Of a stretch of 64,000 bases of DNA, positions 1-64,000 are shown one piece after another. The notes beneath the pieces are model-generated. The model saw nothing but the letters and a program-made list of their open reading frames with translations. It did not search any database and was not told where the DNA came from. The translations under genes and the position numbers were made by a program. Within the stretch, counting starts at the first letter, position 1. Each line of letters starts with the position of its first letter. The stretch is taken from contig CM034547.1 in assembly GCA_020055645.1 (NCBI GenBank), forward strand, positions 64,825,884 through 64,889,883, given 5' to 3'. The DNA is from Tomocerus qinae. Its lineage: Eukaryota > Arthropoda > Collembola > Entomobryomorpha > Tomoceridae.

Positions 1-281
1 TTTCATGTGGTCATTTTATGTACTTTCAAAAAGGGTCAGAGCAGATGCAGATGCATTTATATGTTATGCAAGCAGCCCACAATAATCACTGTACTATTAC
101 AACAACTTACTCTACTATGTACTTAACAAAACAAACTATTAACCTACCCAACCAGAATATTTTAATAGCATTTGTCCGACGCGATGTCATGTAGTGGATC
201 ATGATATACCAGAAGGTAAGCATCTTGCATTATTATACACTGACAATGAGCAGACAATTATTTATTGGAATCTATTAAATG

Positions 282-290
282 CTAAATAAG
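282..290. repeat. Left 9-bp target-site duplication of E1
   Basis: CTAAATAAG directly abuts the GGTATCAGC end of E1. The same nine bases recur at 1034-1042. Confidence 0.92.
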
Positions 291-502
291 GGTATCAGCA
301 GATAATCTCCCGTACTAGAAAATCTCCCCTATTGGAAAATCTCCCCGTTGGACAATCTCCCTATTGGAAAATCTCCCCGTTAGACAATCTCCCTATTGGA
401 AAATCTCCCCGTTAAACAATCTCCCTATTAGAAAATCTCCCCGTTAGACCAGCTAATCTCCCCGGTATGAGAATTAAGGAGAAACGACAGAACGAAAATC
501 GA
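291..502 (+). repeat. E1 left arm: inverted repeat with 16-bp tandem units
   Basis: After the tip there are about ten units that start AATCTCCC. Two unit types alternate: AATCTCCC(C)TATTGGAA and AATCTCCCCGTTRGAC, giving a 32-bp higher-order period. The array ends with a longer unit containing CCAGCT, then a non-repeated stem of about 40 bp ending AACGAAAATCGA. The arm is the reverse complement of 822-1033 with only a handful of differences outside the tips. Confidence 0.93.
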
Positions 503-739
503 AACTATAAAACTTAGTAATTTGAGACATAGAGGTGGATCGGACATGGGAATGATGAGACTATGAGATTCCAATAATGTAATGGAAAACTGCACATTGT
601 TTACCTGTACTTGAAGTAAACTGTTTGTCCTTCTACTGTTTCAAAAATACTTACATCCAATTATTATTTGTATTTGCTATTAATAAATACCAAAACTAAT
701 GCACAAAAAGCAATATATTTGCTGCCCGCCCCAAATTGC

Positions 740-822
740 TAGTAAAGGAAGGAACTAGGATAAGAAAAAATGGTATAAACGAGATTGGTCACTACTATTA
801 ATTACTTGATAATAATATGTAT
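740..822 (+). repeat. Core module of E1, shared with E2 and E3
   Basis: The segment from TAGTAAAGGAA through GAGATTGGTCACTACTATTA to TTGATAATAATATGTA is repeated in E2 (about 11183-11263, same orientation) and in both arms of E3 (about 37715-37780 and, inverted, 38044-38130). It is single-copy within E1 and E2 but lies inside the inverted arms of E3. It is the longest sequence shared by the two array types. Confidence 0.85.
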
Positions 823-1033
823 CGATTTTCGTTCTGTCGTTTCTCTTTATTTCTCATAGCGGGGAGATTAGCTGGTCTAACGGGGAGATTTTCTAATAGG
901 GAGATTGTCTAACAGGGAGATTTTCCAATAGGGAGATTGTCTAACGGGGAGATTTTCCAATAGGGAGATTGTCCAACGGGGAGATTTTCCAATAGGGGAG
1001 ATTTTCTAGTACGGGAGATTTTCCGACGTATTC
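822..1033 (-). repeat. E1 right arm: inverted repeat with 16-bp tandem units
   Basis: This mirrors 291-502 unit for unit, reading GGGGAGATT-type heads on the + strand. The outer tip differs (GACGTATTC instead of the complement of GGTATCAGC). The near identity of the two arms implies either recent insertion or ongoing conversion between arms. Confidence 0.93.
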
Positions 1034-1042
1034 CTAAATAAG
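1034..1042. repeat. Right 9-bp target-site duplication of E1
   Basis: CTAAATAAG directly follows the GACGTATTC end of E1 and is identical to 282-290. Confidence 0.92.
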
Positions 1043-4000
1043 TAGCTTGTACTTATGTAAGGAAATTTACCACACTATATTTACATGTGTATCATCCATA
1101 TACACTTATATTTGTTAAGCTAGGTACAAATAGTTTCCTATACATATAATTTTTATCTCAAGTTATAAAAGATATACGACCCAAGTTGGGAGAAAGAGTT
1201 AAATAAATACACAATTGTTTTTCATTGCCATTGTGAATAAGTTAATTTTTCCATCCCTCCAGATATTCCAGCACTTAATAGAATATGATCTATAATTAAT
1301 GATACAGATACTAATGGATATCCAATAGCAGATATACTGGTATACATTGTTTTCGATCGATCTATCTCTAATTTATACACAGTTGATCGGAATACTATAT
1401 ATCGTTAATAAGTGTGGACGCAAATAGGTAAAATCTGTGGAGAATAGTGAAACAATGAAATATACATTAATATATAAGATGCCTAAGTGCTACTAGGTAA
1501 ACCAACATAACAGTTAGACTTAACCAAAGGTATTTCTATATCTGGCTTTTTTACTACTAGATATAGTACTGTCAGCCATAAAGTCGAGAAAATGGGTCAG
1601 TCAACCAACGAATCAAACAAAAGCAGCCAACCGATTCGCGATACTGTTTCCTTCATAGTTTCTAGTATACCATAGTAATTTTCCATTCCGTAAATTATAC
1701 TATAAAAAGAATACATTATTGTTAGCATGGAGTCGTATAGCTGAGGACTGAGCAAATATAATAAAATGACTATTTTCTAGTTTGTATTCCAAGTGTGAGT
1801 ATTTATGTATTGTATTTCGTCTGTACAATGTAGAAATGTTAGCATATTGCCCTGTAGATTTCCTCAGTGAGCTCCTGCTTCTTTTCTCTTGCATACAGAG
1901 ATAGCAGTAAAAAAATTACATTTTCTAAAAGGCAAACTCTTGAGTGTTCTTCGCGCAAAGAAATTACAAAAACTTTTATAATGTATCTAACTTTAATGTA
2001 GTAACATCATCTTCTGTGCAAATGAAAATGCAAAGGAGCTATGTTATACAACAGATTGCTATACATCTTAAGTAGCAATAATCTCACCATTCTAAGAACA
2101 GTCCCCACACTAATGGTTATCTATGCTATATAAACTTACAATATCTCTGTGGGTTGGATAGGTACAATTATATAACATGACCATACTAGACAAGGTAAGA
2201 GTTAAGTAGCAATCTCTACAAAATAAAAGAGTTTACAAAGACACAAGGTACCTACTACAATGCCATTTGGATGATGATGAGCGTATACAAGTTTTACTAT
2301 AACTTTAAATGATGACACAGTGATAAAAAATCCGTTAGCTTCCTTCTGGCACATTCTACATATGAATTGGTAGTCTCTGGCTATGTTATCTTTCCATTAT
2401 GTATCTCACCACAACGTACTTTTTGCATGGCACTTTGTTGAAATCTAGTCACTAGTGAAAGAGCTTACATAACCCAATATTTTTTACTGTCCTATTGGCC
2501 GAAACTCTATTATTGTTATTTTATCACATAACATTAAACAAAGCAAAGTCACAAAATGATAGTTGTTATGTCATTAGGACGTACAGTAAGCTTACAATTA
2601 CATTGTGTTCAACACTAAATAAATATCTGCAATAAACTAGGTACACACTATGCTATGTAATACACCTCAGCTTTCTCTAATACTTACTTGCCACTTTTTT
2701 AGTAACATAAAAATGTAGATAGCTAAATAAGTTGACACAGTAATATCCAAGATAGTACAAGTTAGATCATCTTCATTTCATTCAATGTTTTAATTTCTTA
2801 GCAGGGATCCGCACTACAACTAAATTCCATTCCTATTAGCTTGTAATATTATGCTTAACTATCTCATCTTTCAATTCCTCCTCGACGACGTAAACAATCC
2901 AGTTTGGCTACTTTCGTTTAAGGGGCAAAAGTACAATAATTTTCTAGCAAACTTTTGTGTAACTCGTCACGTTTAGCATAACTACAAAAGTTACTGCTAC
3001 ATGTGTTTCCTTCTACAGAGCAGTTTTTCTATCAACAAAATTGACAATAAACAATAATTTTATTAACGTTTCTCCCAATAAAACGTATTTATTACTCAAA
3101 ATATTACAGCACTTCAGGTTGTCTGTTTTGAGTTCATGTTAAAAAAATAGCTACCTACTGTTAACACTTGTATATATAGGTAAACTTCTAGTGCACATAT
3201 TTATTTAAACCAACGAAATTAATTAACTATCACAGACTTGTTTGGAGAGTTACAAAAGTCCTGAGTTTAAAGAAATTTAAAAAATTGAAATATTTATTAG
3301 AAATGGAATAAGTTTGGATAGGCACAGCAAAGTAATTTGATTGAAAGGTGTAGATAGCAGCCTAGATTGGTTTAATTTTAGTAGTCCATGTTGCTTCATA
3401 TAGATAAATGTCTAGATGTAAAGTATACATACTTATCCGCTAGGTACACATAGCATTGGCATTGTGTAAAGAAATGGCCAAGTAACCTATATTAAACGTT
3501 ACAAAAATGTAGTAATGGGTGGGCACTTGCTATCAGAAGTAAATAGTTACTTTTTACATACAACTGGGCTACTATAAATAAAATATATACAAGTGAAACA
3601 GGACTGGGGCAGAATAGCAATAAGTTACCTCCTCCGAGAAAGGAAAACTGACAGTGAGACCGAAATGAACTTAAATTACATGGATCGATGCGGCCTATTT
3701 ACCTAATGCGGTGCCCCACTTGCCTACAGTCCCCTTTTCGCAACCTCTACCTTAAAACATTAGTAGATCGTAGGTTAGTTTTCCTTTTATATACTTCTTC
3801 ATATACTTTCTTCTCATGTAATAATCAATTACCTACATTTTGCATACTTATTCACATAACAGTCATTACAGGACCTACGAATATTTAACCATAATAGATT
3901 CACTTTCTTCACACACTCCTCTCAAACATTAACTCTGCTTTTGTTAGTAGGCAATAATCTATTCGTTATGCTGAGTTAATACATTTAGGCCAACTTCAAA

Positions 4001-7000
4001 TATAAAACACATATAATGCTATGTAATTGCATTTCCGTGCTTTACATGCCATAAATGTATTTCCACACAGACACGATAGCCTTAAAGTACTACCATCTAG
4101 CACTATATATTTCACCTGTACCTAATGTACCATTTTAACCTCAAGCAAAAGTGAAACGTATAAGTACAGATAGAATGCTGATAAAAACATTTTTTCAACG
4201 TCTATATCGGTTTTCCACGTTTGACCTACTCAAGTAGAGAAGTTCGGAATTTTTTCAACGTTCACGACCAGGAGAGAAACGAATTATTCTACAGCTTGCT
4301 ATAAATGTTCATCATGCATGTATACATACAGAATTTCCCTTTTGTAGCATTGCGATTTTATTCACCATTAAAATTCACCTACATTTTCTCTTCAGGAGCA
4401 AATACATTTACTTCAAACAGAACCTGCCACAATTTAGATATTCAACATGTAAAACATTCTAAAACCATTTTTAATGTCTTTGTATTCAGAATTATGAGGG
4501 TAAACAAGAGCATTTCCCAAAAGTGACATCATGCAATGCCCAATCATAAATCATGCATTTTTAAACTTCAGGGTTCATCGTAAGTTTTCAAAATGAAAAT
4601 CTCAAGTATGAAAACTGAGTTATCATGTACAGGAATGATAAACTGTGAATTATGTTGAATACAAAATAAATCTTGAAAAGGTTCTCAAAATAGTAAGGCT
4701 AATCAAAGCTGATAAAATTGAAGATGAGATTTACATTGAGTAGAAAGGATAAACACGAAGATTTGCATATAGTTGTATGAGAATGCATAGAGATCAGGTG
4801 AGTATTATTGACAGAATAATATGATTATAGTTTTGGTTTATGGTTATAGTTGGTGAGTCAGTAGTATTAATACAAATACTACGATGGATAATGGGACAGG
4901 CACTACCTTCAGTCAGAATAGAGTATATAGAAGCTGCATAGTTTATGATATCATTAGATACTATATTGAATTATCCTTGACACGGATCAGCATAAAAGCA
5001 AGCAACTCTTGCGTGGCTTGCTATCACTTATATCTCATTTTCTTCGTTCATTCAGTATATGAGCATAGAATGATATTTAATAACAGAGTGGCACCACAGA
5101 ACACAACAAATAGGCAGTTGAAGCCAAAGAGAGTCCTATTCAACATCTTTCTATGTTATCAGATCTCACCTGAGTCCTTACCTACCTCAGTCAACATTTT
5201 TCATGTTGGTTATTGCTTGACTATAGATATACGATTCCCACTCTCATGATCATGGAATGAATTGAGTAGTAATTTAGTAAGTAGTGGCAATAGCAATGCC
5301 AATGCAATTTGCAATAGTTTCTTTAACGAGACAATGTGTTCTGACAAACAATGCTATAAAAGACAAGGCAAGCAAACCACGACAGAGAAGACAGCCTCGA
5401 CGACTCAACCTAGCCAATCTATTCAATAAGCCTTTATAAATGGCCAAGTTTTACCATATCAATCCTTATATTCGTCGTACTATGCTTTGCCATGTTGAGT
5501 TAATTCATTCTTGCCATTTTACGTGGCTACTTTACAATCCTCTCGAGTTGTTTGACTGCTCTTAGTCTCGTCTGACTTGGTTTGGTTAAACTGGTCTATT
5601 CCACAACATTCTAGTAGATTCGATAAACACCATTATTCGAGATTTTTTCACTCGATGTAAAATCTGTAACCCACCATGTAATTTGGATAAGATTCCTCTC
5701 CCAGCACATACAGAGATGTATTAGCACAAGTAGCGTTAGCGTAAATGCTCATCAGCTTACTACAATACACAGACAGACACTTGTATGTCAGCCATTGTAG
5801 AAATACCGTTACCCTACCGCACCGGAGACTCTCTAAATGCACATCACTTGCTCTCCTCAACCTCCTCAGGTAGGAAATTACTGTAACAATAATGAATATA
5901 TATTATATGCACATCCATTTCTCTACTTATACCCTAAATAGTCTACTAATACCTGTTACTTATCCCTGACGATCTCCTCTTTTCCCTTACACTAATAACA
6001 CTTATCTCTATGCAATGTTATTATGCATATACATCCATCATTACGCAATCTCAGATGTGTGAATAGAGAATACTCCTCAATACACATCTGTCTAAATTAG
6101 CGCCTATACACATCATGAGATTTCAATCTGCAAAATACATTCGCTACTGATTAGTGATTGCTGAACTGTCTCATGCGGTTTCTTGCTTTGATTAGAATGA
6201 AACGCCATTTTTATTTGACGAAAGTGATGCAATAATTCACCTGTGTGATTTCCACTACCACCAATTACTACTACTGTTGAAATGCCGAAAAATACAGCTA
6301 ACACAGACAAATATATTGTACATACTGCAGCAATTTAAATGCATAAGTACACATTAAATCTGCTCTCCTGAACTAATTTTGTCGATCCTGCTTCTCTTTT
6401 GCAATACAAATTCAATATGAGCTTTAATTCATGGTATGTAACGCAACAATTTTATTGGCGACTACTGCGATTTGATTTCCTTCGTTGAGTACACTATTAA
6501 TTGCTACGAAGCTATAAATATCTGATGTTAATATGATAAGTTTTATAGACTGATGTTATATCCCAAATGTAATGCTATTATGCAGTTAAATGCAATTTGA
6601 ATACTAATCAAACGTGACCATGTAGGGGCAGTAGGGAGTACATATAACTTTTTCAATGTCATCAATACGTAATGATTCAATGATAATTGCTATTTACAGT
6701 ATTGGCCCTCCCATTGGTAATCGGTAATTTAGAGTCGATGCAACTCAGTTGTATTTGCATTGTATGTAACGATGTTGTTTAAAGATTGGGCTTTGATAGC
6801 ACGTGAAAATGACCTCGACCTTTTTCTTTTAATTTATGAAGAATCATATTTATTTATTGCTTGAATTCAATCGAGCGTGTCAACGAATGATAAATACATA
6901 AGTGAACATTTAAATTGGACTGACGATGTAGATGTAGACTACTAAATAATTTCTAACCAGTTTACTGTTGCTATATTTGTAGCCCAGTTAGTAGCTCCAC

Positions 7001-8557
7001 TTTGTAAAATGCGTAAACACAACGGGACAAGGTAGATGGACACACGGAGATTGTAAACAAGACTAGCCACGGAGGTTTATAATAAATGCATGATGTTGCG
7101 ACCTATCTCTTTGAACATTTGGCGATTGTATAACCTTAAAGGAAAGTAAGAGCAAACGGCAATTTCCTATTTAGTAAGGTTTCCTTTTGTTGCCTTCACG
7201 ATTCAAATGAATTGCCAAATCAGAAAAAACTACGACTAAATAAACCAACTAGAAAATCCAGGTAAGGTTAAGCCATTGCTTTCCTCCTATTTCGTATGCA
7301 CTTCGATTAGCGATCAATATCGAAGCCACGTGGCCAATGAACAAGGACATGCGAAACCTTTGGAAGGCCGGTAACAGATTAGGAAATTACTAGTTCAGTT
7401 GTTTCGTTCCGTATACTATGCGGTCGTCTAGTATTACCGGCTACGATTACCACCTACTGTCTTGCTGCACACGACTCAACCGAACTCCAGCTTTGCCTTT
7501 TAACTTCTGCCGGACTTCAGAGCCGTAAACAATAACATTGGTAAACAAAGCCAATGAAATACTTAACTGGATTAAGTATTTCGAATTGCACTCCTACCTC
7601 TCCACTCCCACATCTGCCACTAATAGCATAATGATATTTAGTTTTCGTTATCATGCAACAAAAATTTAAGTCCCATTTCCATGCAAGCGTAATTAATTAA
7701 TCCCTACGTTTTATGAATCCCTGAATTTAATCTAATAAACCTAGGTAGCTACAGATATAAATAAAACCGGATAAGTATGGACTATGGCTATTTAGCGACG
7801 GAAGGAACGCTATGGCATTTGTCCTTGTGATACAGCTTAGGTGTACATACAATTCTATACATGTTTTTATTTATCCGTTTGTATTAGACTTCAGTTGTCT
7901 TTGTCGACTCTCAACGTGTAAATGTAATTATGAATGTCACACAGAAATGGTATCCCTTTAATTAAATACGCAGCAGTACATAAAACGTGTCTCTCCACGT
8001 TTAGTATTCACATAGGTACTACATTAGTAGCATGAATTCATTATGATCTCTTCTACCAATACAGAGTTAACAAACAAGCAAGTAAAGAACTCGACAAAAG
8101 CAAAAGGCTGTACCTAATATCGTCACGTTGAGTTTCCATAATAGAATGTTTACTTTTTATTGAGTATAAAAAGTAATGAATTCCTATAATTCCTTGAAAA
8201 GCTTTCTCTGAAGTGTACTTTCCTAATTACTTAAACATACCTAAGCATGAAAGAAGATATGTCTATGAAAAGAAATAATATTTCAGGGTGACCTTGCAAT
8301 ACTAATGAGCTTAAACAAGTACTAGAACTTAGGTAGGATTAATTAATAATTGCAAAGTTTGCAGATTCGTCGAAGAAATAATCATTGACTGTAGATGCTT
8401 TACAAGTTGCATGCTGTACATCAAGTACTACCTTGGTAGGAACTAATTAGTATTTCTAGACAAATATTTTGTAATTAAGTTTACAAAAAGAGTAAATACA
8501 ATAGATTGGGTATGAATGACAGGTTGACAGCTAATTCTGTAGATAGAGCGAACGTTA

Positions 8558-9022
<465 letters not shown>

Positions 9023-10728
9023 TTAGCTGAGCTGTGATAGGTAAAATATGTAATAAACAGTAAATAGCACGTCTAACCAGATGCAAATCAATAAAAACAA
9101 AATTATTGAGAAACAGAAACTCAATAAAGTTTTATGAACACTGCAGTGCTTTTTTGCTCTAGTTATTTCTCTGTAGGTAGGGAGCATGAAAATGGTTGGG
9201 AATGCTATGCTGTTATGACATCGCATGCTTAGCTTTTGGCCAACTACACGGTAAGGTTCAACAAAAACTTGTATATTCTTACCTACATTGTGGATTACCT
9301 CAATAGTATACAAATATACTGCATACACAGATAGCTGTACCTTATATACCTTTTCGTTGTACTTTAAAGAATCGAAGTGAGAGTAGAAGGGATACAGACT
9401 GCTATATGCTAAAGTACTCTGGAGTAGTCCTACAGCCAGGTGCATGTCTTATAGTAATGTAGTAATATTTTCCACATGTTATTATTATTACACTGAACAG
9501 CTAAGATTTCCCTTCAATAAAACAGATATGATACTCGCACATGACATGAGACTCTGTACCAACGACACTATAAAGTATACAGACAGCAACTGTTACTAAC
9601 CATTTATTTACCCGTTTGCTTTTCTCAACGGAACACTGTTCCTGCTCAAATACCATTCAAAATAACTCCTCGAAGGAACCCTAGAGAAAATCTGGACTAT
9701 ATACCTACAAAATCAAGGTTTACCCCAACTTGATGAAGGGGTCGATTAAATAAAGCCCCATGTCAATGTCAAGGCACAATTATGCTTATACGCTGTTTTC
9801 TCATACACACTTAGGAATTTAAGGAAAGAGAAATTTCATAGAAATATCGTTCCAGTTCCCAGAATCGATCACCTTCCCCTTTGCCTATCCCAATTTAATG
9901 AAATATTCAAAGCCAACTGAATTGCTTCCCATTTTTTATCTTACCATATCAGACACTTCAAACTGTGCAGGGATTTAAATTTTTTTTATCTTACCAATGA
10001 CTGAACTAAATAACGTATGCTGTGTGCATTACTGCTATTCTACTTTACAAATCAGAAATCATCCAATTTCATTACAAGGGATTTGCACTTAGGTACTTCC
10101 TCAAAACAGCTAGTTGATTGCAAATTATTGCTATGTGTGCAGATAAATCAAACCCTTCCTCATCATTTCGTCTTATTTACTATTTCAGTCTAGTCACTAG
10201 CAGTTTTATCGTAAAAAATACAAACTCATAATCTTAGTTAAAATCACAAGAAAAATGTGACCTACATTCAGCACATTAATAGCACAGGTTTAGTCTACTA
10301 GTCCTTTAGCAGGAGCAATAAAGTCATATTGCAAAATCATTGCAAGAAAACGTGCATTAGGAACATAGTTTGTATGTGTGGACCATGTGTGTGGGATGTG
10401 GGAATGGCTGAATTCATGGCAGATCGTAAGCACAATAGTATATGCAGTGGGATTTAGCATAATGAAAAGATAACAGTACTGATTCGTAGTTGAATTTAGG
10501 TAGTAGTATTCTATGTACGGCATAACGCTATATGGGAACTTGTCTGCTATTTTAGGTACTTGGACTGTACGTATAGAGTGAATTAGTACAAGAAAACAAA
10601 AGTTCCATTCAGTGGTATTCTATACAGGCATCTGCATTCTGCACGCTCCAAGTTTACACTTAAAACATCTCTCAAAGAATCAAACACTAAAAGAAAAGTA
10701 ACGTGACTTAAGCGTTCGTATATAGAGT

Positions 10729-10940
10729 GAATACGTCGGAAAATCTCCCGTACTAGAAAATCTCCCCTATTGGAAAATCTCCCCGTTGGACAATCTCCCT
10801 ATTGGAAAATCTCCCCGTTAGACAATCTCCCTATTGGAAAATCTCCCCGTTAGACAATCTCCCTATTAGAAAATCTCCCCGTTAGACCAGCTAATCTCTC
10901 CGGTATGAGAAATAAGGAGAAACGACAGAACGAAAATCGA
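10729..10940 (+). repeat. E2 left arm with alternating 16-bp units
   Basis: It has the same unit order as the E1 arm (AATCTCCC heads with alternating TATTGGAA and GTTRGAC tails) but opens with the GAATACGTC tip. It ends at the same AACGAAAATCGA boundary. Confidence 0.9.
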
Positions 10941-11263
10941 AACTATAAAACTTAGTAATTTGAGACAGAGGTGGATCGGACATGGGAATGATGAGACTAT
11001 GAGATTCCAAAAATGTAATGGAAAACTGTACACTGTTTACCTGTACTTGAAGTAAACTGTTTGTCTATCTTGTTTCAAAAATACTTACATTCAATTATTA
11101 TTTGTATTTGCTATTAATAAATACAAAAACTGGTGCACAAAAAGCAATAAATGTTTGCTGTTATAGCCCCTGCCCCAAATTGTTAGTAAAGGAAGGAACT
11201 AGGATGAGGAAAAATGGTATAAACGAGATTGGTCACTACTATTAATTACTTAATAATAATGTA

Positions 11264-11475
11264 TCGATTTTCGTTCTGTCTTTTCTCCTTATTTCTCATA
11301 CCGGGGAGATTAGCTGGTCTAACGGGGAGATTTTCTAATAGGGAGATTGTCTAACGGGGAGATTTTCCAATAGGGAGATTGTCTAACGGGGAGATTTACC
11401 AATAGGGAGATTGTCCAACGGGGAGATTTTCCAATAGGAGAGATTTTCTAGCACGGGAGATTATCTGCTGATACT
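11264..11475 (-). repeat. E2 right arm with alternating 16-bp units
   Basis: Reverse complement of 10729-10940 apart from scattered substitutions and the outer tip, which is of the GGTATCAGC type. Confidence 0.9.
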
Positions 11476-14400
11476 GCTGTATAGGATGTGCCTTACCAAC
11501 TATAATAGGAACGCAACGAAGCGCGACATAAAGAATATAGTCACATACATAGATTCACAATGCACACCCTCTGGAACCATTCAATAGTTGATATATGTCT
11601 ACAAAACACGCTGCAGACATAATATATGGTGTAGGTACCTTCAAATAGGTAGATGTGATGATGATGCGAAAATCTTTCTCTCCCTGCCTATAGAGTTGCC
11701 CACAAAAGAAGAGTAGAAAGAAGAATCTGCACATTTTACCTCTCATCGTGAGACTATTGTTGTGTACCTAAGTTGACTGAAACTAAACTAGACCAGACAG
11801 AGGGAATATTATTATAGCGTCTTCTGTAACAGCAGAAACCAAACCACTCTAGCACGTCAGTTCTTTTTCATCTTCTTTCGTTCAACAACCCGATAGGCAG
11901 TTATACAAATAATGCGATACTAATACTAACAAAATTCTGCACTATCTTTTTTTGTTGTGCATCTTCGCTTGCCTTTCTTCGCACTTATGATTTCCCGTTC
12001 GTCCGTAATGAAGCGATGAGCGTAAACATTCGTTAACGTAAACTATCTAAAAGCTCCATCATAATACACACAAGTTGTTTTGACCATACATCTGACGAAC
12101 ATAATTACTTACATGTAGTCTATAAGTGCATCTGTCGAAATACGGTAACTGGGGACTGTTATCTCAGACTCCTCACGAATCTTCTACAATGGCTATAAAT
12201 ATAATAAATACAGATTCGACTCCTCCATACTAATGCAATGAACCACTCATTCGATTCCATTTACTAATACAATTAGGGCTCACTGCAAATACGATAAAAC
12301 TCTAGTCAAATGTACGCTATAAAACAGATCTTCCTTTTAGTAATAGCATCCCACACGTACTTATACGTAACTTTTATGCCTACTTACTGTTACAGAGTAC
12401 TACATAACACTACTACTAATAGATACACATTACAAGCACAGCAATCACTTAATGCAACTCGATCTCCATCGCTAATGCCATACATACTTACTTATGCTAT
12501 CTGTTTGTTTTAATCTTGGCTTTAACTGTATCTCCTACACGCATTTTACTGTGCCAGTAAAAGTGGCTTCCATGAACTAGAACTCAATAGCCTAAAGATC
12601 TTCTCGGCAATTAGTAACAAGTAGGTATTCTCATATATACTTAACTCATTTTTGCACCTAGCTAACTACGACGTAACACAAAACTATCTACCTACATTCC
12701 TCTACTTAAATTGCATTCTAACGATCTGCTTCTACAGAATTCAAGAACAATAATGATAACAAAATAAGACCATTCCTGCTACAAAATCCTTAATGCTTAA
12801 ACTAAATCAGCTTAGCTTTCATAACATTCAAAAATCGCACAATTTTCGTATTAATTTGTTACACATTTTGTATATGAACTTTAGATGACTTTAGCCCTAT
12901 TACAATAAAGCTTAGCATAGACAACAAAACTCTTGCTCGCTTTTTTATTGTGTAATTGCTACATATTATGGGCACACATTTATAAAGTAAGGCACGAGTA
13001 GTAGTAAAGTGATAAGAGTTCCATAACGGATCGTGAAAGAGATAGGCGCGTTTCACATTTCAGTTGAATTTCGCTAACATAGATATCGAATGTATGTGTT
13101 ACAAAGTTACAAATAGGTGGGAAATATGTAAAAGCAAAATTATAGTTACAGGATGAAGGTGTTTGTTGCTCAGCGAGAAACAAAACAAAATGTCAGCAGC
13201 AACAATGGCAATGTTAAACAAACATGCATAATAATCTGTACAATGGAATTGTCATATTGAGTTCAATAGTAATACGTGACTATGTATTTATAGTAGATAA
13301 GTACTACTACTAGGCATGAGATAGGTTCATGATTTATAGAGAGGAGTACAATGTTTGTTTGTAGCAGGAGTTAATACCAAGAGTAGCCAGGTACAAAGTA
13401 TATTGCAGTTCATTCATTATTCACCGTAGAGTAGTACTCTGAATTCTGTTTCATATTATCAGTCGTCTGAGGAGAGGAATCCACTAGGACGCTAACCACA
13501 GCTATAGAGTAGGTTCGTTGATATGAATAGTAATTTAATAATGAAAGAGACTGGTAGAGAGCATGGAACTTTGCAAAAACGTGTACATCAGATTGGCGTA
13601 TAGAGAGATAATAGACTAGCATAGAAATACATTCCTTCAGCATAGAGCGCATTACAGATAAATACATCAACAGACTGCATAAAGAAGAGAAATCAGGTCA
13701 GAAAAAAAGGAATTCTTTTTTCACGCAAAAATGAAGACGATATCACTCGCCAATCTCATAACGCCAACCTAAGCCAACCACCCCACTCCTCATACATACC
13801 TCAACAAACGACTTCAGAATCAGCTCTAGTCTTCACTACCATAACATTCCTGACAAAAATACTAATCAGCTACAAAATAACTTACAATCTGGTGTGGTAA
13901 TACTAATATAATAATATTATTTCTAGTAAACAAGTAAACAATATACCAATGTGTGTGACATGAATCCAATCAAAGACACTGCCTGTTTACTACTAGTTCA
14001 CTCTATTGTATCCACACATACCAGTCAGTCACCACCACCAGCAGTAGACTATAGCATAATATTCTCATTATCCCTACTTATCCTCTGATTGCCAATTGCT
14101 TAATCATTGCATTTTGTTTACAGTGGCAAACATCATGTGATGTTGCTTTGAATTAAATAGGCTACCCCTCTCTCTCTTCTTTGTTTACTTGTCATATAGC
14201 TGCACTTTCAATAAATACATAGCAAAAGTACAAAACACATTTTATTATTGACATGCATAATTCATTGATGTTGTTCAATATCAGTTTGATCTCCATTATT
14301 GCACCCTATCTCGCAATATTAATCATTATTCAAGCAATATGCTAATTTTTTCATTTACCTGGAATGCTATCATCCTTCTTTAAAGCTTTCCTTGTTTCGC

Positions 14401-17400
14401 AATACTATTAATACTTATCAGATGATGACCCACGATCTATATCTTCGTTACTGAAGATTACTGTACTTAGCACCCAAAAATGTGTTTAGGCGTCAAATAT
14501 GAAACTGTACCTAACACCAAGTTTAAATTAAGTGGATTGTATAATAGAGTATTTACTATATTTACATATATAGACTACGCACTGTTGACTGTTTGGTTAC
14601 ATTGGTTAGAATTAAAAATAAAATAGCGCAGATTTTGACAGACAGGTACCACTTAAATACTAAGAGAATATAGACAAGATGTATGGACCCAATTTGAGAA
14701 TGGCGTTGTGAGATTTGGCTTGGTGATATGGATCATAGAATTAATACGCATGGGTATGGTATACGACCAACTCTAACTAATGACACTGGTGAGCCGTAAC
14801 AAAAGAGGAAAAACCGAGTCGTTAGCTGTCAGCTAGAAGGCTAGGTCATGTTTAGCTGTCTCCGTTCCAAAAATACATTTTCTAAGTATGTATGTGTATA
14901 CGACTACCTATATATACGCTCTGATTCTGGTTGACAAATACATTTACGCATCTTCAGCATAGGAAAGACAAAATAAGAAAACACTAACGATAAGATGGCC
15001 CGACATTTTTAATGAATGTGGCAAAGCCATTAGCAGTTTCTCTAGACTCACTTTACGCTTAATTTAGTTTTAAACACAGCCAGCTAGCACAATAACATAA
15101 ATAGAAGCAAGTGAAAACCGGTATTTATTGTTACCTGTTAAAAAGGAATCTAAAACAATAATTAACATTTTCGTCACTGCAAGTTTAACTTACATTTTAC
15201 GGCAATGGCAATATGGGTTTACTCTTAATTTACATAAATCATATCTCTATTTACTTATCGAGTGACTTTTGAACGCATGTCCTTCTCCTGGTGTTTACAA
15301 ACAGTTTTCTGTGGAATAATTTTTATTTTCCTTTTATCTGCTCAATATTTCCCTAACATTTGATTCAGAGTGGCAACTGGTGAATACAGATAACTAACAC
15401 AAGTGCTACAATTGAAACACACACTGAACAGATGCGGATGTACCACACCACAACACACAACTATATAACCACCACTGCCATATCAACATCAACCCCACCA
15501 TTGTTCCTTCATTGTCAGTAGCCCAACAAAAACAGATGAAGCTCAAATTAGGTCCTTTATAGCATCAAATATGTAACTACTGCTACGTGCTTATTGTTTG
15601 AAGAAATATAGATTTAAGCTATCCACATTATCTGGAGGAGTGAATTAGTGAAGTCACATTGTTATACAAAGTGTGTTTTATCTATTGGAGCCCCCGCGGT
15701 TTGTCTGGTAAATTACAAGGTTTCCTGTCTGCACTCTTGCAGATTCCTCAACAACCACAACGCATCTGCAGTTTCAATTTTTACTTTTCCGCTTGGGAAT
15801 ACTGCTCAATATAATCAGGCCTTACAAACTATGATACAACCTACAATCTTCCCATTGAAATTAAAAAGATGTTATCGCCAATACTAAATTACCGGTGATT
15901 ATGTAAGTAACATTGTCAGTCATCTGAAAAAAATTATTTAAGTAATTGAAAATATATTGGCTAATGAGAACCGTGTCCAAGTTCGTGTGCTCATGAAGAC
16001 CACATTTAAGCATATCGTTTTGCAATAAATACAGCACAGCACAACTGCACGTTTTAAAAAGTTAGTATTGCTTTAGACATGAAATCCTCAGAAGAAAAAC
16101 GAAATTAGTGTCAAGAGCGAATATTAATAAGAATCTAGCCCATCCAACTATATACAATTCATAAATACGTCCCGATATTACCAACAAAACTAATTTCAGC
16201 AAAAACATTTTAAAAGTTACGCATTAAAGCCAAGACACGCTAGTAACAGTTTTTATAGTATTGCATATTGTTTTCTAGGCGAAATGTATTAACAAACACA
16301 ATGGTTTCACTGCCTCATTGTTAGCTCAATTCTTAAGTGTATAATATCCTCCTACTTTTTAAAACAAGAGTTTAGGACGAAAAACGTTTAATTGAGGAGC
16401 CCAACCTTAAGAAATCAAGGCACGTTACATGTTTTTATGGAAGGAAGTTTCTTAAAATTGTGTACTAAATATATTACATGTATGTGGATAGAATACAATA
16501 GACATAAACCTACATACCTGTGGTAACTATCTAATAACTACAGATTATTTCAATTCCGTTGCGTTGATTCTAGTAAATAAGAAAAGCCACAATGCACAGT
16601 TATCTTGGAATTAACCAAAGTGTAATCTTTCTATCTGTTGAAAATACGCAATGGTTTTGGCTGCGTGGGTTGTCATTACAGCAGAGAGCCGTGCATAGCC
16701 TATTGAAGCTAAATCTCATTTGAAAAATGCCTGCAACATGTAAGCAAAGGAAACTTCTTTAAACACTATTATACTTCACACTATAAATCCTTCTCGAAAT
16801 AATGAAATAGAAAATAAGATATGCCAGGCCATTGTTAAAAGGACATTGGAATACTCAGTAGAAGCCTACTACCTACCCTACTAGATTTTCCACAGATTGC
16901 TTCTACTGTCTTGCAAACGTTTAAAGTTCTGGCGCAAATAAACACGAAAGGATAATAAGTACGTACATAACATCACATTATAATAGCAGCATAACAGGGA
17001 ATTAAATGAACTCAATATTTATTATATTCCCACACTGCTTGTAGCCAAAAAGCTCAGCTCAGCTCTAAAACTATTGTAATATACTGCCATAAGTTCTACC
17101 TCTATTCACTAATACTACTTATAAAATGATTGAATAGAACAGCAAGGTGTATTAAACTATAAAATAATGTCATGTACATAATACCACGATAAATAATGCC
17201 TTATAAAGTCTTACAAAATGTTTTACAGTACTTTACAGAGTTTAGAGAGAAGGAACGTCACTGTAATATATCAGACAAGTCTGTGCATGCTAAAAGTTGA
17301 AGTCAAGTATTTGTACTTATGTGAATTCACCTGAACATAATCTACAGCTACGGAATAGAGATAGGAGACTGTGCCGGAGGCTGTTCAGTCAAAAGAACCA

Positions 17401-18251
17401 AGTTGAGCAGCTTTTGCATTAGCTAATGCGAGTAAGATTTGCCAAGACAAGACAACGCAAAGGATGCCATCATCAACGAAGCGAAACCTGGCCTACGTAG
17501 CCTAGCCTATTCTGTAGAAAGCCGGTAGGGAAGGAAAAAAGATGTAAAGTAATGTAAGCTAACGGTACAGGTGAGTGAGAGACACACTGAACGAACCAAA
17601 CAGAACACTGGCCTACGCTATAGGCTATTGCCACCACCGACTCCTACTTTTTGCTCTGCCAGCCTCACACTCTTTACAATGTAGACTCACTACTACACTC
17701 TATTTCTACATACATACCTTTCAACCACAATACAATATATTATTTTGTGCTGTTAGTTCAGTTACTAACACGCTTATACATTTACTACTTACCCTACCTA
17801 CTCTAACAATGTAGCTATACACAATTATTATTATCCTACTATGTGCTACCCACATATTTCTACACACCTTCCTTGCCTTACCTCAAGTTTAAATTTCAGA
17901 CTAAAGCTACAAATAACACTCGCTCGTTTACTATTTCCCACCGTCCTCACCATATTTTATGGCTTCATACCAAATACCTAACTTTAAGACACTATAATTG
18001 CAACAGCTACAATAACTTTAAAAATCCTCTACATCAATCTCTACTTTGCAAAACAATAATCCTACCTTTATTACTAACAGTCTTGGTTTCACATATAAAT
18101 GCTTATCTTTAACATTAAAATTGTTTCTCTTGTCATGTTTCCATCAATTTCTTTCAGACTGGAAGATCATAAATCATGTGTACCCGAACACAATCTATTT
18201 AATGTTAATGATAATAAATAATTACTAAATCATAAAATCAACATTATGGAT
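11476..18251. other. Intronic stretch, nothing recognised
   Basis: AT-rich intron sequence between E2 and the SINE-like pair. Open frames are short and lack any family signature. I see no repeat or RNA gene here. Confidence 0.6.
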
Positions 18252-18360
18252 ATGTAGCAAAGGTGATATACATTATTATTGGTATAGCGCAGTGCTTAAG
18301 AGTGTGCGAATTTAAAAGCTTGTTGGTGGTATGTGGGTGTGAAACTCTCTGAAACAATTC
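18252..18360 (+). repeat. SINE-like tRNA-derived sequence, copy a
   Basis: This 109-bp sequence is about 91% identical to copy b at 18607-18715. It contains TAGCGCAGTGC (18285-18295), which resembles a pol III box A. About 51 bases later it has GGTGTGAAACTC (18336-18347), close to the box B consensus GGTTCGANNCC. The order and spacing fit a tRNA-derived SINE head. No tail repeat or target duplication could be marked, so its ends are only the limits of similarity between the copies. Confidence 0.6.
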
Positions 18361-18606
18361 CATATTTTCATTTTACACTTGTCAAATCGCATTCAAATTT
18401 TTATGTTTAAACATCCAATCGATATTATTCTGCTCGACATGATTTTAGTATCAACTATACAAATCTCCAGATTCGTCAGTCCCCTTTGATTAGTATTTCG
18501 AATTAAATATTAAAATGTGGAGGATGGGATTGTTTTCTACTTTTACAGTATACTTTGGATTTTGCAAAAAACAAAACTTAATTTAAAATCAAACATGTTT
18601 GCAATA

Positions 18607-18715
18607 ATGTAGCAAATGTGGTATCCATTATTATTGTTATAGCGCAGTGCTTAAGAGTGTGCGAATGTAAACGTTTGTTGGTGGCATGTGGGTGTGAAAC
18701 TCTGTGAAACAATTT
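18607..18715 (+). repeat. SINE-like tRNA-derived sequence, copy b
   Basis: Direct repeat of copy a, 355 bp downstream with no indel and about ten substitutions. The box A-like and box B-like segments are kept. The pair could be a local tandem duplication or two separate insertions; the intervening 246 bp does not reappear after copy b, so no third unit is evident. Confidence 0.6.
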
Positions 18716-21700
18716 CTAAACTACTTGACTTGCTAATAAATACACACGTAAGCGATAAATTAGATTGCTAATGAATTAGAAATGGGATAATTTGCACCGT
18801 AGGTAGGAGGTGCTATCACATCGTAAGCCTAAATCCCTTGTAGTGCCAGGTAACATCCATTTTAAAAACGATGTACAAGTCCTTTAATCTTGTCCATTGT
18901 CGTTTACATGTATCTCCAAAGTATTTAATCATTCCAGTTTTCAAATGTTATAGTTAAACATGAGATTACAGCTTATTAAATACGCTTAGGAATTAAAAGC
19001 ACCGTTGGAATTCACCTGCTTCAATTAGGTACACCACAAGTACCTGCACTTCCTATCTTACGCACTCACGTACTAATAGTATTACTGGTACAGGTAATCC
19101 TTTTTACAGTTCTATACAATGGACATACCTTTCTTTAAATCAACTTGACTCTGGCTTTACAACCTTCCATGGGGCAGGATATATATTTTACAATTAGAGG
19201 GTTAGTGTTGTTGTTGCTGTTTTAGTTGAGTTTAATTTCCTGCATTCTCCTATGTACACAACTAAATACACATAAATAATATAGGTCTGTGCTTCTGATT
19301 GCTGTTTACTTTCCGTGTACTGTTTATACATGCAATGGGCTCAACTTAAGGAGAATACCTTCTTAGAACCAGACAAAGTATCCTCCTGCATGGAAATATC
19401 ATCATTGCATATATCTACTTTCACGATTTCACCTTCTTATTCTGGAAATTGCTAGCAAAATTATAGATTAACAGCACCTTGCAGCGCGGTAGCCTAAATT
19501 CCACTCTAATTCCTTAGGAGCATGACATGGACAACAAGTTTTACTCAAACCTCCCATAATGTTAATATTTAGTTAAAAGGCCACAAGTGCAGATTACACA
19601 TGCATACAACAGCCACCTGTCTATGGCTGTCTCATTGGAGAGATGTTAGCATTTTCTCACGTCGCGTTGTCCTTAGTTAAGTAACCATTAGCAAGACTTA
19701 ATACGTTTGGAAAGGCCCGCATTAAGTATGCAGAAATAGGTAATTTTTCATCAGATAGGAATACAAAAGAATTTTCAGGTGTCAAAACACAAAGTCTGAG
19801 ATATTTCAGTTTGCAAAGACCTCAGGTAAATCCGCTATCATATTTATGACTATTATGCCTATTAGCTACAGAGCTCTTTACAAGTTTAAACCTACCTATG
19901 AATGCTCTTACGGTGTTTATAGCTATCAGCACATACAACCAAACCACACGACTATTAACTAAACTATGTGTGCGAAAAAGTTATTCAAACAACCGTAGTT
20001 ACAATCACTAAATACACAAAAAGATACATATAGATACAAGTGCTACTCGTTTTGACATTTACCAACGACGGTGACAAACCGCAAAAGAACATTATTGCAG
20101 ACGTAAAAAATCACTTCATCGCATCCTCGTCAAGTTGCGAAAATGACAACCATACTTCATTGCATTCAGTTGCCAATAATTATTATACTAACGATAGTGC
20201 TACACGAATATTCGCATACATACATATAATTACATGCAAGCAAAGGAATTTTCGAGACTTTAGTAAAAGAATTCTCAAAAAACTATGCAATTACTGTCCA
20301 TGATATATTTATTAGTAACGTTCTGTTAAAACGAGTAGATTACAGTGGTTATGAGAATTTTCCATTTCCCAACATACACAAATGGTTAGCTAATTATACT
20401 GTTTCATATAGTAAAAATACATTTATATATTGCTCAACCCTCAAGGTCTACTGTCTTAAATCAGTTTCAACGCTATACTTTTCTGTTTGTCATTATAAAA
20501 CCAGCAGCAGGTGGAGTGAAATAGCTCTTTGTAATTACTGTACCTTTAGCTACAAAACTTAGAACTGATAATGTGACAACTTATTCAGTAACTTACTGGT
20601 CACAAGTACTGCAGACACAATACTTTTGTAAATTTTCTTATCTGTTAATGAAATGACATGCAAAATGGTTAATTAGGTAATAACTGTGAGTTTTCCAAGT
20701 ATATTTTGTTTCTTTGAACAAGTCCACAGACTATATTGGAGTCCTTTGCGAGGCTTATTATATTAATAGCCACCTAACCCTAGCCTATGGACAGAGTATT
20801 CTTTTATCTGTCTGGTAGTTATTATGCATGCAAGGTTTACTTAGGCTTCATCTATATTAGAGCGATTTTGCACTTGTGCTTGTGTACACAGACGGTATTC
20901 AGCATAATAATGTCAGTTCTTGTTTCGACTTTGCAACTGTGTGGCAGTGGAAAATAAATCAAGGACGTTTCCATCGCACATTAACGATGCATAGCACTTA
21001 GCACACTACCACTGTGTATGCAATGTAATGTATACCTTTTACAACATATTGGCCAATGCTGTCGAACATGTATGACTACAGTAGTGTAAAGTAAAGCACG
21101 TCTAGCAACACTAACTACTGGTTAGCTAGAAGTGTGTTAACTGTAATAATAATAACTAGTTGAAGTATGTGCATTGTGGTGTATTGGTATTTCCAACAAT
21201 ACATACATTCGTTTTGGTACCATGATACTACATCTAAAGATTTTTATTTATATTACAGAATGTCAATAGCAGCGATAGATAAACTATCTCGTCTCGTACA
21301 TTAGCAAGACCAACGCAACGTTTTATGGATGTGTGCCGCAATATCCTTACATATGCCTCTATTCCATTGAATAATGTATATGTCTCTCCCTCCTCGATTC
21401 TACATTATTCAATCCAAAAGCGAAGGCTTGGCTTTGCCATTTATTTATTCTTTGTGCTTTCCATGTAGCAAGATAACTACCAATGAACTGCGATAAACAC
21501 TTTTCGTCGTATGCCAATATCAACAACAAATTACAACTATATATGAAACACGATAGCTCTGTAGCATAATATACCAAGCTATGGGACAATATTTACATAA
21601 TTGAAATCCCTGCTATCAAATACTAAAACATCGGTTTATCTGTCTAACTTAATTTACGGAAATTCTCGTTAAATTCAAACGTCGAATACAATAAAATACC

Positions 21701-24700
21701 ATTATACTCGCTATAGTGGTGATGGTTAGCTTCATGCTTTCAATTTGTATAATATCTTTAACAATCTTTTAATAGTATTATCCTAGTAGGAATCAGCTGC
21801 AGAATTAGCATAGAACTACATAGATGTTTTCCCACTGTAGCAAAAGGGAACAACAGTATTTAAAAGTTAGCATTACAATGACGTAAGTAATTGTATGTGA
21901 TCAAAGAAAATGATGAGAACTTATTTTTTGATGACAATCTTTTATGTAACATCTGTGTTAAGTATATCAGTAGTATGCAAATGTAACCTACAATACCTGT
22001 AATAAATGGGAACAGATGCCATGAGGAGTCTTCTATTAAATAGAGTAATGAAAAACGAAAACATCAATTACAGATATTTTTTGTTCTATTTAATCCCACT
22101 CAACGGAACATTTTCAAATCCTTTGAGTTCAAAAGAATGAGTAGAGAACATTTAGAACAGTGAATAAAATCGGCTGTAAAAATGTAAGCACGCATATAAA
22201 CATAAACTGTATTACAGCATACCAAGGAAAGTGTGTCAGGCCAGACTGAATAGCAATTTGGAATTACCGTAACACAACATAAAACGAATATTTAAAATGT
22301 AGTATACCTATAGGATATTATTACCTATACGCGGGATATTATGGTTAGGCTATTTTTATTAGGTCAAACTGAGTAGTTCGCAGTACTACTCCATGCTAAA
22401 ACGAGTGCCATTAAGTTACACAATCATATGAGTACCTACTTGACGCACTGCAAGCGACAGATATAGCTCACACCGCCTCTTCAATTGAAATAAGTAGGAA
22501 CTCATCCCACACCGTCGTAAAGAGCGACAGAAAAAGCAACAAACGGAACGGCAGATAGGAAGATGCACATATTACATAAATACTGCACTACACAAATTAA
22601 AAACATTGAGTAAAAAATTCTAAGTAAAAGTAACTCAACTTTCCAGGAAACGACTAGACGGAAAAGCCCACTTTGTGTTCGAGTTCATGGAGCATTACGC
22701 ACTTATCGTAACAGCAGTAGGAGTGCAAAGATTATAAAGAGCGAAACTAATCAAATCCCACGTAAATCTGACCGGAGAACTTAGAAAAGGGAAACTACCG
22801 GTTCTATCCAACCCAACTTATTTAGAAATGCATTTATCTGTTCTCCCCAGCAGTAAAGTGGAGGAAACTGGAAAAGGAGTGGATCCTGAACTGGAAGATG
22901 CTGCTACTAGTTCCTGCACGCAATAAGCAAAGTAGAGGAAGTTAAATAAAACGAGACAACTTGTACATTACATACATTACATACTTGTCGTACGTACACA
23001 CAACAAGTTAAGTCAATTTTGGAGTCTTCTTGGTAGGATTAGGGATATAGTAGTCGAGAGACACCACACACGTTCCTATTCCTACAGAGAAGATCTACGA
23101 ACATCTTGGAATGAAATGCAATGACCTAAATCCAAGTCCTGTTACTTTGCATTCAGTGTCTCGTATTATTAAAGTATGTATGTTACTGTTGTTCTATTAG
23201 AGAACTTGCTTCTGCTCCGTCCTGTCTGTAATACATCTCAGCTACATTTCCCTTCGTCTCACAAACAGATATGGACTGTGTGTGCAGAGTGCAACTATTC
23301 CTAACATTGCCATTGCATTTGCTCTTCACCAAAAATCTAGACATTGCTTGGATTGGCATAAACTCTATCTCCCTCAACAAACACGAAACGTATTCCTCCA
23401 CTCTATAATCATACTTTCCTTCGGCTCGGTCTTTCTCGTTATTCTTCCTAGCCGCTCTCGTCTGGCTATTTTCTTTCCCTAGCTCACATAACTTTTCAGC
23501 AGGCAGGCAAAGGCGAAACTTATCTGAGGGAAAGTCTTACTTTGAACACAGTCCATGTATACTTATGCTTACTACATCTTCGATTTACACATTTGCCCTA
23601 TACTAGTATACATACCACTCTCTACTAGTACTAGATATTATGTAACACTGGAAGATACATATAGTAATAGCATATCCAGTGAGTATTCTCCGTAGACTCT
23701 GCCAAAGTTTTTTTTACACTTGTCTTCCCTTCCAATACGAAAACATTTACTTGTTTAAAAACTTATCTGTTTGTTATGTTACGATTGCTAGTTAACAATA
23801 AATATACTTAAATATATTCTGCTTATGCATGCAGTACGTATTTATGTGAATGAATATGAATATGGCGACAGAGAGTATACATAAATAAGACAAACACAGT
23901 TTCATATGCGTAAGCTCTATTATATGTAGCATGTACTTCTCTAATGTGTCTATTCGATAAAATAAAATTTCTTGCATTAAAACAGACAGACAGACATAAT
24001 ATATAAGAAACAAAGTTCTTTGCCTACTCCCTCCTGCTGTACTTATATATAGGGACATGAGATTTTGTCTATCAGCATCACTCAGCAATTCGCCTTGCTT
24101 GTTTGTTCTGTTATTTTATTCTCTTATCCACTTGTGAGTCAGTGTATTCCTTTCAGTGTTGCTCGTAGATTTGTCATTGTGCTGTTCATGCCATGCCATT
24201 CCACAATGTTAAAGAATTGAAATAGATTTCTTCCATATGCTTCCGCACATGACAGTAGTACTAGGATATAGTAGTTGCAATATGCAAACTGCTATCTCTG
24301 CATCGTATGTCATGGAATGCATGTATCTATATAGGAGTTCACACAATAAAGTACCCACACCATGCAATATCACATTTTTCTTTAATAGTCGTATTTTGTT
24401 GCGTTTACTTAGATTATTTGTAGTTGTGTCAGTAAATTCCATTCCTGATTTCTGTTCTCTATTGTAGAATAAGTACGGGAGTCATTCAACAGTACTCTAC
24501 CATTCAATTCAATACACGACGAACTTTTAAAAGGAATAAACAAAAAAGAAAACAGCAGGGAATATTGTACTGGCTCAGATTCAGAGACCGACACCGACAT
24601 ACAGAATACAACCAAACCACTTTAAACAAGGCACACTAGGCATATCATCTCAAATACTGCACTGCATAGTTCTAAAAATGAACTATGGGCTCTCAATGCA

Positions 24701-27700
24701 ATTTGTAGCTATATAACAGGAATATACGCACACATACCTAAGTTACATGCATTAGTATTTTAGACAGAACCTTAGCCACCTAAGGATACATAATATAACT
24801 GTAGTATACAAATATATCGTAACGCACGAATTTTTACAAAAATAGGAGGAATACGTGCTACATTACACCATTAGTGCTATTATGCTATACTTACGTTTGC
24901 ACTCAGAGGAACTTGGTATCTATGTAGACTGCTTAAAGTACCTACTAGTCCTATTCAAACGTGCGTTTGCAGATAGATGCTTTTGCTCAATCTACCATGA
25001 ACTTCCTCATAGGCTGAGTCGACTTGAGTTTTTGTCAACTGGAAGCTCCCAACTAAGCTGAATCTATTCTATTCAACTACAAGTACATATCGCACTCAAA
25101 AATTACACTCTTCTGCCTCTCCTCCTTTTCTGACTTCCCTATCTCATTCCTTTTGCTTGCGTACTCACTTTTTCCTCCGTTGACCTCTCTTGCACTCTTT
25201 TATTTAAGCTCCAAGCATTTATATTCCATTAAACAAAACGGCTTACAGTCAAAAGAGAATCCACATGATTTAACATCTTCGCTTCCACGAAATGACAAGC
25301 TTGAAACTTGCTAATAATTGAGCTATAATTTATTACTTCTTATTGCTTATTAACTAGTCATTTAATCTACAATACCTAGCGTAGAAATAACATCATGTTA
25401 TATTTCATTAGATAAATATAGACAGCGCTACTACCAGACTTTAACAAATGAGTAGTACGCAGTATGTAACTTATGTACTTCCTGTTTGGGTATCATGTAT
25501 CAACTGCAATTACAACCTACCTAAGTCTACATTATATGCAAGAATGCCATAAAAGTTTTTATCTATTTATTTACCGTATAATGTCTGTTCCAAGTTTCAA
25601 CATGCATACCTAATAAACTACAACCAATAGAAACTAATGCAATCCACAACAAAAACACTTTGGAGTGCAACCAACAATTCAATATTGAGCTCTCTACCAT
25701 ATCATTTATATGCATTTAGTTTCTTGTGTGCGTACCAGGAGCTTTTAGCAAACAAAACAAATTCCACGATTTACCACAAATAATTCAGAGTGGGCAACCA
25801 ATAAATATGAAAGATTTTATGCCGAGAGAATACACTCAACACAACATTCAATACATATAGGAAACCTCCCTCTAGATGTGCGTCTACATCATTTTCTTAC
25901 TTCACAAATCTACACATGTATAAAACTTTCCTACGCAAGATTTTGCTACTGGGAACACATAAATATTGTAACACACAAAGTAGAGTACATTTACTAAGCT
26001 AACATAAGGTTAGTAAATGTCAACATTGCCAGTACAATTTAGTATTATCCTCAAAACGCCAGAAATTTAAGCTAAATACGTTAGCATAATGTCAGTCAGC
26101 TTCGTTTGGCTTTTGAAACGAGGTCAGAAGGCATCTCAAATCTCCAGAGTGTCCTTAATAGCATAAATTGGCTACATCTGATTGTGAGCTAAAACTATTT
26201 CCTTCTCTACTAAAATGAAAAATATTACATACACAAAGAAAAAATGTAAAAATGGTCACTATAAGTTTACATACTATACCAATACAAAAATTCCGTTTGC
26301 AAAATATGTTTTAAGTAAGGTAGACAATCAAAAATACGATTAAGCAGAGAACTTTCTCTTTAATTCACTTCTTGTTTGGCAATAGAGGCCAGACAGATAG
26401 TAGGCATTTACTTATTGTCAGTGTGTCTACTGATTGATAGTTAAAAGCTAAATTTTTTGTTAGAGTGAGAGAAGAGAGGAAAACCAGTAGGTAGTATTTT
26501 AAATGAATGTACTTTGAACGTGTCTTCTTCAAGAAACTGATAATAGCTTTGGAGTCAGAGTAGAACTACCCTTTCATGTAATTATTCAAATGAGATGTTA
26601 CTTAAACCTTATGATGAGACTGGTAGTCGTTTACAAGAGGATGGAAAACAATGAAATAGTTAGAGCATAAATGTCAGCCGTTGATAATATACCTACCCAC
26701 ATGTAAAGAGCCAGCCACAGAATAGTCAACAAGACTAACACCCTATGGCTAATTTGAAGATGAGCTTGCATATTATTTGTATTTACACGTAAATAAATAG
26801 AAGAGCCTACTTAATTGAGTACCGCTATGCCGTGCATGGTACACATTATTATTCTTACGACTTTTCCTAAACACACACTAAGTACGTGTCCTCTCCTCTT
26901 CCACTCGTCTATACTGGTACAAAGTCTTGACGCTAATGCTCCTTCGGTTTAAATCTATTCGCCTAATTTCCCCCACATAATAATACTTGCACTTTAGAGA
27001 GAAAATTGCTCAAAGTAGTAAATCAGTTATATGGGCATCCGTAGAGAGATAAGGGAGTGCTTAGTAGAGACATACACCACCATTGTGTACCAGTAATACC
27101 CTTATTATCATCTTCCCAGAAATCTTTATTCCTTTATTTAGCATACAAGTCAAGTGAATGAGAGCAGGACCAACCAACTAATCCAATCCTAACCAACTCA
27201 AACCGTTCCAAGTTTAGAAAGCGTGCACTCTTGCTGAGTTCCATTCTTTCTTCATTTCATCATCATCATCACTCAATTTGTCACACTGTGCATTTGGGAT
27301 CACAATCCATCCCATTTACTATAGAGATACTCACAATGTCCCGCACCACTGTTATTAAGGAGGAGGCATTTGAACTTTATGTGACTACCTACAGCTAATT
27401 CTGTTAACAAAATGCCACATTTACATTAAATTAAGTAAATAGGCAAAGCTACTTCTACTCAATTAACTCTTTTGCCACAAAGAGGTACTTCATAATTAGT
27501 AACCAAAACATACATACCACACCGTGCCTAACCAAATCAACGACAACACCAGGTACTTTTTCACTTTCATCTCCATTATCTATACATTACGTACCTCAAT
27601 GAAATTATACTTCGAAATTCCTTATTTCCAATTGTATCTGAAGAAAAGAAAGTTTCATACTTAACAGTAATAATAAACAGTTTTTCCAATGAATACAGTA

Positions 27701-30700
27701 TTAATACGTATGATACGCCATATTACATGTAGTTACTAGACATTTGGACAGAAAACGGATTAAATAAATCAGTTTACAATTCTAAATTCAACTAAATAAC
27801 TCGCTAACAAGATACTATAAAAGAAAACGAAAGTATCTTTTTGTGAGGATGTAATGTAGATTTAATGAATGCAACAATTTGATGCATAAAGTGGCACATG
27901 CATGTATACTTCTGTGCTTAGGCACTTTTTCTCTTTTTTCATATTGATTGACAGTGCTGTCAACAGCGCAGCATAGAAATTTCGTTTTAACAATATATTG
28001 ACCAACAGTGGGTTTGTATACGAAAGCGAACGACTCGTATCGAATCTTACATGCATAATGATTTGAATAGATGAAATTGAATCTCTTTTAATGTCATGTA
28101 AATAGAACACAGAGCAACCTTTGATTACATTAATGATGTTTTTACAGAAAATAAAAAGCGAAAAGTAGATTCAAGGTGCAAAAATACGAGTATGATGTTA
28201 GTCAATGAGTTGTGCATTGTCAAAGTACATCTGGCATTAACTATTTCGTTAAGAATTAGCAAGGTCTGCTCTCAACTCCCTAATCAAACACAAATTATTA
28301 TACTTTAAGATATATTTACACTGCATTGTGATGTTTATTATACGCTTCTTACATAGTAAAACTATTGTGTAGCGTCATTTCCCATTCTTTCAATTGAATT
28401 CAGAGGAAATTAGCCAAGCCTTACTAACGAAGGAAAGGTCAGCAAGCTAAACCACCTCCCTATGAATTAAAACTGCACACTAACACACAAACTCTATGCA
28501 AGTCGTATTCCTATCAGTACACAGCCATTATACTATTATTCTATGTCTACAATAAAGATGAGGTGAGATTACATGTACATGCATACTGGCATACGAATAT
28601 TTTAAGCAAACTAACGAACTATGTAACTAGGTAGACAGAGATAGAGGACTTGCTATGTACTTAAAGTCAAGTACGAGAACAAACCCTGAAACGAAGCAAA
28701 ACAAGTCGTTACCATACGTGTATGGAAGTATAAAAGAGCCACGTTGGGATTTAACTATGTAGCTAGGGAATTCAATGCAATCTAAATAAGAATGCCAAAT
28801 GTACCTTCAATTCAATGAACTAGAATTGATAATTGCTTGTAATTGCAAGAAATCATTGATCGAAAACCTACACAAGTAGTGCACTGTCTGCAACTATGCA
28901 ATGTCACAATTACAATTTTGACATTCAAAACCCATCTTACTCATCTTGCCGTTAAAAACCAAATACATAAAGACACAGCAATATCTCATGAAAATCTCAG
29001 GTATTCATTTCTGCAACTTCATTATACAGAAGCAATTAAAAAGATTAGAGTCCCACTGAGAGAACAAGACATGCATGAAAACATTAACGAGAAACTTTTA
29101 TTACAAATCACACTTTAGGTTACGCATCTAAAATACAGTAGTGGCAATTAGATAGTAGGCGTGGCTATTTATATGCATAAAAAAAGATTTCAACTCTGAA
29201 TTTTGCAACTGATCGTTAATAATGGAAAATTGACTTGGTGTAATACAAATAAAACGTAACCATTAACGCATACCGATTTGTACATAATCTTGTATTCATA
29301 ATACATAAAATGGTATCAAGTTACAGTTAGGGTACTATAACCATAGTTAAGTATAGGAGGAGAGCTATCAGTCGGATAGTAGTTTGACTGCATATCTGTG
29401 CGAAACAATTCAGTCCAGTGAAGAGAAAATGTCTGGAACATGCGGCATGCGTATGTAAGCAATATTATGTTACTATTTGTTCGAGTGGAAGAACAAAACA
29501 GCTTTGTTCATATACAATTGTCCGGAATTGTCCACCAACAAGTACAAGATACCTAAAATGGAAGTAACTATACTCTAAATAAAGAAGTCAATATATATAA
29601 TTGTCACTGCTCTCCATATAGAAATGAATCTAACTGAACTTACTGAACTAATAACCCTACCCTGCATTTAAATGAATCGAAATGTGTGGCACGCAACGAA
29701 ATCAGACAGACGAAAACTTACGAGTGGTATGTACTCTATCTAATGCCAGCAAAGTAATGCAGAGACCAACGAAGGCCATTTCCTCCACGTGTAAGTTTAA
29801 TTACACCATCTACTCTTCTCTCATTGCCAGTTTTTATTGTAGTATTCCTAAGTTTGTCTGTCTTCTGTTTACTTCCATGCTTCAAAATCTATATACGGCA
29901 TCTATTGATGATAATTCTATTAGTCTACTCCTCTGGTCTTCATTGTTTCGCACTTCCTATTTTCCCAGACGGACAAAAGAACAAAAGCTTTTTCTCCGTC
30001 TCCTTGTGTATTTAATCCTCTCAGGATTCGCAACGAATATACTACTAACTACTACCCACATTTTACTCGTCCTCAGTTCAAATTCATCCATGAATATATA
30101 TCCACTGCTATTTTGTATTTTTAAATCCTATATTCTAACACAATAATATAGAATATATGTACAAATATACGTTGTAGACTATCAAATCGATTATCAGAAT
30201 TCATACCAATGGAGTAAATGAAATAAAAGAAGAAATAGGTTTCTACAATCACATGACCGTCATCGCACCATTTTTTATTACACGGAACATAATACTTTTA
30301 GAAGAAATATTATGCCTATTTTCCAAAATATAATATAATAAACAATCCAATAACATTGGTTACATGCTCAAATGAGACCAAAATAAATGTTTAGTTCACA
30401 TTATTATGATGAGCAAGTTATATTAACGTGTTATTAGTTGTAATAATACTATTGCTTATGAATAAAGGCGTACTAAACTCAAGCTATTAAAAAAAATTGC
30501 GCTCCACAGCAAGTACCTAACGCTAAAAGAAACTCTCAGGTGTAAATAGTACATGTTTTATGGATAAAGTTATGGAAAATAGAAAAAAAATAAAACGCAA
30601 ACTATAAAATACGAAGGTTATAAATGATTTGCATTTGTATTACCATGCCCATCAACTTAACTGCAACCTCAACCTATAGTATACATAATCTACCTCGGAA

Positions 30701-33700
30701 ATACATCATTTTCCTCAAAGCTAGGGCTACCGTGTAGAAAAAACTCCATAAAATTACTACCTCTATTTGTAGGATCACCCGCACTGTCCGTGCGATAGTT
30801 ATAGAATCGCATTCAGAAAAACTTAAGTAATTTTATTCCTGCCCTTCAATCAGTTTTATATTTGATGCTGTTGTGTGTAGATATAAGCACCTTGACAAAA
30901 GACTAAGGCCTTGCTCTCCTTGTAGCTAACTTTATTGTTAGATTCAGCTTTTCACATACTTATGTACAATTAAATAAGAACTCTATGCACTTACACACAT
31001 TACATTTAGGTACTAGTATAATTTTAATTCTGGAAAAGTTCCTATTGTGCAAGATTCAATTCTGCTGTATAAGTTACATAACTATTGAGTTCCATTCCAA
31101 CTAATCAATTCCCCTGCCCACGTGCAGACATACAACGTATACATGCATAGATCACGGAATAGTATAAACTTGCGTAATCATATACCATTTCTCTCTTATT
31201 ATAGTGCTTTGATCCATAATATTTTAGTACCCATCGTTTTGTAGTTGAATGGAAAGCCGAAAGCCTATGAACTTCCAAGGCAATAATAATTATACAAAGT
31301 GAGTTGTAAAAATTACTTTGAAAAGGCGTAAGTAAAATATTATTAACCCATTCTACATTCATCATAACTCACGACTTTATTATAAATCCACTAAATTAAA
31401 GTGTATTATTTATGTCCACATCTTATATTATAGCTTCCAGTAGTAGCAACCTAAGAACTCTAATTAATAAAAATATCTACGTAATTGCTCTCCTTCGAAA
31501 TGTCTTAAATATACAAACACCCAACACTAAAGTTTTACTGAGTATGAAATAAGCTTATGGTTTCAACTTTAGAATGGTCTGTAAAACTTTTACATGAAAA
31601 TAAAAGCTGAGTCAACATTCATATAAATTCCATGTATACTGTAAGTACAATGCAGTCTCAGACTGTGTGTCCATTAAAATCGTCTGGAGGTAACTATTAA
31701 AGAATTAATTGTAAAATCATTACAGCATAAGTAGCAGCTGGATAATGATTGCACAATATCATTTTCCCAAGCTGAGACTGTCCCACTAGCTTTGTTTATG
31801 AAAATGCATTTTATTTTATTGTTTCCAAGAATCCTTCATTCATTTTTTTCAATAGCCATTCATTATAGCTATAAAAGGTCAAGTTCATTCTTCATACACT
31901 TGAATGTTTTATTACTACAGATAAAGTGTGCAGTGTAGCTGAACTTCAAAGAGATGATATAATTTATTGAAAGACACAAACATATAACATACACACACGA
32001 AGGTGACAACTACCACTACATTAATGTACATCTAGTAAAATATTATTTAGACATTCAGAATAATTTAGCCTAGTCTAACACAAGTGCATACTAACTTGGA
32101 AATGACATTTTAAAATTCGAGACGCCAATTGCACTTGCTAAGATGACACAAACAACTTTACTAGCATTTGACGCAAGGACTTATATCTGTTGTCAAGCAA
32201 TTCTTTTAATGCAATTGAGGTGCATTGAAGTAATGTGCTACATACGACATTGCACACAGTTTAGTTAACAATGTTTTGTGACAAGACTGCTGACTAACAA
32301 AGTTTCGACATCCCTTCCCCCGTCCTTTCTGTCTTTAGACCTTCCACTAATTTCTACAATTTTCTATCATGTATCATTGATGGTAAACTTCTTGTTAGAA
32401 AATGAAAAGTTGAGAGTATTGTAGCAATGTATCCACGAAGCAGGCAAGGATATGAATAAAGACCGATAAGATAGTCGGACATAGTAGCGTAAAGGGGGAT
32501 AAGCATAAAAGCAGTCACTTACTACAAAAGACAGAGTTAAATTGCACACGGAGATAGAACATGTTCGTCCAATTCCATGTACCTGGCAACTGGCAACTCA
32601 ATCGATTTTTTTCAAGGCTCTTCTCTCTCATTTTGACAATATTGAAAGTAAAGAGGCAATACTTGGTGTATAGTAGCACAGATAAGTATTAGTTACAACA
32701 AGGTCTTGTTCCTGTCTTTTCTAACTTAAAGCAGTCGCTAACTTTTGAGAAACCTTAATGTTTGCCACCTAAACTTCACACTAATCTTGTCCCGTCTATC
32801 TAAACTTTATATATAAACTAATAAGCGTATGGACAAAAGCCAAATTTCGAAAGTCAGCGATGCAGCAGAGATATGTGAACAATAGTCAAGTTAGTTTGTC
32901 ATGTTAGGATTACTTTTTAAGTTGTACTAGTATCTAACTAATTACATATTGGTATGTACTTATGTAGGTGGTGGGAAGGTAACATAGGTAAGTGCCTACG
33001 TAGATAGAAAACTACGACCTAGCGTTTTAAAATTAACGAGCAACAGACAAAAAGATTCTTACGCTAACATAATTCCCCTGAATTTCGTCTCAGACATTAC
33101 CATTACCTATCTAACAATAACAGTACACGTATTGTACAAACTCGACTACTTCCTAATTATGTAATAATTTCATAAAACTTTATTTTTGTTCAAGCAAGAA
33201 CTCTTGAGATAATGAATAGCTTAAGTTTTGAAGTTTCTTTTGACCCTCAAACTTGAGTCAGTCATTTTGTTAGAGTATAGGAAGGCCAAAGTGAATACAA
33301 TGAAATGTAATGCGATCAAAGAGATAGATAGTTTGGATTTGTACATTAAATGTCATTCTTCCCGGTAGACCTCCTGTGTATTACCATTGACTCTCTTGTG
33401 CTTACCAGGGTATGTTTCCGTTTCCGTATGATCCGATCGTTTATTACACTGCAGCATTAACCGCCTATCTAAACACACTCAAACACTTTTATCCTTACCT
33501 TTGATCAGTTCATGGCTCGATATAATACTTCAATTTTATACGTACCGTAACAAAGAAGCAAACAAATGCCCTTTCATCTATCTTTTCATGATGTGCTTAC
33601 TTTTTGATAGGATACAAACACAGATACTTTACCTTTAACAGTCCTAACAAATTTTTACATACGATAATGCACAGACATATAATAAATTTTGATCCTTACA

Positions 33701-36700
33701 GACTATAGTATTAATGCAATATGATACGTTATTCTACCCCTCTTCCTCATCCTGTCTTAAGTATGTACCTCAGTTCAATGTTCATAACATTCAACAGAAT
33801 TAACTAAAGTTGGGTTGATTTCTCTTAAGTCTCAGTCTGCCTGCTCTGCTTTTCACTTTTTCTTACTTCACCACAAAAACATCATTTATCTAATTAATGC
33901 TATTCATTGTCAGTCGACAGAGTTTCTTAGAGCTACTGCTTGTATTATTCAATCTGATTTCTCTACGATATCAAGAACACAAAACACACCTTTTACTACA
34001 GGTACACTATAAATCTTTATAGTTATCGCATGTGAATAATTAACAGTACATAACTTACAATTATCTATCCACCCCCTTAAACACAACACAATAACAACAT
34101 TTTATCTTTTCATGTTACTAAAACTCCTCTAACGTCTTGTAAAGCAAATACTACGATACATTCAACTTTGGAAGCTATGCATAATAATATTATCATGCTA
34201 ATCCACCCATATCATTATTAAGAGACATTATCTTAACGGTAACGGTAGCTTATTTTATTTACTAGTCTAGTCTGTCTTTCTGTGGCTGAACTAGGAAAGG
34301 AAAGTTGGTATTTATGTAACCTAGTATATATAGGTATGCATTTTAATTTACAATGCACCCACCCCATAAGCTTGCATATTCCTATGATTTGTCAGTTCAA
34401 CTTAAGAGTTGAAGTAGGTAAACTTGTACAAGTACAAATAATGACTAGACTTATACGGCTTCTTTACAGCTCCTGTGTAAGTTCAGCAGGAAACTGTCCT
34501 TTCCTATCAGCCCGCATGACATCTCGATATCCTCCCCCTACCATTCCAGAAAATACCGCCGGGTCAACTAGCATGTAATAAAATGCGAGTGGATCTTCTC
34601 GCTTTTGTTGTGAACATCCTCTGTCTTTTATTATCACCATCCATCCCTTCTTCCTAAAGAGACCTGTACTTTTCCTTCCGAGCAAACAAGTCAGAAAAAT
34701 TTTGATTTACGATTTATGAACGCTTTTATTATGTATCCTAGTATTTACATTTCTAATGCACTTCAATTCAATCTACTTGCTATATAAATGACCAAATGCA
34801 CCAAGAGCAATACAGAACAACTACTGGTAATATTATATTCACGTTTACTATTACAGTGTGAAGCAATACAGGAAAATTTTATGTTATGTACTAGTTATGA
34901 GCACATCAGGCTCTATCTGCTAAACTTAACCGGTTTGCGAAGACGTTACTTTATTCCATAGAGCATAGTTTACCTATACGAACTCACTTTTAAGTACTTT
35001 CAATTTTTTACTTACGGTTTTAACTTCCACATTGAATTCCATACACATTCTAATAGCATCTAAATTGCACTGAGGAAAAATTGTTAGAAATAGACCGCAG
35101 CTAGTTCATTGTCACCTATTTAATATTAAATTTATTGCGCATACATATAGATACCCTTTTATACCCATCCTCAGCCCATTATACCAAGACTGTATTTACA
35201 CACTTTTACAGTAAAGCGAAGTAAACTATTTCCTTGTCGGCCACGTCGTCGGGGACAATGGCAATAAATATATCTCTTCTACCTTTGCATTCATAACCAG
35301 AGCATAGATAGGCAGGACCCTGGCTGAGTTGTCAAAGTCATTTCCCTTTTTCCATTATCCAGAAATAATTGATGCGTAGACAGCTCCTATACCAAAGACA
35401 TTACATGTGTTCTGCAGAGTTCTATACCAGTTTTAATAGTTAGACAATTCGTGTTTCAGTTGAATTATTTTTATCACGTTTGTGCTGCCTCTAACAAATA
35501 CTAAAACATGTATTAATGACCTGACTTATGCTACAGGCGACTTCTGGAATACCTTTACAAGACTTTCAAATACCTACTCATAATACAGATTCAAACGGCT
35601 ACTCTAAACATTCATGTCACCTAAGCATGTGTGCCTTTGAAACAAATCAACCGAACTATGCAGGAATTGTAAATGTAGGCCAGTCCTTACGGTATATTTA
35701 TCACAGGAACTAACTCTTATTCAGATTGTGTATAGAAAGAAACAAATGCGGAATTGTAAAAGAAAGTCATTATCGCATACAACAATGCCTATATTATACT
35801 GCATTGTCTGATTCTTCGACTGCCATGATTAATATCGCTTGGACATTTGTAACTATATCCAATTAAATTTTGTCTTCTCCCTTTACTGCTTAATCCGCCA
35901 CAGCTGTTATATTATCAGCAGTGTATATGGTGGTTGGGTTATATGTTTTATTTACTTTAACTTACATTGTTCCAGTATAACAATTTATTCTGAATATTAT
36001 GCAATTTTTAAGTTACTAAAAGTACCTGAAGGTTTTAGTCGGTATAACTCTGACAAATATTAAATTACACTAATGATCCAACCTAGTAAACTGCACCGAA
36101 CTGAAACTCGACTGACAGGTCACTTGTTTCAACACAAATACTCTCCCAACAATTGCCGTGAGAAGTGAACAAGTTTAAGGATTGTTTAGATGGCTATTGC
36201 TACTGTAATTTTTTCTATGTCACCGGCAGACAACGTAAATTGTGCCTTTCTATTATTTTGCTTAGAATCGCCATTTCCTTACTACCTTCCTTACTCTACG
36301 ATTAGCTCTTGAAATAATATAAGATTAACTGGTACATATGTGCTGAGTACTCGCACTTGGCACTTAGGAGTAAGAAATTGTATACTATGTACAATCAATT
36401 TCCAAGTTCCTTTCCCACAGAAGGGTAGATTACTGTATCTGCTTGTATCTCGTAGTAATCTGCTTTTAGCAAATGCTCTAAATATCGGACAGTATAACTG
36501 TTGCATTAGCATAATTTAATCTAGTATTTACATTTCATTTGATATACAATTACCATTTATTAAAGTGATAGTAAGTAGTAGCATATGATTAGGTGAATGG
36601 AAGAAAGAAATCCTAATTCACAATTTTAAGCGAGCCTAAACTATATGATTAATACATCCACGAGCTTGTAATTATTTAGATAGCACACTACAAAATGTCA

Positions 36701-37529
36701 GCAAAGTTGATACAGTATATAATTGTATCTACACTATTGGTTTCCGGTCAAAGGAGAGTGGATTACTGTAACAGAAGGAGACAACAATTAAATTCTTACG
36801 GTAAATGAGCAAGTACCTATTAGTTCTTCAATTTAATTAAGTATAAACCCACGGACTATAAAATAGTATATCTATTCTTTGTAGCTACTATACATATAAT
36901 GCGAAACTAAACAGAAACGTCGTCTTTTTGTACACAATCTTATCGTAAAAAGCAGACATGACCACCGCTAGAGATATGCTACGATTTCTAAGGCACGTTG
37001 ATTTTTCATACGATACCTCACAACAGAAATTATAATGTCAATATTGATTTTAGCTACAGTATAGAAGACTTGTGTATGGTATTGCGATTTTCTTTCACAA
37101 GCATTTAGAGTTCAGAATAATATCTTTGCTATTTACTCATACCCCTAAATCAATTACTTCAATTTACAACTAGCCCACAGCAGAGCTGAATAGTGCTTTT
37201 ATTTACATTATCTTATCATTTGATTCATGAATATACGTGTATGTCTCATTTGTTCTACCTGGGCATAAAACATCCCTAATGCAATATAAGATGTTTGAAC
37301 CTTATGGAAATTAGATTTCATCGAAAATGTATTCAGTAGGAAAAGTTTTGTGATACATTTGATATTACTTCTATCAGCACTCCGTTCAAGTTTCTGATTC
37401 AGTTGTGTGCATAACATAAAAAAGCCATACCAAAGACCAGAAAGTCATATAACTGAGAAACTTCTTAATAAATTGAATAATGGTATCATTTCATTCTCGT
37501 ACTCATGTATGTAAAAAGTATTCACGGCC
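18716..37529. other. Intronic stretch between SINE-like pair and E3
   Basis: Mostly featureless AT-rich intron. Three open frames stand out slightly and are discussed as leads: a + strand frame at 22498-22926 with few stops and higher GC, an ATG-started + strand frame of 154 codons at 29682-30146, and a minus-strand frame at 34464-34685. None matches a family I know. Confidence 0.55.
37521..37529. repeat. Left 9-bp target-site duplication of E3
   Basis: TTCACGGCC adjoins the GAATACGTC tip and is identical to 38313-38321. Confidence 0.92.
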
Positions 37530-37800
37530 GAATACGTCCTAATACCCCCCGAGTTCGAATACCCCCCCTATTCGAATACCCCTCCGTCCTACTACTTCCC
37601 GGCACACTACCCCCCGGTTCGATTAGCCCCCCGTTCGACTACTTCCCCGTTACATTACCCCCCGCCCCGAAACGATAATAAATAATTGATTTTAATCGTC
37701 CACGATGCTATATAGTAAGGGAAAAATGGTAGAGACGAGATTGGTCACTACTGTTAATTATTTGATAATATTATTATGTATATGTAGTTATTAGTAATGC
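37530..37800 (+). repeat. E3 left arm: C-rich 16-bp units plus shared module
   Basis: About eight units of 15-18 bp run from the tip. Their heads are AATACCCCCC, TACTACTTCCC, TACCCCCC, TAGCCCCCC and TACTTCCCC, and their tails are CTATTCG, GTTCGAT, GTTCGAC and GTTACAT. A unique stem follows, including the module GAGATTGGTCACTACTGTTA (about 37737-37756), which is also found in the cores of E1 and E2. The arm pairs with 38024-38312. Confidence 0.88.
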
Positions 37801-38023
37801 ATTTAACTCTGGACAATTAACTAAATTGTGTTTTAAAACAGTAGATGCACAAACAGTTTGCTTTTGGTACAGGAGAATAGAACAAAAATTTCCGTTACAT
37901 TGGAATCCCACCCACTCAGTCTTAATTTGCAGTTGTTTAGTTTCCATTGTCGGTAGATACCGTTTCTTCTCCGTAAAGATTTTGTACATTTGTTAACGAA
38001 GTCTGCCCACTTGACCACTGTGA

Positions 38024-38312
38024 ACATTACTAATAACTGCAGATACATAATAATTATTATCAAGTAATTAATAGTAGTGACCAATCTCGTTTTTACCATT
38101 TTTCATTATCCTGGTTTTTCCTTTACTATATAGCATCGTAGACGATTAAAATCAATTATTTATAATCGTTTCGGGGAGGGGGGTAATGTAACGGGGAAGT
38201 AGTCTAGCGGGGGGCTAATCGAACCGGGGGGTAGTGTGCCGGGAAGTAGTAGGACGGAGGGGTATTCGAATAGGGGGGGGTATTCGAACTCGGGGGGTAT
38301 TAGGTTGATACC
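38024..38312 (-). repeat. E3 right arm: G-rich (on +) inverted copy
   Basis: Reverse complement of the left arm, slightly longer because of small indels. The + strand shows runs of four to eight G about every 16 bases between 38170 and 38300. The stem carries the second inverted copy of the GAGATTGGTCACTACT module at about 38070-38090. Confidence 0.88.
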
Positions 38313-38321
38313 TTCACGGCC
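38313..38321. repeat. Right 9-bp target-site duplication of E3
   Basis: TTCACGGCC follows the TTGATACC tip and is identical to 37521-37529. Confidence 0.92.
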
Positions 38322-40284
38322 TACGAAATTGTAATACAGGTAGTAATAATCTCAAGAAAAAGGTTAATAGCATCAAAAGACATATATTGAGCACGGCCCC
38401 AATTATAGGTTTTCACTGCTCATACTATTGAGGACACGAGGACGGGAAAAATGGATAACTATGAGTGCATACATGTAAATATGCAATTACAACGTCTACT
38501 GACGATGTTTACATGAAAATAAAAGGATTTAATAAAGACACTGGGACACTACTCGATATTCACAAACTGTTTTCATTTTAGGTCTCAAAATTTGCACGAA
38601 CAATTTGCTTGAGAGAAAGAGGTTGAATTATCTATGCAATCTAAGAATTTAGTTAAGACTGAATATTAGGCACAATTCTATGTAAACTAAAGTGAACATA
38701 GTTTATAATGACATATAATAGTATTTCACCAACAATAACAGAAAATGGGAAGGAAATTGACAACATTAACGGAAGAACGGAACTTGGAAAGCTTTCTCGA
38801 AGACTCTTCTTCTCAAGTATCAAGGGCGGCGGTTGCATAAAGTACTGAGGGAGTAGCTTTGGTACTATTATACTATACTTGCAAGGTATTTATCTTTGAT
38901 GACAATGAAACTTTGTTCCTTATACTTGAGAGGACATTAGGTACAGAATTGCATAGTCGATATACCTGTGCCTACTTATTTCCCTGAAAGAGAATGCGAG
39001 ACTTGTCGGGAGCAGCTACGAGGAACATAAGTATTTTATCATATCCCGACCGACGCGCGATGCCAACTGAAATGATGATAGTAGTACGGTGAAACGTTCT
39101 GTGTAGGTATGCGAGAGGAAATAACAGAAAGAAGTAAAATACCAAGAAGAAAACATGTAGCAGAAAGTTCTCGGGAAATTCCCATTAGTTGCCGCTCCGT
39201 TGCCGGTGAATTTATGCAAACGGCTTGTTTGCCTTTCTCTCTGACTTCGCTATGTAGTCAACCTACGGGCTCTATAGCTCTACTTTGTTACATATTTTAC
39301 TTTCTGATCAAAGTAAATATTCAATCACTTCAATATAATAAAATTACTGGAACATTGGCTAAAGTACCATTACATAATACATCCTATTTTATGCACTTTA
39401 AAAAGTAAATATACTTGGCTCTAGTACATAAAGTTTTGCTATGAACTTCTTAACAGTTAATTGTTTCGAAAAACGGCAATTTATTCAATACTTTCATAAG
39501 AAACACTTGAATTTGCCATTTGAGTAATTGAAAACTTTACATTACATTGCCCAACGAAAAATCATTGCACAATCTTTTGCTATGCTTATAGTTCACGTAA
39601 GTAATAAAGAACTACTTAGTACTCACAATAAATGCTAAACATCGCTTCTAGTGTATGGAGAAAATTTCACAATGTTGCTACTTATCAGGCAAATGTATCT
39701 GCCCTTTAGTAAATTGTTGTAGAAGACCAGAGATGCTTACTCCAGAAAGTTAATTCAGTGACTTGACTTAAGCTAAGGTAAATCTCAAGAAATTCCAAGA
39801 GAATTGTAAACTCTCGGAAAAAGTTGGCTAAGCTATCTACCGTGCTTCACTTACTCAGGATGAACTTCAAAATTGGGTAGCAGTAACTGGAAATTGTATT
39901 TGTCAGGACTTTGCTTACTCTTTTCCAATGAATTACAAAATCACATTAAAGAATAGGATTATACCTAAGTTATGTCTTACACTGGTAAGCATGATAACGA
40001 TAAAATTTTAAATTTTCTCGAGTTTTACAATTCCATGTAACTAAAATGACTGTATAATAGCTTTTGGGGGCATATTCTATTGTATTGTAGGAATTCATAT
40101 ATCTCATAACACTTCACACTACAACAGAGCAGGATGGAATATTAGTAAGAAATACATGGCCAACATTTTAGTACTAATTGTCCCTTCAGTCTTCTATGAC
40201 ATACAAAACCCATCGCCATCAATCAGTTGATATATTAAGCTATAAAGGTATAAAGAAAATACAGAAAAGAAAATAAAATTGTAT
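38322..40284. other. Intronic stretch between E3 and the 72-nt exon
   Basis: AT-rich intron of the MSK gene. No repeat, RNA gene or credible exon was seen. Confidence 0.6.
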
Positions 40285-40289
40285 CTTAC

Positions 40290-40361
40290 CTCCAGTGCCA
40301 AGAACCTTAAGGAGCTCAAAGTTGGACATATCAACTCGTCCCTTATGACCAGTCAAGTTCA
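40290..40361 (-). CDS. RPS6KA5: MSK-type kinase, internal exon with start of N-terminal kinase domain
   Basis: This is a 72-nt internal exon. Read on the minus strand it gives two bases finishing a codon (xTG), then 23 codons (NLTGHKGRVDMSNFELLKVL then GTG), then one base of a split codon. NLTGH, NFELLKVLGTG and their spacing match the segment just before and into the glycine-rich ATP loop of MSK1/MSK2 and Drosophila JIL-1. A pyrimidine-rich acceptor ending TTTACAG precedes it (+ strand 40362-40368) and a GTAAG donor follows it (+ strand 40285-40289). Both borders are phase 1, so the exon is symmetric. The last base G joins CG of the exon at 8790 to make the Ala of GTGAYGKV, which proves the pairing. 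MSK kinases act in the nucleus downstream of ERK and p38 and phosphorylate histone H3 and CREB-type factors; this role is family knowledge. The N-terminal residues before this exon are not found in the window. Confidence 0.96.
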
Positions 40362-43300
40362 CTGTAAATAAAAGCAAACAAAATTATTAATATTTTCTCC
40401 TTGTACAAAGAATGTGAAGATGTTCATAATTTACTCAAATATTTTGTATGTGTATGTAGGTTATAATAATAATTGCCAATAATATCACTAGCTCCGATCA
40501 TTTTCTCATTTGAATTTTCATTTGCATAGTGCGAGTATAGTAAACGTGCGAATATTATAGTAGTCAGAAGTAGGCACCCAATTATAATAGGTAGAAACAT
40601 AATTATAATTATAAGTGCTATCCATTGACAATGCAGGTAACAAATGTTACAATAAGCGTTAGCTAGAAAGAAAAATGTTCTGGCCAACAACCCGGAGCAC
40701 TGCCCTACAATAATAACAATTCAATCGCTTGTCTGCTACTGCTAATTTGCTGCCTTCGATGGAATTTAAATCTGAATCAGCCACACATGTATGTATCGTA
40801 ACCAGCTAAATACTAAATACCTATTAGCACAATGGAGTCAACACACATTTATTTTATCAAAATAGAAGCAACTGTAGTACAATGCGCTTTTTGTTCCCTA
40901 TTATGTATATATCTATGCACTTAATTTGCGCATACTAAACACGTTTGTTTCCTTCATCGTAAAATTTAACTATCTCTATAACTTGCTCAGTTGTGTGGCT
41001 GTGACACATTGCATATTTGTCTTGTCTGTATTAACTATTTTGATGCGTTTGCTAAATGCTAAGTATGCTATGACAGTGTAAATCTCTTTTCTCTGAATAT
41101 TTAATTGAAACCACCATGACAGTATATACCTAGTACATAGTCATGCATTGGAATAAAAGGATAATATTTTACTTACAACTTATTGTATTATTATAACTTA
41201 TATTTCAAACAATTAAAAATGAAAATCTTGGCAATGCTACTCATTTAAGTGCAGCTGTATGTTGCAGAAACCAACCTCTTTGGTAGAAATAGCTTTGATT
41301 TCAGTTATATACTTCGGTTTAATATTTAAAAGTTGAGATTATTTATAGCGATTTCAGAATTCAAAATTGGCGGACCACGTACTGGTACCATCCCAAGCAA
41401 AGTCCCAATAACAATACTCATAATACATACTTCGACAAAGTTAAACCGTCTCTTGAAATATTCCAAGCTAGTTATTTTTAACTCCACTCATAATTAAATA
41501 ATTTCGAAATAGAGTATTAAATATGAAAATCTTATTGTACCATTTTAAAGTGTACCAACAATACCAAAATACCAATTGCAGCATTACAGTTAATTGAGTC
41601 TTATATTAGTAGCTTTGTGTAGTAATTGTTTGTGGGTGGTTGAGCAATTATTAACGTAATGGAAACAGAAATAATCTATGTACTACATCAAATGGTGGGC
41701 ATAGAGTATAATTAGTATTTCCGTTTTAACCATTTTAGAAGCATAAAATTTTTTTTTCGAAATTTGGAGTGTGTGCTTTGAATTTGAATGTAAATCTAGT
41801 TAAAATAGTACACAGATTTATGATGTAAAGTAGGGCTTTTGGTTGTAAGGTTATCGTCAACGAGAGGAGAGAATTCAAATAGAAGTATTCATTTCTATAC
41901 TAGCACGCATAGGTACAAAGAATACTGTAGGTTAGGTTTAGTGCACTCTGTGTCAACGGCATCGGCAGATGAACGGCCTTGACAGCCATATTCTGGTTAG
42001 GTAAGCTATACTAACAAATAAGTTAATACATAGGAGCACGAGATATATTCGAGTTTCTCAGCGGAGATAATAGAACACAATCAACGACCTATTATGTCCC
42101 TAGCCATTTCATCGGTCGTAGTAGTAGAGATAGTACATTATTTTTGTTTCAGTGGATCAACTGTCACTGCAGCAGAAAGGTTGATGCTTTGTATGAGCAT
42201 AATTGCATTGAAACATTTTAATTAAACCCTGAAACACTGTTAACTTATGATTAGCGAGTCTGTAGTAGGTAGTCAGATAATAAATTCTATTACAGGTCTG
42301 TGGTCCCCTAGATGATTCAATTTGACTATCTATGTATTGAATGAGAAATATTATACAGAGCCATGTCATAAAGGATGGAAGCATTAGCGATGTTCATGCA
42401 CTTGTGAAATTATTTCCAGAATATAGACCTCTGAACCCGTATGAACCTTAGTTTGGCGAGTAGAGAGTGGACTTGTGGTATGTAATGATTTTAGTGTACA
42501 GTAGACACATTAGCTAAACCTGCTCCTCATTCTAATGCAATAATGTAACACATTCAGACAAGGCAATTCCCTACAGGTACGACTTCTCTCAACTTCTGAG
42601 CTTATAGACTCGAGCTGAGTTGCGAGTAGCCAACTTATTTTTTCAACTTTCACGGTGCAGTTGTTCTAGTAGGTATATTGCTTCCAATTAGTACGCAGAT
42701 TTACAGACATAGTATTAATGTACATCTGAATTGTAATATATCTACCTGTAACATTAATATTGGCATGCACGGCAGACGATACCTATAGCTCTCCCTCTGT
42801 CTATCCATGACTAACTGTATAGCTGTAATATTCTTATGCATTCGAAGGAAAAGATCTTCTCCATCCAGTTTCCAGTTAGCAAAGTTACGCAAAAGAAATC
42901 TGTTTACTGAAAGACTTGTAGTCGACAAGGAAAATCTGCTAAAGAATATTAATATACGTCTACTCACTGTTACGACAACCAGTAACATATGCACAGATGT
43001 TACAGAGAAGAAAGCTACAGACCAATGATCTTTCCTACACTTTACAAACTTGGATAATTATGAGGTAAATCTCTGCATTCCACTAAATTATGCTCTAGAG
43101 TCGTATGTAAATAAAGTACCAGCATTCTACTCACCAGTGAACAAAATCTTCCTACCCAAGCACGCAGAGTCACCAGCATGTTAAAAGTTAGGCATCTTTT
43201 ACAGTATTTTGCACTTATGTTATATGTACTATAGTAGGGAGATAAGACCTAACAGAGATTCAACTTCCTTCGAGTTACCTAATGTTCTCGACACGTTCCT

Positions 43301-46300
43301 GTGCCACATAAATGATCTAATTGTTACATTATACACATTCTTACCACACATGGCTAATTGGTTTTCGTCAAAATACATATTAGTCTACTCCATTTCTTAC
43401 GTAGATAAAAGAAATACGCACTTAATAAGAGCAACCATATTGGATATAAGTTTGCACAATTCTTAACGCGATTTACCATGTTAATGGGTAAACAATACTT
43501 TTCTCATCATGACAGTTACTGGTTTGTAACAGTAAAATAAAATTTGCTTATCGCATGCTAAAACATAACCCTTAATTAGTCTCTGCCTTTGGTACACATT
43601 CCTTTTCTAATATTCTTACTTAATTCGTGACCTCTTTTCTGCTAATCGACACATTTTTCATAAATGTCTATCCATGCCTGATTTTGTACTTCATGAAGAG
43701 TCCTGTCTTTGAGCTCTGAAAACAAACTTTGCTGTGACATGTGAGAGATGGGAATAGACACTTGTGAATTTTCACAGCAATAATTTTTAAGTAGGTAATG
43801 GAACTTCCGAGGTTTGCATAAAATTCAAAGCCCTGTAAGGAACCGTCTCACTTTATCAAAGGAGACATAAAATATGCAAAAAAGAACCAGGAACATGAAT
43901 GCCTAACCATTTTGGCAGTGTGATTCTCGGCATTGAGGGTGTGTTAATGCAAATGTGTGCAAAAGAAGAAAAACAGCCAATAAGTGTCAGTGGGTACATT
44001 TACTAAATATTGACAGCAGTAATATACATAATCAAAATGAAATCCGACATGCCGTGACATGACATAGCATGGCCTAGCATTACGCATGCCAATACCACAA
44101 TGTCAAGGCTAAAATGTATTTAACGTATGCCAAAAAATTCTATTAGCAGATAAAACGACAGATGTATGTACACATGCATGAAATGTATAGATACTTATTT
44201 GCAAATATTACAAGTATATATTTTATATACTTCTATGACTATGTCGCTTGTAGTATTATATAAGGGAGAGCTTGTATTAGTAAAGAATACATAGACTTGG
44301 GCAGGGCTTGTATTTATTCTGTATTGAATAAGCCTATCTTATAGTAGTCTTAAATGTTAATCGAATTTATGCACTACCTACTAATATATGCACTAGGTAA
44401 ATATCAACATATATATAATGCATGTACAAAATCCATCCTGGGAGAATAAAATCTGTTAAGTTAACCGAACAGACTTCAATCAACCCAAAGTCAAATGCAC
44501 TTCAATAGGAACGACAGACAGCAACACAAATACTATACACATGCACACTACTCACTGTTTCAAAACAAGCCTCTAAGCTCAATTCATATAAAAACTGAAC
44601 AAATATATTGGCTGTCTGTGTATGTCGCTGTCCCTGACAAAAGGCCTATGAAACATCCAATAAAAACTTGGCTGAAGGTCTCTGTAGCTTTTATAAAACA
44701 TCTCGCAGTTCTTGATATCGTGACAATTTATTGAATTAAGCATTTGATTTATTCCATTTCTATTATTATCTTAATATTTACTGCTACTAAACAATTACTA
44801 TCCAACTGATATAATTGATTGCGTAGCTTAGCTGTAGTAGCTACCAAGTCCTTTCCCATTAGGTACAAATATATTGCATTACTGTTCCACAAACTCTGAA
44901 TGATTTCATTTGTGATACTATTTATTACCTTAAAAGTCCAAATTGTATAATTGGTGAAAGAGCAACACATAATAATATTACAAATACAAATAGAGATAAG
45001 CTATTGTTTCTTAATTCCCGTTCAAACTTTAAAATGTGTCATCATTTGTACATGGGAACTTATGTTGTGATACGAAATTTCTATGATTCATTCTTTAGGA
45101 CCTACGTAAGTATGAGTAATAAGTAGGCTAATATTTGACTGGACTCCAGTCGTCATGCAGTACAATGAACGAGCGAGTACCTACTAAGCTAAGGCCAGAT
45201 CGATGAAGTGCTAAGTATTAGTATTAAGTAGTCTTATCATTTTCATGAAAATGTCTAGTCAAGCCCAGTGCATTAGAAGCTAGAAGTTTTATTTGTCTTT
45301 ATTCTATGCACTCACACGCACATTATTAGGATGACACAATGATCAAGTAACAAAAGGGAATTCTACCGTTTCAACACTCGCTCTACTAAATGCGACGTAT
45401 TGTGTTATTATTGATTTGAGTGCAAATTGAGTGTCCGGACGTGCTAGATAACACCTTCAAAAATAAAGTTCAATGGACAAGCCATTACAAATATTGTCCT
45501 TGTTTCTAACATGGGTCATGTTGTTTACATCTAACTTACCCTCCTGTCATAACTATCATAAAGAAGTTCACGGCTAAGGCGAAACAAAAACAATTACGAA
45601 AGACAAAAGAAACAAATAACTATTCATTAAGTGTCAGTATCTTGTCCTACATACTCCATAAGTTGGAAGTTGGCTGCATGTGGTACTAACCAGTAAATTA
45701 ATAAAGGTCACCTTGTTTGTTCTTACAATTTGTTAATCCCAATCAATTACATACATGCTATGCAGTTCAGCACTACGAAAAACAATAATGATACATATAC
45801 ATGTGTACCTATGTGTACACAGGTGATACTAGTCATAGCATAGAATTTAGTTCACAGAGATTTAAAATGCAAGACTAGAGACTCGAGAGCATTGCGCAAG
45901 GAAAATCTCAAAAACATAAGCTAGATTACATACTTCCTTGTTGTATAACATGAACACATGGAATTAATTAGGCAGTATGGATTATATGAAGGGAAAAGGT
46001 TAGATTCTCTTGCAAAATAATTAATCGTATGTTTGGTATGATTATTTGTACTCACGTGGCATCTAATTCATTTCAGGCAGTTGCAATTGTGTACAAACTC
46101 TACACTAAAAATCTCAGTAGTTGGCAATTCTTTCCAGAATGAAGCATACCACCCATCAAGAGTGTTCCGACAACGTGATATGAACTTGTCCTATTTACTA
46201 TTGGGTGCTACTTATAAAAGTTGAGATTATACTAATCAACTAATACTGAAACACATGCATTATTTAGTATGCTGCTTGAAACTAAATATGTACACATTTG

Positions 46301-49300
46301 TGGCTATTGCAGTCAGCGTCTCCTTTAAATAGATAAGATGCTACTACGTACAGTCTAAAGTTACTTTATAGATTTGATAAAGTTGTCTGATTGTGTGCCA
46401 TTTGAGCAGAAACCATTAGACGGGAAATGAAACAGGGAAATTAAGTATATAGTATATTAGAAGGCTTAACCAAGCTACGAGTTCTTATCATTCTGAAAAT
46501 TTTATGCATTAGATATTTTCATTGAGACAGAGAAGGAAGGAAGCCTAAGCTGTGTCTCAGATAGACATTTCGGGGTATATAACATCCACAGATATACTTT
46601 AGAGCTGCAGATGTGTTTAGAAGTTTATACACTCTCTCTCCGTCAGCTTATCTGCATGAATAGTACTGCGAATGATGAAACGCACTTTAATCACGTTCAA
46701 TTCATTCACGACAAGGCAGAAGAGGATAGTCAAGTCAACAATTCAACTGCTGTGATGGCTTCGTTCAGTTTCACGGCATAAAAACATGAAATGTTAATCT
46801 ATTTAGTATACTGTGCTGCTTAACTATACTATTACAGAAGACATATTATTACTGCATTTTTGCCATATAGGCATATACTTCTGTAGATTAGATAGGTAGC
46901 CGGTGTATGTAAAGTGTCTTCAATGGAATTTTTCTTCCCTGACTTATTTCTTGGATGCTTTGCTAACTGTTGTATAGATTTCAGTGGGCTTATAGCTAGA
47001 AACATTGTATCAACGAAACTAAAAAGTAGACTTGAATAAAGTAGGTTACCTAACCATCCTTCCTACACAACTTGGATTACCCAGCCAGACAGAGTTTTCT
47101 TTATTATTAATGCATTATTAGGAAGCATTTTGTTTGCCGACTTGGCCATTCCATTATTCCAGACTAGTGTCTATAGGTATGTGTGATATGTCTACACCTC
47201 AGGTATATTTTCCTGCAGAGGCACGTAGAGTAATAAAAAATCGGTGTCTCGGAATATTCTACCTAATGAAATGTCAATAGGACAAAGCAATGCTGTTTGA
47301 GTGTATAGATGCGTTGTCTTACAAAGGAAGACAGTTATATGAATTAGCAGGTAACATTTATTACATCGAGAAAAGCACGTGCATCAAATTTGTATTTTGC
47401 AGGTGGAAATTTGTTGTGTAGCACATCAAGAGGTCAAACGCACAACATGCAACTTGTAAATAATTGACTTTCCTCAACTTTTGCTAAGTACGCAAGAACA
47501 TCTAACATTGTATCGAATTATTTCATAGCTAAGTAGTTGATACTTAAGCTTCGGAAAGTATGCTATTGTTTTTTTGTCAAAAAAATTGGCATTTTGTTAA
47601 TAATTTCACGTTCAGCTATAGGATCTTCAATTGGAGCCAACTGTTAGGGGCATACTACTTATGAATTCCGTGAGCAATCTATATGTCTGTGTGATTGGAA
47701 GATGATTAGACAGTGCGGGACTTGAGGTTGAGTAAAGTGAGACTACACTTTAAATCAGCCCATGACGGAAACACTCTCGCATTACTCATTCCTGCAAATA
47801 ATAACACAATTCTCCTTGTTCAACTAAAAGGCTTTTACAAACTCTTAATGTCATTCAAAAAACTGAATTGACAAGAATCGTCCACTTTCACTCTCCAAGT
47901 CAGAAATCAGGGTGCTGAACTAACAATACATAGGTTAGGGCATTTAAAAACTGAGTGTTGGCAGACTAAACGTATCGATTAGAGATGGAAACATAACCTG
48001 ACCCAATTCGGTGCTCTTCTACCGCAACACACACTAGCACATTTTATTTCCTCATTCATTGTCGACTATACCATTACTTCCATTCCTTCCATTCAGTAGA
48101 CTCTCTTCCTAATGCTACCTTACTTATTTCTTTTATTAAAGTGGATTTCTGCAGAAATAGTGTGTAATATATGTGAATATAGGTACTATAAGGCCATGAA
48201 GACAACGCATTACAATATCATATGCTGCAATCCTGCCCTGTACCACTGTACTATATACGTACGCTATGTAGTCATACAAAATTCAAGACAACATTCAACT
48301 TAAAAAGTTCCACTGGCCTAGCCCTAACACGTAAAACAAAACAAAAGTAGGTCAACGCGACTTGACTAACTCACATCATATCGCAATCAGCTCTGCTATA
48401 CCAAAACTTTAGCAAACATTGTAGCCAGCATGAAGGAAATACAAATATACAAATCTCGCACTACTACTAATGTAGTAATTCCACTATACTACTACATAGC
48501 AAGTACTGGCATCTTATGTTATTGGCACTGGCAAGTGCTTTAAGTTTTGTGTCTTTATACACTAGCAGTACACTTTAAATAGTGGAAGCACTACTAGTGC
48601 CAAATTCTTAACAAATAATCATTGCTTTGTAATTGTTAGCCCCAGCAGGAACTTTAAATGCATATTATCAAAACATGTCGACGTATCTACAAAATAACAA
48701 TTCAATTTTCTTAAATAGCTTTGTGCAATATTTTGTAATTAATTCCTTCCTCTATTAAAGAAAGCGAGCAGGAGCACGAACATGACGTTGACCTATTTAC
48801 GATTGCGTATATAGATACCTATGCCTTTCTTATATAACATGCAGTAGACATTCTTTGCTTCAGTGCTATTTCTTTCATACTATAATACATAATATACAGC
48901 TGCCTACAAATATTCATTTACCATTTATGAATACACAAAAGTAAAGTTGAATGTAATGTACTAAAGTAAAAGTGATAGGCAGCTATAGATATGTATGTAG
49001 ATATATCTAGTACATATATATGTATGTGCTGCACATAAAACCTCTTTATTATTGATCCTTAACCTAACCTACACCCTAGTTTTGCAATCTGTGCCACGGG
49101 CTTTTTACATGACTATAATAATATATTATAATTTACCTAATGTACGAACTACTAACCCTCAATACTTGCAATATTGGTTCTTTACCAGCATTACAATAGG
49201 TGCGTATTGCTTACTCATTTTCGACATATTTTATGCTACAGTCACTATTAGTATTTCACTATCATATTACCGCAATAATACTTGTTCCAGAAATTACAGC

Positions 49301-52300
49301 AAATTGTTAATGAATATCACGACATTGGGTTTTTCGTTAAAAACCGCAAAAATTATGATTCACAATGTAACATTTGGTCCGTTAAATGAATGTTATATTA
49401 TACACTATTATTTTAGCCTCTATAATCTATAATGTTATGACATTTAATTAATTATTCCTCCCTCCGTCCATTTAACTGAAATTTCATGAACGTCAACTCT
49501 GGACGACTATATATTACCGAGGCATCAGGTAACAAGAGCTTGGGGCTGCTTGGCTTAGTTTTTAGTTTCATATATTGTTTAATTTTATTATCACATGTTC
49601 ATGGCTCATATTAAAGCATGGTTATTTGGGTTTACGTACAAGAAAATTAAAGCGTGTTGTAAAAATGTTATTCGATCAGACGCAATTAAAAATGGTCTAT
49701 AAGTGTAACTTGAAACTCATTATAAGCAATTTGTCAGTTAATAGCTAAAGGCACATTGTTTGCGTCAGAGTTTATTACAATAATATTTTTGAAAACAGCA
49801 CGCGCGGAGTTAAAAAGCAGTCTTGGCTATTGTTATACATTCCCTTTAAAGAACAGCAGACACTTATCTGACTACTCAAGTCTACACGCGCGTTTGAATA
49901 GGTTTTAAAAATGCACGTCCTGTTTACTTATGTGGGTAATATAATGTGGATGGTATACTAGTTATAGTATCCATAATTTCCGACTGTGTGTCATTTGGCT
50001 TAATTTATATTCAAGAAGACGATCATGGAATAGAAGATAAATAAGTCTTGATATTCCCTTGCTAACCCTGATTGTAAGGTACATAGGAAAACGTGGTGCA
50101 TCACGCTAACAATGAGATAGGGGACTACCTAGATGAGCAGGAGAGCAGGTGAAAACGGAAAACAAAACAGGATGTTTCTGGGTCAGATTGTCTGATTGCT
50201 TATCCTGCACACTTTGTGTAATATAAAAGTTGTCCTGTCGTGCTTTGCAGTTCTGCCTGTATGTGAAATGTAAATTCAAATAATATATAGCATTAGCAAC
50301 AATAGAATTACCTACCTTACTAAACTACATAGCAAAGTAACTAAATCTGAGTAAGAAAACCTGAGACATAACAATATAAATGGTAGAATTATGCTGAATC
50401 ACAAGGATTTAAAATCAGTAGCCAACATTAATATAACAGTTTGAGTTTATTATTGAAAAATTTAAGACTGTAATATAGAAAGCCAACATAGACATAAGTA
50501 TTTAAGAGTTTACCTGCCATAAAGTAAAAAATAGATAAGAAAAGTGCGTTCTAGGACTGGTCCTGTATGGCGAACTAACTTAATCCTCAAGAGACAACTA
50601 TGACAAAAGAATAGGAGTGAATTTGTAATGTTGGCAGTGCAGTACCGTATACAACTACACAAGAGCACATAAGCAATCTAACAGGTGTCTGCCTCAACTC
50701 CAAGATATCCCAAAGCAATGAAATCCAATCCGAACTCATAACAATATGCTATATAGCCAGTGGAAGTATTAGTTACCTACAGAGAGCAATAATAATATGC
50801 AGCTCTCCAGTATAACTTTACAGACTAGGGACATTAGACACTTTATGGCTACAATCACCAACCTCAAAATACATTAGCCGCACTGTTAGTATTTACAAAC
50901 GAACCTTAGGAAGTGTCATAAAATAAAACTCATAATACAGAGTAAGTAAACTTAAACGGCCACACTTAACTTGAGTTAACACTGAATTTCAATTTGGATC
51001 TCCTGCCTTGCTACACTACATTACTAAATTGCCATAAAATCACAGCCAGCTCACTCGACACTAGACACACTGCGTCTATAACCACTTCATATTTATCGAG
51101 CTATGTAATATCCATCTCTACTTTCAGTTCCTCTTGCATTATCAATATTTGACTCCAAAACTAGTGAATTTCCATTGCTTGTTCAGAGTATTATTGTTAG
51201 CTAGTGAACTATTACTTACTACCCACGATGCCATTAGTATCCCTATGCATGTTCTATTTAACATTACCACATTACCAGCTGCATATCCCATATACTTCAT
51301 ACAAGTCAAAAATAAACGCACTAATAACTTGATTTGAATATTATCTCGAACAAGTCCTTCACCCGGGCTTAACACCAACATTAGCATAACAGACTATTTA
51401 AATTCATAGCTTTAGTAATTAACTATTCTCTACTTTGCATTGTGACACAATGTTATTCTATGACAAATACCACCTACAACTAATTATTACGCATATGCAT
51501 AGATACCATCCAATGACCTCTTTAATGTTGATAATATGATATACAGAGATTACAAACTACTAGAATAAAATCATACCGATTTTCCATTTACTTAAAGGGG
51601 ATGTCACCATTCAGTGTACATTGACTTTTGTACTGTTTACTGTATTTAAGCCCCAGTACTAGCACACAAAAATATTTCAACGACTATTTGCAATTAAAGT
51701 TAAAGTTGTACGTATTATTTTGATAAAACGACTTCATTAGTTTAGTACATAATATTATGTTCTACGTAAATGCAAAAATAAGTAAACAGTTTAAACGTTC
51801 GTTTCGCTTTTAAAAAGAACTCTGGCTGATTACAAACGAACAACTATTACGTGGTTATCAAAACAGCACTTACATAGCTAAACAAGTTCATACATTACGT
51901 CATAAAGTATGAGACTGGCATGCAAATAAATAGAAACATGAATAATAAACGACAATAATAATTATTCCTATCTACGAAATAATTTTACAAAAATTAACAG
52001 TTATTAGAAACGAAATAAATACGCGGAAATGTGTGATATTGGAGGATTAACAAGGTATTAGTATCCAAATAAGCATAACTCTTTGAAAGAGCATTAACGA
52101 TAGGGACCCATTCACACCACAAATAACATAAACTTGTCTATGCATCAATTGGCCTTTGGTAAATAAAACTTGGTCATAAATTCAACATTCATCTTTGTCA
52201 TATGCCGTAGCTCCACAAACTCTGACCAGTCTGAAATATTTCCTCTAATCATTTTAGTTTTCCTTTCCTTTAGGATCACAAGAATGCTATCCAAAGACAG

Positions 52301-54436
52301 CAGTGTCCATAATTTTCGCTTCCCATACCAAACTAGTCTTGTTTGACGATACCTCAGTGTGTGAGACTTAGGCTTATTACTTACTATAGTTAGTCGTCTG
52401 TATTCATGTCCTCTTTAGAGCCAGCCAGACCAGACCATGCTTAACACAGCGGTGTCATAAACCTCATAAAGATAAACGATACTCCACAATGTACAATCTG
52501 TCTACTATATTGCGTATTATGTACATAGGAGGCTCCTCTCCATTAAAATGTTGTCGCTCTAAAGAAACATACCACGTACTGCTCTTTCTCTTATTCTGTT
52601 ATTCTCTGATACAATTTTTTTCTATTTCATCCATATTTACCAAGATGAAATATCCAAACAACCTTTGGTAGCCTTTCGTAGTAAAATATTAAAACGCTAA
52701 TGAGCTCCTTAACTGTTTTTATCTCATAGAGACAACAAATTCTTGGAGTCTACTTGATAGTCAACATATTGACAGTAATAAATCATCTTATGATATCATT
52801 TATAGTAGTTTACTACTTCTTGATGTATTTTTATCGCAGTGCTTGTTTCGTATTAATGTCTGTATACAATATAAAAAGTCAAACTATGTGCAAATTAAGT
52901 ACCATAACGGTTTTGTTAATAATACTTGTGGAAGAGTGTTTTATCACCCTTCCAACCTGACAATGAAATGAATAAATTGTATCTTGCAGTTAAGCAAGTG
53001 ATCCTAAAGTGCATATTGTATTAAAATGGCAAATTACTATTTTCCCCATCTATGTACAAAGAGACAAGTGCTGATTGGAATTCCAATTCATAAACCGTAA
53101 GAGCTCAAATGGGATGAGTCAGGCAATAACACAATAGTGTATACCGATGCCCAGGAACGTTCAGTAACAACTGAACGGAAGAGAAGAAACGTTAATAAAA
53201 AATATTCAGACGCCACGTCAGACGATATGGCTTTAAGACACCCCTCTTGTAATCATATGCAAACTGCAAACGTTCAAGGAATGCTTACAGATTCTCTTCT
53301 TGCTAATGATAAGGAAGACATTGCCTTCCATTGTTTCCCTTTTAAAAATACTATGTACTGTTATGTTATTTGCGAGTGCAGAAAATTTATGTGGGTTTTA
53401 TTAATGTTCGACTTTCGTGATTCCGATACATTAAAACAAATTACAGATTACTCCTAATAGTCTATTATGTCTCTATTAAAATTTTATGAGTTAAATTCAA
53501 AAGTCACCTCTAAATAATAGTTAACCCTGCTACAATGCAACTTCATCCCATTACGAGTTCACTATAAAGTGTCTATTGGAATTCGCATAGCTAAACAAAA
53601 TTTTATAACGTACATGTTTGTTTGTATTCAAACAAGCAACTTATCTCTCTGTCATCTCACATACTACCGACTACGAACAACCAGTTCGAATAATAGGAAA
53701 CAGCTTCTTGAATCGGTAATAAAAGCCACACACTAGACACTTAGGGAATTGGAATCTACAATTTTCTTTCCCTCTGTTCTAACCAGAGCAAACTAAACTT
53801 AACTAGAAGGAACCTGCTTGCATTAACGAAAATCAAATCTCACTTTGCTTAATGTAACTTGGCCCATGGAATAATCTATTGCAGACGATTCCAGTTGTGC
53901 CATACCCCAAGAAGTATGTGGACAGACAGGAAAATCCGTAGCCGTAGTTAAGGACAGGAAGAAATTCTGTGGAACGAACGAAGGCGTCTTGCTAGCGTTT
54001 CAGACAGTCAAGAGTGCGAAACGGACATCCAACTCTTCGGCACAGACAACCGTTAAACGAATGAAAGATTATGTTATGAATACTTATCCACCTACCTACC
54101 TTAGCAGCCTAATCGCCAATAGCTACTACCTCCATACAATCTCTAGGCAGAGTTACATCAAAGTACTAACATTATCTTTCATACACACACAGCTATGTAA
54201 TTTCAGTGTTGTCATGCACTTCAAGTCACACGCCTATATGATATAACCATTGATTTACACTATTGACTTTAGTGCATAAAAGGACTTTCTGGTTTGTGTC
54301 CATGAAATCCAATCTGTCCGACCACCTTTTTCTACTTAGCTAATAGCATTAGAAACAAGGTGATGCTATACATTATTAGCGCAATGCACACAGGTCACTG
54401 CAACATTGATAATAACATGATATCCCCATCATACTG

Positions 54437-54483
54437 ATCAATTCCCAAATAGTAATAATAATAAGTACTATTTTGGAATTGAT
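54437..54483. repeat. Short near-perfect hairpin, 18-bp arms
   Basis: ATCAATTCCCAAATAGTA (54437-54454) pairs with 54466-54483 across an 11-nt ATAATAATAAG-type loop with a single mismatch. Arm length and tight loop exceed what I expect by chance. No function is evident. Confidence 0.55.
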
Positions 54484-57400
54484 ACACAATTTTGTGTATT
54501 TAGCATATAGTGTGGGCGAACAAGTGTACAAGGTGTGTATAGTAAACACAGCTCATTATCTCGATTATCGGAAAACTGTATTATCTTTTATCACTTGCCA
54601 AAAACACTTCCAATCATGTACCTGGGGGAAGAGTTTATATAAATGCTATCGCCATTTTATATAGAAAAGTGAACACCCTACAAGGAATATTTATATCTGA
54701 AGCTAAGTGTACTTGTATAGGTATGTATGTCTATAGAAAATACAATATACATAATGTATATGTGGTACCTTTCATATTGATGACAAATATGAACGGTTTT
54801 GGTTTTGACATCAATAAAGAAATATTATAGGACACAAAGCAAGTATATAAATAAATGCCTTTTTGACACTAAACATATTCAAGTCGAGGGAGCGAGTGTC
54901 ATGTTTATTTAACACGGAGTACAGTACACTAAGGTTTCCTTTGATTATCCGAGGTTATACAAGTTATACATTAAAAGAGCGAAACAAAAACAAATTGGAA
55001 ACATTGAACTACTTTGAAGCCTCAACAAATGCATGCCTTGGCTCATAACTGCTTACTTTGTCATAGAGTGACAGTGGCCTGCTCTTGTCAGTTTTCAATT
55101 CTGATTCTGACTTGTTCAGAAATTCTCCAGTTATTTATGAGTTTGTGCTATCAAAGTGCAAACAAAATAATCAAGCAGCCCTGAAAGTGTGAGAACAATG
55201 TGAAATCCAAAAGTTTCAGTATGAACTGGAGAAATGTTGAAGATAGTAGCGCAGCCCACACAAAGACTGATATATTTAATACACTCAGAAATTTGGCATT
55301 ATATGAGAATTTTTCAATGCATTAGCTCAAGCGCGAATACAAATAAGGTATAAGTATAGTACTGTTTCAGTGTGGAGAAAAATGCTTTTAGTGAATAAGC
55401 TGCAGTGTATAATAGTACATCATGCAATAAATACTTTACTTAGAGACATGTTATTATAACTCTTATTTAATACATACGTCCTCCTATACTACAATTTTCT
55501 AGAACATGCGCGAAAGTTTTGCAAATGATGTTGAAAGAACTTACACGTACAAAGTAAAGTCATTTTCCTTTTTGATACCTTCTCTTGAACGAACTTATGA
55601 CTGTACTTATGAATTTATTTCGTGAGATATAATGTAATATGTTAGCCTTCACAATTTCACACAGAAAACTAAACTGTATAAACTTCCCCACGATAATTCT
55701 CAAAGTCGACACCTATAACCTAACTGTTTACAGTTCTCCAACCATCGAAACAAAAAAGGAATGTGAATATACTTTTACTTTACTTGAGGTTGACGTGCAC
55801 TCGAATAAACGATAGCTAAATTTTTTGGACACGAATGCAAGTAGGCAGTGAGTTTGTGAGATGTATTGTATCTTATAGCAAGTAGGTATAAGATGTGTAA
55901 ACACAACTGCTACTAGTAGTGTGTCTCTTGATAGGGAATAATTCTATCAAAAGTTAAGGAACGCAATAAAAGTGTTCTGTGACTGTATTTTTTATACATT
56001 TAGATAAGATCGGTAGTTTTATCTGTTGGTAAAGTAGTGTCCAGGTTTTTGTGTACACTCAGAAGACAGGACCACCAAGTCTTCCCCGATTTCCTTCTGA
56101 CATGACTAATAGTTATAAGAAGATATCTTAGAAAAACCCGAAGCACTAGAAAGTCAAATCGACTTATTTTCCAGAGTGTCGTGTCGTGCTCTATCCACGA
56201 CAAGAAGACTACTAACTTAAGAGTAAAATCAAAAGTCAAGTAAAGCCTCGGGTCATGATAACAGACGAGCGTTATGGTAGTTGGATGATACTTTGAACGC
56301 TTAAACACTAACCAAGTTATGTGCATCAATTCAGATACAACAAATGTCTCCTTAGATGGTTTACTATGTCTTACATATGCCTACCTACCTATTGACAGAG
56401 AATAATCGAACTCAACTCCAAACTGCGTACTCTCGCCACTCGAACCTCACAAACCTATCTTCTTGAACTTTACTCCCATGACTCTGCCTCACCTACTTTA
56501 CTTTGTACCATTCCAAATATTATCCCTTTACAACGCAGCTATCTGTCAATTTTAAAACACCACCACTACGGATATTCCCAGCTCAAATATCTAATACCTT
56601 GCTAAATACACCAAGAAATAGATAGGGAGTGCAATAACAAGCCGGTTAGAATTTAGGTACCTAAGATATACACTTACATTTCAACCACTCCATCCATACA
56701 ACATTGCATTGCTTTACTTTTACTCTGTCTGTCAAAGGATACTCTACTTAAACTGCGTGTGTGTAGTATTTATACCCTTAGCCCTACACACATACTCACG
56801 TACACATTACACATTATAGTCGTGGGTGAAATGTTAGTGTAGGTAAAAGCCAACCGAATATATCCCTCGTTCAAATGACTAATGTTTATCCTGCTCTGTA
56901 CATACAACATTAAATACAAGGGTGAGGGATAAAGTTGAAAGTGCATCTGGAAGTAAAGGCAATTCTCTTGCCACGTTCCGCTACAAACTTCACACGCCCT
57001 CAGATAATTTTTCAATTTCAGATGTTTTACTTACAGCAGCCTATTCCTACCTCCATACTTACCACTCAACTACTTTGCTACATGTCTACAAGAAACATAT
57101 TTTACAGATCCCCCTACATTTAGGAGCTACCATACTATTATTACTACCTGAATTGCCTCCACAACAGAGCATTACGGACGGATAGAATGTGGCTATAAAA
57201 TAAATATATAATAGAGCCACAGCCACCGCTCTTGAAGAATTCATCTTCTTCGCTACATCCATTGTACACAAAACTCTCTTTTATCAGCAAACCACATTTT
57301 CAGTTCAGATGATTTTCCTTCGCTGTCCTCCTCTGTCAATTCATACCATACAAAATATTTATAGGTACTTTGGAATTTTTAAAACCATTTTCGAGAATTA

Positions 57401-59740
57401 TGATTCCCAACCACTCTAGTGTCTACTCTTTAAAATGGTTTTGTAATCTGTCTCATCTGATTTTCTAGAGTCAGGTACAACCCTTAATGCAGGCTATTAC
57501 ATACAATATTGGATACTTATTGCTTCAGATTATCACTTTATTATTGTAGTTACATTAAGTACAAAGAGTGAGCTACTCGGCTCTCTCTTTTCTCTGCTCT
57601 GTTTCTTTCATATGGCCATAGGCGATGAAAAGTTTGATTGGAAAGGATAGAATCTCTATCATAGTAGATTGTACATACACACTAGAATATTAGTAGAAAT
57701 ATTATTATCTGTATCTGAGTATTGACATGCTTTAGCTTTTGCTTTGACTAGGACTGCCCAGGCACAGACATCAAAACAGAGGATCATGAAAGGAGGTATA
57801 TAGCAAAGCAGATGTCTGAATTTGAGCGGATGAATGTGTATGGACTGACAGATCGGTTTTGGCTTATGTCTTGTCTGTCTTGCTTCACATTCAGAACAAG
57901 AAAAGAACATCTAGGAACAAAGCAGACGCGAGTAGTGGCTCGTTGCCTCGTCTGCTCGCTTGGCCTAGACAACAAGACCTGACGAGACTTTTGCTCTTGG
58001 CTTTATTCCTTCCTATTTTACCCATTAGCCATTGTTGCTACCTGACTTTACCTGACTTTTGCTCCTGCTCTTATCTTTTCACCATTAGACTCCATCCCAT
58101 TCCTACTCTTTCTCCTCTCACTCACTCCACTATACTCCTACGAACCAGTTCCCTGTTCTACCTGCTACAATAATGCAATATACAGCTATATCTGTACTAT
58201 AATACAAGCCTATCTATGTGGGATATGCTGCAATATAGTAGTAATGTAATGATCCTCGTCTGCTTTGGCTCGATTCTCTTACAACTACAACTACTTATAA
58301 TATAATAGCAGGCACTATGCTCATGCTTACTTAAACTATTATGGGCTGGTAAGCTATTATTCTCCTTATCATCACCATTCGATCAGAATAAGTTCATATG
58401 TAAATATCTCCTTTAGTCGTTTCTCGACCCCATACAGACTACACACTAAATCTACAACTTGCATCAACGGTTACTTTACTACTACACTTAAATCTATTAC
58501 AAAATATGTACAATCTACTAAATCTATCCATCTAGTCATTTTGATAGTGCTTCTTTTAGTAAAACTTGATTCCGGGAGTATGCATTTTAGTCTGCTCCAA
58601 TTTTCCAAAGCATATCAGGTAATGCCCGTTATTCTTGTTCTATACCCAAACATAATTGATAGTTATTTATTAATGAAGTTTAATGGAAATAAGATCTAAA
58701 AGTGACATACTGTTCATACGAATGAATTGTTTACCTTTTACGTAACCCAAATTCATTGTGTTGCATTTATGGCAGCTAAATACATGGGACCGTATATCTT
58801 AGATGCAAAACCAAATAAGAGTATTTAATTTCAAACACAAGCTGGGAGATTAGAAACTCAAGTGTCATGTAATGTCAAGCGGTCGAGAAAACCGATGAAT
58901 CACAATCACATGTAAACCTTTGCCCCTCGTTGACTTAAAAAGACTGTATTATACTTACACAATGCACTATGCTCTATTACAACTAATTGTGTACTTTAGT
59001 GTAACATGGTCAAGTATGCAACTAAAAATAACCATAATGCCAAACTGCAGCCGGGCAATGAAACGTGTGCACAATTTTTGTGTGTGTATTATCGTCTGTT
59101 CCGTGTAATTTAGAGTTCCGTAAAAATCCCATTGTTAAAAGGGTATTATTTAAATGTATTAGAGACAGAGTCATTTGGAGACTGGGACTTGAATTTTAAG
59201 TACCTGCTAGGGAATTGACACAATAAGGTAAAGGAGCAGGCACACTTAAGTTGCTACTTACATAAATTACAAGGGCTGTTAAAAAATCATTAAAAACGAA
59301 TTGACTAAAGTCATTAAAAATGGTGGCTTTAGTAGCATGGTGTAGAATATCTTAGTAAATCGAAACTAGTAAATATACGAATGCTTAGCTACTGGAGTGT
59401 CAAAAGGGAATAAATGCCAGATGTGCAGCAATTCCGAACACATAATCAAAAGAATAAATATTTCGAATTGCAATTTGTTTATTACAGTTCACGGGCATCC
59501 GTAAAAATATAAACAAGTTATGTGTTAAAGTTTCCATGCATAGATAAATCCTCTGGTATCTCATTATTCTCCGGATGTGCCAAGAGCATATCCAGATATA
59601 GGGATGCCTTTAAAATTTTTGCAGAGTGTATCAAGTTCTGCATACGTAATATTATTTAAAAAATGAGAGTCTTGGAAGAAGGAGGTATTCTAATTGAGAT
59701 AAGCCTTCGTTTAAAACAACAGCAATAAAATGATCGAAGC

Positions 59741-59811
59741 GAAGTTCCGGGCAGTAGCAGCGTGAGCAGTGGCAGCCGTCGCAGCAAAGCAGCTGTCACT
59801 CATCAAAACTA
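59741..59811. repeat. GC-richer patch of degenerate AGC/GCAG repeats
   Basis: Repeated GCAGTAGCAGC, GCAGTGGCAGC and GCAGCAAAGCAGC words make this one of the least AT-rich stretches outside the foldback elements. Both strands have a short open frame here: Ser/Ala-rich on +, and on the minus strand an ATG at 59803 starting an Ala/Thr-rich 30-codon frame. An imperfect trinucleotide repeat is the simplest reading. Confidence 0.4.
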
Positions 59812-62800
59812 AGTTTGCTCTCGAGGAATTCATTTGATTTCCACTAGTCATAAATTATGCATGATGGCTAGGCATCAAGATTTTTAATTTTTGCCACTAA
59901 AAAGCCAGAGTACATGAAAAAGGATTTGCTGATGTAAATAATGGATTGTAAATTGTAATTCAGACATCTACCTAGTTGTTCTTGTTTACAAAATTGTTTA
60001 TCGAACTAACAAGGGGAATATTTTTCAAGATTGATGTGAAGAATCGCATTTGGGTGCAGTAGTAAACAAACAAAAGCCGCTATAACTAAATAAACCAACG
60101 CATTTAATTAGCTTAATGCCTAGCACAGCGTTCTTTCATTGTTTCTCAAGGCGGCACTATTTCCAATCACAAAGGCAAACTGCAATGGAAAGACATTGAA
60201 AAACTAAAGATGTTCAGAAAGTAAGGTTCGTAAGAAAGACGAATTAACTAATGTGAGGACTACATCAACATCCCAGATAGCTAAAAGCACATAGAACACA
60301 TATCATTTGCGGAGAGTACAGTTTGGTTCAGTAGAATAACACAGAATATAGTAGAGAAGAGGGAGCTTAGCAATGGAAACGGTCTGATGGTTTCGAGGGT
60401 CATTGACGTTTTTCACCGAGTATAAACCAACTCTTAACTCTCTGCCTTCCATCCAACTTCTGCAATGTAATCCTTATGACAAGTGTATTACGAGCATACA
60501 CATGTATATTCCCCACTACTCCTTGTTCTACTATTATCTTACTTGACTTGCTGACGCTGACTTGACTCTATTACATTCTCTCTCTATTACTCCTATCTCT
60601 ATTCACTTACACATCCTCTCTGCTACTTATTTCTTTTATGCTTACTATTTACACATAAACATTTTCTCCGATTTCATTCCAAACAACAATTAAATTCATT
60701 GTGTGAATGGGTATTTCATTTCCAGCTCATTTTAAAACCAATCATTCTAACCTTGTATAAATTGTACTCTCTTGAGAATGATGGCTGATTGCATACGATT
60801 ATGAATTTACATAATACTAACAATTAACCGTAGAAAAATTATTACATTTATGTGTTTAAGTTTATCGGGTGTCAGCATTTGTCGCTTACTAATTAGTAAC
60901 AATTGTAAGTGCGGCAGAGATCTAAATGTAAATATAACGAAAGAAAATTATTCTTTGTCTTAATTAAAGCGACATAAAAATGCACTGTTGTAGATGTTGA
61001 TCAGGGTACAAGAAATAATGAGTTGTAATTGTTAAAGTGTAGAGTGAAGAGGTAGATAGAGGATTCCGGAGTACGTTGCGTAAATAAGTGCGAATAAAAT
61101 AATGACAGTAAGGAGTAGAGATGTCTAGGCATGAGAGTTAGGTATATAATTCTAAACTCCCTGTATGTACATCTATGCTATCTTACCTAGTTCAGTGATA
61201 GTACAATGCAATGGAAGCAGGGGAGCAAGTCATTTACTGTGTTGAAACTGTTGGAACTGTGTTACTTCGTGTTGTTCAACTTTCAGCGTTCTTTTCATGC
61301 CTCACTCTCGGCACTGCATTGTTGCATTGCATCGTGTTCGTGTATTGTAGTCCCGCCATCCCAGTTCAATAACTATTCTTTTATCTCTGTGTATGTTATA
61401 GTGCATCTTACAATGCATGGATTACTTTGTATCCTCTACCTTACGATTTGCTTATACTGTACCTGTACATCTTATTGCTAAACATGTTTGTTAGTTTTGG
61501 CTGGATTTGTGCACATCTGTACACATAAATATTTGTTTGTAATGTAACTTTTCACCTTGCGTGTTCTTGCATGGCTTGACTATCTGGATTTGTCCAGTAT
61601 AAGTAATATGTAGACTGAAACGTGTTTGCTATTGATTTCTCAGTTTGTCAATGACAAATATTCTAGGAAACTCTTATTTAACAGACAAAATCAAAGGACA
61701 AACTTTCTTTTCTTAATAAATTTTGCCACTAGCACTGTTGTGCAATTTACCATTTCACTCACAATCATTTTTACATGCCCAAGTGGAAAGGATTTTTAGG
61801 AAGGCGGAACCTATATTCAAGTACGACCGAAGGCTTACTTTTAAATAGTGTACTTATGTATAAAGTTCTAGTTATAATAATTAGATATTTGCATCAATAT
61901 AACAGCATTACACACGAAACTGCATGGCGTATTATAAATGCAGGCACGACTCGACTTATTTTGCCAGCAAGAGTTTAATAGCACTTTTCACATCTGTTCA
62001 CCAATAGGCAAAGTGCTCTACACAGTTGCACATAATGTACACATGCACAGGATTTAAAGGGTTGAAGATGCGGCAGCAAAGGAAAATGCTTAATAACTTA
62101 GCTGGCAAATCTCTGTAGTCACTACTCAGCATATTACTCTTCGTCTCATCCCGTTGCGTATGTTGTGTATTATTGCAAATGAGAGAGTGTAAATAAAATA
62201 ACAGAGCAAGCTTGAGAAGAGGCAATAACACCATGCAAGGAATGTGTGTCAAGTCAACAAGAAAGAGTGAAGTCCACATCAACATCGCACGTATGAAGCT
62301 ATACAATTTTTAGCTCTACATTTAACAGGTGTACTAATGGTACGAATAAAATTTATCACTGCCTTTAGTGGTGGCTTGTTGCTATTTTCTACTTCTACTA
62401 ACATTTACAACTTGAGTGCTGTGCGGAGATAAATGTCCTAATGCTATTTCACTAATTGTTCAGCTCGCTATAAAATTGTCATCATAAACCATTTTCCTGT
62501 AAGTACAAAAGCATCTCATTAATTATCGACCAAAGCAGTTTTATTAATGGCTAAGCGAACTAATTTGAATCATATAATATTATAGCGGCTGCACAATAGC
62601 ACATCAAATAATGCTATTGTTTCAGTGCAATGTAAAATTATAAGTGCATAAAGTAAACGAAAGTGTCCACTACGCAGGAATAGTTACTTAAATCCGATCT
62701 CCTTTCAGTCATGTACGCACGCATTGTGCATATGCCATTTTTAATACTCATTTAAAACAGCTGTACTTGTATTTTTTGGTAAAAAAGAATAAAACCTGCA

Positions 62801-64000
62801 TTCTATTCAAACGACCGTTACTGCATGCTTCTGCGTTCCATTTGTGCATATTAAATGTGTGCTTTACTTACGCCTTATATGCATATTTAATGTGCAGTAA
62901 AACAAAAGACAATGTCTCGCTCCGCCTCTTTAGAGTACGGACGGATTATCTATCCTTTTCCATTATACTAATACTACTTGTACTGCTAAGCTAATAATTA
63001 AGTATATAGTATTTATTACAGTTCCTGCCTATTTGTTTCGGTGTACAATATTTCCACACGTGTGTTTTATCTATGCCCATATTGCATCAAATCCTACAAT
63101 TTTTTATGTCATACATATCAAATAAATAGAACAATAGTTGCAAAGTGACTAAAAACGATAAAGGCATAAAGTCTTTGACACTGACCGTTATGAATATGTA
63201 GTGCAAGTCACTTTCCGCATTTTTGACATTTTTATCTTTCAATGTCATCTTTAGTTTTGTAAGCCAAAAAATAGATACACAGGTTGTTTTTGTAATAAAA
63301 TGGTGAAATGTGTAAATTAGAGCAAATTATAAATGTTTAGTAATGATTAGGTACATCCTTTTAAAATTAGATACAAAAGTGGATTTCCTTTAGCCACAAA
63401 ACGATAATGTGGTAGTTGTATAAATATAATGCAAAATAACTGTTTGTAAATAACAATGTCAATGAAGCTCCTACAGCTTACGCAGATTCTGAGACATACG
63501 TCAATGATACTATTTACCCAATTATTCTATTGCCGATTGATAGAATGTAATAAATGCTCAACCACGGTTGCCAAATAAATATTTGCAAGACACAATACCT
63601 AAAATTGGATCACAAAACGTATTAAATAAGATTACAAAACAGGTAGTTTTTCTTTCTAAAATATTAGGATACGTAGAAAGCAGATGCATAGACAGATCAC
63701 TTGATATAGAACCATTCAGGTGCAGAGGGTATAATATATGCGTATGAAATGCCACAATCTATGTATCTATAATGGCTGTTGGGTATTCTGACATCCGAAG
63801 CATCTGCCTTGGACGTCTGAACAATGATACAGATCTAATAAATCTCTGTGCTGATACATCACAAAACGTGCCGATTGTATATGTAGCTACATAGTCGGGA
63901 AGATTCTTTATTTGCATGTTTACATAAAGTACCCACCTGCAAATAAGAATCATTCATTTGAATAGCAAGGCTTTGAAAGGCTAGCTTTAAAGAAAGATGA

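Follow-up and report, generated by a model that had tools for sequence, protein, structure and literature searches.

A young non-autonomous foldback-form transposon with asymmetric tips and an alternating 16-bp array

Introduction

FB of Drosophila has the foldback form with arrayed arms, like the element described here. Published foldback MULEs already combine asymmetric ends with arrays of 12-15-bp units (PMC3169594, PMC5225508), and the accessible parts of these reports give the closest parallels. Tm1 of Meloidogyne (Mutator/Foldback) has asymmetric 7-bp ends, units of about 14 bp, 1-9 of them per arm, target duplications of 8-10 bp and one known copy that codes for a transposase (PMC3169594). 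Muta1-Muta14 are found in Aedes aegypti (PMC5225508), and the Muta elements are placed in Phantom (PMC6446971). They leave 8- or 9-bp duplications and have long arms, hundreds of non-autonomous copies and subterminal units of 12 bp with 3-4-bp spacers, that is, a period near 16; the terminal motif of Muta1 is a 10-bp imperfect palindrome and its transposase is known and active (PMC5225508). Tetris of Drosophila is a foldback with arrayed arms, 8-10-bp duplications and no known transposase, and its arm repeats are 220 bp long (PMC4079207).

Here we analyse E1, an element in a stretch of 64,000 nucleotides from Tomocerus qinae (the whole of this stretch is called the window below). E1 follows the plan of Tm1 and Muta1, with duplications in the 8/9-bp range and arrayed arms. 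It resembles Muta in the period of its units, the long arms and the many non-autonomous copies, and Tetris in the foldback form, although its units are far shorter than those of Tetris. Unlike Tm1, E1 has ten units in both arms in 25 of 30 copies, and these units alternate, whereas no alternation is described in the accessible text on Tm1 (PMC3169594). A transposase is known for Tm1 and for Muta1, but none was found for E1, and the palindromic terminal motif of Muta1 has no counterpart in it. The earlier note took E1 for a possibly undescribed family. The letters of its ends and units differ from those given for Tm1, but its build is one that the published foldback MULEs already show. The parts of the open-access literature that were searched yielded no account of an array in which two types alternate strictly, which does not imply its absence from print.

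E1 is a fresh member of the foldback-form non-autonomous DNA transposons, a kind already known. Our analysis favours, with fair confidence, a young element that is most likely moved by a MULE, probably of the Phantom type (FLYWCH zinc finger plus MULE domain).

Results

Limits and build of E1

The features of E1 and its relatives in the window are collected in Table 1. The proposal of a multicopy foldback-type transposon with target duplications is borne out by the inverted arms, the flanks and the further copies in the genome, and the perfect 9-bp duplication proposed for E1 itself is present as exact CTAAATAAG on both sides. Inverted arms of 212 bp had been claimed; the arms are real, but they measure 205 nt, or 215 nt with the 10-nt tips. 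Long inverted arms of tandem subunits flank a spacer, which is the foldback form. Long inverted repeats (205-nt arms, 97%) are also a mark of Mutator, in common with other superfamilies. The 743 bp of E1 hold no ORF of 120 aa; short, non-coding and with many exact tip sites in the genome over both families, the element may in a loose sense count as a MITE.

Table 1. Positions of E1, E2 and E3 and of their parts in the window
Feature	Position	Strand	Remarks
E1	291..1033		743-bp inverted-repeat element between exact 9-bp duplications
Left target-site duplication CTAAATAAG	282..290		exact; identical 9 bp at 1034-1042
Right target-site duplication CTAAATAAG	1034..1042		read directly
End B of E1	291..303	+	tip GGTATCAGC followed by 4 nt; differs from a mirror image of end A
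End A of E1	1021..1033	-	tip GAATACGTC + 4 nt, read inwards from the right
Left inverted arm proper	301..505	+	205 nt; 97% complementary to 819-1023
Right inverted arm	819..1023	-	mirrored ten-unit array at 854-1020
Left ten-unit array	304..470	+	units of 17, 17 and from there on 16 bp, with CAGCT in unit 9 (arm split, TRF)
Spacer	506..818		313 bp; without ORF of 120 aa; 753-816 shared with the E3 family
E2, second E1-type copy	10729..11475	-	A end at 10729; outermost base of B end changed
E3	37530..38312	+	tips GAATACGTC / GGTATCAAC; non-alternating C-rich array, homologous to that of E1
E3 duplication TTCACGGCC	37521-37529 and 38313-38321		9 bp, exact

A tandem array of 32-bp dimers

Each unit of E1 consists of AATCTCCC and a tail, and each arm has ten units. 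A strict alternation of two types had been claimed for about ten 16-bp units per arm. It is found in units 2-9 of both arms, where TATTRGAA and GTTRRAC tails alternate strictly, but not in units 1 and 10, which belong to neither type. As one arm is a copy of the other, they do not count as two independent cases of alternation. TRF finds arrays of period 16 and of period 32 in both arms. With up to one mismatch, the window has 22 occurrences of GGGGAGATTTTC, 11 each in E1 and E2; 0.17 are expected, and none of 100 shuffles reaches this count.

The self-identity of the array is 80% at a lag of 32 bp and 66-70% at a lag of 16 bp; what is repeated in tandem is thus a dimer of 32 bp. Exceptions to the number of ten are L005, L016 and E2, with nine units in one arm, and L028 and L029, copies of 711 bp with eight units in the A arm, which form a subfamily that is 32 bp, or one dimer, shorter. 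The alternating array is best explained by tandem duplication of a 32-bp dimer whose two 16-bp units had diverged. Strict alternation is explained in this way, and no new principle is required. Since the array of E3 does not alternate, alternation is a trait of the array of E1 and not of the group.

Copies, target duplications and age

The source assembly (334 Mb, 115 contigs, 35% G+C) contains, as the earlier note expected, further copies of E1, which are young and lie at unrelated sites. They come from a DNA search in which the best 40 of 383 candidates were scored, with identity up to 100%; L001-L030 are the 30 best of these 40, a set that favours intact copies. Together with E2 they make 31 E1-type copies read, and 28 of these carry the anticipated duplications, exact and 8 or 9 bp long (the exceptions are L004, L025 and E2). 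All seven E3-type copies read (L080-L086) have an exact duplication as well, so that it is found in 35 of 38 copies overall. The lengths lie in the 8-10-bp range that characterizes Mutator. However, the length is not fixed at 9 bp: in a set of 35 copies, 8 bp (n=19) is commoner than 9 bp (n=14), with none found in two; outside this set L030 has 9 bp, L086 has 8 bp and E2 has none. When the 35 flank pairs were shuffled 2000 times, a match over 8-9 bp was seen in 1923 of 70,000 pairs, and about 1886 are expected from copies that meet their own partner flank. The duplications have no clear consensus.

Mean divergence within subfamilies is 0-0.8%, and identical pairs make up 1/28, 7/28, 11/45 and 1/1 of the pairs within them (grouping by length, gaps ignored; L024 and E2 ungrouped, L030 not aligned). 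The burst of E1 is therefore recent. In the flanks of 30 copies the only match to another fetched locus is one 104-bp piece, and no empty site was seen among the fetched loci. Swapped flanks were considered as the source of the missing duplications in L004, L025 and E2 and rejected, as none occurs among the 30 copies. E2 lies about 10 kb from E1 in opposite orientation and without a recognisable duplication.

E3 belongs to a sister family

E3 is akin to E1. The A tips are identical (9/9), the B tips differ in one of nine bases, and a 64-bp internal block is common to both. The A arm of E3 is built of a 13-nt tip and units of 17, 17 and 16, in the same order of lengths as in E1. Alignments of the arms score 96-101.5, which is reached by 0 of 300 shuffles (shuffle maximum 67-73.5), with 81/133 and 83/131 like bases (about 61-63%). 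E3 represents a related second family whose array is homologous to that of E1.

Twenty-eight E3-type pairs of tips were found among the matches listed, three of them longer than 1.1 kb (1300, 2099 and 5463 bp). Pair lengths in this family fall at 620-672 bp and 743-796 bp, which suggests at least two spacer forms. The 2099-bp pair (L086), which has an 8-bp duplication, contains no ORF of 80 aa. The 5.46-kb pair is probably a nested insertion, since positions 2-629 of the query are matched in one piece. In L087 (C2:32551900-32553100), a 1.2-kb piece without an ORF of 50 aa taken from a 3.2-kb E3-type copy, there is another two-type tandem array, in which roughly GACGGGGTCATTTACAAAT alternates with GACATCTATTTAAAAT.

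The facing tip pairs found are of the A-B type

Two 21-nt patterns, one per tip and each covering both families, find exact A tips at 90 sites of the genome (56 E1-type and 34 E3-type) and exact B tips at 111 sites; the 100 B matches listed of these 111 comprise 66 E1-type, 33 E3-type and one other. Both patterns read backwards, as a control, give 0 sites. Among the matches listed, the exact tips form 76 facing A-B pairs, and no facing pair of like tips (A-A or B-B) was seen within 6 kb. When up to three mismatches over 28 nt are allowed, 68 E1-type A-B pairs of 514-1084 bp appear among the matches listed, and over 268 listed tip positions no two like tips face each other within 5 kb. Unpaired are 14 of 90 exact A tips and 24 of the 100 B tips listed; at up to three mismatches these numbers are 26/94 for A and 32/100 for B (100 of 102 listed).

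Two B tips of the same orientation stand 0.8 kb apart (C4:7841274 and 7842108) with no listed A tip near; we read them as tandem or nested copies. Exactly three mismatches to the 28-nt A tip are found at 31 sites. Nineteen of them are on C1 below 73 Mb (8-73 Mb), each more than 10 kb from any listed B tip; these A-like sites probably belong to a further family. Listed exact E1/E3 tips on C1 number 9 below 85 Mb and 44 above it; the MULE places on this contig show the reverse, with 32 below and 9 above. C1 may be a fusion or contain part of a sex chromosome.

Search for an autonomous partner

Profile searches gave 59 places from 92 candidates for the MULE domain (PF10551), 19 places from 24 candidates for the IS1595/Merlin transposase (PF12762) and at least 133 places for FLYWCH (PF04500; best 150 of 270 candidates). 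Searches with proteins gave 99 places for L079 and at least 128 for L054 (best 126 of 582 candidates). Tips were searched exactly, with up to three mismatches and with one further tip type. The expected long relative with the tips of E1 and a Mutator-type gene did not emerge: in a comparison of 438 transposase-domain hits with the 268 listed tip positions no transposase was found between E1- or E3-type tips, and no hit lies less than 6.8 kb away on the inner side of a listed tip. The nearest inner-side hit, at 6.8 kb, is a FLYWCH place; the tip in question already pairs with another at a distance of 0.8 kb. The E3-type A tip C1:88107248, which is unpaired, has a weak MULE-like fragment with four stops 7.5 kb away, and a FLYWCH+MULE gene lies 8.4 kb from the A-like site C1:48585882.

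Duplications and tips were then scanned at the loci of 30 of the 59 MULE places and of all 19 PF12762 places. Exact duplications with matching tips were found at the MULE loci L051, L054, L058, L060, L061 and L079 and at the PF12762 loci L033, L034, L037, L038 and L043. These counts leave out L056, where the apparent duplication is a palindrome that continues the inverted repeat. Weaker rows were also dropped for L053, L059 and L068, and additional ones for L037 and L043. Because both groups leave 8- and 9-bp duplications in this genome, duplication length does not separate MULE from IS1595/Merlin.

The best parallel to E1 among the MULEs of this genome is L054. It has an 8-bp duplication TTTAGAAC, tips GGTTGGGGG / GGTATACGG, arms of about six 22-bp units each, a MULE domain (E 4.9e-12) and an adjoining FLYWCH place. 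The tips of L079, GAATCACCC / GGTAATGCC, start like A and B of E1; this locus contains pieces of a MULE gene, and by eye its first exon is FLYWCH-like. The PF04500 search (best 150 of 270 candidates) placed no FLYWCH at L051, L058 or L079. L051, L054, L058 and L079 share with E1 an 8/9-bp duplication, asymmetric tips and arm units. Unlike E1, they have units of 21-22 bp (irregular in L079) of other sequence, and their arms give no convincing alignment with those of E1. TRF finds 21-22-bp arrays at the MULE loci L050, L051, L053, L054, L056, L058 and L059, of which only L054, L056 and L059 have FLYWCH within 1.5 kb; MULE, FLYWCH and 22-bp arrays thus occur together at L056 and L059 too, the ends there being candidates.

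Which superfamily moves E1

A derivation from a Merlin-type element, with an IS1595-family transposase (PF12762) acting on a non-autonomous E1, is the strongest competitor of the MULE reading, and we consider it fairly unlikely. The 19 PF12762 places of the genome include elements with the same 8- or 9-bp duplications: L033, L034, L037 and L038 combine 8-bp duplications with asymmetric GG tips, and L043 has 9 bp. The arms of E1 score 29-64.5 against MULE arms and 39.5-60 against PF12762 arms; the best rank over 32 comparisons, 4 of 300 shuffles, is reached once by L033 (PF12762; its right arm against the B arm of E1) and once by L061 (MULE). Tip likeness was tried as a proof of superfamily and rejected. 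Over five bases it favours MULEs (6-8/10, against 5-6/10 for PF12762; best P 0.033 of eleven), but over nine bases L033/L034 tie with L079, the best MULE, at 10/18. Neither the tips nor the arrays of E1 match an autonomous element above chance.

What favours MULE over Merlin is the build and the presence of FLYWCH beside MULE. FLYWCH together with MULE marks the Phantom subclass, according to the accessible part of PMC3169594, and FLYWCH is found within 1.5 kb of 15 of the 59 MULE places, against 0 of the 19 PF12762 places (FLYWCH from the best 150 of 270 candidates). Inverted arrays of 13- or 8-bp units do flank the transposase at L036, L039 and L041, where the ends are candidates; however, TRF finds no array at the tips of L033, L034, L037, L038 and L043, the five PF12762 elements whose duplications are exact. 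Moreover, none of the 19 PF12762 places lies within 20 kb of the 268 listed tips, and none within 180 kb of a listed exact tip. We infer the Mutator/Phantom membership of E1 from its build, which alone links it to the MULEs of this genome.

In our estimate, membership of E1 in a different cut-and-paste superfamily, whether hAT, a P-like one such as Galileo or one so far unrecognised, is quite unlikely. The hAT duplication is fixed at 8 bp. The mixture of 8 and 9 bp observed here (19 and 14 of 35 copies) is as in Muta1 and speaks against such an assignment, although the foldback form arose more than once: Galileo is P-like (PMC3573991), and in the accessible part of PMC4079207 not all foldbacks are Mutator. 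An immobile E1, being a duplicated satellite or a palindromic segmental duplication, is hardly credible, since the likeness of its tandem units to satellites is outweighed by fixed ends, by duplications that are exact in 35 of the 38 copies that were read and by flanks of 30 copies that are unrelated save for the one 104-bp piece, which refute this origin.

Further features were noted at several PF12762 loci. L036 (C4:13622505) and L039 have an IS1595-type transposase between inverted arrays of the 13-bp unit TAATACAGGAGGT, embedded in a larger repeat that has arrays of 40-41 bp and, next to it, an ORF that is C2H2-like by eye; the whole looks like a multi-gene element. In L041 (C1:126448743) an IS1595-like gene stands between inverted arrays of the 8-bp unit GGGGTGCT. 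L043 (C1:41601257), an IS1595-type element of 2.73 kb, has the 9-bp duplication TAGATAACC and carries the same tip, GGTTGGATTGG, at either end; its inverted arms are very long, and there are 37-bp arrays inside it.

Discussion

Under the favoured MULE reading, and by what is known of MULE biology, we suggest the following course of transposition. A MULE transposase encoded elsewhere would attach to the units repeated in the arms, and one A end would be paired with one B end. Excision of the element would follow, and then its insertion into a target cut with a stagger of 8 or 9 bp. The geometry of the array invites speculation: with a period of 16 bp successive units might lie on opposite faces of the helix, and with a period of 32 bp, about three turns, like units might come to lie on one face.

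A more tentative proposal, possible but one on which we would not insist, concerns a code in the ends. The A (GAATACGTC) and B (GGTATCARC) tips would be non-interchangeable, with one of each needed, and would have stayed identical or almost identical in both families while the arrays drifted; the array would serve as a tunable docking platform and the tips as the code for synapsis and cleavage. That the tips are unchanged while the arrays drifted argues in favour of both ends being needed. Descent from one A-B master copy would yield this polarity equally well.

E1 is a very young and clean case of a foldback, with identical copies and intact duplications, and its interest is chiefly that of a clean test system for end polarity. 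With two sister families that share tips but have different arrays, the roles of tip and array are separable by experiment.

The window also contains a 108-nt direct repeat (18252-18359 and 18607-18714), the two copies of which are 92% alike and 355 bp apart.
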